Notes under the pieces: model-generated
The model's database searches: none
What the model was told of the DNA's origin: nothing
The model's input: the letters and a program-made list of their open reading frames with translations, nothing else
DNA from: Chitinophagales bacterium
Lineage (GTDB): Bacteria; Bacteroidota; Bacteroidia; Chitinophagales; CAIOSU01
Direction of reading: 5' to 3'
Assembly: GCA_026003335.1 (NCBI GenBank)
Contig: BPHB01000001.1
Span: 952,591-1,016,590, forward strand
DNA length: 64,000 bases
Program-made: the position numbers and the translations under genes
In this document: positions 1 to 64,000 of the stretch, piece by piece
How the letters are laid out: the number at the start of each line of letters is the position of its first letter
How positions within the stretch are numbered: position 1 is the stretch's first letter

Positions 1-28
1 CCGGCCTTCAGGCAAGGGAATATCCCCT

Positions 29-3000
29 TTATTCGGTATTGAGCTTTAAATCCACATACTCATAATCTTCCAGAGAAGCGATGAGCTCGTTGTTCAGATC
101 CACCTTATACTTCTGGGACAACAGCTCTACGTTGTAAGCATCTTTGCGATTCACCAGATGCACTTTGAGCGGATACCTACCGGGGTATGCACAGCATATC
201 CGCTCCAGATCGTCAATAAAATGCCGGTCAACTTCTTCAAAAGGTATCTGAAGAGTAAGCCCTTTTGAATATCGTTCCCTGACTTCCGACAGTGGCATGA
301 TAGCGGTGATGCGTATCTCATTGGCTTTTCTCCACTCATTATATTGAAAGATGCCTTTCACCAGCACCAGCAGACCGGTTTCTATCAGATGTTTAAAGCG
401 CAGATAATCTTCTTCACGATATACGCCCAGTTCGCATGAGCCTGAGTAATCTTCCAGGGTGAAGATTCCTATGTCCGTGCCACTCCGGGATGGGCGATGC
501 ACCGCTTTGGTTATAATGCCCGCCAACGATACCTCCTGACCCATGGGCTTCATCTTTTCTATATCAGCGATGTGGGTGTGGGCAAATGTCTTTACTTCAA
601 GACGATAAGTGTCCAATGGGTGGGCGGAAAGGTATATGCCGATGTATTCTTTTTCCAGCTTGAGCTCCTGAACAAGTGGCCATGGGGTTACTTCGGGCAT
701 TGGTGGCTCCTGAAAGGCAGTGGCTATGGGCATCTCAGAAAACAGCGTGTTTTGTGCCGCGGTGCTGTTTTTTTGTACTTGCCCGCCAAAACGAATAGCT
801 TTTTCAATAACGGTGATTTTTTCATCAGGAAGCTCCTGGAAATAAACCGAGCGCGGATAGCCAAAACAGTCAAACGCTCCGGCATAGGCAAGACTTTCAA
901 ATGTCTTTTTGTTTACACTTCTGAGGTTTACCCGTCTGGCGAAATCAAAAATGCTCTTATAAGGCCCGTTTTCATTGCGCTCCCTGACTATCTCTTTCAC
1001 GGCTGACTCTCCCACGCCCTTAATAGCCGATAACGATATACGGATTTGACCGGCTTGATTGACTGTAAATTGCACATCGCTTTCATTTACATCCGGACCC
1101 AACACCTGTAATTTCATCCGTCTGCATTCTTTCAGGAAAAAGTTGATCTTACTGATATTTTGCATGTTGTGTGATAAGACCGAAGCCATATATTCTGCCG
1201 GGTAATTGGCTTTCAGATAGGCTGTCTGGTAAGCCAGTAAGGCGTAACATGTGGAATGGGATTTATTAAATCCATATTCGGCAAATGCTTTCCAGTCATT
1301 CCAGATCTTTTCACTCACCTTGCGGTCATAGCCATTTTTCTGCATACCCTCCATAAACCGCTCATACATCTTGTCCAGCTCTTCTTTCTTTTTTTTGCCC
1401 ATTGCTTTACGCAATATGTCTGCTTCGCCCTTAGTGAATCCGGCCAGTTTTTGGGATAGTAGCATCACCTGTTCCTGATACACCGTGATGCCATATGTTT
1501 CCCGAAGTATTTCTTCCATTTCAGGGAGGTCATATTCAATAGGTTTACGGCCATGTTTGCATGCAATAAAATCAGGAATATATTTCATCGGACCCGGCCG
1601 ATAGAGGGCATTCATAGCAATAAGGTCTTCAAATTTATCGGGCTGGAGTTCTTTCAGATATTTCTGCATGCCCGGACTTTCAAACTGAAAGGTGGCATTG
1701 GTTGCCCCTTTTTGATAGAGTTCAAAGGTTTTCGGATCATCCAGAGGAATTTTATCTATGTCTATGCGAATACCTCTCTTTTTCCATATCAGTTCAAGGG
1801 TATCACGGATATCCGAAAGTGTTTTTAGCCCCAGAAAATCCATCTTAAGCACTCCAGCATCTTCAATGACTTTTCCCTCATACTGTGTAACAAGCAGGTT
1901 AGAGTCCTTAGCAGTACATACCGGTATGATTTCCATCAAATCTTTCGGGGCAATGATGATCCCGGCAGCATGTATACCCGTTCCGCGGACGGATCCTTCC
2001 AGCAGCTCAGCTTCATGCAGCACTTTGGATTGTAAAGTGTCGCTATTATATATCTTGCGAAGCTGTTTGATATCTTCCAGTTCGTCCAGCGAGAGGTTTT
2101 CTACTGCCTTCAGACCATCTTCGCCCTCCAACGGGGCGTGTAACAGCCGCTTCAATACCATATTGGGCCTGCCTGGTATTAATTTAGCCAGGGCATTGCT
2201 ATCCGGTAAGGGCAAATCCAGTACCCGCGCCACATCCCGGATACTCATTTTTGCAGCCATCGTAGAAAAGGTAACGATTTGCGCTACCTGGTTGCGGCCG
2301 TATTTTTCCACTACATAATCAATTACTTTCTGTCGTCCTTCGTCATCAAAATCGGTATCTATATCCGGCAAGGTTTTTCTGTCGGGATTAAGAAAACGTT
2401 CAAACAGAAGATTGTAGTGAATGGGATCAATGTTGGTGATGCCGATGCAATAGGCTACCACGGAGCCGGCAGCAGAGCCCCTTCCCGGACCGACAAACAC
2501 CCCAATCTCGCGACCATGATTAATAAAGTCGGCAACAATAAGAAAGTAGCCGGCATAACCCATTGTTTTTATCGTAAATAACTCAAACCGCAGTCGCTCT
2601 TCTATTTCAGGTGTTATTTCTTTGTAGCGTCTGCGGGCACCTTCAAAAGCAAGGTGCTCCAGATAATCATCCTGTGTCTTGAATTCCGGAGGTATCTGAA
2701 AATGGGGCAGTAATACTTCCTGCTTCAGCTTCAACTGCTCTACTTTGGCTTCTATTTCATTGGTATTGTCAATTGCTTCTGGCAGGTCGCTGAAAAGCGT
2801 TGACATTTCAGCAGTGGTTTTAAAATAAAACTGGTCATTGTAAAATGCGAAGCGACCTTTGCTGCGCTGCACTTCATCATCATCACCAAATTCTTTTATT
2901 GGCGGAGTGGATTGCTTTTCACCCGTATTAATACAGAGGAGTATGTCGTGGGCGTTGTAATCAGATTGTTCAACATAGTGTGAGTCATTAGTGGCTACTA

Positions 3001-3601
3001 TTTTCACATGATATTTTCGGGCAAAGCGCAGCAGCACCTGATTTACTTTCTCCTGATCCGGAATGCCGTGTCTTTGTAGCTCCACATAGTAATCTTCTCC
3101 AAACACATCCAGCCACCATTTGAAAATTTTCTCTGCTTCCTCTTCTCCCTGCCGGAGTATGGTACGCGGCACTTCTGCAGCCAGGCAGCAGGTTGTTGCA
3201 ATCAGTCCTTTATGGTATTGCTGAATGAGCTCTTTGTCAATACGGGGATATTTACCATAAAGTCCTTCGATGTAGCCCAGGGAGCAGAGCTTGATGAGGT
3301 TTTTATATCCCTCGGCATTTTTTGCCAGCATGAGTTGATGATAGCGCATGTCACGCTCCCCTCGTGTAAACTGGCGCTTGTGGCGGTTTTCCACTACATA
3401 AAACTCACAGCCCACTATGGGCTTCAAGCCATGGCGACCTGCAGAAGCCACGAAGTTAAACACCCCGAACATGTTGCCATGATCAGTAATGGCCAGCGCC
3501 TTCATATTATCGCTCTTTGCTTTTTCCATCAGCCGGTCAATGTCGGCAGCGCCATCCAGTAATGAAAACTGGGTGTGACAATGCAGGTGAGTAAATTGCA
3601 T
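29..3601 (-). CDS. dnaE: DNA polymerase III alpha subunit
   Basis: Replicative polymerase catalytic subunit, 1190 aa, the usual length for DnaE. The N-terminus carries the PHP domain (HLHCHTQFSLLDGA from residue 5). The palm follows, with the glycine-rich GPGRGSAAGS stretch and the acidic catalytic motif PDIDTDFDD near residue 412. A helix-hairpin-helix region and an OB-fold (VSLAGIITKAVHR) lie in the last third. The ATG at 3601 starts directly at the conserved PHP sequence. The gene is complete and stops 28 nt from the window edge. It lies downstream of the SUI1-like gene on the same strand but is separated by about 185 nt, so it probably has its own promoter. Confidence 0.97.
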   Translation of the reverse strand: MQFTHLHCHTQFSLLDGAADIDRLMEKAKSDNMKALAITDHGNMFGVFNFVASAGRHGLKPIVGCEFYVVENRHKRQFTRGERDMRYHQLMLAKNAEGYKNLIKLCSLGYIEGLYGKYPRIDKELIQQYHKGLIATTCCLAAEVPRTILRQGEEEAEKIFKWWLDVFGEDYYVELQRHGIPDQEKVNQVLLRFARKYHVKIVATNDSHYVEQSDYNAHDILLCINTGEKQSTPPIKEFGDDDEVQRSKGRFAFYNDQFYFKTTAEMSTLFSDLPEAIDNTNEIEAKVEQLKLKQEVLLPHFQIPPEFKTQDDYLEHLAFEGARRRYKEITPEIEERLRFELFTIKTMGYAGYFLIVADFINHGREIGVFVGPGRGSAAGSVVAYCIGITNIDPIHYNLLFERFLNPDRKTLPDIDTDFDDEGRQKVIDYVVEKYGRNQVAQIVTFSTMAAKMSIRDVARVLDLPLPDSNALAKLIPGRPNMVLKRLLHAPLEGEDGLKAVENLSLDELEDIKQLRKIYNSDTLQSKVLHEAELLEGSVRGTGIHAAGIIIAPKDLMEIIPVCTAKDSNLLVTQYEGKVIEDAGVLKMDFLGLKTLSDIRDTLELIWKKRGIRIDIDKIPLDDPKTFELYQKGATNATFQFESPGMQKYLKELQPDKFEDLIAMNALYRPGPMKYIPDFIACKHGRKPIEYDLPEMEEILRETYGITVYQEQVMLLSQKLAGFTKGEADILRKAMGKKKKEELDKMYERFMEGMQKNGYDRKVSEKIWNDWKAFAEYGFNKSHSTCYALLAYQTAYLKANYPAEYMASVLSHNMQNISKINFFLKECRRMKLQVLGPDVNESDVQFTVNQAGQIRISLSAIKGVGESAVKEIVRERNENGPYKSIFDFARRVNLRSVNKKTFESLAYAGAFDCFGYPRSVYFQELPDEKITVIEKAIRFGGQVQKNSTAAQNTLFSEMPIATAFQEPPMPEVTPWPLVQELKLEKEYIGIYLSAHPLDTYRLEVKTFAHTHIADIEKMKPMGQEVSLAGIITKAVHRPSRSGTDIGIFTLEDYSGSCELGVYREEDYLRFKHLIETGLLVLVKGIFQYNEWRKANEIRITAIMPLSEVRERYSKGLTLQIPFEEVDRHFIDDLERICCAYPGRYPLKVHLVNRKDAYNVELLSQKYKVDLNNELIASLEDYEYVDLKLNTE

Positions 3602-3786
3602 ACTTTTCTTTGTTTTACTGTTTGGGTACAGAAATGGCGCAATCGGTCAACACCGGTAAACAACCTCCTACAGCAAGAGCCCCGCAATAGTTATTATCGT
3701 AACCATTTGTGAGAAAAACGCGCCTGCATCAAAAATAGCTTATTGCCGAAAGGCCCGAAAAAGCAGACGGAAAAAGTTATTGACAT

Positions 3787-4122
3787 TCAGCCAACACTCA
3801 CGTGAAATCCTTTACTGATAAGGTTTTCGGCTACTTTTTTTCTCCAATCACCCTGCAGAATAATTATTCCGTCTTTCACCGACCCCCCTGTTCCGCAGAG
3901 GGTTTTCAGCTGTTTACCTAATTGTTCCAGATCAGACTTTTTACCGACAAACTTCTCCACCAGGGTAACTGTCTTGCCTCCCCGGTCTTTCCGCTCCATT
4001 CTTACCACCAGGTGTTGGCGGGCAGGAGGCAGGGTTTCAGGTTCGTCATTGCCTTCGTACTGGTATACAAAGTCAGGATCAGTGGAATAAACGATTCCGC
4101 TGCGTTTGGGTTTTCTAGTCAT
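3787..4122 (-). CDS. SUI1/eIF1-like translation factor (YciH family)
   Basis: A 111-aa protein whose C-terminal two thirds match the SUI1 fold: a basic strand (KDRGGKTVTLVEKFVG), then LKTLCGTGGSVKDGIIILQGD and a terminal helix-strand (KKVAENLISKGFHV). In eukaryotes and archaea this family controls start-codon selection. The bacterial version (YciH) has been linked to initiation fidelity and stress, but its role is poorly defined. The gene starts 12 nt after the upstream methyltransferase, so the two are probably co-transcribed. The family call is secure; the function is inferred. Confidence 0.9.
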   Translation of the reverse strand: MTRKPKRSGIVYSTDPDFVYQYEGNDEPETLPPARQHLVVRMERKDRGGKTVTLVEKFVGKKSDLEQLGKQLKTLCGTGGSVKDGIIILQGDWRKKVAENLISKGFHVSVG

Positions 4123-4134
4123 GGAAATGGTTTT

Positions 4135-4782
4135 TCATAAATTAGCATTATGCCGGCAGCTTCCGGTATCATTTGTTTTTTGTCCGACAAAGCGCACTAC
4201 AGAGGCTTCTCCCACATGGAAGAGCCCTTCATTGAGCACAATTTCTTCCTCAGCCAGCTTTTGTATCGCATAACCTGAAAAGAGTGTTTTTATCTCTTCA
4301 GCCGAATACAGCATATCCGCATCTTTGGGACCTCCTGCTTTTTCATTTTTCAAGTTGTAGCGTAAATGCTGTTTGCTGAACCCTTCAAAGATTACGGTAC
4401 CGCCTGCCTTCAGCAACGGATGCAGTTGCCCGAAATATGTAGCCTTCAGGGCGGAGGGGAAATGCGCAAAAATCAGTGCAATTGCGTCAAACTGTTTAGG
4501 GGCGTAGGGAAGATCCTCAAAAGTATTGAGGACATAATGGATGGTTACTGCGTGCTTCTCAGCCAGCCGCAGGGCTTTTTTTCGCCCCTCACTACTTTGG
4601 TCAAAGGCAAAAGTTTCCCACCCCAGTTTTGCAGCATACACCGCATTGCGTCCTTCGCCTTCGCAGGGCAATAGAATTACACCTGGCTTTAATTGCTGAA
4701 TCTGCTCTTTGAAAAACGCATTGGGCTGTTCACCGTAAGCGTATGCTTCAGTCGCATATCTCTGATTCCAGAAGTCTATCAT
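4135..4782 (-). CDS. Class I SAM-dependent methyltransferase
   Basis: 215-aa Rossmann-fold methyltransferase. Motif I is LLPCEGEGRNAVYAA around residue 38, followed by the acidic ribose-binding strand FAFDQSSEG and the motif IV-like stretch FDAIALIFAHFP. The N-terminal WNQRYATEAYAYGEQPN pattern is common in TehB/thiopurine-methyltransferase-like small-molecule enzymes. The substrate cannot be read from the sequence. It is first in a minus-strand pair with the SUI1-like gene. Confidence 0.88.
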   Translation of the reverse strand: MIDFWNQRYATEAYAYGEQPNAFFKEQIQQLKPGVILLPCEGEGRNAVYAAKLGWETFAFDQSSEGRKKALRLAEKHAVTIHYVLNTFEDLPYAPKQFDAIALIFAHFPSALKATYFGQLHPLLKAGGTVIFEGFSKQHLRYNLKNEKAGGPKDADMLYSAEEIKTLFSGYAIQKLAEEEIVLNEGLFHVGEASVVRFVGQKTNDTGSCRHNANL

Positions 4783-5528
4783 GGTTTGCTGTTTTTCATT
4801 AAAAACATGCTAGTCTTTTCCAGTGTATAATGAACAGTTCCTGGCATACGGTATATTCTATAGTTTCATTAGTCGTTTTCCACGCAGGGAATAGTTTTAC
4901 TAAAATAATCGGAAACCATCGGCTTGTTGAAGGGTATTCGGGATAAAAATAAATTTTTACGCTACCTGCAAATCCACCCACCGGATTCTGGCAGGCTTCA
5001 TCTGTAGTGTTAAGTACAACGGTTTTCCCGTTGGACAAAATACACTTAATCTCCTACCCCTTAGGCAAACACTCCTTGTAGGAAGTGGACATCAGATGTA
5101 AATGCAAGAAATACTGTCCGTTCATATTCACCAGGGCAAGGTTATATTTTTATGTAAAAAATTTAGCTACCAGTTCCGGTTCGCTGATTCCACGCCTTTC
5201 CCCGGTTTATTGTTTATCTTCATTAATACTTACAGGATACATAAGTAATATAGGAAAACCTTAAAAAGCGGGGTTTAGGAGAAAGAGCATGTCTTTGCTG
5301 ATTTAATACTTTTTCAATTGTACAAAGGCTCATAAACTTAAAAAAGAATCTGTTCTGGCAGGGCTGCCAGGCATGCATAGTGCTTAATCGGGATACGGTC
5401 TTTCTATGCATATCTTGCTTCACCAGGCAGTGCTATATTACCGATCAGAGCAGGTTTTAACCGCAATGCAGATGTCTCCCTCCTCACATAAAAGCTGCGC
5501 TCCGGCCTGAGATCAAGGATAGGAATCC
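4783..5528. other. Gene-poor stretch
   Basis: About 750 nt between the divergent methyltransferase and DUF983 genes. It holds only short minus-strand frames (4799-5038, 5223-5423, 5404-5589). None resembles a known family, has a plausible start context or shows convincing coding composition. The 79-residue frame at 4799-5038 (with NTTDEACQNPVGGFAGSVKIY) reads most like protein and could be a decayed exported-protein gene. I saw no RNA gene, long repeat or clear terminator. Confidence 0.5.
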
Positions 5529-5536
5529 TAATTTTG
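5529..5536 (+). promoter_or_regulatory. TAnnTTTG -7 box for the DUF983 gene
   Basis: TAATTTTG matches the Bacteroidota sigma-70 -7 consensus TAnnTTTG and lies 12 nt upstream of the ATG at 5549, which implies a very short leader. No clear -33 TTTG was seen. Confidence 0.45.
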
Positions 5537-5548
5537 ATGCAGTGAAAA

Positions 5549-5977
5549 ATGCATAAGCTAAGAGCCAAGCTATACAGTATCCTTCTCAACAGATGCCCGC
5601 GATGCCTGCGAGGGAAGTTCTGGCCGGGTAATCCATATTATAACTTGTTATGTAACGGAGGTAAGCTCTATAAATCCTGCCCACATTGCGGAATGTCGTA
5701 TTATCTGGAAATTGGATTCTGGTACGGGGCCATGTATGTTGCCTATGCCCTCAGCATCGGCATTTTCCTCATCGGTTGGGCAGCAACCTCCCTGTTATTG
5801 CCCGAAAGCTGGTCACCCTGGATACAGGTTGGGATAATTTGTGCGTGCATCGTATTTCTTATGCCGGTAACTTATGCCCTTTCCCGTTTAATCTGGATAA
5901 ACCTTTTCGTGCAATATGAACCCGGAAGAAGAGAACTGCATGTCAACCCTCATCCGGAAATGACCAACAGCACGTGA
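5549..5977 (+). CDS. DUF983 family membrane protein
   Basis: 142-aa small membrane protein. Two Cys pairs near the N-terminus (C16-x2-C19 and C44-x2-C47) look like a zinc ribbon. Two hydrophobic helices follow (about residues 60-85 and 92-115). This is the DUF983 pattern. Some alphaproteobacterial members sit with cytochrome oxidase genes, but no function is established. The short charged C-terminus would be cytoplasmic if the ribbon is. It lies 40 nt upstream of the di-haem peroxidase; whether they share a transcript is unclear. Confidence 0.85.
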   Translation: MHKLRAKLYSILLNRCPRCLRGKFWPGNPYYNLLCNGGKLYKSCPHCGMSYYLEIGFWYGAMYVAYALSIGIFLIGWAATSLLLPESWSPWIQVGIICACIVFLMPVTYALSRLIWINLFVQYEPGRRELHVNPHPEMTNST

Positions 5978-6017
5978 AAAATCTTACGCCAAGCTTTTTC
6001 GGATTTATATTTAAACC

Positions 6018-7937
6018 ATGATGAGACTGGTTGCATACTTTGGCGGCATTCTGATTATTACCCTTTATTCTTTTAATACCCTGCACCCAAAGACAGATTA
6101 CATTCATTGCTACGAAGCAACCATCTCGGCCCTTTTGCAAGAGGAGCATGAGCTAGTTGCGTTTCTGCAAACAACAGACAGCCTATCCTCTGAAGAAATA
6201 GCACGTATCGGTAAAAAAATTGCGCAGTGTCGCTTAAAGCTAAAAGCAGCCGATTTCTGGCTACGCTATCTTGACCCACTGGGCTACAAAAAAATTAACG
6301 GCCCACTTCCGGTGGAATGGGAATCGGAAGTATACCGGAAATGGGATAAGCCGACCAGACGGGAAGCAGCAGGCTTTACGCTTGCCGAATTACATCTGAA
6401 TGAAGACCACGTCAGCCGCGACACCCTGTTGAGGCTTATAGGGCAGGCAGCCGAAGCAACCGCCCTGTTTCTTGCAGACTCCATAACCGAACCGCTGCAT
6501 AGTTATCATCATTTTTTCTTTGCCAACCGATTGTTTCTGATGAACCTTGCGGCTATTTACACTACCGGCTTTGAATGCCCTGATCCGGAAAGGGTGATAC
6601 CCGAACTCCGGCAGCTACTGGCTTCCGTCAGTGAGATCTGTAAATGCTTTGACAAAAGCTTTCCGGCACAGGCCCTTCCGCAATCTTATCACCTGCTGTA
6701 TGATACCATGATGATATTTGTACGCAATCAGCCGGATGATTTTACCCGGTTTGATCATTTCACTTTTATCCGCGACTACGTGAATCCTCTGTTTGCCATG
6801 AACCAACAGCTTATCCGGAAGCACGGAGCAGTTTCCCGCAGCATCAATGATTATGTATTAAATAATGAAGCAACATCCATCTTTGATAAATCGCTCTTTA
6901 CTATTCAGTATCCCAAAGGCATCTTCTCACTGGTAGAAGACAGCGCTGTGCTGGAAGAAATGGATCGTGCAGGGAAACTGCTGTTCTATGACCCCATTCT
7001 TTCCGGCAATAACCAGCGCAGCTGTGCCTCCTGCCATAAACCTTTTCAATATTTTACTGACACTACTGTGCGCACCCCTTTGCAGTATGACAGCATAAAC
7101 CGGTTGCCGCGCAATGCCCCATCTCTTGTCAATGTGATTTATAATCATCTGGTGATGCTGGATGGCCGCCACTTCTCTCTGCAGGAACAAGCCCGTGAAG
7201 TGATAACCAATCCTACTGAGCTTGCAGGAACGGAAAAAGAAATCATGGAAAAAATCATGAGCTGCAGGGAATACCGAACTCTATTTAAAAGACTGCTCAG
7301 ATACACCCCCGGGGAAAAAACAGTGAATCTGAAGCATATTGTCTCTGCCATTACTTTCTATTACAGCAAATTCAGCCGCTACTATTCGCCTTTTGACGAG
7401 GCCATGCTTAATAATACTGAAATAGATGCCCGCGTACAAAACGGCTTTAATGTGTTTATGAGCAAAGGTCAATGCGCTACCTGTCATTTTGTGCCATTGT
7501 TTAATGGCGTGAAACCTCCTTTTAACAATTCCGAATTTGAAGTAATCGGAGTACCGGCAGACACTTTCTATTCTAAGGTTAGTCCTGACAGCGGACGCTA
7601 TCAGGCTGTACCGGTTCCGGAAATGTTGCATGCTTTCCGAACAACCACGCTGAGAAACACTCAATTTACCGGACCCTACATGCATAACGGAGTATTTTCC
7701 TCTCTGGAACAGGTAATAGATTTTTATGATGGCGGTGGCGCGTTGGGCCGCAAGCTGCCTCTTCCTCATCAAACCCTTTCTGCCGATTCGCTGCATTTGA
7801 CACCAGAGGAAAAAGAAGATTTAATTTTGTTTATGCATGCATTGACAGAAAAAGTACGCTTTGAAGCCCCTCCGGCTTCCCTGCCAGAATCATCCAATCG
7901 TGCATTAAACACAAGAAAACCGGGAGGACTCTATTAA
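6018..7937 (+). CDS. Di-haem cytochrome c peroxidase (MauG/CCP family)
   Basis: 639 aa. An uncleaved or weak N-terminal membrane/signal segment (LVAYFGGILIITLYSF) is followed by about 300 residues of mostly helical sequence I cannot assign. Then comes the peroxidase core with two CxxCH haem sites (C336-A-S-C339-H340 and C486-A-T-C489-H490). Flanking motifs RNAPSLVN, LDGRHFSLQEQA and the FRTTTLRN..GPYMHNG segment are typical of bacterial CCP/MauG proteins. It probably reduces peroxide or oxidises a partner in the periplasm. It is twice the usual CCP length because of the N-terminal domain. A monohaem cytochrome gene starts 4 nt after its stop and is the obvious electron partner. Confidence 0.92.
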   Translation: MMRLVAYFGGILIITLYSFNTLHPKTDYIHCYEATISALLQEEHELVAFLQTTDSLSSEEIARIGKKIAQCRLKLKAADFWLRYLDPLGYKKINGPLPVEWESEVYRKWDKPTRREAAGFTLAELHLNEDHVSRDTLLRLIGQAAEATALFLADSITEPLHSYHHFFFANRLFLMNLAAIYTTGFECPDPERVIPELRQLLASVSEICKCFDKSFPAQALPQSYHLLYDTMMIFVRNQPDDFTRFDHFTFIRDYVNPLFAMNQQLIRKHGAVSRSINDYVLNNEATSIFDKSLFTIQYPKGIFSLVEDSAVLEEMDRAGKLLFYDPILSGNNQRSCASCHKPFQYFTDTTVRTPLQYDSINRLPRNAPSLVNVIYNHLVMLDGRHFSLQEQAREVITNPTELAGTEKEIMEKIMSCREYRTLFKRLLRYTPGEKTVNLKHIVSAITFYYSKFSRYYSPFDEAMLNNTEIDARVQNGFNVFMSKGQCATCHFVPLFNGVKPPFNNSEFEVIGVPADTFYSKVSPDSGRYQAVPVPEMLHAFRTTTLRNTQFTGPYMHNGVFSSLEQVIDFYDGGGALGRKLPLPHQTLSADSLHLTPEEKEDLILFMHALTEKVRFEAPPASLPESSNRALNTRKPGGLY

Positions 7938-7941
7938 ACTC

Positions 7942-8346
7942 ATGAAGCGAATACAATCTGTTATAGGGATAATCTGCGCCTTGTTGCTCATGCAATGCAG
8001 TCTGCAGCGTACGATGCATACAGATATACGCAACATACTTACCTATACCCCTCAGGGGGTATCAACTCTCAGCGAAGAGCAGATTAAATCCACCTACCTG
8101 CGCGGATATCACCTGTACAAGGCTACTTGCTCATCATGCCATGGATTGTCTTCAACCGGTAAAGACACCATACCCGCATTCACTTTCAACCAGCTTGACA
8201 ACTACAAAACGTCCGCCACCCGAGGCGACCCCGACAACCATGCAGTAACCAAAAAACTCAGCCCCGAACAGCTCAGTGACATTTTAACTTTTCTTTATTT
8301 CAAGACTCTGGCCAGGCATGCCGAAAACATGAAAAAACAGGATTAA
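7942..8346 (+). CDS. Monohaem c-type cytochrome lipoprotein
   Basis: 134 aa. The N-terminus is a lipoprotein signal (MKRIQSVIGIICALLLMQC), so the protein is probably anchored in a membrane on the periplasmic side. One haem-binding motif, CSSCH, is followed by GLSSTGKDTIPAF and a C-terminal helix LSPEQLSDILTFLYF, the normal class I cytochrome c layout. It sits 4 nt downstream of the di-haem peroxidase and is probably its electron donor. Its stop codon directly abuts the next ATG. Confidence 0.88.
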   Translation: MKRIQSVIGIICALLLMQCSLQRTMHTDIRNILTYTPQGVSTLSEEQIKSTYLRGYHLYKATCSSCHGLSSTGKDTIPAFTFNQLDNYKTSATRGDPDNHAVTKKLSPEQLSDILTFLYFKTLARHAENMKKQD

Positions 8347-9405
8347 ATGTTTCGTAAATCATCAGGTATCATGCAGGCTGATTCCGCTTCACCAGACCAT
8401 GAACTCAAAGATGAACTCTACGAGCAACACCGCTTCGTAGCTGACAGGGGTCAGGAGCCCTTGCGCATAGACAAGTTTCTGCTCAACCGGCTGGAAGGCA
8501 TCAGCCGCAACAAAATCCAGAACGCCATACGGGCCGAATCCGTCCTGGTGAACGGTCATCCGGTTAAAAGTAACTACCGCGTTAAACCGCTGGACGTCAT
8601 CACTATTCTGCTGGACAGCCCGCCCCATGAATTGGTCAGCGAGCCAGAAAATATACCGCTGCATATCATATATGAAGATGATCATCTGGTGGTTATCAAC
8701 AAGCAGGCCGGACTTGTAGCCCATCCTGCTCCGGGCAATTACACCGGTACCCTGGTGAATGCCCTGCTCTATCATTTCAACCAGCTTGCCCGTGGAACCA
8801 GCCCGATACGTCCAGGTCTGGTGCATCGCCTGGATAAAGACACAACCGGACTGATGGTCATCGCCAAAGATGAATTCACACTGATGCATCTGGCTAATCA
8901 GTTTTTCAAACGTACCATAAAGCGCAACTACACCGCGCTCGTATGGGGCGACCTGCCGGATGAAGCCGGCACCATCTCCGGGCATATCGGCCGCAACCTC
9001 CGCTACCGCAAAATCATGGATGTGTTCCCCGAAGGAGAACACGGGAAAGAAGCTGTCACGCACTACCGCGTCATTGAGCGTTTCGGCTACGTGACCCTTG
9101 TGGATGTGCAGCTGGAAACAGGGCGCACCCATCAGATACGCGTACACATGGCACATATCGGTCATCCGCTGTTTAATGACGCTACCTATGGAGGAGACCG
9201 CATCGTGAAGGGAACAGTGTATTCCAAATACAAACAATTCGTGCAAAATTGTTTTACTGTGCTTCCCCGTCAGGCTTTGCATGCCCGCACTCTGGGATTC
9301 TACCATCCGGTATTGCAGAAAGAACTGTTCTTTGAAAGCCCGCTCCCCGCAGACTTTGAGGCTTTGCTGGATAAATGGAGAAATTATGTGCGGGTAAAAA
9401 AATAA
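8347..9405 (+). CDS. rluD: RluA/RluD-family 23S rRNA pseudouridine synthase
   Basis: 352 aa. An N-terminal S4 RNA-binding domain (RIDKFLLNRLEGISRNKIQNAI) precedes the catalytic domain. The catalytic aspartate motif is HRLDKDTTGL, and the C-terminal QLETGRTHQIRVHM is diagnostic of the RluA family. RluD modifies helix 69 of 23S rRNA in E. coli; the exact target here is inferred. The first ATG directly abuts the cytochrome stop codon. A second in-frame ATG at 8377 is possible, because the conserved region begins only near residue 30. Confidence 0.93.
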   Translation: MFRKSSGIMQADSASPDHELKDELYEQHRFVADRGQEPLRIDKFLLNRLEGISRNKIQNAIRAESVLVNGHPVKSNYRVKPLDVITILLDSPPHELVSEPENIPLHIIYEDDHLVVINKQAGLVAHPAPGNYTGTLVNALLYHFNQLARGTSPIRPGLVHRLDKDTTGLMVIAKDEFTLMHLANQFFKRTIKRNYTALVWGDLPDEAGTISGHIGRNLRYRKIMDVFPEGEHGKEAVTHYRVIERFGYVTLVDVQLETGRTHQIRVHMAHIGHPLFNDATYGGDRIVKGTVYSKYKQFVQNCFTVLPRQALHARTLGFYHPVLQKELFFESPLPADFEALLDKWRNYVRVKK

Positions 9406-9448
9406 CCTGCTTGCCGGCTCTGTTTTTCGTCTTTATGCTCGGTTCTGT

Positions 9449-9456
9449 TATCTTTA
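9449..9456 (+). promoter_or_regulatory. Probable -7 box for tRNA-Pro
   Basis: TATCTTTA (7 of 8 to TAnnTTTG) lies 14 nt upstream of the tRNA 5' end, the expected distance for a start just before the mature tRNA. Confidence 0.4.
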
Positions 9457-9469
9457 CGTCCGAAAAATT

Positions 9470-9543
9470 CGGGGTGTAGCGCAGCTGGCTAGCGTGCCAC
9501 GTTCGGGACGTGGAGGTCGTGGGTTCGAATCCCGCCACCCCGA
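9470..9543 (+). tRNA. tRNA-Pro (anticodon CGG)
   Basis: A complete cloverleaf of 74 nt. The acceptor stem CGGGGTG pairs with CACCCCG and the discriminator base is A. The anticodon stem CCACG/CGTGG encloses loop TTCGGGA, giving anticodon CGG. The T-arm is GTGGG-TTCGAAT-CCCGC. No CCA is encoded. It reads CCG proline codons. Confidence 0.97.
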
Positions 9544-9626
9544 CAATCATTCCCTCAGCAGAGAACCCCAAAGCTGCCGTTAAGTACTTCCTTTCTGAAA
9601 AGAGCCGAATGAACAGCATTCTTTTC

Positions 9627-10151
9627 TCATACTTCCCGGAAGTGCCTCCACAAATGCATACGACACGCTATACCAAGCAAAATCACTACCAAACTGGCTT
9701 CCAGTAATGCACCTTGCCTGTAAGCAGTATAATCAGGCAAATACTGCAGGTGATTTAAAACAGGTATATGATCGGAAACCCAATGGATAAGGGTATGCAG
9801 ATAAGGGCGATTATAAAAGTCAGGAGATATACCTAAAACCGAGTAACCGTGTTTTATAACCCAATCCAGATCAGGCAAAACAGAGAAAATAATGCCATAA
9901 CGATAAGCCTTCCAGAACCAACGAAGAAAAACAATCAGAGCTGCCAACACACCCAAATGATAACTCACCCAGAAAAAGCTGCTAAAATCGGGTTCAGGCG
10001 GATGATAGGTCAGCCGTGCCAGCCGATCCAAGATACTATGCGATAACAGGGCACTGCCACATAGAATCACCGCTTTGACCCAAGGCGGTTGCGTTCTGCG
10101 GCATAGCTGCTCAATGATGACTCCGGTAAGCACATGTGTAGGAGCCTGCAT
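9627..10151 (-). CDS. Hydrophobic membrane protein, possibly YdjM-like metal-dependent hydrolase
   Basis: 174 aa with about four hydrophobic segments. It has conserved-looking histidines and aspartates: THVLTG at residue 5, LLSHSILDRL near 36, VLPDLDW near 95, and LHTLIHWVSDHIP near 118. The combination of TH, SH..LD, PD.D and H..IHW suggests the PF04307-like membrane metal-dependent hydrolase superfamily, but the match is from pattern only. The gene is divergent from the GHMP kinase and convergent with the tRNA side. Confidence 0.6.
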   Translation of the reverse strand: MQAPTHVLTGVIIEQLCRRTQPPWVKAVILCGSALLSHSILDRLARLTYHPPEPDFSSFFWVSYHLGVLAALIVFLRWFWKAYRYGIIFSVLPDLDWVIKHGYSVLGISPDFYNRPYLHTLIHWVSDHIPVLNHLQYLPDYTAYRQGALLEASLVVILLGIACRMHLWRHFREV

Positions 10152-10206
10152 GCGACCGACTGGTCTGTAATATAAAAAAGATGTTAACTTCCCCGGCTAA
10201 AAAAAT

Positions 10207-11238
10207 CTGATTAGGGTTACAACATATCCCCGGGCCGGACTTATCGGAAACCCTTCAGACGGATACTATGGCAAAACCATTTCGTTTCCCTTCGGGAATT
10301 TTCAAACAGTAGTGGAACTAACCCCTTCCAAAACTTTACACATTTTGCCCGGCAAACGTGACCTGCTTGAATTTGACAACCTTGATCATTTGTTGGAAGA
10401 TATTCGTCTGCACGGCTATTACGGAGGCATCCGGCTGGTGAAAGCCGCCATAAAGAAGTTCTCAGACTATTGCCGTAGCACTAAAATCACCCTTCCACCA
10501 AAAAATTTCACCATACGCTATGAAACCACTATTCCCGAACGGCTCGGCCTGGCCGGCTCCAGCGCAATTATTACCGGAGTGATGAAAGCGCTTCTGCAAT
10601 ACTACCGGGTCAGTATTCCAACCCCAATACTCGCCAACCTTATCCTGGAAGCAGAAAAAGATGAGTTAGGTATTGCTGCAGGACTGCAGGACCGCGTTAC
10701 TCAGGTGTATTCCTGCCCCGTGTATATGAACTTTAGTAAAACCCTGATGACTAAAAGAGGATATGGTGAATACCTGCCTTTTAAAAAGGAGCTGCTTCCC
10801 GATATGTACATTGCCTTCAGGAGGGAACTTGCTGAGGGCTCCGAAGAGACACATAATGACCTTGCGGCCCGCTATGAGCGAAAAGATCCTGCTGTGCTGC
10901 AAGCCATAGCACAATGGCTCCATCTGACCGAACAGGTTTGGAACAAACTCCGGCAAGGCGACAAAAATATCGGGGCATTACTTAACCGCAATTTTGACAT
11001 CCGCAGACAGGTGTGCACGGTGAGCAGGGGAAACATTGAGCTCGTAGAAACCGCACGCGCTGCAGGTGCTAGTGCCAAGCTCACCGGATCTGGCGGAGCC
11101 ATCATTGGCACTTATGAAAACAAAACAACCCTGAACCGGCTGCAGGCGGCAATGAAAAAAATCAGAGCTATAGTTATTTTACCGGAGGTGATAGATGTCG
11201 GCTATTTCAGGCATGAGAAACCAAATAAAAAGCTTTAA
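10207..11238 (+). CDS. GHMP-family sugar kinase (glucuronokinase-like), probable non-AUG start
   Basis: ATP-dependent small-molecule kinase. The P-loop-like GHMP motif is PERLGLAGSSAIITGV, and the C-terminal motif is LTGSGGAIIGT. The first conventional start is GTG at 10312. However, the reading frame upstream encodes RVTTYPRAGLIGNPSDGYYG, the conserved substrate/ATP-site N-terminus of glucuronokinase-like GHMP kinases. An in-frame stop at 10198-10200 leaves only CTG (10207) or ATT (10210) as starts for that segment, so I place the start at 10207 (343 aa). A GalU-type uridylyltransferase follows 27 nt after the stop, which fits a two-step route from a free sugar acid or sugar to a UDP-sugar. 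The substrate is inferred. Confidence 0.8.
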   Translation: MIRVTTYPRAGLIGNPSDGYYGKTISFPFGNFQTVVELTPSKTLHILPGKRDLLEFDNLDHLLEDIRLHGYYGGIRLVKAAIKKFSDYCRSTKITLPPKNFTIRYETTIPERLGLAGSSAIITGVMKALLQYYRVSIPTPILANLILEAEKDELGIAAGLQDRVTQVYSCPVYMNFSKTLMTKRGYGEYLPFKKELLPDMYIAFRRELAEGSEETHNDLAARYERKDPAVLQAIAQWLHLTEQVWNKLRQGDKNIGALLNRNFDIRRQVCTVSRGNIELVETARAAGASAKLTGSGGAIIGTYENKTTLNRLQAAMKKIRAIVILPEVIDVGYFRHEKPNKKL

Positions 11239-11265
11239 ACTGTAGCTTTTCGCTGCAACATCATA

Positions 11266-12162
11266 ATGCATTATAAACAAACAGATTCACCCCGGATAAC
11301 CAAAGCTGTCATTCCGGCTGCAGGCAAGGGTACACGATTGCTTCCGGCCACAAAGGCTCAGCCTAAAGAAATGCTTCCGGTAGTGGACAAGCCGGTGATT
11401 CAATACGTAGTGGAAGAAGCTGTCGCCTCCGGTATTCGGGATATTCTTATCATTATTGCTCCGGGAAAGGAAACCCTGCAAAGACATTTCGCCCCGGAAA
11501 GCAGATTCAAACAGTTCCTGCAAGAAAAAAGCAATTCACGAAGTCGGCTTATTGCGCATCTTCCCGCTGGAAAGGCCCGCATCCATTTTGCATATCAAAA
11601 TTATCCCCGCGGACTGGGAGATGCCATCCGATGTGCAGAAGAGTTTGTCGCAAATGAACCGTTTGCCGTGTTGCTGGGAGACACGATTATCACTACACAT
11701 CGGCTGCCACTTACACGCCAGCTTATGGATATTTATGCAGAGTACCATTCACCCGTTGCCGCTCTGGAAAAGGTGCTACCAGCTCTGGCTCATCGCTACG
11801 GCATTTTTCGTGGGGAAAAAATAACAGGCAACCTGTTCCAAGCAGTGAGTCTTGAAGAAAAACCCCGTCAACATATACGCTCCCCCATGGCTGTAGCCGG
11901 ACGCTACATCCTCACTCCAGATATCTTCCATTATCTGAAAAATCTCAGGAAAGGAGTAAACCACGAGATTCAACTTACCGATGCGCTTAGGTTTCAGGCA
12001 GCCAGCAGACGGCTTCTCGGATTGCTCTTTGAAGGCACACGGTATGATGTTGGCAACCGCCTGGATTTTCTGAAAACCAATATCTTATTCGGTATGGAAC
12101 ATCCGGAGACGGGCAAAGAACTTAGAAAATGGCTGAGTAATCTGACTAGGCGAAAGACCTGA
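11266..12162 (+). CDS. galU: UTP-glucose-1-phosphate uridylyltransferase (GalU-type)
   Basis: 298 aa, normal GalU length. The nucleotide-binding signature AAGKGTRLLPATKAQPKEMLP is at residue 17. It is followed by DKPVIQYVVEEAVASGI and the catalytic region FAVLLGDTII. GLGDAIRCAEEF and the C-terminal RYDVGNRLDFLKTN are typical. It makes UDP-sugars from UTP and a sugar 1-phosphate. Because it sits directly behind a sugar kinase that would make sugar 1-phosphates, it may accept glucuronate 1-phosphate or another sugar as well as glucose; that is inference. Confidence 0.92.
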   Translation: MHYKQTDSPRITKAVIPAAGKGTRLLPATKAQPKEMLPVVDKPVIQYVVEEAVASGIRDILIIIAPGKETLQRHFAPESRFKQFLQEKSNSRSRLIAHLPAGKARIHFAYQNYPRGLGDAIRCAEEFVANEPFAVLLGDTIITTHRLPLTRQLMDIYAEYHSPVAALEKVLPALAHRYGIFRGEKITGNLFQAVSLEEKPRQHIRSPMAVAGRYILTPDIFHYLKNLRKGVNHEIQLTDALRFQAASRRLLGLLFEGTRYDVGNRLDFLKTNILFGMEHPETGKELRKWLSNLTRRKT

Positions 12163-12218
12163 GCCGGTTTTATGTGAATAATCATAATTTGTTTATCTTA
12201 AACGGACAATGCGCATTC

Positions 12219-12563
12219 ATGAAAATAGTTTTGACCTCACTGCTCCTTTTTGAGCTCCTGCTTTTTCCTGCCTGCGAAAAATGCTTTAAGTGTCGCGTTT
12301 ACGACTCTATAAGCAACAAGGTCATGTATGAAGAGCCTGAAGTTTCATGCAACGAAAATCCGGAGTTACATAAAAGCGTGCTCGAAAAGGCTTATCAGTG
12401 CGCAGACTGTAGTTTTACTTCCGGCAATCAGACTTTTACCGATACCTTCTGTGGAGAATCGGAACTAACGCAGGCCTGGGTAAAGGAAAGGGAAGACAAT
12501 CCATTCATTCAATATACCTGTTCCCTCTATGTTCCAGTTGTTACCTGCTATGAAGCACAATGA
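12219..12563 (+). CDS. Small cysteine-rich lipoprotein of unknown function
   Basis: 114 aa from the ATG at 12219. That start gives a clean lipoprotein signal (MKIVLTSLLLFELLLFPAC). An upstream in-frame GTG at 12174 would put 15 polar residues before it and is less likely. The mature part has about nine cysteines, including a CEKCFKC cluster and CADC, which suggests disulfides or metal binding outside the cytoplasm. I do not recognise the family. The rhodanese lipoprotein gene lies 52 nt downstream. Confidence 0.7.
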   Translation: MKIVLTSLLLFELLLFPACEKCFKCRVYDSISNKVMYEEPEVSCNENPELHKSVLEKAYQCADCSFTSGNQTFTDTFCGESELTQAWVKEREDNPFIQYTCSLYVPVVTCYEAQ

Positions 12564-12589
12564 TACATCTCATATAAATTTTAATGCTG

Positions 12590-12597
12590 TATCTTTG
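12590..12597 (+). promoter_or_regulatory. TAnnTTTG -7 box for the rhodanese gene
   Basis: TATCTTTG, a perfect match, lies 18 nt before the ATG at 12616. It supports that start over the longer frame beginning at 12529, which would overlap the upstream gene. Confidence 0.5.
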
Positions 12598-12615
12598 AAA
12601 ACATACAACCCACTA

Positions 12616-13056
12616 ATGCAGACTATGATTGAGCAAAGTAAAAAAGTTATTTCAGCTGAAAGATTCACCTTCCTCCTGCTTTTTTGTTTTCTGGCCGGGT
12701 GTAATAGCCACAGTGGCAATCAGGCTGTTGCCCAGGAAATCGTTTCACTGGATGTCAAAAAGTTTGAGCAAAAACTGCAGCAGACACCCAATGCACAGCT
12801 TATTGATGTGAGAACTCCTGAAGAATATGCAGAGGCTCATTTGAAAGGGGCGAGAAATATCAATGTGGAAGACGAGAGATTTAACGTGGAAATTAAAACG
12901 CTGGAAAAAGATGCTCCCGTCTTTGTTTATTGTCGTTCGGGCAGGCGTAGTATGCTGGCAGCAGAGCAATTAAAAGCAAAGGGATTTAAAACGATATACA
13001 ACCTGGAAGGGGGTATTTTATCCTGGCAGCAGAAAGGCAAACCCGTTGAGAAGTAA
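12616..13056 (+). CDS. Rhodanese-domain lipoprotein
   Basis: 146 aa from the ATG at 12616. A lipoprotein signal (FTFLLLFCFLAGC) is followed by one rhodanese domain with LIDVRTPEEYAEAHLKGARNI and the active-site loop YCRSGRRS, whose cysteine would carry the persulfide. CDC25/GlpE-like single-domain rhodaneses transfer sulfane sulfur; as an exported lipoprotein its acceptor is unknown. A perfect TAnnTTTG box 18 nt upstream supports this start. Confidence 0.9.
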   Translation: MQTMIEQSKKVISAERFTFLLLFCFLAGCNSHSGNQAVAQEIVSLDVKKFEQKLQQTPNAQLIDVRTPEEYAEAHLKGARNINVEDERFNVEIKTLEKDAPVFVYCRSGRRSMLAAEQLKAKGFKTIYNLEGGILSWQQKGKPVEK

Positions 13057-13072
13057 CCCTGTAAGGCAGCTT

Positions 13073-14500
13073 CTACCCTTTCAGGAAGTCACGAAACCAG
13101 TATCCGGAGTCTTTTATTATTCTTTTTTGCGAAGGAAAATCCACATACACTAACCCGAAGCGCGGGCGATAGCCTTCAGCCCATTCAAAATTATCCATAA
13201 GTGTCCAAACAAAATATCCCTGTACATTAACACCCTCACGCCTGGCTTTAAGTACCTGGGCAAGATATTGTTTGAAAAAGTCTATGCGCTGATAGTCATG
13301 CACTGAATCGCCTTCTACCACATCAGGGAAAGCCGCTCCGTTTTCAGTAATGATAATTTTATCCACTCCGGGATAGGAAGCAAACTGTTTTAGTATCTTA
13401 TAGATACCTTCCGGATATACTTCCCATCCCATTTCGGTTAATTCGGCACCTGGTATTTTTTCAGGTTTCACCTGGTTAGCCCACACAAGGGGTGGCCACA
13501 GGCTAAATCTGCCCACCACGCGTGAGTAATTCTGAAGTCCTATGAAATCAAAATCAAATTTCAGACGCTCTTCATCTCCGGGCTGAAAATACTTATCCAT
13601 ATCCTTTAATATGAAAATGTCCTCTGCGGGATAACCCATTCCCAGAGACGGTTCAATAAATAAGCGATTAAAGAGGGCATCTATTTTCCGACAGGCGTTA
13701 TGATGTCGTTCATGGTCGCTTTTCGGTTCAACGGGCGAACAGGAAAACGTAGTTCCTACCTGGGCGCCCATAACATTTGCCCGGATAATACGACCACCCT
13801 CGGCCTGACAAAGCGCTACATGATGCACGGCCTGCTTAAACTGTTTAATGCTTCTTATGCCCGGAGCATGCAGCTTCATCAGATAGCCAAGACCGACAAA
13901 CGCCATGGGTTCATTAAAAACCATCCAGTGCTTCACCTTATCGCCATACTCGCGGCTGATGGTGTCTACGTATTCCGAAAACCAGCCTATGCTTTCACGC
14001 GCAGGCCAGCCACCCCTGTCCTGCAAACGCTGAGGTAAATCCCAATGATAGCAGGTTATCCAGGGCTCAATGTTTCGGGCCAGACAGGCGTCAATGACTT
14101 TATGATAAAATTCAATACCCTTCGTGTTCACTTTCCCTGTACCTTCAGGAAAAATCCGAGACCATGATAAAGAAAAACGGAATACATCCATATGGAGCTG
14201 CCGGATCAGCTCAATATCCGATGCATAGCGATGATAGAAGTCACAGGCCACATTGCCATTTTCTCCGGTTTTTATATTGCGCGGATTCTGCGAAAATGTA
14301 TCCCATATTGAAAGGCCCTTGCCATCTTCGTTCCAGGCTCCCTCAATCTGATATGCTGCCGTAGCAACACCCCATTTAAAATCTTTACCAAAATCGTATC
14401 TGGTAAAGGGAGTCGTTAAAACCGAGCTTCTGAGTGCACGCGGCATCAGCAACAAAGATGCGGCAAGTGCCGATTTTTTTATCATCTCCCTGCGTTTCAT
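13073..14500 (-). CDS. Glycoside hydrolase family 1 beta-glucosidase
   Basis: 475 aa. The N-terminus has a twin-arginine-like signal (KRREMIKKSALAASLLLMP), so the enzyme is probably exported folded. The GH1 barrel is complete: FKWGVATAAYQIEGAWNEDGKG near residue 40, catalytic acid/base in FNEP, and nucleophile in ITENGAAF. The C-terminal LMDNFEWAEGYRPRFGLVYVDF is typical. It should release glucose or another sugar from beta-linked disaccharides. It lies downstream of the aminotransferase with a 108-nt gap and converges on the rhodanese gene. Confidence 0.94.
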   Translation of the reverse strand: MKRREMIKKSALAASLLLMPRALRSSVLTTPFTRYDFGKDFKWGVATAAYQIEGAWNEDGKGLSIWDTFSQNPRNIKTGENGNVACDFYHRYASDIELIRQLHMDVFRFSLSWSRIFPEGTGKVNTKGIEFYHKVIDACLARNIEPWITCYHWDLPQRLQDRGGWPARESIGWFSEYVDTISREYGDKVKHWMVFNEPMAFVGLGYLMKLHAPGIRSIKQFKQAVHHVALCQAEGGRIIRANVMGAQVGTTFSCSPVEPKSDHERHHNACRKIDALFNRLFIEPSLGMGYPAEDIFILKDMDKYFQPGDEERLKFDFDFIGLQNYSRVVGRFSLWPPLVWANQVKPEKIPGAELTEMGWEVYPEGIYKILKQFASYPGVDKIIITENGAAFPDVVEGDSVHDYQRIDFFKQYLAQVLKARREGVNVQGYFVWTLMDNFEWAEGYRPRFGLVYVDFPSQKRIIKDSGYWFRDFLKG

Positions 14501-14608
14501 TTTATCCGAAAAAGGAATTTAAATCAGCATCCCGGCAGTAAGATAATACGTCCTGAGGAATCATGTATGTCCCTTAATAAAGGAAAGCAACAGCGCTGAT
14601 GAAATGCT

Positions 14609-15925
14609 TTACTCCTGCAGCCAGCGCAAGAGATGCTCAACCCCCTCCAGCACCTTACCACAATACGTAGGTAAGAAATCATCCGGTAAATGTTCATCCA
14701 GGGGTATGATTTCGCTTGCAGCCAATGCCCGGGCTCCATCAAAGTCCACATAAGCCATGCGAGCAGAAAACTCCTCATCGGGACGATTAAAAGCCTGCCC
14801 CGGCAACAAAGCCACTCCGGTATCCTCCAGAAGTTTTTCACAAAGCAGTGCAGAAGTAGTTAATCCTTTCTGCCTAAGCCGATGCACATGGTTTGAAAAT
14901 TCAAGAAACAGATAGAATCCACCTTCAGGCATATGTACTCTTACATCAGCGGCAGCAAGTCTTGAAGCACAATGTGTTCCCAGCTTTGATAAAATACGTC
15001 TGGCATGACAGAGGTATTCTTCTATTTTTATGCCACCCTCAAAGGCACGTACAGCAGCATATTGGATGGGAGCACTTACGGAAGTGTACGTTTCACTGGC
15101 CACCGCAGCCATAGCCGTAGCAAGCCATTGTAGTTTCCGGGGAAATGAAAAAGTGCCAAGCCGCCATCCGCCAGCACCACACCATTTGGATAGCCCGGAG
15201 CTAATGACCGTACCTTCGGGATAATAGCGTGCAATTGACACATGCTGCCCGCGGTGATGCAGCTGTCCGTATATTTCGTCTGATAAAATAAATATATTTG
15301 TTTTTCGAGCCGTTTCGGCTAGTGCCTGTAATTCATCATAAGTATAAGTAACCCCATCCGGATTACCCGGATAATTCAAAATGAGGAATGCCGGGATATG
15401 TGTTTTACCCTTTCTGACGGCACGTAGTTTCTCAGGATCTATTTTCCATTTATCCTCAAAAGATGTGTGCAGTACCGAAATTTTTTTATTCAGAATACGT
15501 GCCTGGGGCCTATACGACACCCAGCTCGGACCGGTGATGATTATCTGCCCGTTAAAAACCAATTGAAGTAAGAAAAGGAGTTCTTTGGAACCCGGGCCAA
15601 TCAACACACTTTCGGGCGCAACATCCACAAGATCTTTCTTCCGGTGAAAAAATGCCACCGCCTCCCGTAATGCCGGAAGACCCTTTACCGGAAGATAATC
15701 TTTTTCATGGGCAAACAGGCGCAGTGCCTCCACAACCGGCACCGGTACCGGAAACGGAGATTGCCCTAATCCAAATTTGTATACCGTTTTGCCATCTTTA
15801 ATCAGTTGATTACATCTTTCATTGATGGCCAGCGTACCCGAAATGCCAAGCTGTGCAACGTGCGGGTTTATATGGGCTTTGTCCAGAGTAGGGCTTTTTC
15901 CAATGGATAGAGATTCGTTCAGCAT
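14609..15925 (-). CDS. PLP-dependent class I/II aminotransferase
   Basis: 438-aa fold-type I aminotransferase. GPGSKELLFLLQLVF, the NYPGNPDGVTY loop, FILSDEIYGQL and the PLP-lysine motif SSGLSKWCGAGGWRLG are all present, followed by the C-terminal arginine region. It resembles the aspartate/tyrosine aminotransferase group, but its substrate cannot be read off. Its ATG overlaps the stop of the upstream KamA-family gene by one base (TAATG), so the two are translationally coupled and probably act on the same amino acid. Confidence 0.9.
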   Translation of the reverse strand: MLNESLSIGKSPTLDKAHINPHVAQLGISGTLAINERCNQLIKDGKTVYKFGLGQSPFPVPVPVVEALRLFAHEKDYLPVKGLPALREAVAFFHRKKDLVDVAPESVLIGPGSKELLFLLQLVFNGQIIITGPSWVSYRPQARILNKKISVLHTSFEDKWKIDPEKLRAVRKGKTHIPAFLILNYPGNPDGVTYTYDELQALAETARKTNIFILSDEIYGQLHHRGQHVSIARYYPEGTVISSGLSKWCGAGGWRLGTFSFPRKLQWLATAMAAVASETYTSVSAPIQYAAVRAFEGGIKIEEYLCHARRILSKLGTHCASRLAAADVRVHMPEGGFYLFLEFSNHVHRLRQKGLTTSALLCEKLLEDTGVALLPGQAFNRPDEEFSARMAYVDFDGARALAASEIIPLDEHLPDDFLPTYCGKVLEGVEHLLRWLQE

Positions 15926-17319
15926 TATTCAAAATTAAACCTTTGACTTTCCGCAAGGGATTCACCATACATGTTCTTCAATTCTCTCTCAAAGAAAAAT
16001 TCCTTTTTCCCGAATGCAGGGCGTAATTCGTCAAGCCAGGTTGCCGTTTCATCATACCTGGCAAAAAAGGGCTTGCATACCCAATCAGGGTTTCTCCCCT
16101 GCAGCATGCGCATAACAATGACTTTTTCCTCATTTATTTCAGAAACGCCTATAATCTGCACCTTGCCGGGCGTGCATGATAGGCTTGGACCTCGCACCGT
16201 GCGACAAACACCACTGACCTTCTGATAGGCCTTCCGATAAATGTTCCATGCTTTTACGAGCGGAATAGCAAAGTAGTGCTGAGCGCCAGTATCCCGGGCA
16301 ATAAACATGTAGTAGGGAATACAATTCAGATTAACCTGTTGCCTCCACATTTCGGCCCATACCTCGGCAGAATCATTAATATTTCGCATAATAGGTGACT
16401 GCGTGCGGATCTGGGCGCCCGTGCTGCGTACCTTCCGAATGGCTTCCTTTACTTCCTCTGTAGACAACTCTACAGGATGATTAAAGTGAGCCATGATAGC
16501 CAGGTTCTTTCCTGCTTTTACAATACGTTCAAAAAGATGTAAAAGCTCTGAAGCATCTGCATCATGCGTAAAACGATACGGCCAATAGCCAAAAGCCTTA
16601 GTCCCGATACGGATAGTTTGCAAATTATCCATATTCGCATTTATCAAAGGTTCAATATAGGATGCCAGAACCTTTGTTTTCATAATCAACGGATCACCTC
16701 CGGTAAACAAGACATCTGTAACTTCAGGATTTTTCTTCACATATCTGACCAGAAGTTCCGTTTCGCGCATAGCAAATTTCAATTCCTGCATGCCAACAAA
16801 CTGAGGCCACCGGAAGCAGAAAGTACAGTAAGCATGGCACGTTTGTCCCTGACTGGGGAAAAACAATACCGTTTCCCGATACTTATGCTGCATGCCGGTA
16901 AGCTTTATTCCATCAACCTCCGGCACATTCAGCTGCATTTGACCAGCGGGATGCGGATTAAGTGAAAGGCGTATTTTGTTTGCCTCACTCTTTATTTCCT
17001 CCCGGGTAGCATTTCTTTTCAGAAGGGCAGCAATCCGCTGATAGTGATGAGGTTCAAGCAATTCTTTTCTAGGGAATGTGAGCGTGAAAATCGGATCTTC
17101 CGGAGCATGTGACCAGTCAATAAGTTTTTCAATAACATAGTTATTTACCTTAAACGGGAGCACATGGCCTACTATCTCAATATCAAAAACTATTTCTTCG
17201 GGCAATATTTTCATCTGCGGTATCTGACGAAAGTTGTGCAAGGAATAAGAACGATAAGTCAATGCTTTCATCAGTAAATCCAGATTTTTATTACGTAAAT
17301 ACTCAAATTCTTCCTTCAC
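15925..17319 (-). CDS. KamA-family radical SAM aminomutase-like protein
   Basis: 464 aa. The radical SAM cluster is C161-x3-C165-x2-C168 (CHAYCTFCFRWPQFVG), and TGGDPL follows. K386 in SCTPGKVQ matches the PLP lysine of lysine 2,3-aminomutase. Counting back from that lysine, the position of the clostridial substrate aspartate D293 (44 residues before) is R342, and that of D330 (7 before) is S379. The two acidic residues that hold lysine's side-chain amine are therefore absent, so the substrate is probably not lysine. The gene is coupled to an aminotransferase. Confidence 0.87.
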   Translation of the reverse strand: MKEEFEYLRNKNLDLLMKALTYRSYSLHNFRQIPQMKILPEEIVFDIEIVGHVLPFKVNNYVIEKLIDWSHAPEDPIFTLTFPRKELLEPHHYQRIAALLKRNATREEIKSEANKIRLSLNPHPAGQMQLNVPEVDGIKLTGMQHKYRETVLFFPSQGQTCHAYCTFCFRWPQFVGMQELKFAMRETELLVRYVKKNPEVTDVLFTGGDPLIMKTKVLASYIEPLINANMDNLQTIRIGTKAFGYWPYRFTHDADASELLHLFERIVKAGKNLAIMAHFNHPVELSTEEVKEAIRKVRSTGAQIRTQSPIMRNINDSAEVWAEMWRQQVNLNCIPYYMFIARDTGAQHYFAIPLVKAWNIYRKAYQKVSGVCRTVRGPSLSCTPGKVQIIGVSEINEEKVIVMRMLQGRNPDWVCKPFFARYDETATWLDELRPAFGKKEFFFERELKNMYGESLAESQRFNFE

Positions 17320-17595
17320 AGAAGACTAAAGGCAAGGCGGAACAGACCAACAGTGTGTTGTTTTCTAACTGATAATGACTGTACAAACGCAAAACCGCCT
17401 TTTTAAAATCTTAGTTCACTAGTACAAATTTCAGAAATTCATCTTAAAAATGGCAACAGTTGGCGGATTTTTCAAGGACACATAAAATTTCCTTCATAAG
17501 CATCAAGGCGAGTCATATTAGTGAAAAACGTAAAAAGTAAAGAAAGCATACACCCCAACATTCTCCACGCCTACAGGAGGCATCCAATTTAAAGG

Positions 17596-18825
17596 TTAAA
17601 TTTTACGGGAGACACGCTGTCCCTCAGATATGAAGATTCCTTCCTGCAAAAATTCTTTTTTCACTTCCAAAAATGCCTGCACCGCCTTATCCAGATGATA
17701 TTGTTCATGTATAGCTGATATCTGCACTCGAATACGTGCCTGCCCTTTAGGCACTACCGGATAAAAGAACCCTACCACATAAATTCCCTTTTCCAGAAGT
17801 CTTTCGGCAAATTTTTGCGCCAATACGGCATCATACAGCATGATGGGCACAATAGGGTGATCCCCGGATTTTATATCAAAGCCTGCAGCAGTCATTTTTT
17901 CACGGAAGTATTTAGTGTTTTTTTCCAGTTTATCCCGCAGAGCGGTGGTTTCTGAAAGCATGTCAATTACTGCTATTGAGGCCCCCACTATAGCCGGAGC
18001 AAGAGTGTTTGAAAACAAGTAAGGCCGGGAGCGCTGTCTCAAAATTTCCACGATTTCTTTTCTCGCAGCCACAAAGCCTCCCAACGCACCGCCTAGGGCT
18101 TTACCCAGTGTGCCTGTGATAATATCCACCCTGCCCATCACATTCCTATACTCATGCACACCACGCCCCGTTCTTCCAATAAAACCGGTTGCATGGCATT
18201 CATCCGACATTACGAGTGCATCATATTTTTCAGCCAGTTCACAGATTCTGTCAAGCTGCGCTATAGTGCCATCCATGGAGAACACTCCGTCCGTGACAAT
18301 GATTCTGCTTCTTGCAGATGTGGCTTCTTTCAGTTTTTCTTCCAGATCATGCATATCATTGTGCTTGTAGCGAAGGCGCTGGGCCTTACAAAGGCGTATT
18401 CCGTCAATGATAGAGGCGTGATTCAATTCATCTGAAATAATGGCATCCTGCTCGTTGAACAGAGGTTCAAAAACACCTCCATTGGCATCAAAGCATGCTG
18501 CATAGAGGATGGCATCATCCATTCCTAGAAAATCAGCAATTTTTTTTTCAAGCGTTTTATGCATATCCTGGGTGCCGCAGATGAAACGCACCGATGACAT
18601 GCCGTAACCGTGCGTGTCAATAGCTCTCTTTGCGGCCTCAATCACCTTCGGATGTGAGGACAAACCAAGATAGTTGTTTGCGCAAAAATTGATAACTGTC
18701 TTTCCAGCATCTGTTTTAATCTCAGCACCCTGAGGAGTGGTGATAATACGCTCTTGTTTGTAGAGACCACTGCTTTGTATTTCCTCCAATTCTTTCTTTA
18801 ATCTATCCTGAACGGTGTTATACAT
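17596..18825 (-). CDS. kbl: Glycine C-acetyltransferase (2-amino-3-ketobutyrate CoA ligase)
   Basis: 409 aa. This alpha-oxoamine synthase-family PLP enzyme splits 2-amino-3-ketobutyrate with CoA into glycine and acetyl-CoA. Diagnostic segments are [48 protein letters not shown] and the PLP-lysine site [14 protein letters not shown]. The C-terminus runs about 15 residues past the usual end ([15 protein letters not shown]). It is divergent from the threonine 3-dehydrogenase gene, whose product it consumes. The two promoters sit back to back in the gap of less than 90 nt. Confidence 0.95.
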
Positions 18826-18841
18826 GTCATAGTGTTTTCCA

Positions 18842-18849
18842 CAAATATA
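18842..18849 (-). promoter_or_regulatory. TAnnTTTG -7 box for kbl
   Basis: TATATTTG on the minus strand lies 16 nt upstream of the kbl ATG at 18825. Confidence 0.45.
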
Positions 18850-18891
18850 CTAATGGCTTTTTTCCTGCTATACGGGAATAAAGCTATTGGC

Positions 18892-18899
18892 TTATCTTT
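18892..18899 (+). promoter_or_regulatory. -7 box for threonine dehydrogenase
   Basis: TATCTTTC (7 of 8 to TAnnTTTG) lies 14 nt upstream of the ATG at 18914. It argues that the in-frame TTG at 18887 is not the start. Confidence 0.4.
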
Positions 18900-18913
18900 C
18901 GCCCGAATTTTAT

Positions 18914-19867
18914 ATGCATACGGACAATCTGCTTATCATCGGAGCCTTGGGCCAGATAGGTTCAGAACTAACATCTGCACTGAGAAAAATTTATGGTGAA
19001 CAGCACGTCATAGCTTCTGATATTGTAGAGAAGCGTACCCTTCGCAACTATGAAGGAATCTATGAACACCTGAATGTGCTGGACAAAGAGCGGTTAAAAA
19101 TTATTGTGCGCAAATACAAAATCAATCAGGTATATCTGCTTGCTGCTATCCTTTCAGCTAGAGCAGAAGACAATCCGCATTTTGCCTGGAGACTTAACAT
19201 GGAGAGCCTTTTTAACGTGCTGGAACTTGCACGTGATGGACTTATTCAAAAAATTTTCTGGCCAAGCTCCATTGCTGTTTTCGGACCCACCACACCACGC
19301 AGAAACACTCCTCAGTTTACCATCACCGAGCCCATTACGGCATATGGTATCAGCAAACTTGCTGGAGAGCGATGGTGTGCATATTATTTCCGCAAGTTCA
19401 GCGTAGATGTCCGCAGCCTGCGCTACCCCGGATTAATCAGCTACCAGACTCCTCCCGGTGGCGGCACTACGGATTATGCCGTGGATATTTTTTTTAAAGC
19501 CGTTCAATACAAAAGCTATACCTGCTATCTGAAAAAAAATACCTATTTGCCGATGATGTATATGCCAGATGCGATTCGGGCAACATTGGAACTGATGGCT
19601 GCCCCTTCAAGTCAAATTAAAATCCGCTCTGCATATAATGTGGCGGCTATAAGTTTTTGCCCCTCAGAATTGGCTGCTGAAATAAAAAAGCACATTCCGG
19701 AATTCAGAATAACCTATCAGCCCGATTTTCGCCAGGCTCTTGCCGACTCCTGGCCACAGAGCATTGATGATTCACCTGCACGTAAACACTGGGGCTGGGA
19801 ACCATATTACGACTTGAAAAAGATGACAACCGATATGCTGAAAAACCTCCGGAAAACTTTACAGTGA
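18914..19867 (+). CDS. L-threonine 3-dehydrogenase, SDR type
   Basis: 317 aa from the ATG at 18914. The Rossmann motif LIIGALGQIGSELTSAL is right at the N-terminus, and the SDR catalytic pair is in ITAYGISKLAGE (YxxxK). It belongs to the UDP-galactose-4-epimerase-like short-chain threonine dehydrogenases found in Bacteroidota. GGGTTDYAVDIFFKAV and the C-terminal DDSPARKHWGWEPYYDL are characteristic. It oxidises threonine to 2-amino-3-ketobutyrate, the substrate of the divergent Kbl. The longer TTG start at 18887 would overlap the promoter box. Confidence 0.92.
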   Translation: MHTDNLLIIGALGQIGSELTSALRKIYGEQHVIASDIVEKRTLRNYEGIYEHLNVLDKERLKIIVRKYKINQVYLLAAILSARAEDNPHFAWRLNMESLFNVLELARDGLIQKIFWPSSIAVFGPTTPRRNTPQFTITEPITAYGISKLAGERWCAYYFRKFSVDVRSLRYPGLISYQTPPGGGTTDYAVDIFFKAVQYKSYTCYLKKNTYLPMMYMPDAIRATLELMAAPSSQIKIRSAYNVAAISFCPSELAAEIKKHIPEFRITYQPDFRQALADSWPQSIDDSPARKHWGWEPYYDLKKMTTDMLKNLRKTLQ

Positions 19868-19900
19868 GGTCTCCGGATTCCTGATATCTATTAGACTCAG

Positions 19901-20572
19901 TTATTCGGCTTTTATAGATTTCAAGAAAAGTTCAGTACCGTCACCATAGTCGGCAGGCACGGTAAACAGGGAGGTATCAGGTGTCATTTTTCGTATATTT
20001 TTTACCGAATATGAAAACACCACTTCCCCTTTATCATTTCTGGCTTCCACTTCCAAGGGTAAGCCATTGTATCCTGCTGCAGATAAAGCAGCAATGATAC
20101 CTTTGGAGCGCAACACCTGCGGCAAACTTCCTTCCTCCATGCGTAACTCATCTGTGATCCAACAGTAGGTTGTTTGCTCAGAGGATTCCAGTTTTATCCG
20201 GTAGCACTGCTTGCCGGCAATAGTTTTGGTTTCAGGCAGTTTTACCGCTACAGACCCGATGAGTTGTTCTTCGGGAGTCAATGCACTCTGAGGAATAGTG
20301 TACACCGCATTTTCGTTCCCGATACGTGTGAGTAAATAGATATTAGGGTCATTTTTTTTGAACAACAGCACAGACTGATAAGGCTTTCCGTCCGCCACTC
20401 CTGAAATCTCAAAACGACTGTTGCCATTAAGGGTATACCAGGTAACTGTAGATTGATCTTTTGTCTGGCTCAGGTAAGAGCTGAACTCTATTACGCCTTC
20501 AAAAGTTTGTCCCGAAACCGCAAATACCGGCATCAACGCCATCCAGAACAAAGTGTATATTACCGTTTTCAT
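19901..20572 (-). CDS. Secreted DUF4412-like protein
   Basis: 223 aa with a clear signal peptide (MKTVIYTLFWMALMPVFAVSGQ). The mature part is beta-rich and has the DUF4412-like order: TFEGVIEFSS, a readout strand VTWYTLNGNSRFEI, IAGKQCYRIKLESSEQTTYCWITDEL, and a C-terminal PLEVEARNDKGEV segment. The function is unknown; LolA-like lipid carriers have a similar fold, which is only an analogy. It starts 12 nt after the glycine-rich surface protein gene and is probably in its operon. A second paralogue lies at 41155-41916. Confidence 0.75.
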   Translation of the reverse strand: MKTVIYTLFWMALMPVFAVSGQTFEGVIEFSSYLSQTKDQSTVTWYTLNGNSRFEISGVADGKPYQSVLLFKKNDPNIYLLTRIGNENAVYTIPQSALTPEEQLIGSVAVKLPETKTIAGKQCYRIKLESSEQTTYCWITDELRMEEGSLPQVLRSKGIIAALSAAGYNGLPLEVEARNDKGEVVFSYSVKNIRKMTPDTSLFTVPADYGDGTELFLKSIKAE

Positions 20573-20584
20573 GTGCTTGTATGC

Positions 20585-22066
20585 TTAAGGACCCACCCTT
20601 CCTTTCAGAAAGGATGTATTATAATTATTGTCAGGAATATTTGTTGTAAAACCATTTCTCCTCACTGCGTATCCCGCATTACCCGGAGGAGGAATGGGCA
20701 CCGGTATAGGCACGTTCAGATTGTTGACTACCGGAATAGTTACGGGCCCCACAAACGGAATGTTTACCGTGAGCAGCACGGACAGGGTTACCTGAAATGC
20801 GCCCACCGTTCCGGGGAATCCATAGGCACCGCCATCTCCGCCAAAAGCATTAGGATTAATGCTGATACTTACAGGCCCCTGCGTGGTAGAAATAGGCACT
20901 ATCAGGAGTCCGCCTTTACCGGGCACACCATACTGGCCGCCTGTGCCTCCGGTTCCTGGAAAGTAAAAAGTTAACCCCACAATGTTGGGTATGTTGCCAC
21001 CCGCACTGCCACCGGCACCGCCACCGCCACCGGCACCAATAAGAATACCCAGAGTTATGTTAATCACCGGTATATTGTAACTCAAACCAAAGGCCATAGC
21101 ATTACCTCCCCCGCCACCTCCATAGATGTTAAAGTTGTTTTGTATTGTAGTATTCGCTGTCAGGTAGATAGCATCTCCGCCATCAAAGCCTGCCCCTGTC
21201 CATCCGTTTGCCGGATCCGTAGCTATGCCTCCATCCCCGCCTTTGCCGAGAATGTTACCGTTATTGACGATAGCCACAAACGAGCCTGCCGGCAAAGTGC
21301 CCGTGGTAAAGGCCGGCAGGGATGCAGATACAGAAGTAACATCCACACCGGCTGTAACGGTAGCTACCACGCATACCGGGCTATTTGTTGGCGCTCCAGG
21401 GTAGGTATTATATAAGTCAACTGCAAGGTTGTAATTGGCAATACTATTGTTCACAACAAGCTGGTAGCAGGGGGTAAGGGTAACTGAAAAGATGAAGTTT
21501 TGAAAGTAAGATCCGCACAGCATCTGAATTATTACCGGATAGGTACCTGCCGGTGTAAAAGGGGTTACTTTAATGGTAACCGTAGCTGTACCGGAAGAAA
21601 ATTGAGGATTGGGCGTGATGTTAACCGTCATGCCATTGGGCAAAGTACCCAGCACAGCAAAAGCTATGTTCTGAGGCGTACCGGCATTTTGATTGATGGT
21701 AAGCTGAATATTTACCGAGTCGGTTTGCGTGCGGTCTATCGTATCGGCAATTGAACTGGCGCTTACCGTAAAATAGCAGGCATTGCAATTTTCCTGATAT
21801 ACATTAAGCCAGCATATTCCGTTCCAGTATTGTATGGTGGAATCTTCTTCGTTGAAGATGGTCAATCCGAAAGCAGGATTGGGGATGGCATTCCGTTCTG
21901 CGGTTGTCATTCTTGGCCACAGGAAACCTTTGTCCCTGGATTCCACATGCAGAATAGCTGAAGAATCCGGATAAAGGATATTGATACCTACCTGCTGGGC
22001 ATAGACGAGACCACTGCAGGTGATGTAAAAAAACAAAAGAGCAACTTTTACAGCCGGCTTGTTCAT
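20585..22066 (-). CDS. Secreted surface protein with glycine-rich C-terminal domain
   Basis: 493 aa from the ATG at 22066 (a TTG at 22078 is in frame). A signal peptide (VALLFFYITCSGLVYAQ) precedes a short tail-fibre-like module, VGINILYPDSSAILHVESRDKG..PRMTTAERNAI. Ig-like beta sequence follows. The second half contains dense glycine tracts, such as IYGGGGGGNA, GAGGGGGAGGSAGG and FGGDGGAYGFPG, alternating with hydrophobic repeats. That resembles polyglycine sandwich tips of phage adhesins, which is an analogy only. No T9SS sorting tail is obvious. Probably cell-surface or secreted. Confidence 0.8.
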   Translation of the reverse strand: MNKPAVKVALLFFYITCSGLVYAQQVGINILYPDSSAILHVESRDKGFLWPRMTTAERNAIPNPAFGLTIFNEEDSTIQYWNGICWLNVYQENCNACYFTVSASSIADTIDRTQTDSVNIQLTINQNAGTPQNIAFAVLGTLPNGMTVNITPNPQFSSGTATVTIKVTPFTPAGTYPVIIQMLCGSYFQNFIFSVTLTPCYQLVVNNSIANYNLAVDLYNTYPGAPTNSPVCVVATVTAGVDVTSVSASLPAFTTGTLPAGSFVAIVNNGNILGKGGDGGIATDPANGWTGAGFDGGDAIYLTANTTIQNNFNIYGGGGGGNAMAFGLSYNIPVINITLGILIGAGGGGGAGGSAGGNIPNIVGLTFYFPGTGGTGGQYGVPGKGGLLIVPISTTQGPVSISINPNAFGGDGGAYGFPGTVGAFQVTLSVLLTVNIPFVGPVTIPVVNNLNVPIPVPIPPPGNAGYAVRRNGFTTNIPDNNYNTSFLKGRVGP

Positions 22067-22149
22067 TTTTACTCGCAAGTTATTCAGATGTAACTATGGT
22101 CTGCCTGAGCCTATAATCCTGAGCTAAGCACATTCAGCATGAAACCGAG

Positions 22150-22157
22150 CAAAGATA
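22150..22157 (-). promoter_or_regulatory. TAnnTTTG -7 box for the glycine-rich protein operon
   Basis: TATCTTTG on the minus strand lies about 84 nt upstream of the ATG at 22066, leaving a leader of roughly 75 nt. Confidence 0.45.
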
Positions 22158-22235
22158 CAGATTTCTAACTCAAGAAAATGTCCAAATTTAGTGTGTGAAG
22201 CATCCTAAGAAGATAATGTGTTCTACATACGCGGC

Positions 22236-22709
22236 TCAAAGATTTCCGGAGCTGAAAGGCAAAGGGAGCAGGTCTGCTGCAGAGTTCAGAACGTAAACCG
22301 TTTGGTCGGATCCGTCAAGAACTATACGTATTGGATGGTTCTGACGCAATTCGGCTTCCAGCAGTGCCTGCCTGCACATCCCGCAGGGAGAGATAACCTT
22401 TTGGGGATGCTTTTCAGCCGAGGTAATAGCAATTGAGATAATCGTTCCATTAGGTGCAAGGACCGAGCGTGCAGCCAGTGCAATTCTTTCAGCACATATG
22501 CCGAGAGGGAAGGCAGCATTTTCCTGATTGCTGCCCCGCACTATTTGTCCATCGGACATACGAATGGCGGCCCCGACCTGAAAACGTGAATAAGGAGCGT
22601 AAGCAAGGCTCAGTGCCTGCCTGGCCTGCAGGAGTGTCTGTCGGTCTTCTTCCGGCAACTCCTTTTCGGCATATATCCTGACTACTGTTTGAATTTCAAG
22701 ATGGTTCAT
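22236..22709 (-). CDS. cdd: Cytidine deaminase
   Basis: 157 aa, a tetrameric-type cytidine deaminase. Zinc ligands and catalytic glutamate are in GICAERIAL (CAE) and ISPCGMCRQAL (PCxxC). The N-terminal AYAPYSRFQVGAAI and QENAAFPLGICAERI are family hallmarks. It converts cytidine and deoxycytidine to uridine forms in pyrimidine salvage. It stands alone, divergent from the saccharopine-dehydrogenase-family gene. Confidence 0.95.
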   Translation of the reverse strand: MNHLEIQTVVRIYAEKELPEEDRQTLLQARQALSLAYAPYSRFQVGAAIRMSDGQIVRGSNQENAAFPLGICAERIALAARSVLAPNGTIISIAITSAEKHPQKVISPCGMCRQALLEAELRQNHPIRIVLDGSDQTVYVLNSAADLLPLPFSSGNL

Positions 22710-22712
22710 GAT

Positions 22713-22720
22713 TAGCTTTG
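22713..22720 (+). promoter_or_regulatory. TAnnTTTG -7 box for the saccharopine-dehydrogenase-family gene
   Basis: TAGCTTTG matches the consensus and lies 37 nt upstream of the ATG at 22757. Confidence 0.4.
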
Positions 22721-22756
22721 TTTGTCGAGTTCAGAGACTAAAGCTAAAGCAATCAG

Positions 22757-24091
22757 ATGAAACAAATTCTATTACTGGGTGCTGGAAAATCCAGCAGCGT
22801 ACTCATAGAGCAGCTTATTACGGAAGCCGAAAAAGAAGACCTGAAGCTGGTAGTAGGGGATCAGCATCCTGCAAACATCAAACAGTGGGTCAGTGCTTCC
22901 GAACGTCTGGAAATTATACAAGCCGATGCTTCAGATGGATCCATTTTGAAACCGCTTATACACAACGCTGACCTGGTAATCTCCATGCTGCCGGCTCACA
23001 TGCATCCGGCTGTGGCGCGCCTGTGTCTGGAGGAAAAACGTCATCTACTCACTGCCTCCTATGTCTCAGAAGAAATGCAACAGCTACATCACCCAGCTGT
23101 TGAGCACGATTTGATTTTTCTCAACGAAATGGGTGTAGACCCGGGAATAGACCACATGTCAGCAATGGAGGTCATTCATCGCATTCGCGCTGCGGGCGGA
23201 ACGATGACGGCCTTTGAAAGCTTTACCGGAGGATTGCTGGCTCCTGAGAGCGAGAAAGATAACCCCTGGAAATATAAGTTTACCTGGAATCCGCGTAATG
23301 TAGTACTGGCAGGACAAGGAACCGTTAAATTTCGCCAGGAAGGCAAATACAAGTATATTCCCTATCACCGTTTGTTCAGACGCACCGAGGTTATTCAAAT
23401 ACCCGGCTATGGATACTTTGAGGGTTACGCAAACCGGGATTCCCTGAAATATCTGAGTGCATACAATCTGGAGGAAGTGAAAACCATCTATCGCGGCACC
23501 TTGCGCAGACCTGGCTTTTGCCGCACATGGAATGCGTTTGTTCAGCTTGGCGCCACCGATGATTCCTTTATTATGGAAGATACCGAGGAAATGACCTATC
23601 GGGAGTTTATCAACTCCTTTTTGTACTACGATCCTATAGCACCTGTAGAGTTAAAGCTGGCTCACTATATGAACTGGGATATTGATTCAGAAGAAATGCA
23701 CAGGCTCAGATGGCTGGGTATATTTGAAAACAAAAAAGTGGGTCTGAAAAATGCTACTCCCGCACGCATTCTGCAAAAAATACTGGAAGATAAATGGACG
23801 CTGGAAAAAGAAGACAAAGACATGCTGGTGATGTGGCATAAGTTTAACTATCGCATCGGAGAAGAAGACAAAGAGCTGCATGCTTACCTTGTTGTGAAAG
23901 GGCAAGATCATATCAGAACCTCTATGGCTCAAACGGTAGGATTACCGGTAGCCCTGGCTGCCCGTTTAATTCTGAGTAATAAAATAAAAGCCCGGGGTGT
24001 GTTGATACCAACTCTCAGAGAAATCTACGAGCCCGTGTTGTCAGACCTGCGAAAACTGGGCATTTCCTTTCAAGAGATGCAGATAAAATGA
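22757..24091 (+). CDS. Saccharopine dehydrogenase family protein
   Basis: 444 aa. An N-terminal Rossmann fold (ILLLGAGKSSSVLIEQLI) is followed by MLPAHMHPAVARLCLEEKRHLLTASY and LNEMGVDPGIDHMSAM, the conserved core of the glutamate-forming saccharopine dehydrogenases (LYS9-like). GGLLAPESEKDNPWKYKFTW is the expected substrate-binding stretch. It could act in lysine catabolism, but carboxynorspermidine-type relatives cannot be fully excluded. Its stop overlaps the next start by 4 nt (ATGA), so it is coupled to the YdcF-like gene. Confidence 0.9.
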   Translation: MKQILLLGAGKSSSVLIEQLITEAEKEDLKLVVGDQHPANIKQWVSASERLEIIQADASDGSILKPLIHNADLVISMLPAHMHPAVARLCLEEKRHLLTASYVSEEMQQLHHPAVEHDLIFLNEMGVDPGIDHMSAMEVIHRIRAAGGTMTAFESFTGGLLAPESEKDNPWKYKFTWNPRNVVLAGQGTVKFRQEGKYKYIPYHRLFRRTEVIQIPGYGYFEGYANRDSLKYLSAYNLEEVKTIYRGTLRRPGFCRTWNAFVQLGATDDSFIMEDTEEMTYREFINSFLYYDPIAPVELKLAHYMNWDIDSEEMHRLRWLGIFENKKVGLKNATPARILQKILEDKWTLEKEDKDMLVMWHKFNYRIGEEDKELHAYLVVKGQDHIRTSMAQTVGLPVALAARLILSNKIKARGVLIPTLREIYEPVLSDLRKLGISFQEMQIK

Positions 24092-24750
24092 GTAAAACAA
24101 AGAAACTGCTCCACATCTTGTTATGGTTTCACCTTTTGCTGATTGCCATATCCATGGGGCTGGGTTTCTACATTTTTAAAATGCTGCCGGAAAAAATGTA
24201 CCTTCAAAACATGCCCTATTCGCCATACGATGCTGCCATAGTGCCGGGCGTTCCTTATGATGGCAAGCAGCTGAGTGCGTTGATGCGTGCACGTATTTTA
24301 TGGGCATGCCTGCTTTATCAAAACGGACAGGTAAAAAATCTGATTTTTTCCGGCAGTGCGGTGTATACGCCTTATGTAGAAGCTGAAGTGATGGCGGCAT
24401 ATGCCCGGGCACTGGGCGTGAAGGAAGAACATATTTTTACGGAAACACGCGCTGAACACAGCACGGAGAATGTGTATTATTCCTACCAACTTGCCAGGCA
24501 GCAGGGATTTGAGAAGACAGTGCTAACCACTGACCCCGTTCAGACGTTCTTTTTGCTTTTTTTCATCAGGCAACGTAATCTGCCCGTAAAGGCATTACCG
24601 ATAGACTATAAAAAACTGAAAAAATTCAGTCCTCAAATCCCGCAGCCGGACGTCTCATCTGCCATACGTGAAAATTTTGTTGCCCTGCCGGAGCGGGAAA
24701 ACTGGCTGCAACGTTTTTGCGGGACCCTCGGTCTCAGAATGGATAACTGA
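24088..24750 (+). CDS. YdcF/SanA-like DUF218 protein
   Basis: 220 aa. One N-terminal membrane helix (about residues 8-30) precedes the DUF218 core: DAAIVPGVPYDG, LIFSGSAVYTPYVEAEVM, FTETRAEHSTENVYYSYQLA and VLTTDPVQTFFLLFF. Members sit in the inner membrane with the domain outside and have been tied to envelope barrier function; the reaction is unknown. It overlaps the upstream gene by 4 nt and converges on ftsE. Confidence 0.88.
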   Translation: MSKTKKLLHILLWFHLLLIAISMGLGFYIFKMLPEKMYLQNMPYSPYDAAIVPGVPYDGKQLSALMRARILWACLLYQNGQVKNLIFSGSAVYTPYVEAEVMAAYARALGVKEEHIFTETRAEHSTENVYYSYQLARQQGFEKTVLTTDPVQTFFLLFFIRQRNLPVKALPIDYKKLKKFSPQIPQPDVSSAIRENFVALPERENWLQRFCGTLGLRMDN

Positions 24751-24754
24751 CACC

Positions 24755-25453
24755 CTACCCAACCACCTTCATACCATCCTCTTCAATGAGCTTGCCATCG
24801 GCACAGCGGATAATGCGGGCAGGAAATTTTTCAATAATGTAATAGTTGTGTGTTGCCATCAGGACGGCTGTGTGCAATTCCCTGTTGAGCCGCAGCAGCA
24901 GTTGCATGATATCATCGGAAGTATCCGGATCAAGATTGCCGGTAGGCTCATCGGCCAAAATGAGCGGAGGATGGTTCAGTAAGGCTCTGGCGATGGCTAC
25001 CCGCTGCTGCTCGCCTCCCGATAGCTCATGGGGAAAGCGAAAGCCCTTTGTTCGCAAACCAACCTGCGTTAATACCTCATTTATTCGTTCCTGAATCTGT
25101 GCCTTGTCTTTCCATCCGGTTGCCCGCAGGGCAAAGATAAGATTATCTGACACCGTGCGATCCATCAGCAGCTGAAAGTCCTGAAAAACAATACCCAGCT
25201 TCCGTCTCAAATAAGGCACCTGACCAGGCTTTAGCTTCTTCAGGTCAAATCCTACAACCTGCCCTTCCCCCTGCTGAAGCGGTAAATCTCCATAAAGGGC
25301 TTTCATCAGACTGCTTTTGCCACTTCCGGTTTTTCCAATGAGATAAACAAACTCACCCTTATGCACATGCAGGTCAACCCCATTGAGCACAAGTGTTTTC
25401 CCCTGAAAAATGCAAGCGCCCCTCAAGTCAATTAAATTGTCACCGGATTCCAT
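24755..25453 (-). CDS. ftsE: Cell-division ABC transporter ATPase FtsE
   Basis: 232 aa. Complete ABC ATPase: Walker A IGKTGSGKSSLMKAL, Q-loop VFQDFQLL, signature LSGGEQQRVAIARAL, Walker B LILADEPTGNLD and H-loop MATHNY. The ATHNYYII end and the YLRRKLGIVFQDFQLL stretch are typical of FtsE. With FtsX it would regulate peptidoglycan hydrolases at the septum. No ftsX gene is adjacent, which is common in Bacteroidota. Confidence 0.9.
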   Translation of the reverse strand: MESGDNLIDLRGACIFQGKTLVLNGVDLHVHKGEFVYLIGKTGSGKSSLMKALYGDLPLQQGEGQVVGFDLKKLKPGQVPYLRRKLGIVFQDFQLLMDRTVSDNLIFALRATGWKDKAQIQERINEVLTQVGLRTKGFRFPHELSGGEQQRVAIARALLNHPPLILADEPTGNLDPDTSDDIMQLLLRLNRELHTAVLMATHNYYIIEKFPARIIRCADGKLIEEDGMKVVG

Positions 25454-25470
25454 ACCTCAGGCTTAAAGGC

Positions 25471-25478
25471 CAAAGTTA
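25471..25478 (-). promoter_or_regulatory. TAnnTTTG -7 box for ftsE
   Basis: TAACTTTG on the minus strand lies 17 nt upstream of the ATG at 25453. Confidence 0.45.
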
Positions 25479-25533
25479 GTGACACGAACTCATGCCGCGG
25501 GAGAAGTTATACACAACAGGAATCAACACGACA

Positions 25534-26052
25534 TTAACTCCTGAGCAGAAAGATAATTACACCAATAAGAATGACCACAAATCCTCCAATGAGAAAAGTG
25601 GCAATTTTGACACCTTCGCGGTATTCTTTCGCCCGGTCTTCCTTAATAATTTCATGGATGATGTTTCTGACTACGAGCAGTGCACGGGCAAAAGCGGTCT
25701 CATTCTTGATGATATAATCTTTTACTCCGTAATCATAACACGTAACGGCTACCTCCAGCTTATCCTGGTGAGACATCATGACAACAGGAATTTCAGGGCG
25801 GGTATGCTTCAGTTTTTTGAGTATTTCCACACCATTAGGTGCGTCATCGCTTATCCCGTCAAAATAGTAATCAAGAATAATGATATCTGGATTTTCGTTG
25901 AGCCGGTTGAGACACTCCTGCCCATCGGTGATGGTTTCAATTGCCACTTCATAGGGCAGGTGCTTGGATAAATGTTCTTTCAGCAGTAACAGATGTTTTT
26001 GGTCATCATCCACAAGAAAAACTTTGAAACTACGACCCTTATATTTTCCCAT
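25534..26052 (-). CDS. Response-regulator receiver domain with C-terminal membrane anchor
   Basis: 172 aa. A full REC domain occupies the first 130 residues. The acidic pocket is VDDD (15-17), the phosphoacceptor is D61 in IIILDYYFD, the conserved serine is in VVMMSHQD, and the lysine is in VKDYIIKN. In place of an output domain there is a charged linker and one strongly hydrophobic helix (about 149-169, IATFLIGGFVVILIGVIIFLL) that ends the protein. It therefore looks like a tail-anchored receiver. No histidine kinase gene is adjacent, so its partner is unknown. Confidence 0.88.
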   Translation of the reverse strand: MGKYKGRSFKVFLVDDDQKHLLLLKEHLSKHLPYEVAIETITDGQECLNRLNENPDIIILDYYFDGISDDAPNGVEILKKLKHTRPEIPVVMMSHQDKLEVAVTCYDYGVKDYIIKNETAFARALLVVRNIIHEIIKEDRAKEYREGVKIATFLIGGFVVILIGVIIFLLRS

Positions 26053-26140
26053 AACAATTGTATTTTATAGAAAAATACCAAACCCTTTTGTAAAATCAAA
26101 GAAACCGGATTTTTCTTTTGCAGAGTGTTGGGGTTTTCAC

Positions 26141-26989
26141 CTATTGAATAACTACCACATACGTATTGCCGCCATAAGTCAGGGTAGCAGTCATATCGCA
26201 GGTGCCATCGCCATAATCAATATCTGCCACATGAGTGCCATCAACCTGCATAGCCACCTTGCCCTGTACAAGCCAATAACAGCAGATTTTCTTCACCAGC
26301 GGCTGGGTTATGTCCAGACGAAAGGTGTGTCCGTCACTGGTTACTCCTGTTCCGTATCCGGTGATTTCGTAGATATCATCACACACACTCAGCCACCCCA
26401 GAGGCACCCATTTGGTATCTTCGCCCGCTACCCATACGTTGGTTCGGGTTGATTGCCAGCTAATAATTCCCCCGTTGGGTTTTGTTATGGTTCCGTTTAC
26501 ATCCACGGAAAACTCCAGATGCCCATTGCCATTACGCCCTTTATTAACGATGATATGGGTGCCGTCCAGACGATAGTTATTTACATAATAGTTATCTGTA
26601 GAAACGATCACCGAGTCACCGGCTTGTGAATAGGGCCCTTTAAACACACATTGAATGACGCCCTTTCTCACCGTGCCGTACATGTCGGTGCACCCGGAGC
26701 CAAAATCAATAGATAGGGTCATGGGGAAACCGCCAGCGGTAGTATTCAGTGTAACCACTGCACAGGTATCCAGCGAAGAAAGGTAAGTATAGGAGGTTTT
26801 GCCCACCTGGTCATTATACTGACCGTTTTTTGATTCGTGATCAACCACCTTAAAAACGTCTTCACTGACAGACTCAGCGATAGCAGATTCTTCTGCCAGC
26901 AGACGGTAATCCGCCTTGTCTTTTTTGCAGGAAGTCCACAGGAAATACATAAAGGCAATCAGTCCACAGATGCGAATTGTTTTATACAT
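26141..26989 (-). CDS. Bacteroidota lipoprotein of unknown function
   Basis: 282 aa. The lipoprotein signal is ICGLIAFMYFLWTSC, followed by the KKDKAD charged tether common for exported Bacteroidota lipoproteins. The mature part is beta-rich with GGFPMTLSIDFGSGCTDMYGTVRKG and a C-terminal DYGDGTCDMTATLTYGG, giving paired cysteines. I recognise the general family look but no assigned function. Confidence 0.8.
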   Translation of the reverse strand: MYKTIRICGLIAFMYFLWTSCKKDKADYRLLAEESAIAESVSEDVFKVVDHESKNGQYNDQVGKTSYTYLSSLDTCAVVTLNTTAGGFPMTLSIDFGSGCTDMYGTVRKGVIQCVFKGPYSQAGDSVIVSTDNYYVNNYRLDGTHIIVNKGRNGNGHLEFSVDVNGTITKPNGGIISWQSTRTNVWVAGEDTKWVPLGWLSVCDDIYEITGYGTGVTSDGHTFRLDITQPLVKKICCYWLVQGKVAMQVDGTHVADIDYGDGTCDMTATLTYGGNTYVVVIQ

Positions 26990-27006
26990 GATTTATCTTT
27001 TTACAT

Positions 27007-27014
27007 CAAATTTA
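27007..27014 (-). promoter_or_regulatory. TAnnTTTG -7 box for the lipoprotein gene
   Basis: TAAATTTG on the minus strand lies 17 nt upstream of the ATG at 26989. Confidence 0.4.
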
Positions 27015-27040
27015 ATAAAAACACCACAGGAGGCTTGTTA

Positions 27041-27048
27041 TATCTTTG
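27041..27048 (+). promoter_or_regulatory. TAnnTTTG -7 box in front of aroB
   Basis: TATCTTTG is a perfect match. Transcription from it would begin close to 27055, where the most plausible aroB start (TTG) lies, so the message would be leaderless or nearly so. Confidence 0.4.
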
Positions 27049-27054
27049 TGCGGC

Positions 27055-28113
27055 TTGGAAACCATAAAAACAAAGCACACTACCATTTATCTTTCAGATA
27101 CGCTGAAAGACCTTTCCCGCCTCATCAGGCCATACAGGGAGATAGTCCTGCTATGTGACGAAAACACACGGGCGCTCTGCCTGCCAGCCTTATTACATGA
27201 TGTACCCAAACTCCGTTCAGCACTGATTCTGGAAATACCGTCCGGAGAAGCTTATAAAAACATTGAAACCTGCAGTCAGCTTTGGAGCACCGCCCTGCAG
27301 GAAAATATCAGCCGGGAGGCTCTGTGGATCAATGTGGGAGGAGGCGTAATCTGTGACCTGGGAGGTTTTACCGCTGCTACCTACAAAAGAGGAATCCGTT
27401 TTATCAACATACCTACCACCCTGCTGGCGCAAATAGATGCTACCGTGGGCGGCAAGCTGGGCGTGGATCATAATCACGTAAAAAATGCAATAGGATTGTT
27501 TCAGGAGCCGGCATTGGTTTTTATAAACCCTGTTTTTTTAAAAACCCTGCCGGATGCCGAAGTGTACAGTGGCTTTGCCGAAATGCTCAAACACGCTCTT
27601 ATCGCGTCTGAAATCCAGTGGAATGCGTTAAAAAAAACCAACCCCCTCCGCATTGGTAAGCACTTACATCTTATCCGCGAATCCCTTTTAATCAAAAAAA
27701 ACATTGTAACTAAAGACCCCCTGGAACGGAATCTAAGGAAGGTGCTCAATTTCGGCCACACATTAGGACATGCCCTGGAAAGCGCAGCTCTGTCTGCAGG
27801 CAGGCCTCTGCGTCATGGACATGCCGTTGCTCTCGGTATGCTTATGGAGGCCTACCTGTCAAACAAAAAGATGGGTATGCCCAAAGCGCAGCTTCATCAG
27901 GTTCAAAATACTATTCTGAAGCACTTTTGTGACTACTTCAGTGAAGATTTAAAAGAAATGAACTGGAAGGCGTGGATAACCCATGATAAGAAAGCCGCTG
28001 CAGGCAGCCTTAACTTTACGCTGTTACATTCCATCGGAAATCCGGTCATCAACGTCAACTGTGCAATGACGCTTGTGGAGGAAGCGGTGGATGTTGTTTG
28101 GCAGCTGATATGA
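27055..28113 (+). CDS. aroB: 3-dehydroquinate synthase
   Basis: 352 aa from a TTG at 27055; no ATG is available near the conserved N-terminus, and an in-frame TTG at 27046 lies inside the promoter box. NAD-binding and active-site segments are intact: IPSGEAYKN, INVGGGVICDLGGFTAATYKRGI, IPTTLLAQIDATVGGKLGVDHN, FAEMLKHALI and LNFGHTLGHALE. It makes 3-dehydroquinate in the shikimate pathway. Its TGA overlaps the aroA ATG (ATGA), so the two are translationally coupled. Confidence 0.94.
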   Translation: METIKTKHTTIYLSDTLKDLSRLIRPYREIVLLCDENTRALCLPALLHDVPKLRSALILEIPSGEAYKNIETCSQLWSTALQENISREALWINVGGGVICDLGGFTAATYKRGIRFINIPTTLLAQIDATVGGKLGVDHNHVKNAIGLFQEPALVFINPVFLKTLPDAEVYSGFAEMLKHALIASEIQWNALKKTNPLRIGKHLHLIRESLLIKKNIVTKDPLERNLRKVLNFGHTLGHALESAALSAGRPLRHGHAVALGMLMEAYLSNKKMGMPKAQLHQVQNTILKHFCDYFSEDLKEMNWKAWITHDKKAAAGSLNFTLLHSIGNPVINVNCAMTLVEEAVDVVWQLI

Positions 28114-29360
28114 GATATCTTATTCACAAAAATGACAAATCGCTCACCGGTGAAATTAACCTGGACGGATGCACTGAGATTACAAACCGCCTGCTGATTA
28201 TTAAGGCCCTTACCAGCGGTTTCTTTGATTTAAAAAACTACTCCTGCTCTGAGGAATCACAAAGGCTGCTGAATCTTATCAACTCAAATGACAAAGTGCT
28301 GAATGCAAATGACAGCGGGTCTTCCCTTCGATATCTGCTGGCATTTCTGGCTATGCATGAAGGAGAAATTGTTTTAACCGCCTCTGACCGTCTTTTGGAT
28401 TATCCGATAGAACCGCTGGTAAGCGCTCTGCATACACTCGGTGCTGATATTCGCTACATCGGAAAGAAACACTACCCTCCTGTATATATCCGCGGCAAAA
28501 TGCTTAAGGGCAAACTGATAGACCTGGATACAACCCTCAGCAGCCACTTTGCCACGGCATTGATTTTAATTGCTCCCTTGCTGCGCAATGGTCTGATTAT
28601 CCGCATGAAAGGCAACAACCTGCATCGTTCTGAAATTGAATTAACTCTTCACATTCTTCGTCACTTTGGTATTCGCTATGAATGGTCACAGAACATGATC
28701 AGCATAGCCCGGCAAGACTACGAACCACACCCCTATACTGTGGAGGCAAGCTGGAAATGTGCTTCCTTCTTTTATCAGCTTGCCACCCTTTCAGACCACG
28801 TGGACATCCGGCTCAACGGCCTGCATCGCATCAGCCTGCAGAGCGATGCCGCTATCGTGAAAATCATGGAACAGTTTGGCGTGGCGACCACCTTTACCGA
28901 AAACGGAATACGTATTACAAAAAAGCAGGCAGTGCGGCCACGTGTTTTTGAATACAATTTCCAGCAATGCCCCGAGCTGGCACCCATGATGCTGGTTACC
29001 TGTGCTGCTTTAAATTTGCCTGCCAGATTCAGCGGAGTGCCCTATTTTAAGAACTATGGCTTTGATTCCATGAGCCTGGTGCAAAATGAACTTTCTCTCC
29101 TGGGAGCAGAAGTACATCGCGATGACCTTCGGATAACTTTATCTTCTGCAGATGGCATCCGCACAAGCGATATCGTTTTGAAAACCCATAATGACTATCG
29201 TGTATCATTGGCCCTCCTTCCATTGGTCATGCTGCAGGGAGAGCTACTGCTGGATGATGCTGAAATAATAAAGAGTTCTTTTCCCCTGTTGTGGCAGCAG
29301 CTGCCACAACTTGGATTAAAAGCGGAACCCCTGGAGGAAATCGCCTACCATACACTTTAA
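28110..29360 (+). CDS. aroA: 3-phosphoshikimate 1-carboxyvinyltransferase (EPSP synthase), divergent
   Basis: 416 aa, from the ATG at 28110 that overlaps the aroB stop by 4 nt. Family landmarks are ANDSGSSLRYLLAFL (the GN.GT.MR loop), LSSHFATALILIAPLL, FNYNFQQCPELAPMM-type segment CPELAP, and HNDYRVSLALLPL near the C-terminus. The substrate loop that normally reads GSKSxSNR is GCTEITNR here, so the lysine equivalent to E. coli K22 is missing. The aspartate in the CPD motif is glutamate. Position beside aroB supports a shikimate role, but activity is not assured. Confidence 0.85.
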   Translation: MRYLIHKNDKSLTGEINLDGCTEITNRLLIIKALTSGFFDLKNYSCSEESQRLLNLINSNDKVLNANDSGSSLRYLLAFLAMHEGEIVLTASDRLLDYPIEPLVSALHTLGADIRYIGKKHYPPVYIRGKMLKGKLIDLDTTLSSHFATALILIAPLLRNGLIIRMKGNNLHRSEIELTLHILRHFGIRYEWSQNMISIARQDYEPHPYTVEASWKCASFFYQLATLSDHVDIRLNGLHRISLQSDAAIVKIMEQFGVATTFTENGIRITKKQAVRPRVFEYNFQQCPELAPMMLVTCAALNLPARFSGVPYFKNYGFDSMSLVQNELSLLGAEVHRDDLRITLSSADGIRTSDIVLKTHNDYRVSLALLPLVMLQGELLLDDAEIIKSSFPLLWQQLPQLGLKAEPLEEIAYHTL

Positions 29361-29396
29361 AGAAAGCGGTTACTATAGCTGCAGTTATCCGCGGTA

Positions 29397-29577
29397 TCAT
29401 AGTTTTACAAACAAAGAACTCCCCGAAAGTCCGGCTCCGCTGTATACGCGTAGAAAATATATTCCCTTTGGCAAACCGCCAACGGATAAATGCATCCGCA
29501 TCCGATCCGGAGAGAAAGCGGCAACAGGAGCTGCCACTACGTGGCCGATAGCATCGGTAACCGTTGCACAACTCCTT
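29397..29577 (-). pseudogene. T9SS C-terminal sorting-tail remnant (probable 3' end of the disrupted phoD-like gene)
   Basis: About 58 codons that end in a stop and encode ATVTDAIGHVV, then LPKGIYFLRVYSG and a final SSLFVKL. This is the pattern of a type A T9SS sorting domain (D..G..V, then G.Y.L.V, then a basic-hydrophobic end). The usual preceding PNP segment and the passenger protein are missing; upstream the frame runs into a hairpin and foreign sequence. It lies on the same strand as the truncated phoD-like gene 10 kb away, in the right order for one split gene. Confidence 0.6.
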
Positions 29578-29846
29578 TCTTGAAAAAAAATTAGTTTTTG
29601 TATGTCTAATATGACCTCATTAGATGCGTTTGAAGCGCATCTTTTTTCACTTGATTTTTTCTGATATGTTTTTTCGGGCGTTGATAGTTCAATTATCAGG
29701 CGATACCCTATCATACAGGTTTACCTGATACATCATTTTCGGGGTAATATCCTTGCGTCCTTGCATGAAGTACATGTACAAGACAAGGTTTTAACTACTC
29801 TAGTAACGGAAGAAAGTTATTAACTATATTTGGTAAGTTGTGCAAC
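29563..29846. repeat. 10-bp inverted repeat GTTGCACAAC / GTTGTGCAAC
   Basis: GTTGCACAAC at 29563-29572 recurs as its exact reverse complement at 29837-29846. The first copy sits right where the sorting-tail remnant stops making sense. The second opens the attC-like dyad at the island's left edge. Confidence 0.55.
29622..29647 (+). terminator. Rho-independent terminator-like hairpin
   Basis: A 7-bp stem AGATGCG/CGCATCT with a short loop is followed by a run of T. It reads on the plus strand, about 260 nt after aroA and at the left edge of the island. Confidence 0.5.
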
Positions 29847-29979
29847 AGGTATAGCGGTTTGGCGTAATGCGGGGTGAAGTGCTTAAATTCAAGTTCAGTT
29901 TTCCAACTGGGCTTTAGTGCTGGGTTGACAGTTTTAAGCTCCGAAATCCGCCACTGCGCCAAGCGGCAAACCGTTGGCA
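29840..29979 (+). repeat. attC-like imperfect dyad at the island's left edge
   Basis: About 140 nt that could fold on itself. The ends are GTGCAAC (29840) and GTTGGCA (29973), with inner arms CGGTTTG (29855-29861) and CAAACCG (29967-29973). The left arm continues as TTTGGCGTAATGCGGGGT. The overall plan resembles integron attC sites, but the terminal heptamers do not match the RYYYAAC/GTTRRRY consensus exactly, so an integron origin is only one possibility. Confidence 0.35.
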
Positions 29980-30284
29980 GCAAGTGTAAAGGACGACACC
30001 ACAACCATAAGCAAGACAACTGAACATTAAACTTTGAAATCTTGACCAAGCAACGGACAGACTAATTCGCTATAACTCGACACAGACCTACTTGCCGACA
30101 ATCATGCCAACCCAGTAGTTTTAAAAATTTTTTCCACCGCACATTTTAAAAAATAATTTTCTGCCTGCCCTCATTTTGGACATTTGGTTTTGCCCGACAT
30201 CCTGATAGCTATCGGGACCGACCCTTCGCAAAACCAAACGAGCCAAATTTCCCAACCGCACCATGGCGGTTTCAAAATAAAAGA
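29980..30284. other. Non-coding stretch upstream of the XRE gene
   Basis: No gene is visible. It contains an 11-bp perfect inverted repeat, TTTGGTTTTGC (30183-30193) and GCAAAACCAAA (30228-30238). Its loop carries a near-palindrome around GATAGCTATC. The structure could be a mobile-element remnant or a leader hairpin. Confidence 0.5.
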
Positions 30285-30292
30285 TATATTTG
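30285..30292 (+). promoter_or_regulatory. TAnnTTTG -7 box of the island operon
   Basis: TATATTTG lies 28 nt upstream of the XRE ATG. It overlaps the first operator-like palindrome, so a bound repressor would block it. Confidence 0.5.
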
Positions 30293-30317
30293 ACAAATCT
30301 GTCCAAAACAATTTGTC
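30288..30317 (+). promoter_or_regulatory. Palindromic operator-like sites before the XRE gene
   Basis: ATTTGACAAAT (30288-30298) is an 11-nt perfect palindrome overlapping the -7 box. ACAATTTGT (30308-30316), with arms ACAA/TTGT, ends 4 nt before the XRE ATG. The GACAAAT and ATTTGTC half-sites also form a longer inverted repeat with a 12-nt spacer. The spacing suits two dimers of a small XRE repressor, as in controller-protein operators of restriction-modification systems. Confidence 0.5.
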
Positions 30318-30320
30318 TAA

Positions 30321-30620
30321 ATGAGCAAAATAACATTCGGGGATTACATCAGGAAACGAAGAAAAGAAAAGGAACTTCCATTACGGAAGGTTGCTGCCCA
30401 TCTCGACATTGACACTTCAACATTAAGTAAAGTGGAAAGAGGTGAACGACCAGCTTCACCGGACTATCTAAGACCATTGGCAGAGATACTTGAACTGGAC
30501 TTAAAAGAAGTTCAAACAAATTTCATTGCTGACAAAATCAACAAAGACTTTGGAGGTTTGGAACATTTAAGCGAAGGACTGAAAGAGGCAGAAAAACAGA
30601 TAAAAAACAAAAAGAGATAA
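30321..30620 (+). CDS. XRE-family transcriptional regulator (controller-like)
   Basis: 99 aa. A helix-turn-helix domain fills the first 65 residues: FGDYIRKRRKEKELPLRKVAAHLDI, then DTSTLSKVERGERPASPDYLRPLAEIL. The C-terminal 30 residues are charged and helical (LSEGLKEAEKQIKNKKR), perhaps for dimerisation. Its stop overlaps the helicase ATG by one base (TAATG). Two palindromes cover its promoter, so autoregulation like that of restriction-modification controller proteins is likely; that is inference from position. Confidence 0.9.
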   Translation: MSKITFGDYIRKRRKEKELPLRKVAAHLDIDTSTLSKVERGERPASPDYLRPLAEILELDLKEVQTNFIADKINKDFGGLEHLSEGLKEAEKQIKNKKR

Positions 30621-33600
30621 TGTCATCTAAATTTTTTACAAATAACAGCGAACGAAGCATGTTCGAGAAATTCAAAGGAATTATCGAACACATGAAAGAC
30701 TTATATGCTTTTCATGCGGTTGTTGGTTACTTCCGTTCTTCGGGTTACTTCGCTTTACAACCATACCTTAAAGACTTAAAAGAAATCAAAATATTAGTCG
30801 GCATCAATGTTGACCAAATGTTTGCCAAATCGCAACGCAAAGGACTTTTATATTTCGGAGACGAAGAAAAAACAAAAGAGGAATTTTTGAAATGGTTTAT
30901 TCAAGACATCAAAGAAGCCAAATATTCTGAAGAAGTTGAAAAAGGTATTTTACAATTCGTGAACGACTTGATTGACGGACGAATTGAAGTAAGGGCACAC
31001 AACTCAAAAGCCATTCATGCCAAGTTCTATTTGTTTTTACCCGAACATCACAGCGAGCATTCAGATGGTTGGGTTATCATGGGTTCATCTAACCTTACAG
31101 AAGCAGGACTTGGAATCAAAAAATCACCGAACTATGAATTGAATATCGCTTTGAAGGACTTTGACGATGTTCAGTTTACCAAAAAGGAGTTTGTTGAATT
31201 ATGGGAACATTCAACCCCGATTCTACCTGCCGACATTCAAGCTTTCAAACAAAAAACACATATCGGGCAGACTTTCACGCCTTATGAACTTTACATCAAA
31301 TTTTTAATTGAATACTTCGGTAAAAACATAGACTACGACCCGGACACGGTTGGAGATTTACCGAAGACTTATAAAAAACTTTCTTATCAGATTGATGCCG
31401 TAAACCAAGGCTTTCAAATGCTGATGGAACACAATGGCTTTTTCCTTTCTGACGTGGTAGGTTTAGGTAAAACCGTTGTTGCAGCTATGATTGCCAAGCG
31501 GTTTTTAATTGCCAATGGCTCATTGAACACTAAAATATTGGTGGTGTTTCCGCCTGCATTGGAAAAGAACTGGAAAAACACATTCAGGCTTTTCGGTATT
31601 GACCGACACACCAAATTTATTACCAACGGACGATTGGATAAAATTGTAAATGGTGATGATTTGAACTATTGGGCAAAAGAGGATTATGATTTGGTTTTGG
31701 TTGACGAAGCACACCGATACAGAAACCACACTTCGCAATCATTCGGATTGCTCCAACGAATTTGCAAAGCACCAAGAAATGGCGAAGGCTTAGTACCGGG
31801 AAAAAAGAAAAAAGTCATTCTTATTTCTGCTACACCGCTTAACAACCGGCCGCAAGATTTATATTATCAGTTGCTTTTGTTTCAAGATGCAAGACGAAGC
31901 ACCTTACCCGTAACCAACTTGCAAAGTTTCTTTGGGCCAATCATTCGTGAGTTCAGAGAAATTATGCAACAAGACCAACCGAACATTGAACGCATCAGAG
32001 AACTTTATTCAACCATTCGTGAAAAAATCATTTCTCAAATAACAGTTCGCAGAACAAGACGAGATTTAATGAACTATCCTAAATACATTGAGGATTTAAA
32101 AGCACAAGGTATTGTGTTCCCCGAAATTGCACCTCCCAAGCCAAAGATTTATGAGTTTGATGCCAAGTTGAGCAAATTGTTTTATCATACCATTTTCTAC
32201 CTGACAGACGATGATAAAATTCAATATTACCGCTATCAGGCTATCAAATATTTGAAACCTGAATTAAGAGAAAACTATTACGAACAAGCGATTTTAGTTT
32301 CTCAATCGTTGGCAGGTATCATGAAAACTTTAATGGTAAAAAGGTTAGAAAGCAGCTTCACCGCTTTTAAATCATCATTAAAGAATCTTACTACTGCCAC
32401 AGGCAGAATGATTGAAATGTTTAACAAGGGCAAAGTTTTAATTGCTCCCGACTTGCGTGTGAACGACCTGATGGAAAAGGGTTTCAGCATTGAAGATTTG
32501 GAAGTGATGATTCTTGAAATGAGTGCTGAAAATCCGAGAAACTATGTTTTCAGTCCTGATGATTTTGATAGTGGTTTTATTGATGGCTTGCGTAAAGACC
32601 ATTTGCTTTTGCAAGAATTGGTAAAAGAATGGAGCAAAGTGGAACAAGACCCAAAACTGGATACATTCTTAAAAACACTTAAAGACGAATTGCTTAATCC
32701 AGAAATCAACCCAACAGGCAAGTTGGTAGTATTTACGGAAAGCACCGATACAGCAAATTACCTGACCGAAAAAGTTGAAGCCTTCCTTAAAACTAAAGTT
32801 TTGAATGTTTCGAGCGACAATCGAAGCAAGATTTTTGAAACCATTCAGGAAAATTTTGATGCTAACTACATTGGAGAGAAAAAGAACGATTACAACATCA
32901 TTATTACAACCGATGTATTGGCAGAAGGGGTGAATCTGCACCGTGCGAATGTTATTGTAAACTATGACACGCCTTGGAATGCAACCCGACTGATGCAACG
33001 CATTGGACGTGTAAACCGAATTGGAAGCGTAGCGGGTGTTATTTACAACTACAACTTCTACCCATCTCAACAAGGCGATGAAGAAATTAAACTATACAAA
33101 AATGCCTTAATTAAACTGCAAGGTTTTCATACTGCTTTCGGTGAAGACGCAAAAATTTATACACACGAAGAAATGTTAGAGCAGTTTAAATTATTCAACG
33201 AAGGTTTGCCGGATGAGGAAGACAAGCGACTGCATTACTTGCGTTACATCCGTGAGTTTAAAGACAACAATCCGAAAGAATTTAAACGCATCAAAGCATT
33301 TCCGTTAAAGGCAAGAACAGCAAGAAATAATAAGTATGCTCAAAAAGCAGACACACACGGTTCAACAGTAGTGTTTCTGAAATCGCCTTATAAAATGGAA
33401 TTTTATCAAATTACCGAAAAAAACAAAGTAAATCCATTGACCTTTTTAGAAGCGGCACAAATTTTTGAAGCACAATCAACAGAACCATCTTTTGCATTGC
33501 CTGAAAATCATTACGACCATGTTCAGGCAGCCTTGAAAGCATTTGAAGAAGACTTTTTAGGTGGAACAACTGAAAAAGTTACAGCCACCGACAAAGCCGA

Positions 33601-33919
33601 TGCAAACACCAAACAGGCTTTAAAGTTTCTGCGTGACTTTAAAGCCATTACACACCAGGCCATTGTAAAAGAAATCTGCCAAACCTTGCAACCCATTGTT
33701 GAAAGCGGCACTTACACGCCTTTGGCAAATGAGTTGAAAAAGCTAAGTCAGAAGTTTTTCAGCAAACGAGAAATTACCACTTCGCAAGTGGACAGTTTAT
33801 TGATTGCCTTGGCAAAGAAATACGATGCTTTTACCAGTGACGAAGAAGAAACCAAACTGGAAGAAATTGACACCAACATTGCACCTGAAATTGTGCTATC
33901 AGAAACTTTTATTGAATAA
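30620..33919 (+). CDS. PLD-nuclease / SF2 (SNF2-like) helicase fusion protein
   Basis: 1099 aa. The first about 200 residues are a phospholipase D-type nuclease domain with the HxK motif at H133-A-K135 (AIHAKFYLF) and GSSNLTEAG from 155. A helicase core follows: Walker A DVVGLGKT (278-285), DEAH box at 362-365, LISATPLNN, and the C-terminal RecA lobe with LVVFTESTDTA near 700, ITTDVLAEGVNLH near 762 and arginine-finger motif QRIGRVNRIG near 793. About 300 further residues are unassigned. ATP-driven PLD restriction is known from CglI and NgoAVII, where the two activities are on separate proteins. It overlaps both neighbours by one base. Confidence 0.9.
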   Translation: MSSKFFTNNSERSMFEKFKGIIEHMKDLYAFHAVVGYFRSSGYFALQPYLKDLKEIKILVGINVDQMFAKSQRKGLLYFGDEEKTKEEFLKWFIQDIKEAKYSEEVEKGILQFVNDLIDGRIEVRAHNSKAIHAKFYLFLPEHHSEHSDGWVIMGSSNLTEAGLGIKKSPNYELNIALKDFDDVQFTKKEFVELWEHSTPILPADIQAFKQKTHIGQTFTPYELYIKFLIEYFGKNIDYDPDTVGDLPKTYKKLSYQIDAVNQGFQMLMEHNGFFLSDVVGLGKTVVAAMIAKRFLIANGSLNTKILVVFPPALEKNWKNTFRLFGIDRHTKFITNGRLDKIVNGDDLNYWAKEDYDLVLVDEAHRYRNHTSQSFGLLQRICKAPRNGEGLVPGKKKKVILISATPLNNRPQDLYYQLLLFQDARRSTLPVTNLQSFFGPIIREFREIMQQDQPNIERIRELYSTIREKIISQITVRRTRRDLMNYPKYIEDLKAQGIVFPEIAPPKPKIYEFDAKLSKLFYHTIFYLTDDDKIQYYRYQAIKYLKPELRENYYEQAILVSQSLAGIMKTLMVKRLESSFTAFKSSLKNLTTATGRMIEMFNKGKVLIAPDLRVNDLMEKGFSIEDLEVMILEMSAENPRNYVFSPDDFDSGFIDGLRKDHLLLQELVKEWSKVEQDPKLDTFLKTLKDELLNPEINPTGKLVVFTESTDTANYLTEKVEAFLKTKVLNVSSDNRSKIFETIQENFDANYIGEKKNDYNIIITTDVLAEGVNLHRANVIVNYDTPWNATRLMQRIGRVNRIGSVAGVIYNYNFYPSQQGDEEIKLYKNALIKLQGFHTAFGEDAKIYTHEEMLEQFKLFNEGLPDEEDKRLHYLRYIREFKDNNPKEFKRIKAFPLKARTARNNKYAQKADTHGSTVVFLKSPYKMEFYQITEKNKVNPLTFLEAAQIFEAQSTEPSFALPENHYDHVQAALKAFEEDFLGGTTEKVTATDKADANTKQALKFLRDFKAITHQAIVKEICQTLQPIVESGTYTPLANELKKLSQKFFSKREITTSQVDSLLIALAKKYDAFTSDEEETKLEEIDTNIAPEIVLSETFIE

Positions 33920-36900
33920 TGGACAAAAAAACATTACAAAATAGCATACTCGAAAAAGCATATCAACCTGAAAAATGGTTGGATGTGATGAAAGAATATT
34001 TTGGCGCAAAGAAATTTCACCAAAAACCTCAACCTGTTTCATTACCAAGCAATGAAATTGCTCATAGTGCCGTTGAGTTGGGTAGTTTTTACACCGCTGA
34101 TGAACGCATTGTTGGCATTTATGAGGTGAAACTAACCGATAAAGCACTGATAGAACGCAACCGTGTTGGACTAAGAAACCTTTTTAAATCTATTATCCGT
34201 TATGACCTTGATGCTGCTTTAATTGTTTACATACAAGCAAAGAAATGGCGTTTCAGTTATGTGAGTGAAATTAGAACGGCAGAAGGGAAAAAAGAAACCG
34301 AGCCGAAACGCTACACTTATCTTTTTGGCGAAGGGGAGAGTTGCCGTACAGCAGCCGAACGTTTTGACAAACTAAAAGGAAAGCCGATTTATCTCAATGA
34401 TTTATTTGAAGCCTTTAGCGTTGAAAAACTAAACAAGGACTTCTTTAAAACCTATAAAGAGTTTTACGAAAAGTTTTGGAAATACCTTGCAGCACATAAA
34501 CATTACAGCAAGCTATTAAGCGATAAACGCTACAAAGACGATGAAGTAAAACGAGAAAAGCCCATTCGTGATTTTACAAAAAAATTATTAGGTAGAATTG
34601 TTTTCCTTCAATTTTTGCAGAAAAAAGGTTGGATGGGCGTTCCCGCCAAAAACACTGATTGGAAAGGGGGCGACATTAAATTTCTTCAAACTCTGTTCGC
34701 CAATAGCAAAAACAAATCTGTTTTCCATAGTAAGGAATTAAGAACCTTATTTTTTGAAACACTGAACCAAAAACGTACAAACAACATTGCAACTGCCTTG
34801 CTCGGAAAGGATATTAAAATCCCTTACCTCAATGGGGGTTTGTTTGAAAAAGACATTTCCTATTCAAATGACATTGATTTTCCGGAAGATTATTTTGCCA
34901 ATTTGCTCGACTTTTTTGAGCAATACAACTTTACCATTGACGAAAACGACCCCTATGACAGCGAAGTAGGTATTGACCCTGAAATGTTAGGGCACATTTT
35001 TGAAAACCTGCTGGAAGAAAACAGAGAGAAAGGCGCCTTCTATACTCCGAAAGAAATTGTGCATTACATGTGTCAGGAAAGTTTAATTGAATACCTGCAC
35101 ACTCAATTGCCCAACTACAATAAAGCCGATTTTGAACTGCTGGTAAGAAATAATCAGGTTTCTGGTGCATTTGCAGATTACAAAACAGCCAATGAAATAA
35201 ACAACAAACTAAAGGCGGTAAAAATTTGCGACCCCGCCATTGGTTCGGGCGCTTTTCCTATGGGTTTACTCAAAGAAATTTTTGAGTGCCGCAGGGTATT
35301 GTATGGCTACTTAAAAACCAACGAAAAATTCGACCCTGCACAAATAAAAAAAGACATCATTCAACAAAACATTTATGGGGTTGATATAGAAAACGGTGCT
35401 GTAGAAATTGCCCGTTTGCGTTTTTGGTTGGCATTGGTGGTAGATGAAACCGAACCACAACCCTTGCCAAATTTAGATTACAAAATTATGCAAGGCAATA
35501 GTTTGTTGGAATGCTTTGAAACGGTGGATTTGCAAAACCTAATCAATGCCGATGATGATGTGATGGTGGAAGAAAAAAAGCAACTCACATTTGGCCATGA
35601 ATTTGAAGCTCCTAACAGGGAGTTGACTGTTTTCTCCAAAGCAAACAAAGAAGAACTATTTACACTCATTAAGAAATACTTTGACCCCGATGAGTGGGAA
35701 AAACAAACCAGTGAAGTAGTTGACAAAGCGGTGGTAAAGCGTCAAATCAATGATTTTGTTGAAGGAAAAATCCACGCCTCTATTCTAAAATGCCAAAGAG
35801 ATTTAAGTAAGAAAATTAACGCTGCTGAAAAGAAATGGGAGGCTGCAGGCAAAACCGACCATAGTAAATTCAACCAAAAATCGAAAGAGTATAAACAATA
35901 CTTAGAATGGAAAAAGCAGTTAGAAGAACTGGATGCCGTTGAAGAAAAATTAGTTGCTCTACAAAAAACAGATGATAAACCCTATTTCTTATGGCATTTG
36001 TGGTTTAAAGATGTATTTGACAAAGGAGGCTTTGACATTGTAATCGGTAACCCGCCTTATATCCAACTCCAAAAAGAGGGCGGCAAATTAGCCCAGGAAT
36101 TACAAAACCAACATTACCAAACTTTTGAACGCACGGGCGACATCTACACCCTTTTTTACGAAAAAGGCATACAACTGCTTAAACCGGGCGGACATCTTAC
36201 CTACATAACTTCCAATAAATGGATGCGGGCAGGCTATGGCGAAAAAACCCGTGCCTTTTTTGCAACATACAACCCTATTAAATTGATTGACTTAGGCGGT
36301 GGTATTTTTGAAAGTGCTACCGTTGATACCAACATTTTAATCATTCAAAAAGCCCCCAACCAAAACCATTGCCAAGCCGCTGACCTATCCAAAACCCAAC
36401 AAACAGACTTTGAAAACCTGACTTGGTACACCCTTAAAAATTTGGGCAAAGAAGCATGGACGATTGCTTCCGATATAGAGCAACGCATTAAAGCCAAAAT
36501 AGAAGCCAAAGGAAAACCCCTCAAAGAATGGGATATACAAATTAACTATGGCATAAAAACAGGTTACAACGAAGCCTTCATTATAGATGGCAAAAAGAAA
36601 GACGAACTCATTGCCCAAGACCCCCGCAGTGCCGAAATCATCAAACCCATTTTGCGAGGCAGAGACATTAAACGCTACAAAGCCGATTTTGCCGATTTGT
36701 GGCTGATTGCTACTTTTCCTGCACTCAAACTCAATATTGATGACTATCCTGCCGTAAGAGATTATTTAAAAAGTTTTGGTAAAAAATTACACCAAACAGG
36801 CGAAGAATACATTGATGAAAATGGCGTAAAACAAAAAACCCGAAAAAAAACGGGAAATAAATGGTTTGAAACCCAAGACCAAATTGCCTATTACCAAGAA

Positions 36901-37353
36901 TTTGAAAAAGAAAAGATTGTTTATCCTAATATGACTTTGTTTCTGCCTTTTATATTTGACGATAAAGGATATTACACTAATCAGAAATGCTTTATAATTA
37001 CATCAGAAAAGATAAACTTAAAATTTTTAGTTGCATATTTTAATTCTAAAGTATCTCATCGTTGGATACGTCAAAATTGCCCTGAATTACAAGGGGGAAC
37101 TAGAGAATTAAGTAAGATATTTTTTGAAAATATACCCATTCCACCTCTTTCCGAACCCGAACAACAGCCCTTTGTGGCGTTGGTAGAGCAGATTTTGTCA
37201 AAAAAGGAAAAAGGCGAAGACACCACAGATTTAGAGCAACAAATAGACTTATTAGTTTATCGCCTTTACGAGTTAAGTTACGAGGAAGTGAAAGTCATAG
37301 ACCCTGAATTTGCATTGAGCAAAAAGGCGTATGAAGCTATTAAGTTAGAATAA
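33919..37353 (+). CDS. Eco57I-type adenine-specific DNA methyltransferase with N-terminal nuclease-like motif
   Basis: 1144 aa. Residues 52-71 contain D61..E69-V-K71 (ERIVGIYEVKL), a PD-(D/E)XK-like arrangement. GAFYTPKEIVHYM near 371 and the SAM-binding DPAIGSGAFPMG near 440 precede the catalytic NPPY at 711-714 (IVIGNPPYIQL), which marks an N6-adenine enzyme. The last 300 residues (from about GIKTGYNEAFI, with LRGRDIKRY and PPLSEPEQQPFVALV) form the target-recognition and C-terminal helical region. The whole resembles type IIG enzymes. It is coupled to the helicase gene by TAATG. A truncated second 3' end lies at 39145-39300. Confidence 0.9.
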   Translation: MDKKTLQNSILEKAYQPEKWLDVMKEYFGAKKFHQKPQPVSLPSNEIAHSAVELGSFYTADERIVGIYEVKLTDKALIERNRVGLRNLFKSIIRYDLDAALIVYIQAKKWRFSYVSEIRTAEGKKETEPKRYTYLFGEGESCRTAAERFDKLKGKPIYLNDLFEAFSVEKLNKDFFKTYKEFYEKFWKYLAAHKHYSKLLSDKRYKDDEVKREKPIRDFTKKLLGRIVFLQFLQKKGWMGVPAKNTDWKGGDIKFLQTLFANSKNKSVFHSKELRTLFFETLNQKRTNNIATALLGKDIKIPYLNGGLFEKDISYSNDIDFPEDYFANLLDFFEQYNFTIDENDPYDSEVGIDPEMLGHIFENLLEENREKGAFYTPKEIVHYMCQESLIEYLHTQLPNYNKADFELLVRNNQVSGAFADYKTANEINNKLKAVKICDPAIGSGAFPMGLLKEIFECRRVLYGYLKTNEKFDPAQIKKDIIQQNIYGVDIENGAVEIARLRFWLALVVDETEPQPLPNLDYKIMQGNSLLECFETVDLQNLINADDDVMVEEKKQLTFGHEFEAPNRELTVFSKANKEELFTLIKKYFDPDEWEKQTSEVVDKAVVKRQINDFVEGKIHASILKCQRDLSKKINAAEKKWEAAGKTDHSKFNQKSKEYKQYLEWKKQLEELDAVEEKLVALQKTDDKPYFLWHLWFKDVFDKGGFDIVIGNPPYIQLQKEGGKLAQELQNQHYQTFERTGDIYTLFYEKGIQLLKPGGHLTYITSNKWMRAGYGEKTRAFFATYNPIKLIDLGGGIFESATVDTNILIIQKAPNQNHCQAADLSKTQQTDFENLTWYTLKNLGKEAWTIASDIEQRIKAKIEAKGKPLKEWDIQINYGIKTGYNEAFIIDGKKKDELIAQDPRSAEIIKPILRGRDIKRYKADFADLWLIATFPALKLNIDDYPAVRDYLKSFGKKLHQTGEEYIDENGVKQKTRKKTGNKWFETQDQIAYYQEFEKEKIVYPNMTLFLPFIFDDKGYYTNQKCFIITSEKINLKFLVAYFNSKVSHRWIRQNCPELQGGTRELSKIFFENIPIPPLSEPEQQPFVALVEQILSKKEKGEDTTDLEQQIDLLVYRLYELSYEEVKVIDPEFALSKKAYEAIKLE

Positions 37354-37401
37354 AAATTTCTGTACTCTCTAAAATGGAACATCTAAAAATGATAATAGTA
37401 T

Positions 37402-38304
37402 ATGGCAAAAAAAGAAAACTGGGGTGGTTCTTGGACAGAGGAAAAACTAGAGGCTTTTGAAAAGTATGTAGAAGCATATTTAACCATAATGCATTCTACA
37501 AGAGAAAAATATAATGGATGGCCAAAAGAAATTATTTATTTTGATGGATTTGCTGGCAGTGGTTCAAGAATGGAAAACGATAATGATCAGATGTCAATGC
37601 AGAGTATTTTCAAAGATTTAGATATTCAAAAAGAAGAGGCGGAAGTGTATCAAGGTAGTAGTGAAAGAGTATTGTCATTAACTAAAAAGTTTGATAAATA
37701 CTATTTTGTAGATTTGGATAATAGCGCATTACATAACTTAAAACAAAAATTGTTGGAAAAAAACTTGATAAACCGAAGTTGTTTTTTTCTAACAGGTGAT
37801 GTAAATGAGGTTATTTGTGAATTTCTAAGTCAATGGAATAAAGATAAAGTGGCATTAGTGCTTTTGGACCCTTATGGCATGCAAGTAAAATGGAGTACCA
37901 TACAAAAAATGAAAGACAAAAGAATTGATTTATGGATTTTGGTACCATCTGGGGTTATCATCAATAGGTTAATAGATAGAAATGGAAATCTTAAAAACAT
38001 TGAAAAACTTCAAGAATATCTGGGAATGAGTAAAGAAGAGATAATGCAGAAGTTTTATCAAAAAAAAGCCTCACAAAGCTTATTCGGAGAAATAGAAATT
38101 ACTGAAAAGAAAAAGAATACTATTCACGTTATTGCTGAAACATATGTAGAAAAATTAAAGAAAATTTTTAAATATGTAACTGAAAAACCGCTTGAATTAA
38201 AAAACTCAAAAAAAGTGATAATCTATCATTTTATATTTGCTTCCAATAACAAGAGTGCTAAGAAAATTGCCGGTCAGATAATTGAATTGAAAATAAAAAA
38301 ATAA
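37402..38304 (+). CDS. tcmP: Three-Cys-motif partner protein TcmP
   Basis: 300 aa. The N-terminus ([20 protein letters not shown]) and [15 protein letters not shown] are characteristic of TcmP. The order [34 protein letters not shown] and [13 protein letters not shown] follows a class I methyltransferase fold, with DPYG where DNA methyltransferases have NPPY. The biochemical function is unknown; the family is defined by its pairing with a three-Cys-motif protein, encoded 5 nt downstream. It is the most A+T-rich gene of the island and starts 48 nt after the methyltransferase gene. Confidence 0.88.
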
Positions 38305-38309
38305 AAAAA

Positions 38310-39041
38310 ATGAATAATACAAAAATAGAATGGACTGAAATGACTTGGAACCCGACAACGGGCTGCGACAAGATTTCAGCGGGATGTAAGTTCTGCTATG
38401 CAGAAGTTATGGCAAAGCGTTTGCAAGCAATGGGCGTTGAGAAATACAAGAACGGTTTTGAAGTAACCATTCACGAAGATGAGTTACATGCTCCATATAA
38501 CTGGAAAAAACCCAAAGTTATTTTTGTAAACTCTATGAGCGACCTTTTTCACAAAGACGTTCCGATTGGCTTTATTAGGAAGGTCTTTAAAGTAATGAAA
38601 GATAATCCACAACACGTTTTTCAAGTATTGACAAAGAGAGCGGACATTCTAAGATATTATGACAGTGAAGGCTGGTTGGAATGGACACACAATATTTGGA
38701 TGGGCGTTTCAGTAGAGAATAATAAAGTAACCAAAAGAATTGACTTGCTTCGTGAGACAGGTGCAAGAGTTAAATTCCTTTCTTGCGAACCTTTAATTGG
38801 TCCAATTCCGAATATGAACTTAACAGGAATAGATTGGGTAATTGTAGGTGGTGAAAGCGGAAGAAAGCCAAGACCTATGAAAGAAGAATGGGTTACGGAT
38901 ATAAAAAATCAGTGTTTAAAAGCAGGCGTTGCCTTCTTTTTCAAACAGTGGGGTGGAACTAATAAAAAGAAAACTGGACGACTTCTAGAAGGCAAAACCT
39001 GGGACGAAATGCCCGAAATAGAACTACACAAAAGTATATAG
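38310..39041 (+). CDS. Three-Cys-motif protein (DUF5131, phage Gp37/Gp68 family)
   Basis: 243 aa. The motif C19-x6-C26-x2-C29 ([19 protein letters not shown]) gives the family its name and probably binds an iron-sulfur cluster as in radical SAM proteins. Further conserved parts are [39 protein letters not shown] and [12 protein letters not shown]. The fold looks like a TIM-barrel radical SAM relative. Its substrate is unknown. It is the partner of TcmP immediately upstream and is found in phages and mobile elements. Confidence 0.9.
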
Positions 39042-39144
39042 ATAAAAACAACCCACTAACACGAGTTTTCTTTCTGCACTACCTATCGGTCGCTTCAGGC
39101 GGGGTGACGTGAGAACACCGGTCAAGTTACTTTCCTCATCCGTG

Positions 39145-39300
39145 CAACAGCCCTTTGTAGCGTTGGTAGAGCAGATTTTGTCAAAAAAGGAAAAAGACGA
39201 AGACACCACGGCATTGGAGCGGGAAATAGACTTGCTGGTTTACCAGCTGTATGAATTAACGGAGGAGGAGATAAACATCATTGAAAATGCGATAGAATGA
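39145..39300 (+). pseudogene. Truncated second copy of the methyltransferase 3' end
   Basis: Encodes QQPFVALVEQILSKKEK.. through LTEEEINIIENAIE and a stop. The first 65 nt match 37162-37226 of the methyltransferase gene at 63 positions, then the copies diverge. No start codon or upstream methyltransferase sequence is present, so this is a fragment of a different allele. It lies directly behind the Tcm gene. Confidence 0.8.
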
Positions 39301-39352
39301 GTAAGGAGCAGAAAATGAATATCTGCAAATCGGTTTTCAATCGCCTGTATCG

Positions 39353-40054
39353 TCATGACCATCCTGTACGGGTAAATTTAAAAGGCATGAAATCCATACC
39401 GGAAATACGGATGATTGCAGGCTTAAACAACCCCGCATAATGCGCCAAATAGCAGTCACACACATACCACAGCCCCGCAAAGCAATTGCACCAACCAAAA
39501 CTGTGGTAAGCGTTTGCCGCCTCTCTGCCTGAAATCCCTCCGCCTCCTTCATAAATATAATCACCCAGAAAGATGACTGCCTGAATATCATTTCTCTCAG
39601 CTATATGACGATAGGCGTTGTAGTAATCTCCATTACCATAACGCGCACAGGACGCCACTGCTACCCGTATTCTGAAGTTGTTGCCTGCAGGCAAGGTTTT
39701 GGTACGGCCTATTAGGGACTTTCTTCCATCATGTGCAAACTGATAGTAATACCAGGTATCAGGCTGCAATCCACCCACATCAACTTTTACTGTATAGTCA
39801 ACTGAAGCATCCGTAGTGGCCGTTCCCTGATTTACGATCTGTGTCATGGATGTATCCGTAGCTATTTGCCAGCGCACGGTAAAGGACGATGAATCAGAGC
39901 GGGAAATACGTGTCCAGATGATAACCTTATCGCTGAGTGCATCACCGGAGGCAACCCCGTGAATAAAAGGCACCATGCGCGGATCGGGAATCTGTGCATA
40001 CAGCATGGCCGAACAAGTCAGAGACAATACTGCGCATAAAGTATATTGCTTCAT
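39353..40054 (-). pseudogene. PhoD-like secreted phosphatase, 5' half only
   Basis: A signal peptide (MKQYTLCAVLSLTCSAMLYAQ) and the PhoD N-terminal beta domain are intact: FIHGVASGDALSDKVIIWTRIS, WYYYQFAHDGRKS, then the first metal-binding strand FLGDYIYEGGG. From about residue 172 (near 39540) the frame becomes unlike PhoD and runs into sequence shared with the other island edge before a chance stop at 39353. The metallophosphoesterase core (WDDHE and later ligands) is gone. PhoD proteins are normally 450 residues or more. Probably inactivated by the island insertion. Confidence 0.8.
39421..39495 (-). repeat. Right-edge copy of the island boundary element
   Basis: Read on the minus strand, TTTGGCGCATTATGCGGGGT (39430-39449) matches TTTGGCGTAATGCGGGGT at the left edge apart from a 2-nt insertion and one change. 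Both are followed by TTTAA- or CTTAA-type sequence. TTGCACCAAC at 39486-39495 corresponds to the GTTGCACAAC end of the left copy. The two copies face each other across the island. Confidence 0.45.
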
Positions 40055-40155
40055 CTATGTAAGTAAGTTGTTATACAAAGATAAGATTTAAGTTGGGCGA
40101 TGCAGGATTTAAGAAGTTACGATACTGTTAAGGGTGATTAAGAATTCATTCAGAA

Positions 40156-41121
40156 TTAAAAATATTTGCCGCGCAGTAAAAACTCAGTAAGATAATGAGC
40201 AATGCCATCTTCCAGAGAATTAAATGGGCGCACAAAGCCCGCTTTGCGGAGCTTAGAGACAACAGCGCAGGTATTGTATTGATAGCTGTCTTTAATATCC
40301 TCTGGCATGTCAATGTATGTTACCTGTGCTTGCAGGTTCATGACCTGAATTATGGAGCTGGCGAGTTCATTAAATGTGCGCGCTTTACCTGTTCCCACAT
40401 TGTAAATGCCGCTTTCGGGGCGCTGGCGGTAAAAAAACCAACAGACCTCCAGCACGTCTATCACGTAGATAAAATCCCTGAGCTGACCGCCATCGGGATA
40501 ATCGGGATGATATGAGCGAAACAGCCTTATACAACGACTTTCAGAAACCTGCCGGAATGCATGGTAAATAACCGAAGCCATGCGACCCTTATGATATTCG
40601 TTGGGGCCATACACATTAAAAAACTTGAGTCCTGCCCAAAAGGGAGGATGCGTTTCCTGCATCAGTGCCCAGAGGTCAAAGGCATGCTTTGAACGGGCAT
40701 ACGCATTAAGCGGGTTGAGTCTGGGTAGCAAGGCATGTGCATCATCAAAACCGTGTTCTCCTTTACCATATGTTGCGGCCGAGGAGGCATAAATTAAAGG
40801 AATGCGGTATTCGGTACATTGTTCCCAAAGGCGCCTGGAATAATTCAGGTTAAGGCGCTCAAATATGGCCGTATCGGTTTCTGCCGTATCTGTTCGGGCT
40901 CCCAGATGAAAAATACATTCAACCAGACCATGGTTGCGGGAAAGCCAATCATGAAAGGCCTCACGTTCTACCTTCTCGGCTATTATTTTGCCTTCAAAGT
41001 TGGGTTTCTTATCAGGATTCCGAAAGCGATCCACGGCAACTATGTCGGTAATGCCCTGGCGGTTGAGAAACCCTGCCAGACAACTACCGATAAATCCTGC
41101 TGCTCCGGTTATTACGATCAC
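40156..41121 (-). CDS. hldD: ADP-L-glycero-D-manno-heptose-6-epimerase
   Basis: 321-aa SDR epimerase starting with GTG, directly at the Rossmann motif IVITGAAGFIGSCLAGFLNRQG. Catalytic Ser and Tyr-x3-Lys are in YASSAATYG and NAYARSKHAFD. FFNVYGPNEYHKGRMASVIYHAF and GGQLRDFIYVIDV are characteristic of HldD/RfaD. It makes the ADP-heptose used for the lipopolysaccharide inner core, which fits a Gram-negative envelope. It follows the DUF4412 gene by 33 nt. Confidence 0.93.
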   Translation of the reverse strand: MIVITGAAGFIGSCLAGFLNRQGITDIVAVDRFRNPDKKPNFEGKIIAEKVEREAFHDWLSRNHGLVECIFHLGARTDTAETDTAIFERLNLNYSRRLWEQCTEYRIPLIYASSAATYGKGEHGFDDAHALLPRLNPLNAYARSKHAFDLWALMQETHPPFWAGLKFFNVYGPNEYHKGRMASVIYHAFRQVSESRCIRLFRSYHPDYPDGGQLRDFIYVIDVLEVCWFFYRQRPESGIYNVGTGKARTFNELASSIIQVMNLQAQVTYIDMPEDIKDSYQYNTCAVVSKLRKAGFVRPFNSLEDGIAHYLTEFLLRGKYF

Positions 41122-41154
41122 GTTTTTTCAGTTCATTAAATCAACCTGCGGGGG

Positions 41155-41916
41155 TTATTCCTTGCCTAGTTTTTTCTTTATCTCCTGAGCAACTTTTTTT
41201 CTTTCCTCAGGGGTCATATTTTCCATGCCTTCCCTCATTTTTTTCAATTCATCTCTCAACTCAGGATTTCCTGCAATTGGACTCTGTTTGATATAGCCCT
41301 TCAGCGAAAACAGCTCATCGGCATTATTCCGTGCTTCCACTTTAAGCAAATCAAACCGGAGAGTCTGTTTTGCGTTCTGAATTCTGATTCTGGCAGGAAA
41401 GCCTTCTGCCCCGCTGGCCTTTAGGGCACTGATGAAGTTTTCGCGTCCCGTAAAAGGAGACTTCATTTTCATCAATTCATTATAGTTTTCTATAGCCGGG
41501 GTGAGCCAGAGCTCCTGTACATAGTCCTGTCCTTTTATTTTTACGGTGACCTGCTTTGTTTTATATCCATTCACCTTTGCCTTTCCGCCCATAATCACTT
41601 CATAGTCTGTTTGAGGATAGTCTTTCCATTCATCACTTGCCGCTACCGGTATTTCCGTGTAGCGCCTGGTTGAGGCATTGAGTGCATAGACTACCGACTT
41701 GTTGTCTTTCATAGCCAGATAGATAAGCACGGTATCAGCGCCATTATCTTTCATCCTCCATTCCGAACGGCTGTAGCCGTCCTGATAATAAAGAATCAGG
41801 CTGCCCCGTACGGCTGTATCTTTTTCTGAAGTGATAGTAAATTCTGCATAATAGCCTTGCGCCCTTAAAAGGCCCGTCATTGCACAAAGCAAAATAACAG
41901 TGAGAAGGCTCTTCAT
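41155..41916 (-). CDS. Secreted DUF4412 family protein
   Basis: 253 aa with a signal peptide (MKSLLTVILLCAMTGLLRAQ). The beta-rich DUF4412 core has YYQDGYSRSEWRMKDNGADTVLIYL, KVNGYKTKQVTVKIKGQDYVQELWLTP and GFPARIRIQN. The C-terminus is a charged helix (PELRDELKKMREGMENMTPEERKKVAQEIKKKL) not seen in the paralogue at 19901-20572. Function unknown; periplasmic. Confidence 0.85.
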   Translation of the reverse strand: MKSLLTVILLCAMTGLLRAQGYYAEFTITSEKDTAVRGSLILYYQDGYSRSEWRMKDNGADTVLIYLAMKDNKSVVYALNASTRRYTEIPVAASDEWKDYPQTDYEVIMGGKAKVNGYKTKQVTVKIKGQDYVQELWLTPAIENYNELMKMKSPFTGRENFISALKASGAEGFPARIRIQNAKQTLRFDLLKVEARNNADELFSLKGYIKQSPIAGNPELRDELKKMREGMENMTPEERKKVAQEIKKKLGKE

Positions 41917-41933
41917 AAAAAGAATGTTTGCGT

Positions 41934-41941
41934 TAAAGTTA
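41934..41941 (-). promoter_or_regulatory. -7 box for the DUF4412/hldD pair
   Basis: TAACTTTA on the minus strand (7 of 8 to TAnnTTTG) lies 17 nt upstream of the ATG at 41916. Confidence 0.35.
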
Positions 41942-42067
41942 ACGGTAAAAATATTTTACCCTAAATGAGCACAGCAATTAATGCCCTCTCATGAAGTGGA
42001 TAAATCTGCTCGTCTAACCGCTAACCATAAAAAGGAATGCTTAGTTTTGGCCAACAAATATTTATTT

Positions 42068-42691
42068 ATGAAGAGCACCCATTTCCCCTTTATGAAAAGC
42101 GCTGAAGAATTGCAGGAACCAGGAGGTGATTTTCTGGAGAAATTATACGATCTGGTGAGATTTGAAAAACAGTTCCTTGAACAAAGAAAGGTATTTCTCT
42201 GGGGCCCGGTTACGGATGAATCAGCAGCTCACGTGGTAAATCGTCTGCTATATCTGGAAGCCAATTACCCAGGCAAAGACATCACGCTCTATATAAACAG
42301 CCCAGGTGGAATTGTTACTTCAGGCATGGTTATCCTGGATACTATGAAACTGATAAGCGCTCCTGTAGCAACGGTATGCATGGGACTGGCAGCCTCCATG
42401 GGTTCATTAATCTTGTCTGCCGGAGAAAAAGGCAAACGCTATATATGGCCCCATGGGCGGGTGATGATTCATCAGCCCAGCATTGGCGGCACCCAGGGTA
42501 CGGCTTCAGACCTGGAAATCACGGCCCGTGAAATACGCAGAACCAAGGAACTGGGCGCCAAAATACTTGCTGAAAACTGCGGCCACTCTGTGGAAAAAGT
42601 ACTCAAGGACTTTGACCGTGACTACTGGATGGATGCGCAGGAAGCCTTGTCCTATGGTATAGTGGACAAAATATCAGACAGTATAAATTGA
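42068..42691 (+). CDS. clpP: ATP-dependent Clp protease proteolytic subunit
   Basis: 207 aa from the ATG at 42068, the usual ClpP length. A frame reaching back to 41981 would add 29 residues that do not resemble ClpP. The triad is visible: Ser in [11 protein letters not shown], His in [10 protein letters not shown], and Asp in [28 protein letters not shown] is the oxyanion-side strand. It forms the barrel protease with ClpX or ClpA; neither gene is adjacent. Confidence 0.94.
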
Positions 42692-42697
42692 TGCGTT

Positions 42698-42711
42698 AAT
42701 TTCCGGAAATT
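42698..42711. repeat. 14-bp perfect palindrome after clpP
   Basis: AATTTCCGGAAATT starts 7 nt after the clpP stop and lies about 65 nt before the YcxB-like gene. It could be an operator for that gene; the T-run needed for a terminator is missing. Confidence 0.35.
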
Positions 42712-42776
42712 TCGTACATTTACCCTCAGGTCAGGCAAACCAAAGAGTACCGGCCGCTGTTGTGTATTATAAGAGT

Positions 42777-43334
42777 ATGAAATCCAGGCTAATCATAAAA
42801 GGGCCAGTGGCTTTATACGTAACCTATTTTTTATTGCTGGGCTTGGCTATTGCCCTTGTTACGCTGAGTTTCAGAGTAGAACACAACAGCGTGCTCTTTG
42901 TGCAATTGCTCCTGACCGGTGGCATCTCTGCTGCCCTTTCTCTTACACTGATATTGTACTCCACAGAAATTGTAAGAAAAGTGGAGCCGGGAAAGTGGCT
43001 TCAAACCGCTAATACCTATTACAGCGATGAGGGCATCTTTGAATATACACCCAGAGGATTCACCGTAATCACCAAAGACGGTAAAAGTCTTAACATCCAT
43101 TGGAACGATATTCTCAGAGCGGAGTCCTATCAGCAGCATATGAATGACTATCTGAAAAAGTCCTGCATCACTATTTTTCTGAGTGAACATGACTTCATCA
43201 CGGTGGATTCCACCATGCCGGGCTTCCCGATATTTGAAAAGCGGCTAAAAGAAAACCTCAAAAAAGTGTGGATCCCTGATCAGGGAGATGAACGCAGCGA
43301 AACGCAAGTATTTCGGGCATCCAGGCTCTCCTGA
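42777..43334 (+). CDS. YcxB-like membrane protein of unknown function
   Basis: 185 aa from the ATG at 42777. Two membrane helices near the N-terminus (about residues 10-32 and 42-62) are followed by a soluble beta-rich domain with FEYTPRGFTVITKDGKSLNIHWNDILRAES, the pattern of a YcxB-like C-terminal domain. No function is assigned. It stands alone between clpP and era. Confidence 0.65.
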   Translation: MKSRLIIKGPVALYVTYFLLLGLAIALVTLSFRVEHNSVLFVQLLLTGGISAALSLTLILYSTEIVRKVEPGKWLQTANTYYSDEGIFEYTPRGFTVITKDGKSLNIHWNDILRAESYQQHMNDYLKKSCITIFLSEHDFITVDSTMPGFPIFEKRLKENLKKVWIPDQGDERSETQVFRASRLS

Positions 43335-43407
43335 TTTCTCACTTTACGATATATCTGTTTTTTGCCCGTCTATAAACGACTTCATGCAAAAGTCTTTTAG
43401 TTAAAAG

Positions 43408-43415
43408 TATCTTTA
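43408..43415 (+). promoter_or_regulatory. -7 box upstream of era
   Basis: TATCTTTA (7 of 8 to TAnnTTTG) lies about 105 nt before the era ATG, leaving a leader of roughly 100 nt. Confidence 0.3.
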
Positions 43416-43520
43416 CACGTCATATCTGCATATGTGCATCAGCTCGCTTGCAGGCAGTGAACACTGAGCTTTCGGGATATTGGTTGGGCATGCTGCGGAT
43501 TATCAGAAACTATTACCCTG

Positions 43521-44402
43521 ATGGCTTTTAAATCCGGCTTTGTAAATATTATCGGCAAACCTAATGCCGGCAAGTCCACCTTGTTAAATGCTCTCAGCGG
43601 ACAAAAGTTGTCCATCGTCACACCCAAAGCCCAGACAACAAGGCAAAGAATCACAGCCGTTTTAACCGGAAAAGATTACCAAATCATCTTTTCCGACACC
43701 CCCGGATGGATAGACACCCCCCGCTACGAAATGCATCGGGCTATGCTGCGGGCTATTGAATCGGCTCTGGAAGATGCTGATATTCTGATGCTGCTGGCCG
43801 ATGTACGGGAAAGCCCTGAACAGGCAGGCGAACTTCCGGATAAACTCAGAAATGTACGTAAACCTGTTTTTCTTGTACTTAACAAAACCGACCTGGTTAC
43901 CCACGAAACAGTAAACCAAAGCATAGAAAACTGGAAACAGCTCAACCTGTTTGCTGAAATTCTGCCTGTGTCCGCCCTGCTGCAGTCCAATCTGGACCAA
44001 TTAAAGTCTGCCCTCATTGCATATCTGCCCACTCATCCGCCCTACTACCCTGAAGATACACTTACCGATAAGACGCTGCGTTTCCTGGCTTCGGAAATCA
44101 TTCGTGAAAAAATTTTTCTGCACTACCGCGAGGAGATACCTTATTCCTGCGAAGTATATATTACCGACTACCGTGAAACTCCCCAGATGGATTACATAAG
44201 GGCTGAAATTCTTGTTGAGCGTGACTCGCAAAAAGCGATTCTTATCGGGAAAGGCGGCAGTGCCTTGAAACAGGTTGGCATGGCCTCCCGCAAAGACATT
44301 GAAGAAATGGTTGGCAAACAGGTGATGCTTGAACTGCATGTGAAAGTTGCAAAAAACTGGCGCAATAACCGGTCTTACCTGAAAAGACTGGGCTATAGCT
44401 GA
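43521..44402 (+). CDS. era: GTPase Era
   Basis: 293 aa. GTPase motifs: G1 GKPNAGKSTLLN, G2 region TTRQRITAV, G3 DTPGW, G4 NKTD. The C-terminal KH RNA-binding domain carries QKAILIGKGGSALKQVGMASRKDIE. It is a 16S rRNA maturation and 30S assembly factor. The der gene, another ribosome-assembly GTPase, starts 53 nt downstream. Confidence 0.96.
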   Translation: MAFKSGFVNIIGKPNAGKSTLLNALSGQKLSIVTPKAQTTRQRITAVLTGKDYQIIFSDTPGWIDTPRYEMHRAMLRAIESALEDADILMLLADVRESPEQAGELPDKLRNVRKPVFLVLNKTDLVTHETVNQSIENWKQLNLFAEILPVSALLQSNLDQLKSALIAYLPTHPPYYPEDTLTDKTLRFLASEIIREKIFLHYREEIPYSCEVYITDYRETPQMDYIRAEILVERDSQKAILIGKGGSALKQVGMASRKDIEEMVGKQVMLELHVKVAKNWRNNRSYLKRLGYS

Positions 44403-44455
44403 GTTGCTTACCTGAATTATCTGCCAAAACCCGAAATTTGCATAGCATTGAAACT

Positions 44456-45766
44456 ATGAGTTATACCGTAGCAATAGTCGGACGTCCCAATGTGGGTAAA
44501 TCTACACTCTTTAACCGCCTGATAGGTGCACGCCAGGCTATTGTTGATAATACCAGTGGAGTAACCCGTGACCGGCAATACGGCATGGTAGAATGGGGAG
44601 GCAAAGAATTTAATATCGTGGATACAGGCGGTTTCGTGCCAAGGCCTTCTGACGTCTTTGAAAAAGAAATCAAGGAACAAGTTAAGATTGCCATTGAAGA
44701 ATCTTCGCTGATTATTTTTCTGCTTGACGTTACTGTGGGCATCACCGATCTGGAACTGGAAATGGCCAAAATGCTGCGCAAGGCCAATAAAGAAGTGCTT
44801 GTAGTTATCAACAAAGTAGATAATAGCAGTCGTCTCTATGATGTGAATGAATTTTACAGCCTGGGGTTTGAAGCATATTTTCCCATATCTGCTATTAGTG
44901 GCAGTGGCACCGGTGAGCTGCTGGATGCCATCACTGAGCGCATGCCCGAGCAGTTGGAAAAGGAAACCGAACCCGAGCTTCCCCGAGTGGCTATCGTGGG
45001 ACGCCCCAATGTAGGTAAATCTTCTCTGTTGAATGCCCTGGTGGGTGAGCCCCGGCAGATTGTAACAGAAATAGCGGGCACTACCCGCGACTCGGTACAT
45101 ACCCGCTACAATTTATTTAACAAAGACCTGCTGCTTATAGATACGGCCGGCATCCGTAAAAAACATAAAGTGATCAATCATCTGGAGTTTTACTCGGTCA
45201 TCCGGGCCATCCGTGCTATTGACGAATCAGATGTTTGCGTGCTCGTCATTGATGCTGCGCAAGGAATGGAAGCGCAGGATGTAAAGATTTTTAGCACTGC
45301 CGTCAGGAAGAAAAAGGGTATCGTCATTGCCGTAAACAAATGGGACCTGATTGAAGAGAAGTCATCTCGTAGTGTTTCAGAATATGTGGAGGAAATCAAG
45401 GAAAAAATTGCCCCTTTTACAGATGTGCCGGTAATATTTATATCCGCATTAACAAAACAGCGCATCCATAAACTGATAGAAACAACCCTTCAGGTGCACA
45501 AAAATCTCCATGCCCAGATACCCACATCAACCTTAAACGAAGTAATTCAGCAGGCTGTGCAGAAGTACCCTCCTCCTGCCGAAAGAGGTCGGCTGATTAA
45601 AATAAAATATGCCACACAGGTAAAAACCCGCAATCCGGCATTTGCCTTTTTCTGCAACTATCCTAAATCAGTAAAAGCTCCTTACCGCAATTATCTGGAG
45701 AACGAAATCAGGCGCCACTTTGATTTTAAAGGAGTTCCGCTCACTCTGGTCTTTAAAGAAAAATAA
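44456..45766 (+). CDS. der: GTPase Der (EngA)
   Basis: 436 aa from the ATG at 44456, which starts right at the first G domain. There are two tandem GTPase domains: GRPNVGKSTLFNRL with DTGGF and NKVD, then GRPNVGKSSLLNALVG with DTAGI and NKWD. A C-terminal KH-like domain ends in RHFDFKGVPLTLVFKEK. It works in 50S subunit assembly. It lies 53 nt after era and is probably co-transcribed. Confidence 0.96.
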   Translation: MSYTVAIVGRPNVGKSTLFNRLIGARQAIVDNTSGVTRDRQYGMVEWGGKEFNIVDTGGFVPRPSDVFEKEIKEQVKIAIEESSLIIFLLDVTVGITDLELEMAKMLRKANKEVLVVINKVDNSSRLYDVNEFYSLGFEAYFPISAISGSGTGELLDAITERMPEQLEKETEPELPRVAIVGRPNVGKSSLLNALVGEPRQIVTEIAGTTRDSVHTRYNLFNKDLLLIDTAGIRKKHKVINHLEFYSVIRAIRAIDESDVCVLVIDAAQGMEAQDVKIFSTAVRKKKGIVIAVNKWDLIEEKSSRSVSEYVEEIKEKIAPFTDVPVIFISALTKQRIHKLIETTLQVHKNLHAQIPTSTLNEVIQQAVQKYPPPAERGRLIKIKYATQVKTRNPAFAFFCNYPKSVKAPYRNYLENEIRRHFDFKGVPLTLVFKEK

Positions 45767-45780
45767 CCACTGTTTTCCCA

Positions 45781-47403
45781 CTAAGGCTTTCTTCCACCGG
45801 CTGCATGCAGGGAATCCAGCGCCTCATAAGCTTTAAGAAAGGTTTTATCCATCGTGTTGTAAATGCGGTAAAACCCTTCATTTTTCCACTCCTGACGGGC
45901 AATCTGCGCCTTCAGCAACACTTTAATTTTATGGCGCAAACCAATAAGCGTTTGATCATCCGTTTGCAGTCCCTGCTGACGGGCTGCACGGATAAAGTCG
46001 GCAAACAAACTGTCAGGCATATAGTAGCCATCAGCAAATGCATCCAACGATGGAAATTGCTCAAAAAATTCCCGATTGTTGGAGAACCTGTCTAAGACAA
46101 ATTCAGGAATATAACTTCTCACCTGTGCCAGCGTCTGTAAATCGGTAAGCGAATCTATCGGTACAAAAATATCCGGCATGATACCTCCCCCGCCATAAAC
46201 AACTTTACCTGAAAGGGTATAATATTTCAGCGAATCGTTTTGAATCACGCTATCGGCACTCTGATATTCTCCATGATAAAACCGTTCGGTTATTTCGTTG
46301 TAATATTTTTCTTTTCCGTTGCTATAAGGTTTTTGAATAGAGCGCCCTGAAGGGGTATAGTATCGGGCAACCGTAAGCCGTAAGGCAGAACCGTCACGCA
46401 GGTTGTATTGCTCCTGCACCAATCCCTTTCCGAAAGAGCGTCTTCCTACTACCAGGCCACGATCCAGATCCTGAACTGCGCCCGCGACAATTTCACTTGC
46501 TGACGCAGAGCCTTCATCAATGAGCACCACCAGAGGTCCTTTTTCAAAAAGCCCATCCAGCCGTGCACGGTATTCTTTTCTGCGATAGCTGCGTCCCTCT
46601 GTGTATAAAACCAGCTTTTCATCATCTATCAGCTCATCCAGAATATGCACCGCTGCCTCCAGATAACCGCCCGGGTTTTGTCGTAAATCCAGGATTAATC
46701 TTTTCATCCCCTGTTCCTTGAGCCGCTTCACCCCCTCGGCAAATTCTTTGTAGGTGGTTCCACTGAAGCGGGTAAGACGAATATAGCCTGTTTCTTTGTC
46801 CACCATATAGGCGGCATCCAGGCTCGCAATGGGTATTTTATCACGAGTAATGACAAAATCCAGCAACTCGCTTTCCTGATTTCTCTGAATGCTTACTTTC
46901 ACCTTGGTTCCCTTTTTGCCTCTCAACTTTTTCACCACATCATTGTTGGTTATGCCGGTACCTGCCACCACAGTGTCTTCAATCTTAATAATCTTATCAC
47001 CCGACATGATACCCAGCGCTTCCGAAGGACCTCCTGAAATAGGAGTAACCACTACTATCGTGTCGTGCAGAATATAAAACTCAATGCCAATACCTTCAAA
47101 ATTGCCTTCCAGCGATTCGTTCACTTCCTTAAGCTCAGATGCAGGAATGAAGAATGAATGCGGGTCAAGCTGCGTCACCAGATCTTCAATAAGCCCGTCC
47201 ATAGCTTTTTGCCGATCAAAGGTGTCCACATATTTGCTTTCAATAATTGATAGAATTTCTTCCAGCCGATTATAATCTCCACGGGCAGCAACAGGTGGTT
47301 TACTCCAGGTAGATTCCCGCAGCCGAAAACCTATAATCATTCCCACCACCAACACCAGTGAAAACATCAGTGGCAATAAAATATTCAGCTTCCTGTTTTG
47401 CAT
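45781..47403 (-). CDS. S41 family C-terminal processing peptidase (CtpA-like)
   Basis: 540 aa. One N-terminal membrane helix or signal (LLPLMFSLVLVVGMIIGF) precedes the tail-specific protease N-domain, a PDZ domain (GNFEGIGIEFYILHDTIVVV, SGDKIIKIED) and the S41 core. The catalytic Ser is in DEGSASASEIVAGA and the Lys in GRRSFGKGLVQEQY. It is periplasmic and cleaves exported proteins at their C-termini; the substrate is unknown. It converges on der with a 14-nt gap. Confidence 0.93.
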   Translation of the reverse strand: MQNRKLNILLPLMFSLVLVVGMIIGFRLRESTWSKPPVAARGDYNRLEEILSIIESKYVDTFDRQKAMDGLIEDLVTQLDPHSFFIPASELKEVNESLEGNFEGIGIEFYILHDTIVVVTPISGGPSEALGIMSGDKIIKIEDTVVAGTGITNNDVVKKLRGKKGTKVKVSIQRNQESELLDFVITRDKIPIASLDAAYMVDKETGYIRLTRFSGTTYKEFAEGVKRLKEQGMKRLILDLRQNPGGYLEAAVHILDELIDDEKLVLYTEGRSYRRKEYRARLDGLFEKGPLVVLIDEGSASASEIVAGAVQDLDRGLVVGRRSFGKGLVQEQYNLRDGSALRLTVARYYTPSGRSIQKPYSNGKEKYYNEITERFYHGEYQSADSVIQNDSLKYYTLSGKVVYGGGGIMPDIFVPIDSLTDLQTLAQVRSYIPEFVLDRFSNNREFFEQFPSLDAFADGYYMPDSLFADFIRAARQQGLQTDDQTLIGLRHKIKVLLKAQIARQEWKNEGFYRIYNTMDKTFLKAYEALDSLHAAGGRKP

Positions 47404-47519
47404 GTCTTGCCTGAAAAAAAAAGAAAATGTGCGTGCAAATTAACACTTCTCTTATAGCTGACGTATTTTTGAAGACAAACACATGCTGCTTCCCGAAAGG
47501 GTATCTCTGTTCCCGGAAT

Positions 47520-48395
47520 ATGATAGCTCAGGCCCCCCCCCACATACTTATAGCAGACAGTGGTTCAACAAAAACCCATTGGGTTCTGACCAACGGCCGG
47601 GAAAGCATTCCTTTTTTTACTGCGGGTATCAATCCCTTTTATACCGGCATAGAAGAAATCAAGCAACTATTGCTCAACGAACTTGTGCCCAATTTACCCC
47701 ATAAGCCTTCAGCTATCTTTTTTTACGGTGCAGGGCTTTCGCAGCCCGATAATGTACAGGCCGTAGGTAAGGCACTGCAGGCACTATTTCCTGCCGTCCC
47801 TGTGGGAGTAGAACACGATCTGCTTGCAGCCGCCCGGGCCACCTGTCGCAACAACCCCGGAATAGCCTGTATCCTGGGTACAGGCTCCAACTCGTGTTTG
47901 TATGACGGGGAAAAAATTACAGACAATATCCCTTCGTTGGGTTTCTTTCTGGGTGATGAAGGTAGCGGAGCTTCTCTGGGCCGTAAACTTCTGCAGGCCT
48001 ATTTTTATCGTGAATTGCCAGACGACCTTCGCTCCTCTCTGGAACAACACCATGATATGAACCGGCAAACCATCCTGAATGCAGTTTATCATCAACCTCT
48101 CCCCAATCGCTTTGTAGCTTCTTTTTCCCGTTTCCTTACGCAAAACAATCAGCATCCGGCTGCACACGCTCTGTTATACGAAGCTTTCTCGGAATTCATT
48201 CAAAGACATGTGTGCAAATATGCAGGACATAAGCAACTTCCCGTGCATTTTATCGGATCAGTGGCCAAACTAAATGAGTCTATTTTAACTGAAGTGCTCC
48301 TGAAGGCCGGCCTAACCAAAGGCCTGTTTCTTCAAAGTCCCATGGAAGGGCTTATCGCTTTTCATTCAAATATGCAGCTCAATGCTTTATCCTGA
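47520..48395 (+). CDS. BadF/BadG-type N-acetylglucosamine kinase
   Basis: 291 aa from the ATG at 47520. The ASKHA-fold phosphate loop is ILIADSGSTKTHW, with CILGTGSNSCLYDG and GFFLGDEGSGASLGRKLL as the second phosphate and adenosine motifs. Eukaryotic GlcNAc kinase and BadF ATPases share this layout. murQ follows by 12 nt, so it probably phosphorylates amino sugars freed during wall turnover. A run of nine C at 47533-47541 sits just inside the coding region; a one-base change would destroy the frame. Confidence 0.85.
   Translation: MIAQAPPHILIADSGSTKTHWVLTNGRESIPFFTAGINPFYTGIEEIKQLLLNELVPNLPHKPSAIFFYGAGLSQPDNVQAVGKALQALFPAVPVGVEHDLLAAARATCRNNPGIACILGTGSNSCLYDGEKITDNIPSLGFFLGDEGSGASLGRKLLQAYFYRELPDDLRSSLEQHHDMNRQTILNAVYHQPLPNRFVASFSRFLTQNNQHPAAHALLYEAFSEFIQRHVCKYAGHKQLPVHFIGSVAKLNESILTEVLLKAGLTKGLFLQSPMEGLIAFHSNMQLNALS
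47533..47541 (+). repeat. Poly-C tract of nine bases
   Basis: CCCCCCCCC begins 14 nt into the amino-sugar kinase gene. It is the longest mononucleotide C or G run I noticed in the window. Confidence 0.9.
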
Positions 48396-48407
48396 AACCG
48401 CATCGGC

Positions 48408-49205
48408 ATGCAAAAAATAACCGAACAGCCTTCCCTCTATGATCATCTGGAGAAAATGACAGTAGAGGAAATTCTGGTATACATGAACCGGGAGGATCAG
48501 AAAGTGCCTTTGGTAGTGCAACAGCTTATTCCGGCCGTAAGCCGCCTGGTAGAAGATATTGTTGACCGCATGCTGGGTGGCGGAAGATTATTTTACATCG
48601 GTGCCGGTACCAGCGGCAGGCTTGGTATTGTGGATGCCTCTGAATGCCCGCCTACTTTTGGTGTTCCGCACGGGCTGGTTATCGGTCTTATTGCCGGAGG
48701 CGACCAGGCCATCCGAAGAGCCGTTGAACACGCGGAAGACGATCCTGAGCAGGGATGGAAAGATCTGGAGGCACACCATATTCAATCCAATGATACGGTG
48801 GTGGGCATCGCTGCCTCGGGCACTACCCCTTATGTGGTGGGGGCCCTGCAACGATGCCGGCAACACCAAATCCTCACGGCTTGCATTACGTGCAATCCGG
48901 ATGCACCCGTTACGCAGTATGCCGACCATCCGCTGGTGGCGGTGGTGGGTCCTGAATTTGTCACCGGCAGCACACGCCTGAAGGCAGGTACCGCACAAAA
49001 GCTCCTGCTGAACATGATATCTACGGCAGTAATGATTAAACTCGGGCGCGTGAAAGGGAATAAAATGGTAGATATGCAACTGAGCAATGATAAACTCATT
49101 GATCGTGGTACACGCATGGTACAAGAAGCCCTGGGCCTGGATTATAATTCAGCCCGTGAGCGGCTGCTGCGCTTCGGCAGCGTAAGAAAAGCCATTGAAC
49201 AGTAG
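48408..49205 (+). CDS. murQ: N-acetylmuramic acid 6-phosphate etherase
   Basis: 265 aa, somewhat shorter than the E. coli enzyme (about 300). The SIS domain has GGRLFYIGAGTSGRLGIVDASECPPTFGV, including the catalytic glutamate, and GIAASGTTPYVVGAL. EFVTGSTRLKAGTAQKLLLNMISTA and the C-terminal NSARERLLR are family hallmarks. It removes the lactyl ether from MurNAc 6-phosphate to give GlcNAc 6-phosphate. With the upstream kinase it forms a peptidoglycan recycling operon. Confidence 0.95.
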   Translation: MQKITEQPSLYDHLEKMTVEEILVYMNREDQKVPLVVQQLIPAVSRLVEDIVDRMLGGGRLFYIGAGTSGRLGIVDASECPPTFGVPHGLVIGLIAGGDQAIRRAVEHAEDDPEQGWKDLEAHHIQSNDTVVGIAASGTTPYVVGALQRCRQHQILTACITCNPDAPVTQYADHPLVAVVGPEFVTGSTRLKAGTAQKLLLNMISTAVMIKLGRVKGNKMVDMQLSNDKLIDRGTRMVQEALGLDYNSARERLLRFGSVRKAIEQ

Positions 49206-49233
49206 CTGCACTGCCAGCTCCCTGACCAGCTTC

Positions 49234-49836
49234 TTATCTGCTCTCATCTTTCCATTTCCATAAATGCAGGCATGCATAGGTACGATAAGGACTCCAGGCC
49301 GCAGCTATATTCAACATCCGCTCTTTTAGCTTAGCCTTTTGATTGGTTCGGATGCTATAAAGGCGAATCATAGCCTGCTGAATGCCTAAATCATCTACCG
49401 CAAATACATCCTTACGTGCTAAGGTAAAAATTAAAATCATCTCTGCCGTCCAGCGCCCAACACCCTTGATTTGGGTCAGATACCTGATCACTTCTTCATC
49501 CGTCATGGCCGACAGCTTGGCGTCATTCAACCCCTTTTCTACGGCAAACAGTGCCACGTTTCTGACGTAGTCTGCCTTGTTGCGGGAAAGGCCTATTGCG
49601 CGCAATGCTGTGTACGGCACACGTAATATTTGCCGGGGAGTCGGCTCAGCTCCGTCAAACAAATCCAGAAAACGGGCATATATTACCTGAGCAACCTTTC
49701 CGGAAAGCTGCTGGCTCATAATAGAGGCGCACAGCCGTAATACAACATTGTTTCTTTTCTTCAAAGAAATCGCTCCATGCTGCAGCACCAAAGGTGCCAG
49801 CTTTTTGTCTTTCATCAGGTGCCGCTGATAGGACAT
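49234..49836 (-). CDS. HhH-GPD DNA-3-methyladenine glycosylase (AlkA-like)
   Basis: 200 aa. The helix-hairpin-helix is IKGVGRWTAEMILIFTL and the catalytic aspartate follows in DVFAVDDLGIQ. SIMSQQLSGKVAQVIYARF is the usual N-terminal helix. It excises alkylated purines in base-excision repair. It lacks the N-terminal beta domain of E. coli AlkA, as do many short homologues. It converges on murQ. Confidence 0.9.
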   Translation of the reverse strand: MSYQRHLMKDKKLAPLVLQHGAISLKKRNNVVLRLCASIMSQQLSGKVAQVIYARFLDLFDGAEPTPRQILRVPYTALRAIGLSRNKADYVRNVALFAVEKGLNDAKLSAMTDEEVIRYLTQIKGVGRWTAEMILIFTLARKDVFAVDDLGIQQAMIRLYSIRTNQKAKLKERMLNIAAAWSPYRTYACLHLWKWKDESR

Positions 49837-49975
49837 AGCTTTGCGGGAAAATAAGAAGAATCACCAACTTGCCGACATGATTTTACCCTTTCCGTTTACT
49901 TTATTTTAAAACAATCCTTTCCTATGCACTTCTGTAAAAAGCCGGTGCTGCGGATGACTGAAAAATTTTGCTCCT

Positions 49976-49983
49976 TAGCTTTG
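49976..49983 (+). promoter_or_regulatory. TAnnTTTG -7 box for the phosphodiesterase gene
   Basis: TAGCTTTG lies 36 nt upstream of the ATG at 50019. Confidence 0.4.
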
Positions 49984-50018
49984 TATCTTCTTTCTACTCT
50001 ATCTCCAGACCGCTTGGA

Positions 50019-50522
50019 ATGAAAATCGGGCTCTTATCTGACACACATGGCCACCTACCGGAGGTTGTATTCAGGCATTTTGCCAACTGTGACGAAATAT
50101 GGCATGCCGGTGACTTTGGTTCACCGGAGGTAGCCGACAAGCTGGCCTCCTTTAAACCCCTGCGCGGAGTATATGGCAATATTGACGGCAACCAGATCCG
50201 GCAGCGCTTTCCGGAAGAGCTGATTTTTGAAATAGCACAGATGAAATTCCTCATCACCCACATAGCGGGCCAACCGGGTCGCTACACCGCACGCATACAA
50301 CAGTTGCTGGCTATGCAAAGCCCGCACGTGCTCATTTGCGGACACAGCCACATGCTTAAGGTTATGTTTGATAAGAAGTTTAACCTCCTTTATCTCAACC
50401 CCGGAGCAGCAGGCAATGAAGGGTTTCATAAAATCAAAACATTGCTGCGGTTTGATATCCTCGGTAACAAACTGAGTAATCTGGAAGTTATTGAACTGGG
50501 TAAACGAGGCACATCCCAATAG
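50019..50522 (+). CDS. YfcE/MJ0936-type metallophosphoesterase
   Basis: 167 aa from the ATG at 50019, which starts directly at the metal-binding motif MKIGLLSDTHGHLPE. The remaining ligands are in IWHAGDFG, GVYGNID, ITHIAGQ and ICGHSHMLKV; LLYLNPGAAG closes the fold. These small enzymes are phosphodiesterases in vitro; the physiological substrate is unknown. An upstream in-frame start at 49968 would overlap the promoter box. Confidence 0.92.
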   Translation: MKIGLLSDTHGHLPEVVFRHFANCDEIWHAGDFGSPEVADKLASFKPLRGVYGNIDGNQIRQRFPEELIFEIAQMKFLITHIAGQPGRYTARIQQLLAMQSPHVLICGHSHMLKVMFDKKFNLLYLNPGAAGNEGFHKIKTLLRFDILGNKLSNLEVIELGKRGTSQ

Positions 50523-50686
50523 TTTTGCGGCCTGCTATATCTCCGGTTAGCTTTCGCATAAAAGCCTGCACCCCTGATTTCAGCCCCTTGCAATTGGTCA
50601 TCGGCAGATATTTTTCCATATTCCCCTGCACTCTTTCAGCCATTCTCCATAATTTTAAACCAGCGAAAACCATAGTCAGAAAAGTC

Positions 50687-51427
50687 ATGCCCAATTACAA
50701 AAAATGGATTGGTGGAGGCGTGGGCTGGCTGCTGGGCGGGCCCATCGGTGGGCTGCTTGGCTTTGCTTTCGGCTCTCTTCTGGATAATGACACTGTTGAA
50801 GTAATTGAAAAGGAGCTGGGCTCTAAAGAAACTTTAAGCCCGGAGGCGGAATTCAGGCTCTGTCTGCTCCTGCTTTCCGCCCTGGTAATCAAGGCTGACG
50901 GAAAAGCTACCGAACGGGAGATGAACTATGTTCGTGATTTCTTTGTGCGCAAATTCGGAGTAGATAAGGCCAACTCCAGCATGCGCATATTCAATCGCAT
51001 TAACAAAAACTATATTACTGCCGAATCGGTCTGTGCACAGGTAAGACAACTGATAGACTACCCTTCACGGCTTCAGCTGGTGCACTTTCTTTTCGGTGTA
51101 GCTCAGTGCGATGGGTATGTCACGCAACCGGAAATACGTATGATCGGACGTATAGCCTTGTTGCTGGGCTTACACTCAACGGAGTTTAACTCTATTCGCT
51201 CCATGTTTCGGAGTGAAAAAATACAGACCAGCGCTTACGACATTCTGGGCGTAAAAAGAACCGACTCCATGGACGTAATCAAAAGCGCCTACCGCAAGCT
51301 CACTCTCCAGTATCATCCCGATAAGGTAGCTCACCTTGGCGAAGACGTTCAACGTGAAGCCAGAGAAAAATATCAGAAAGTACTGGAGGCCTATGAAACC
51401 ATAAAACGGGAACGAGCTGCAGCCTGA
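50687..51427 (+). CDS. DjlA-like TerB-domain / DnaJ co-chaperone
   Basis: 246 aa from the ATG at 50687. A glycine-rich hydrophobic N-terminus (GGGVGWLLGGPIGGLLGFAFGSLL) could insert in the membrane. A TerB-like helical domain follows (LCLLLLSALVIKADGKATEREMNYVRDFF, VAQCDGYVTQPEIRMIGRIA), then a C-terminal J domain (AYDILGVKRTDSMDVIKSAYRKL, with HPD in YHPDKVAHLG). The order matches DjlA. It would recruit DnaK at the membrane. Confidence 0.9.
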   Translation: MPNYKKWIGGGVGWLLGGPIGGLLGFAFGSLLDNDTVEVIEKELGSKETLSPEAEFRLCLLLLSALVIKADGKATEREMNYVRDFFVRKFGVDKANSSMRIFNRINKNYITAESVCAQVRQLIDYPSRLQLVHFLFGVAQCDGYVTQPEIRMIGRIALLLGLHSTEFNSIRSMFRSEKIQTSAYDILGVKRTDSMDVIKSAYRKLTLQYHPDKVAHLGEDVQREAREKYQKVLEAYETIKRERAAA

Positions 51428-51474
51428 CCGCCTTCCTCCGGGGCTTGTTGTAACTAACTACACGTAAAATACTT

Positions 51475-51482
51475 TACCTTTA
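51475..51482 (+). promoter_or_regulatory. -7 box for the surface-fibre gene
   Basis: TACCTTTA (7 of 8 to TAnnTTTG) lies 22 nt upstream of the ATG at 51505. Confidence 0.35.
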
Positions 51483-51504
51483 TTTCTCCTAAAATCATTC
51501 AGCT

Positions 51505-53724
51505 ATGCAACCGGATACAACAATAAGCAGATTTCTCCTTCCTGTGCTCTGCCTGTTCACCTTCTCGCTTTATGCTCAGGTGCCGCAGGGGTTCAAATAC
51601 CAAGGAGTTGCGCGCAATGAGACAGGCCAGCCTTATCGCAGCAGAAACATTAATCTGCGCATCAGTATTATTGACAGCTCCTCTGGTGGAGTGCAGGTTT
51701 ACCAGGAAGTGCATAAAACCGCAACCAATGAGTTTGGCTTATATGCCATCACAATAGGACGAGGAATACAGCCCTCAGGACTCTTTGACGCTATACCCTG
51801 GCAAACCGGCAACAAATGGATGCGCGTGGAAATTGACCCTAATGCCGGCTCTGACTTCACCTTCATGGGGCAGTCCGAACTGGTTTCTGTGCCGTATGCG
51901 CTCATGGCCCTCACCGCGGTAAACTCCGATGATGCCGATGCCGACCCGGGCAATGAACTGATTACCGATGTTGCGTTCAATACCGCTACGGGCATACTGA
52001 CTATTAAAGACAATGGTAATATATGGACCGCTGACCTGAGCTCTTTAGCCCATGTACCTCTAACACCGGGCAGTGGCATCAGCATTAACGGCAACATTAT
52101 TTCCAACACCGGTGACCTGGATGCAACCAATGAACTCAACACAGGCTTTTCCTTCAATCCAGCCACCAAAGAGCTTTCCCTTTCTGATGCAGGAAACACA
52201 TTTACTGTGGATCTCAGCAGCCTGGGAGGTACTTCCCTCTCAGCAGGTACAGGTATAGACATCTCTGCCGGCATTATCACGAACACTGGCGACCTGAGTA
52301 CAGCAAATGAACTCATCACCGATTTCAGCTTTGATTCCTCCAACGGAATGCTTTCCATTACCGAAGCGGGCACTGCCCACACCGTCAATCTGAGTGCGCT
52401 GGCTTCGGCCCCCTACTCTGCAGGCACAGGCATACTCATTTCAGGAAACACCATCTTCAACACCGGTGACCTGGATTCTCTCAATGAAATGAACATTGCC
52501 TTTACATTTGATAGCTCTACCAGGCTACTCACACTCACCGATGGCGGCTCCTCTCTCAGTGTGGACCTGAGCCCGCTGGCCGTTTCCACCCCCGACAATG
52601 ACTGGATCATTTCCGGCAACCACATATACAACGCAAACAGCGGCAATGTAGGCATCGGCACTGCAGCACCGACAGCTAAACTACATGTTGCCGGTGATGA
52701 TGGGTTGCTGGCTACCGGAACGCTGGGCACCGGCAGTCTGCCCGCTGCTGGCGCAGGAGTGCGGCTGATGTGGTACCCCAAACGGGCAGCCATACGTGCC
52801 GGCCGCGTGTTAAGCACCAACTGGGACGAACCCAACATTGGCGACTGGTCTGTGGCTATGGGCAACAACACGCTGGCCAGTGGCCCGTGTGCGGTAGCCA
52901 TGGGAGAGGCAGCTCGGGCACAGGGAGCTATCTCCACCGCCTTCGGAGAAAATACCAATGCATTTGGCCCGCAGTCAACCGCGCTGGGCAGCAACACCAA
53001 TGCATTGGGAACCAAATCCACAGCTATGGGATGGAATACCACAGCAGCTGGTAGTCAATCGGTGGCCATAGGTAACCAAACCATTGCCGCAGGGGAAAAT
53101 TCCTTCGCTCAGGGCTATCGCACTACTGCTGCCGGACTGAATTCGGTTACCTTGGGGAATATGGTTTCCACCAACAACTTTGCAGGTACCTTTATGTTTG
53201 GCGATAATTCCCGAACCACCCTCCAAAATGCTTCAGGAGCCAATCAGTTCATCGTCAGGGCCAGCGGAGGCGCATATTTTTATTCTGACAGCGGACTGAC
53301 CACCGGAGTGTTCCTTACTCCCGGCAATTCCAGCTGGAGCATGGTTTCTGACCGGAACAAAAAGGAAAATTTCCGCCAGGTGGACCATGAATCTGTCCTG
53401 AAAAAATTATCAGCACTGGAAATCACTTCCTGGAACTACAAGGGATACAGTCCGCTTACTCATCGCCACTACGGTCCTATGGCTCAGGATTTTTATGCAG
53501 CATTCGGTTATGATGGTCTTGGCTATGTGGGAAATGACACCACCATCAACACCGGAGATATGATTGGCATCAGCTATATTGCTCTGCAGGCACTGGAAAA
53601 AAGAACTGCCAGCCTGCAAGAGCAAATCCTTAAACTGATGGCCGAAAATGCTGAGCTGAAAAACCGACTGTCTGCCATTGAAAAACAACTAGGCATGGAG
53701 CAATCCTCGGGGCATAAGCGTTGA
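51505..53724 (+). CDS. Secreted tail-fibre-like protein with YadA-type repeats and S74 chaperone domain
   Basis: 739 aa with a signal peptide ([16 protein letters not shown]). An N-terminal module starts [15 protein letters not shown]. Four repeats of about 57 residues (roughly 150-370) share [17 protein letters not shown]....VDLSSL..GTGI-I..N. YadA-head-like repeats follow, with [17 protein letters not shown] and [19 protein letters not shown]. The C-terminus is an intramolecular chaperone of the endosialidase type ([26 protein letters not shown]) and a coiled coil. It should trimerise and may self-cleave before SDRNKKE. Probably a surface fibre or adhesin. Confidence 0.88.
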
Positions 53725-53897
53725 TTGCTTCTGTATTTATGTCATATAATCAAAACATCACCTTCGGAAATGCATCCACATGTTACCGGGCTATCCAGGC
53801 ATGGCCGGTTATACATTACAGGCTGCTTACACTATTTGCAATTATCGCTTCAGGCAGTTGTAATTATTCCTGTAACAGTAAATTAAACCAATCCACC

Positions 53898-55919
53898 ATG
53901 AGCAACGAGCATCGCTACACCAATCACCTGATCCATGAAAGCAGCCCTTACCTGTTGCAGCATGCCCACAATCCGGTTGACTGGTATCCCTGGGGACCGG
54001 AGGCACTGGAAAAAGCGCAAAAGGAAAACAAACTCTTAATTATCAGCATCGGGTATGCGGCCTGTCACTGGTGTCACGTGATGGAAAAAGAATCTTTTGA
54101 AGATACCTCTGTTGCCAGGCTGATGAATGAAAAGTTTGTTTCTATTAAGGTGGACAGGGAGGAAAGACCGGATCTGGACATGCTTTACATGCATGCCTGT
54201 CAGCTTATCACAGGCGGAGGAGGCTGGCCGTTGAATGCTATTGCCCTACCGGACGGCACCCCTATTTACGCGGGGACCTACTTTCCGAAAGAACAGTGGA
54301 TGCGTGTGCTACAGCAGGTGTACGATTTTTATACACAAAATCCGGAAAAAGCCCGAGAATACGCCCAGAGGTTGAAAGAAGGCATTGCCAGCCTTGAAGT
54401 AGTGCATCTGAAAAAACCTCAGAGGCCTATCAGCCGGGAAGAGTTAGACTCCGCGGTTCTCCATTTGCTCAAAACTCAGGATGTAAAAAAGGGCGGCCGT
54501 GCAGGTGCCCCAAAATTTCCCATGCCGGTAAATTATCAGTTTCTCCTCACGGCTTTCTACCAGCTTAAGCATGAACAAGCCCTCACAGTAACCGAATTAA
54601 CTCTGGACAACATAGCCCACGGAGGCATTTACGACCATATAGGAGGAGGCTTTGCACGCTATTCGGTGGATGATGCCTGGCATGTGCCACACTTTGAGAA
54701 GATGCTTTATGATAATGCCCAACTGGTGAGCCTTTATTCATTAGCCTTTCAGGCAACCCGGAAACCCTTATACCGCAAAGTCGTGTACGAAACCCTCCGC
54801 TGGGTAGAACGGGAAATGACTTCACCGGAAAATGGCTTTTATTCTTCACTGGATGCAGACAGCGAAGGCGAAGAGGGGCGCTTTTATGTGTGGACCGCAG
54901 AGGAACTTAAACGCATTTTAGGCACAGACGCTGACATGTTTATGGACTATTACGGTGTAACTCCCCAGGGAAACTGGGAACATGGGAAAAATGTGTTGCA
55001 CAGAACAGCCGTACAGGAAAAGATTGCCCGACAATACCACCTGTCACCGGCTGAACTGGAAGAAAAAATAGAAGCCCTCAAAAAAAAGGTTTTTGAAGAA
55101 CGGGAAAAACGCGTGCGTCCGGCACTGGATGATAAGATGATTACTTCCTGGAATGCCCTGATGATAAAAGGATATACCGATGCATACCGCGTATTCGGAG
55201 AAAAGCAATTCCTGGAAGCAGCCCGCTCCGGTGCACAATTTCTGCTCAGCAGGGTTGCTGAAAAGAACCGTCTCTCCCGAAATTATAAAAACGGTAAAGC
55301 CTATGTAGATGCTTTCTTGGACGATTATGCTCACACCATAGAAGCCTTTATTTCCCTGTATCAGGCTACCTTTGAAGAAAGCTACCTGCATCAGGCTGAA
55401 AAATGGATGGATTATGCTCTGGCACATTTTCACGATACAAACAGTGGCATGTTTTTCTACACCTCGGATGCGCATGAATTGCTGGTAGCCCGCAAAATGG
55501 AACTGAGCGACAATGTGATCCCCTCGTCCAATTCAGTAATGGCCAAAAATCTTTATCAGCTCGGACAACTGCTTTACCGCGATGATTATCTTAAATTACC
55601 TCCTCAGATGTTTAGCAACATGAAAAACGATGTGATAGAGCACCCTTCATTTTATGCCAACTGGGCGCTGCTGGGTTGCTGGTTGCTTGAGGAACCCTTT
55701 GAAATAGCTATAGTGGGAAAGGAAGCTGACCGGCTGAGGAGCGAGTTTGACCAGCACTTTCTCCCGAATGTGTTTTTGCTGGGAAGCACTGGCGAAAGTT
55801 CGCTTCCTCTGCTGCAAAACAAATTTGTGGAAAAACAAACCACCATTTACGTTTGCCGGGCAAAGACCTGTAAAATGCCGGTCACCACAGTGGAAGCGGC
55901 TCTCAATCAATTAAACTAA
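53898..55919 (+). CDS. YyaL-type thioredoxin-domain protein (DUF255)
   Basis: 673 aa from the ATG at 53898. The start [33 protein letters not shown] is the family N-terminus, followed by the redox-type motif [19 protein letters not shown] six-hairpin glycosidase-like helical barrel fills the rest, with [31 protein letters not shown]. The function is unclear despite the spermatogenesis-associated name. The frame is open back to 53721 and would add a hydrophobic segment [13 protein letters not shown] that resembles a lipobox, so a longer lipoprotein form is possible. Confidence 0.88.
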
Positions 55920-56067
55920 CCTGCAGCATTGTAGGATTATGTACCTTTCCCCACGCACACACGGCAGTCGGCTATGAGTACTATGCCACGGTGGTTTTAC
56001 CCGGTGGCGAGGGATACATTTTTCATCTACCCGCAAAGAGATTTTAATATTTTAGCTATCCAATTCT

Positions 56068-58512
56068 ATGAGCGCATTTCGGTTTATTTTGTCTGCATCG
56101 CTTACCTTGCTGCTATGCATGTTGTTTTCTTATAAAATCGGTCCTCTCCCTCCATTGGGATATTTTTTGAGCCCCTTTACAGGCTTCTGGCAAAATGCCG
56201 AAACCGCCCATCAGTCTCCGGCACTGCCGGCCCATCTGTCTGGCCTGCAGGAAGAAGTACAAGTGAAACTGGATACCTATCGCGTGCCGCATATCTTCGC
56301 CCGGAACAATTATGATTTGTATTTTATGCAAGGCTACGTGGTTGCCCGTGATCGCTTATGGCAGATGGAGTTTATCTCCAGGGCAGCCAGTGGACGGCTG
56401 TCGGAGATCTTTGGTCCCCGCGCACTGGAGTATGACCGCACTCAAAGACGCAGCGGCCTCCCGTATGCAGCTCACAAGGCGCTGGAACAATTTCCGGATG
56501 ATTCCGTGAGCCGTGAAGTACTACAGGCCTTTGCCGATGGAGTAAATGCATTTATCGGCTCCTTATCTTACAAAAACCTGCCGTTGGAATATAAGCTCCT
56601 GGATTACGCCCCCGAATCCTGGAAACCCTACAACACTGTGCTGCTGCTTAAATATATGGCCAACATGCTTACGGGTAAAGACTATGATATAGAGTACACC
56701 AACATCCTGCAGTTTCTGGACCCCGTGACTTTTGATTTGTTGTTTCCTGACTTTCCGGAGGGAATTGATCCGATTATTCCCAAGGGTACCCCGTTTAGAC
56801 GTACGCTTGCAGACACCAGCAAAATTGGCTCTGTCCGGTTGCATCATGTCTCTTCTCATGCCTGCTCTTTGTCGTTTACTCTGCCAGGCCTGCCTGAATA
56901 TCAGCCCGGTGTCGGCAGTAACAACTGGGCTATCTCAGCCGATAAATCCACTACCGGTTATCCCATATTATGCAATGACCCGCATCTGAAACTACAGGTG
57001 CCTTCTATCTGGTATATGATGCAGCTTCAGGCTCCGGGTATAAATGTTTATGGAGTTACTATTCCCGGAGCACCGGGTATTATCATCGGATTTAATGAAA
57101 ATATTGCCTGGGGAGTTACCAACGGCAGCATGGATGTACGCGACTGGTATCGCATCGTTTTTAAAGATGAAGCCAAAGATGCATATCTGTTTGACAACAA
57201 ATGGCTGAACACGAAAAAGGTAGTGGAGGAAATAAAGATGCGCAACAAGCCATCCTATTTTGATACGGTGATTTACACCCATCATGGACCGGTAGTGTAT
57301 GACGGAGCCTTTGGCTACCAGGACACGCTGATGCTGGCACTACGCTGGACGGCTCATAATCCCTCCAACGAGCTAAAAACATTTTATCTGCTCAACCGCG
57401 CCAGCAACTACAACGATTACCTCACTGCGCTGAACTACTTTGAATGTCCGGGACAAAATTTTGTCTTCGCCAGCATAGATGGTGACATCGCAATAAAGCA
57501 ACAGGGGCGCTTTGTATTGCGCAGAAAAAACGAAGGTAAATTTATTCTGGATGGAACCTCATCGGCCACAGACTGGCAGGGGTATATCCCCTCAGAGGAT
57601 AACCCTCATATAAAAAATCCCTCTCGTGGCTTTGTCAGCTCTGCCAATCAGCATCCTACCGACTCCACCTATCCTTATTACTATACGGGCATCTATGAAT
57701 ATTATCGCAATCGCAGGATCAATACCTTTCTGCAGGGAAAGGAGAAATTTTCACCCGAAGACATGAAAACACTGCAAAACGATAACTATAATCTTATGGC
57801 GTCTGAAGTGTTGCCCTATTTGCTTACCCAGCTGGACGTTTCTGCTCTAAGTAAAGCCGGACAAGAGGCCTTTAATGACCTGGCTTCATGGAATTTTTAT
57901 AATAATCCTGACCTTACCGCACCTACCCGTTTTACTGTCATGTGGAATGTCTTTTACCAATCGCTGTGGGATGAGTTTCTTGCGGAAAAGAATAAACCAC
58001 TCACTGCACCTGACCCTTATAACACTACCAGCTTTATCATCAATCACCCTAACCATCCGCTGATTGACAACCACACCACCCCGGAAAAAGAAACGCTCAA
58101 TATGCTGGTAGAGCAGGCTTTTACACAAATGATTGCTCAGATAAATTCCTGGACCGATAGCACCGGCATGGTTCCTGTATGGGCAGCCTACAAGGATACG
58201 CGCCTGTCACATTTTCTGCCCGTGGAATCTTTTCATGTAAAGCATCTGCCCGTGGGTGGTGACCTTCATATTGTCAACGCCACCAATCGCACACATGGAC
58301 AGTCGTGGAAAATGGTTGTTGCCCTCGGGCGTCCCGTGCAGGCATGGGGCGTATATCCTGGTGGTCAATCAGGTAATCCCGGAAGTCCCTGGTATAACTC
58401 ATATACCATCCAATGGGTTAACGGCCAGTATTATCCGCTGCTGTTTCTTCAACATGTTGATGAAGGCAGCGAAGAAATTATTTTTCAAACTTCCATAAAA
58501 CCACGTCCGTGA
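56068..58512 (+). CDS. Penicillin acylase family protein
   Basis: 814-aa Ntn hydrolase with an N-terminal signal or anchor (FILSASLTLLLCMLFSY). The alpha-chain part has DTYRVPHIFARNNYDLYFMQGYVVARDRLWQMEF. The predicted autocleavage site precedes Ser in GVGSNNWAIS, which would become the beta-chain nucleophile. NDPHLKLQVPSIWY and GVTIPGAPGIIIGFNENIAWGVTN are strongly conserved. It hydrolyses amides such as acyl-homoserine lactones or beta-lactam side chains; the natural substrate is unknown. The next gene overlaps its stop (GTGA). Confidence 0.94.
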   Translation: MSAFRFILSASLTLLLCMLFSYKIGPLPPLGYFLSPFTGFWQNAETAHQSPALPAHLSGLQEEVQVKLDTYRVPHIFARNNYDLYFMQGYVVARDRLWQMEFISRAASGRLSEIFGPRALEYDRTQRRSGLPYAAHKALEQFPDDSVSREVLQAFADGVNAFIGSLSYKNLPLEYKLLDYAPESWKPYNTVLLLKYMANMLTGKDYDIEYTNILQFLDPVTFDLLFPDFPEGIDPIIPKGTPFRRTLADTSKIGSVRLHHVSSHACSLSFTLPGLPEYQPGVGSNNWAISADKSTTGYPILCNDPHLKLQVPSIWYMMQLQAPGINVYGVTIPGAPGIIIGFNENIAWGVTNGSMDVRDWYRIVFKDEAKDAYLFDNKWLNTKKVVEEIKMRNKPSYFDTVIYTHHGPVVYDGAFGYQDTLMLALRWTAHNPSNELKTFYLLNRASNYNDYLTALNYFECPGQNFVFASIDGDIAIKQQGRFVLRRKNEGKFILDGTSSATDWQGYIPSEDNPHIKNPSRGFVSSANQHPTDSTYPYYYTGIYEYYRNRRINTFLQGKEKFSPEDMKTLQNDNYNLMASEVLPYLLTQLDVSALSKAGQEAFNDLASWNFYNNPDLTAPTRFTVMWNVFYQSLWDEFLAEKNKPLTAPDPYNTTSFIINHPNHPLIDNHTTPEKETLNMLVEQAFTQMIAQINSWTDSTGMVPVWAAYKDTRLSHFLPVESFHVKHLPVGGDLHIVNATNRTHGQSWKMVVALGRPVQAWGVYPGGQSGNPGSPWYNSYTIQWVNGQYYPLLFLQHVDEGSEEIIFQTSIKPRP

Positions 58513-58871
58513 AGTTTAGCATAGCACTTATTCTTGCCGCAATCATCAGCCTTGTGCTGCAATGGTTTTTGCCCTGGTGGTCATTGGTTGTTGCAGCTTT
58601 CCTCACGGGTTTTATTTTGGTGCTGCCCCCGTGGCAATCTTTTATTGCCGGCTTTATCGGCACTGCCTTAGTATGGTGGGTTTATGCTTTGATTATAGAC
58701 ATCCGCACACAATCTATCCTTTCTGAAAAAATAGCCCCGCTATTTCATCTCAGCCATCCGGCCCTGCTCATTCTGCTCTGCGGTGCATCAGCCGGACTCA
58801 TTGGGGGCTTCGCCCTGCTTTCAGGAAGTGAATGCAGAAGAATGATCATTTCTGATAATGCAACTAACTAA
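58509..58871 (+). CDS. Small membrane protein of unknown function
   Basis: 120 aa from a GTG that overlaps the penicillin acylase stop by 4 nt. Four hydrophobic segments are visible (IALILAAIISLVLQWFL, LVVAAFLTGFILVL, FIAGFIGTALVWWVYAL, ALLILLCGASAGLIGGFALL). No family is recognised. The next gene starts 14 nt before its stop, so three genes form a tightly coupled operon. Confidence 0.75.
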   Translation: MKFSIALILAAIISLVLQWFLPWWSLVVAAFLTGFILVLPPWQSFIAGFIGTALVWWVYALIIDIRTQSILSEKIAPLFHLSHPALLILLCGASAGLIGGFALLSGSECRRMIISDNATN

Positions 58872-59313
58872 CTATACATTTAAGCCCATACTGCTACTGA
58901 TTGGGGTGATAGTTTCCTGCCGACCAGCTCAGGAAAGGCTGGTTATAGAAGGCAATTGGGAGGTGGTGCACGTAGAGCTAAACCATCAGCCGGGCAATGC
59001 GATGGAGTATTTTCTGGCCAACTACACATCTTTTGCAGCATGCTGCCATTATCTGGTTGACTTTCGCAGCAACCTTACCTGTTCAGGTACATATATACAC
59101 AATGATTCCCTCATCTACACCACCGAAGGACGATGGAATCTGGTAGCGTTTAATCGGATCTATGTAAAACTGGACCGCTATGTGGACGCTATGCTGGAAG
59201 TTGACCGGCATAGCAACCGGTATTATTCCCTGCGTTCCGACAGCAACAGAGTTGCCGCTCTCAACGGAGCCGTAATGCCTGTAAAAATTGAAATCCGCAG
59301 AACAGATATTTAA
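58858..59313 (+). CDS. Lipocalin-like lipoprotein
   Basis: 151 aa. The lipoprotein signal FKPILLLIGVIVSC is followed by EGNWEVVHVELN, a typical lipocalin-like first strand, and DSLIYTTEGRWNLVAFNRIYVKLD further on. Ligand unknown. It overlaps the preceding membrane-protein gene by 14 nt. Its TAA overlaps the stop of the convergent GT-C/TPR gene in a shared TTAA. Confidence 0.7.
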   Translation: MQLTNYTFKPILLLIGVIVSCRPAQERLVIEGNWEVVHVELNHQPGNAMEYFLANYTSFAACCHYLVDFRSNLTCSGTYIHNDSLIYTTEGRWNLVAFNRIYVKLDRYVDAMLEVDRHSNRYYSLRSDSNRVAALNGAVMPVKIEIRRTDI

Positions 59314-61253
59314 GGCTTTTTTAGTATCCGCTCAGCCATCTGAAGATATTTACGCTGGGTAGCAGTGTCACCCTTTTTCTCGTAACATAAGGCCAGACTC
59401 TGATATAGCTCCGCTTCCAGCATGCGATCAACAGAAACGTATTTGAGTGCTTTGTTAAATTCTTCTATCGCAGCATCATAATCCCCTTTCATGAAGTAGG
59501 CGCTGCCCAGATTTTTGTAAGGATCAGGAAAGCGCGTGTCAATCTTCAGTGCAAGGCGGAAATATTTCATAGCCCTATCCAAATCACCGCGCTCACCATA
59601 AATTACTCCCAGATTATTGTATACCTTCCACTGGCCTACTTTTCTGTCAATGGCGCTCTGATAGTCAGCAATAGCTTTATCATATTCTCCCTTGCGGTAA
59701 TAAGCCAGGCCCCGCTGTCCGAAAGCATCAGCATAATCGGGATAAATGGCCAAAGCACGGTTATATTCGGCAATAGCAGAATCCAGCAGTTGCATCTTCA
59801 ATGCCTCGCTGGGTGCCTTCATGGCTTTTTCTTTCATAATCTCATTGGCAAACCAGTAGTGCAGCCGCGCACTGTTTGGCGCATGGCGTACGTCCGTTGC
59901 ATATATCGTATAGTGATCGCTCCATGCCCGGTTGCGGTGTATCGTCAGCACGGAGAATATTCCGGCAACAACTGCTATGGTCCCCACCATCCATACATTC
60001 TGCCTGATTAATAGCGCCAGGTTGCCTTCCCCGCCACGCACGGGAAAAAGCTTTTCCAGCAGACCGATAACAGCTATGCTAAACCCGAGTGAAGGCACAT
60101 ATAAAAAACGTTCACCGAAACCTGAACCAATAGTGATAACCAGATTAGAATAAAGAGAAATCGTAATCAAATAAAAAGCTATACCAAACACCCACAGCTC
60201 TTTCTTTTTCATTCTCCGGATAACTATGCCGGCAAGGATAACATAAACCAACAAAGAAATTATTGGGCGATAATCCGTCCATCTCACAATCGGAATCTGA
60301 TTATAGGCATAATCAATAGACAGCGGATGCGGAACAAACAACATGTACAGATATTTTCCCAGAATCATGAACGCTGTCGCAGTTTTTTCAGAAACACTTT
60401 TTGCAGCCACCAGGAAATTATCAATAAGCAACACATCCGGGATATCACTTATTTCGCCCAGTATAAATTTTCTCAGTACCAGGTAAACCACTGCACCTGA
60501 TGCAAAGCAGACGCTTATGATAAGGTTTTTCCTTACCGGTACATTGCTGAAAAAGTAAACCATCACCGGAACGGCCGCAATGAGTGTAATAGAGCTTTCC
60601 TTGGACATCAGGGACAGAAAGTACAACCCCGCTGCTGCAGCCAGTGAGGCAGGTTTTGCATTGCGGTTATAATCAAGCACCATGTGCAACGCTCCCAGTG
60701 CAAAAAGAAAGGATAGTATTTCATCCCGGCTCTTGATATTCGCCACTACCTCCGTATGAATAGGATGCGTAATAAACAGAAGAGTAATCAACGCAGGAAT
60801 GATAAGGGCAACCCCCGAAAGCAACCGACATAGCAATGAAAAAAGCAGAAATGCCGTAAGGGCATAGAGCAACACATTGATAAGATGTCCCGGAAAAGGA
60901 TTGTTGGGAAACAACTCCCACTCTATGGCAAACATCACCAGGGAAAGCGGACGATAGAGCGTCCCCTTCGCAGTCCAGTAACCAGCCCGGTAATCGGTAA
61001 CCAACAAATCAGGAATGCCGCGAATACCCTGTTTGACAAAATGGTTTTCAATAATGGCATTGGAGTCATCAAGCAAAAAGCCATGCCTCAGGGTATTGGC
61101 ATATAAAGCAAAGGCAATAGCTGCCAGCAACAGGCCGATAAGCAATCGTTGTTTCTTGTTTGTTGTGAACTGTACCCGCTCCTCCTTTCTCTTCTCCACA
61201 GCAGTGCGCTGCCGGGCAAATTTCTCTTTGCGTGTAAGTTTCCTGTTGGCCAT
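59310..61253 (-). CDS. GT-C-type membrane protein with C-terminal TPR repeats
   Basis: 647 aa from the ATG at 61253 (a TTG at 61262 is in frame). A basic N-terminus precedes about ten membrane helices. The first periplasmic loop has LLDDSNAIIENHFV, the double aspartate expected in GT-C glycosyltransferases that use lipid-linked sugars. About four TPR units close the protein (AFGQRGLAYYRKGEYDKAIADY, YNNLGVIYGERGDLDRAMKYF, YKNLGSAYFMKGDYDAAIEEF, YQSLALCYEKKGD). The layout resembles TMTC/Pmt-like proteins, and it may glycosylate exported proteins. The sugar is unknown. Confidence 0.82.
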   Translation of the reverse strand: MANRKLTRKEKFARQRTAVEKRKEERVQFTTNKKQRLLIGLLLAAIAFALYANTLRHGFLLDDSNAIIENHFVKQGIRGIPDLLVTDYRAGYWTAKGTLYRPLSLVMFAIEWELFPNNPFPGHLINVLLYALTAFLLFSLLCRLLSGVALIIPALITLLFITHPIHTEVVANIKSRDEILSFLFALGALHMVLDYNRNAKPASLAAAAGLYFLSLMSKESSITLIAAVPVMVYFFSNVPVRKNLIISVCFASGAVVYLVLRKFILGEISDIPDVLLIDNFLVAAKSVSEKTATAFMILGKYLYMLFVPHPLSIDYAYNQIPIVRWTDYRPIISLLVYVILAGIVIRRMKKKELWVFGIAFYLITISLYSNLVITIGSGFGERFLYVPSLGFSIAVIGLLEKLFPVRGGEGNLALLIRQNVWMVGTIAVVAGIFSVLTIHRNRAWSDHYTIYATDVRHAPNSARLHYWFANEIMKEKAMKAPSEALKMQLLDSAIAEYNRALAIYPDYADAFGQRGLAYYRKGEYDKAIADYQSAIDRKVGQWKVYNNLGVIYGERGDLDRAMKYFRLALKIDTRFPDPYKNLGSAYFMKGDYDAAIEEFNKALKYVSVDRMLEAELYQSLALCYEKKGDTATQRKYLQMAERILKKP

Positions 61254-61291
61254 TACCGGCAAATATATTTCGTCTGGATTGAGACGGAAAT

Positions 61292-61309
61292 GGTATTTTT
61301 AAAAATACC
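61292..61309. promoter_or_regulatory. 18-bp perfect palindrome between divergent genes
   Basis: GGTATTTTTAAAAATACC lies 7 nt upstream of the GMC oxidoreductase ATG and 38 nt upstream of the divergent GT-C/TPR ATG. It could be an operator for one or both; no terminator function is expected here. Confidence 0.4.
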
Positions 61310-61316
61310 TTCGCGT

Positions 61317-62939
61317 ATGGATGATAAAATCTATGATTATATCGTCATCGGTTCCGGTTTTGGCGGTAGCGTATCCGCCATGCGATTGTCAGAGAAGGGC
61401 TATTCTGTGTTGGTTATTGAAAAAGGCAAGCGCTATACTGCCGGGGATTTTCCGAAAACCAACTGGAACATTTTCAAATACCTGTGGGCACCGCTGATAA
61501 GATGTTTCGGAATTCAGCAGCTCAGTTTTTTCAAAGAGGTGTTTGTGCTCAGCGGAGTAGGCGTTGGAGGCGGAAGCCTTGTGTATGCCAACACCCACTT
61601 TGTCCCCCCGGATGCCTTCTTTCAAAATCCGGTGTGGGCAAAATTTAAAGACTGGAAGAAAACCCTGCTTCCCTTCTACGAGCAGGCCATGTTTATGCTG
61701 GGCACCACCAAGTACCAAAAAATATATGAAGCCGACCGCGTGCTGAAGGAAATAGCCGAGGAAATGGGGCGTGGCGAAACTTTTGATAACGTGAACGTGG
61801 GCGTTTACTTTGGCAACACTGAAAAAGAAGTAGACCCTTATTTTAACGGACTGGGACCCGCACGCAAAGGATGCGTGGAATGTGCCGGATGTATGGTAGG
61901 CTGTCGCTTTCATGCGAAGAATACACTGGATAAAAACTATCTCTGGTTTGCCGAAAAATTCGGAGCACAGATTTTACCAGAAACCCTGGCCACCCGCATT
62001 GAACATCAAAATGGCATCTACACCGTTCATACCCGTAGCAGCACCTCATGGTTTTCTGCAAGGAAGAAAACATATCGCTCCCGGGGATTGGTCGTTAGCG
62101 GTGGTGTATTGGGCACTCTTGAGCTCCTACTGAAACAGAAATATGAAACCCGCACACTGCAAAACCTTTCCGACCAGTTAGGCAACCAAGTACGAACCAA
62201 CTCGGAGATGATCTGCGGAGTACACTCCTTTGACCGCAAGCTCAATCATGGCATTGCCATCAGCAGTGTTTTTAATCCCGATGAAGTAACTCATGTAGAA
62301 GTGGTAAAATTTCCGGATACATCCGGATTGCTGGGCCGGCTGGGCACCTTAGCTACAGGACCCGGCAAACCTGCTATACGTACACTGAAACTCCTGGTTA
62401 ATATTCTGCGGAATCCGTGGAAAGTACTACGTAGCTACCTGAATCCGAAAATTATGCGGGGCACAGTTATCCTCCTTGTTATGCAAACGCTGGATAATTC
62501 CATGAAGATGGTTTGGAAAAAGGGTCTCTTCGGTGGCAGAATGCATATGGAAAATCCGGGGAAAAGAGTGCCGGCATATATTGATATCGGACAGCAGGTA
62601 ATGCAGCGCTATGCCGAAAAAGTAAACGGCATCGGGATAAACGCCATCACGGAAATCCTATTGGATATGTCCACTACAGCGCATATCCTTGGCGGCTGTC
62701 CGATGGGTGATTCCAGAGAAACCGGTGTCGTTAACGACAAATTCGAAGTATTTGGTTACCCGAATATGTACATTTTGGATGGTTCGGTTGTGCCGGCCAA
62801 TCTGGGAGTCAATCCCAGTCTCACGATTACCGCATTAAGTGAATATGCGATGGCGCAAATACCGGAGAAAGAAGGTCATCAAGGTAAAAACCTCAACGAG
62901 CTGCTCCGTGAACAATCGCCCGCCTTTGTTTCGGGTTAA
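61317..62939 (+). CDS. GMC-family FAD oxidoreductase (cholesterol oxidase-like)
   Basis: 540 aa from the ATG at 61317, which places the FAD-binding motif YIVIGSGFGGSVSAMRL at residue 8. GVGVGGGSLVYANTHFVPP and the Cys-rich CVECAGCMVGCRFHAKNT followed by LDKNYLWFAEKFGA are typical of the cholesterol-oxidase-type branch. The C-terminal HILGGCPMGDSRETGVV..VLGVNPSLTITAL-like end (NLGVNPSLTITAL) completes the FAD site. It oxidises an alcohol or sterol-like substrate, not known here. It converges on ribD with overlapping stops. Confidence 0.9.
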   Translation: MDDKIYDYIVIGSGFGGSVSAMRLSEKGYSVLVIEKGKRYTAGDFPKTNWNIFKYLWAPLIRCFGIQQLSFFKEVFVLSGVGVGGGSLVYANTHFVPPDAFFQNPVWAKFKDWKKTLLPFYEQAMFMLGTTKYQKIYEADRVLKEIAEEMGRGETFDNVNVGVYFGNTEKEVDPYFNGLGPARKGCVECAGCMVGCRFHAKNTLDKNYLWFAEKFGAQILPETLATRIEHQNGIYTVHTRSSTSWFSARKKTYRSRGLVVSGGVLGTLELLLKQKYETRTLQNLSDQLGNQVRTNSEMICGVHSFDRKLNHGIAISSVFNPDEVTHVEVVKFPDTSGLLGRLGTLATGPGKPAIRTLKLLVNILRNPWKVLRSYLNPKIMRGTVILLVMQTLDNSMKMVWKKGLFGGRMHMENPGKRVPAYIDIGQQVMQRYAEKVNGIGINAITEILLDMSTTAHILGGCPMGDSRETGVVNDKFEVFGYPNMYILDGSVVPANLGVNPSLTITALSEYAMAQIPEKEGHQGKNLNELLREQSPAFVSG

Positions 62940-63101
62940 AGATTTTTTATAATCGTCAGACTATCTTCGCCCACAGTGTCTTCAGCTATCACATCTCCGG
63001 TGATTACAGGAGCTGAAATGCCGCTCCCGAAGCGCACCCTGCCGGTTAATATTCTTGCCTCATCCCAGTAACCGCTTTCAATAAAGCTATTCAGATATAA
63101 C
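62936..63101 (-). pseudogene. Out-of-frame 3' end of ribD
   Basis: One base out of frame with the main ribD frame, this stretch encodes LYLNSFIESGYWDEARIL and then TGRVRFGSGISAPVI, the normal RibD C-terminus, and stops at TAA (62936-62938). The frames meet at about 63100, within VEGGA. The total length of 1054 nt is one base more than a multiple of three, as a single inserted base would give. Confidence 0.8.
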
Positions 63102-63989
63102 CGCTCCTCCCTCTACCATGAGCGACAATATACCCCGGCGGTACATATCATTTAGCATAGCATGCAACAATTCGGGCCCGTCTGGTATTCTGATATAGGT
63201 GATATGACCGTTTTTGTCTTCTTTCTTTAAATTATAAACAAGCACCTGCTGTCCTGTATCATCAAAAACATGAGCCGATGGAGGCACCCGCAGGTAGCGA
63301 TCAATAATCACTCTCATAGGCTGCGCAGCATTCCACCACAAGCGGTTGGTCAGCCGGGGATTATCCGTCAACACCGTGCCGCTTCCAACAAGGATGGCGC
63401 TCTCTTCACTGCGCCAGCGATGCACCAGCCTGCGTGCGGTTTCACCCGTTATCCAATCCTGCCGGCCTGTTTTGCGCGCAAAAAACCCATCTTTAGTCTG
63501 CGCCCATTTAAGCATGATGTATGGGCGCTTCTTTTTATGAAACGTAAAGAATCTTCTGTTTAACCACGCTCCCGCTCCTTCAAGCACACCGCTGATTACC
63601 ATACAGCCTGCTTGCCTCAGCCTGTGGATGCCTTTTCCGCTCACCACGGGATTGGGATCTACATTGGCTATTACAATTTTTTTTATTCCTGCACGCAGTA
63701 TGAAGTCGGTACAGGGCGGGGTCTTACCCTGATGATTGCAGGGTTCCAGATTCACGTATAAGGTAGATTCAGGTATCCGGGGGTTCAGCTCGCGGGGAAC
63801 GGCAGCAATGGCATGCACCTCGGCATGTGGCTCACCAAATGCCTTATGATATCCTTCCCCTATGATTCTGCCGGCATATACCAGCACAGCCCCTACCATA
63901 GGATTGGGAGCAACCCGTCCGGCTCCGAGAGCAGCCAAATCCAGGCAGCGCAACATATATTTTTCATCCGTCTTTTCCTCTGCCGGCAT
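63087..63989 (-). CDS. ribD: Bifunctional riboflavin biosynthesis deaminase/reductase RibD, C-terminus frameshifted
   Basis: 300 aa as read. The deaminase domain has the zinc motif HAEVHAI and PCNHQGKTPPC; GAVLVYAGRIIGEGYHKAFG precedes it. The reductase domain begins at RPYIMLKWAQTKDGF and has GSGTVLTDNPRLTNR. It ends abruptly after SLMVEGGAVISE, about 50 residues short. The missing end is present one frame over (62936-63101). Either the gene is broken or the assembly has one extra base; riboflavin synthesis is normally essential unless imported. Confidence 0.88.
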   Translation of the reverse strand: MPAEEKTDEKYMLRCLDLAALGAGRVAPNPMVGAVLVYAGRIIGEGYHKAFGEPHAEVHAIAAVPRELNPRIPESTLYVNLEPCNHQGKTPPCTDFILRAGIKKIVIANVDPNPVVSGKGIHRLRQAGCMVISGVLEGAGAWLNRRFFTFHKKKRPYIMLKWAQTKDGFFARKTGRQDWITGETARRLVHRWRSEESAILVGSGTVLTDNPRLTNRLWWNAAQPMRVIIDRYLRVPPSAHVFDDTGQQVLVYNLKKEDKNGHITYIRIPDGPELLHAMLNDMYRRGILSLMVEGGAVISE

Positions 63990-64000
63990 TGCGCTGATTA

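Follow-up and report, generated by a model that had tools for sequence, protein, structure and literature searches.

How a second, partial methyltransferase 3' end came to lie beyond two accessory genes, downstream of a complete methyltransferase gene, is the question raised by a restriction operon in a 64,000-nucleotide stretch of Chitinophagales bacterium DNA (hereafter the window). The operon lies on the plus strand and begins with an HTH regulator gene (30321-30620; HTH_31/HTH_3, PADLOC HTH_VI, control protein), followed by the genes of an HKD/PLD-SNF2 helicase (30620-33919; C3a139 HKD+Snf2 at 5e-48, with Helicase_C, SNF2-rel_dom and PLDc_2) and of a type IIG restriction enzyme-methyltransferase (33919-37353; PDLC03596 at 5e-197, PF07669 and PF12950, Eco57I domain). 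The type IIG assignment is predicted from domains, as an Eco57I-type methyltransferase and a TaqI-like specificity domain are found in one long polypeptide. Next come the genes of a TcmP-like protein (37402-38304; PADLOC candidate PDC-M41A at 7e-98), whose name is taken from a plasmid annotation, and of a DUF5131 protein of the phage Gp37/Gp68 family (38310-39041; PF07505 at 2e-101, PDC-M30B/M41B), and then a spacer (39042-39128; GC 0.48, host flanks 0.456-0.457). The 63-aa orphan frame that follows (39109-39300) matches the REase_MTase_IIG model PDLC03612 at 3.6e-13. On the minus strand, a PhoD-like phosphatase gene, of which the 5' part is present (39353-40054), is truncated at the right border of the operon.

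The segment 39145-39300 corresponds to the last ~52 codons of a type IIG methyltransferase gene, of which it is a displaced copy. In an ungapped comparison, its first 65 bases (39145-39209, block copy 2) match 37162-37226 (block copy 1, which encodes residues 1082-1103 of the intact enzyme) at 63 positions, the runner-up match to copy 1 within the window reaching 32/65 on the plus strand and the best on the minus strand also 32/65. Upstream of 39145 the similarity fades within ~15 nt (10/15), leaving a weak onset of homology to the methyltransferase 3' end at 39129-39144. Beyond the block, the intact gene continues into tail A (37227-37353, beginning LSYEEVKVIDPEF; the same tail type is found at L248, in a related genome) and terminates in LSYEEVKVIDPEFALSKKAYEAIKLE, whereas the orphan frame continues into tail B (39210-39300, LEREIDLLVYQLYELTEEEINIIENAIE) and terminates in LTEEEINIIENAIE, with its stop at 39300. 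The near-identity followed by divergence into a different C-terminus, as given in a preliminary description of this DNA, is thus borne out. Weaker similarity runs past the block to 39284 because tails A and B are distant homologues, and the whole alignment covers 155 nt at 79%. The orphan tail sits 1,983 bp past the tail of the intact gene, with the TcmP and DUF5131 genes between, and a genome-wide search with its DNA returned two matches in the genome of the window, both of them these copies.

The preliminary description had proposed that specificity is exchanged by shuffling such 3' ends. This is not supported, because the block and tail come after the specificity domain: TaqI_C occupies residues 909-1074, and the block begins at residue 1082. 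In a structure predicted for residues 690-1144 from 35 sequences (mean pLDDT 87.5), a helix spans most of the block (model residues 390-408) and the tail is modelled as three helices, which places block and tail outside the recognised specificity domain. The best solved-structure matches of this model are CamA and M.BseCI, then BpuSI and M.TaqI.

The block is also not the conserved family element that had been supposed, as only 3 of 119 loci matched it (E<=0.01), all of them cut from this place (L001-L003). The methyltransferase of genome G269 (L248), the nearest relative found, has 65% protein identity to that of the window over residues 690-1144, the C-terminal half, and shares 40 of 65 bases with the intact gene when the compared segment is shifted by two bases; in the same shifted segment the orphan tail matches the intact gene at 61/65. 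The block was therefore shared recently between the two places in the window. One other genome, G230, matches most of the block, at 74%, among 296 genomes of the order searched, the window's own included. The block was also tested as a foreign patch inside the methyltransferase gene, with a result that was not significant: it is no outlier within the gene in either GC or identity to G269. For the same reason, the block may have been copied in either direction. No close donor for 38960-39353 was found among the 296 genomes of the order, and the 51-aa tail has no match in plasmid or phage collections at E<=1e-5; with the DNA of 37062-39353, eight plasmids matched at 60-80% identity, within the DUF5131 part. 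Positions 39042-39146 match none of the 119 loci save L001, itself cut from this place.

We favour, with somewhat more confidence than an even chance would give, the insertion of a cassette between two tails by recombination in the tail-coding segment, with displacement of an older tail B. Such recombination would put the TcmP and DUF5131 genes between the tail of the gene and a second tail, the intact gene then ending in tail A and tail B being left as an orphan past the cassette, and the near-identical 65-nt blocks would be the site at which joining or copying of the tails took place. Recombination between these direct-repeat blocks would excise the cassette, after which the methyltransferase frame would stay open and run into tail B; an in-silico join at the block yields 1,132 residues, and its one stop is that of tail B.

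The main rival, which we regard as rather improbable, is allele replacement, in which a newly arrived operon (helicase, methyltransferase with tail A, TcmP and DUF5131) would have overwritten a resident methyltransferase gene and left tail B behind, the blocks agreeing because the alleles shared that stretch. It would fit the attachment of tail A in the nearest relative, G269, and also the base composition, the GC of the spacer (0.48) and tail B (0.42) being nearer to that of the host flanks (0.456) than to that of the methyltransferase body (0.374) or TcmP (0.291). However, the G269 relative lacks TcmP. Its one tail is of type A and contiguous with the gene, which counts against the cassette reading in that tail A need not have arrived with the cassette; the relatives drawn belong to genera other than that of the window. 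At two other loci, L208 and L155, the orphans are 89% and 81% copies of the neighbouring gene's own tail, which suggests copying there rather than leftovers.

The cassette insertion reading gains from the recurrence of the layout. Shared blocks could be scored in 30 of 35 neighbouring same-strand tail pairs and range from 43 nt (97.7%, L082) to 481 nt (80.9%, L155); the other five pairs (L074, L077, L079, L162 and L221) have no scored block, which counts against this reading. More than half of the same-locus tail pairs (29/49, those within arrays not being independent) exceed in similarity 99% of the 3,000 between-locus pairs sampled, some of which join close relatives. The pair at L153, also a point against, is unremarkable, 0.16 of unrelated pairs reaching its similarity. 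At L082 and L085 the tails diverge after the block, as do tails A and B in the window. The borders of the block vary from locus to locus, which disfavours a fixed attachment core; neither such a core nor, among the window proteins scanned between the tails, the integrase of site-specific integration at a gene 3' end was found. Because the borders differ, the enzymes were probably those of general homologous or microhomology recombination.

The tail types lie scattered across a tree of methyltransferase bodies. On this tree, which has 90 bodies, the distribution of tail type A (8 rows) requires 7 changes, of which well-supported branches force 6, compared with a mean of 7.7 when the tail labels are shuffled (123 of 500 shuffles being as low as the observed 7); the labels were set by our own patterns, the tree is a quick one with some long branches, and some viral-contig rows are included in both the tail alignment and the tree. 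On these sequences, tail type appears to have no clear link to the methyltransferase body. By the same author-set patterns, type B tails occur on 80 of the 90 bodies, and intact genes with the type of end seen at 39300, which the preliminary description had proposed to look for, do exist. Its counter-example, the same two 3' ends in tandem without Tcm/TcmP, was encountered in part: tandem tails without cargo are present at L157, L158 and L212, although not with these two ends. The repeat, the order of the parts, the recurrence elsewhere and the scatter of tail types on the body tree all agree with its description of the segment as a scar of recombination, and recombination at the tail is well supported.

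What lies between the tails differs among loci. At L208, DarT (PADLOC, 5e-58) and DarG (2e-117) are located between the methyltransferase tail and the orphan tail, which are on the same strand here and at the loci that follow; at L085, a ParE-like toxin (1e-4, at the curated cut-off) together with a short ORF; at L153, an AAA_13 protein (3e-139; PrrC model at 2e-12); at L154, DUF3800 (4e-12); and at L210, an Abi_alpha-like protein (weak, below the curated cut-off). L155 has LRR-Roc-COR-EAD11 and Mrr_cat proteins between its tails and a similar LRR gene also beyond the orphan, from which it follows that a larger duplication was involved there. Y1_Tnp (Pfam) is found between the tails at L065 and L162, look-alikes of IS200-like transposases, judged from sequence, at L058 and L209, and a DUF5615 gene between two orphan tails at L082. 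The methyltransferases of L036 and L154 end in a third tail type, with no shared block seen, which again speaks against the cassette reading. L036 (909-5865, G000:C2) is a second type IIG locus of the window's own genome, with a DUF559 domain, where an orphan tail follows two Pfam-less ORFs.

An array is present in Alkalitalea saponilacus (L058), where the gene tail is followed by an orphan, a transposase look-alike, an orphan, AAA_14/DUF4143, an orphan, an outer-membrane barrel with a thioredoxin-like protein, and another orphan. The cargo is thus not only defence genes. Integron cassette arrays are genes strung between copies of one short repeat, and L058 and L104 resemble them in that genes are strung between repeat copies; unlike in integrons, no integrase is seen between the tails, a methyltransferase coding end serves as the repeat, and the block borders vary. 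In the window, likewise, the scanned proteins between the tails include no integrase. At L058 (8020-14380), hairpin-like REP sequences flank orphan tails on one or both sides, and one orphan-tail pair brackets the IS200-like transposase look-alike, which may contribute to the spread of the tails. The idea of the tail as a genome-wide repeat there was rejected, with 7 matches of which 5 are at one locus.

To see how common orphan tails are, a tail model built from 18 sequences was used, which matched in 63 of 298 genomes of the order and 106 of 396 genomes of the class, surveys that overlap in four genomes (G000, G026, G051 and G072). In the order, short frames (<=125 aa) account for 27 of 105 tail matches; in the class they make up 41 of the 150 matches listed. 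Ten viral contigs encode tail relatives. A model of the internal NPPY motif, which also picks up other methyltransferases, was run on 298 genomes from the order and gave, among the matches listed, 0 of 150 in frames of <=125 aa (Fisher 4e-12 against the tail short frames in the order). These counts bear on plain decay, in which the second of two tandem methyltransferase genes would have been deleted down to its 3' end. Decay should leave internal fragments, and because these are missing among the matches listed it is weakened; nor does it explain the near-identical blocks, and we judge it unlikely.

The neighbourhoods of short tails were compared in the window and 42 regions, which cover part of the short-frame rows and contain 48 short tails, 45 clear of contig edges and 3 at edges. 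Downstream of a same-strand methyltransferase, within 8 kb, lie 15 of the 45 (13 loci), one of which (L150) is probably a frameshift, and one tail lies upstream of it. The other 29 have no same-strand methyltransferase in the stretch examined, counting L157, whose fragment lacks the NPPY motif; L072 and L216, which seem to come from a single genome, are not independent. This proportion is in line with plain decay and weakens the claim that every orphan marks a cassette, and many orphan tails may be leftovers of lost genes. Decay is also compatible with internal deletions joining an N-terminal piece to the tail, at L077 and L214. Against it, 16 of the 29 lone tails show <=60 residues of methyltransferase homology above the tail model, and several of the remaining ones have another tail within 900 nt, which inflates their homology figure.

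A silent tail kept for reversible switching of the C-terminus would draw on the open frame obtained by joining at the block, and inverted methyltransferase 3' halves do exist elsewhere, one of them beside a resolvase (L035). In the window, however, the copy points the same way as the gene, the scanned operon proteins include no recombinase, and switching by deletion would be one-way; we consider this reading very improbable. At L035 itself (3834-8475), which is likely an invertible specificity switch, a methyltransferase ORF (3834-6950) runs into a second 3' half in inverted orientation (6934-7662); the locus also has a 36-nt inverted repeat (86%) and an adjoining resolvase gene (7870-8475). 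Head-on tail pairs are also present among the class matches listed (G400:C71 and G612:C2).

Of 298 genomes of the order, among them that of the window, 16 have TcmP relatives. At L187, L190 and L191, the TcmP-DUF5131 pair is flanked by hsdS-like and hsdR-like genes, and at L195 it neighbours a probable type III system, these names being read from ORFs. A tail match is absent from all 12 other TcmP regions examined, which counts against the cassette reading. The pair thus occurs in several types of restriction operon, and the tail accompanies type IIG genes rather than the pair. From this gene context, TcmP-DUF5131 is probably accessory to the restriction system, the pairs inside apparent type I and III operons are candidate restriction accessories, and the cassette may have a role in defence.

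The nearest precedents in the sources consulted are insertion with long target duplication and the HpyAII system, which has 80-bp repeats. The former was reported in Helicobacter pylori by Nobusato et al. 2000 (as cited in PMC1643837, PMC7494987, PMC4978471 and PMC3031569); as those papers summarise it, DNA tied to restriction-modification genes is bounded by long direct repeats of target DNA. The window is similar in having long direct repeats around an insert, 65 nt at 63/65 around TcmP-DUF5131, with 43 to 481 nt at other loci. In H. pylori, by the same accounts, the restriction genes are the insert, whereas here and at several loci the methyltransferase 3' end is the repeated part and accessory, toxin-antitoxin or transposase genes lie between. 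The copies are also not alike over a whole repeat, as the tails past the block can differ, and tails A and B do. For HpyAII, flanked by an 80-bp repeat, both deletion and restoration are reported (Aras et al. 2001, cited in PMC7494987), and in that summary direct repeats of similar length permit both by recombination. HpyAII loses and regains a whole restriction system; here only the adjoining cassette would go. PrrC in a type IC locus is an accessory defence gene embedded in a restriction operon (PMC12707154), comparable in this respect to the window, while the part of that source available describes no repeated gene end for PrrC. The available part of a BREX survey (PMC12839542) holds nothing bearing on the tail question, and no description of methyltransferase tails flanking defence cassettes was found among titles and abstract openings in the open-access literature.

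Defence genes cluster in islands, and how a new gene joins a restriction operon without breaking it is seldom visible. The recurring layout suggests that the end of the type IIG gene is a spot where accessory genes are recombined in. More tentatively, and on balance rather improbably, the type IIG coding tail might be a recurrent docking repeat: defence, toxin-antitoxin and transposase cassettes, each with its own tail copy, would enter resident genes by recombination, a working C-terminus being kept and the old tails accumulating downstream in an integron-like array that has no integrase. A repeated gene end that keeps the methyltransferase open during gain and loss of cargo would be one concrete route by which such operons acquire genes, and orphan tails serve as a search handle that flags candidate accessory defence genes.
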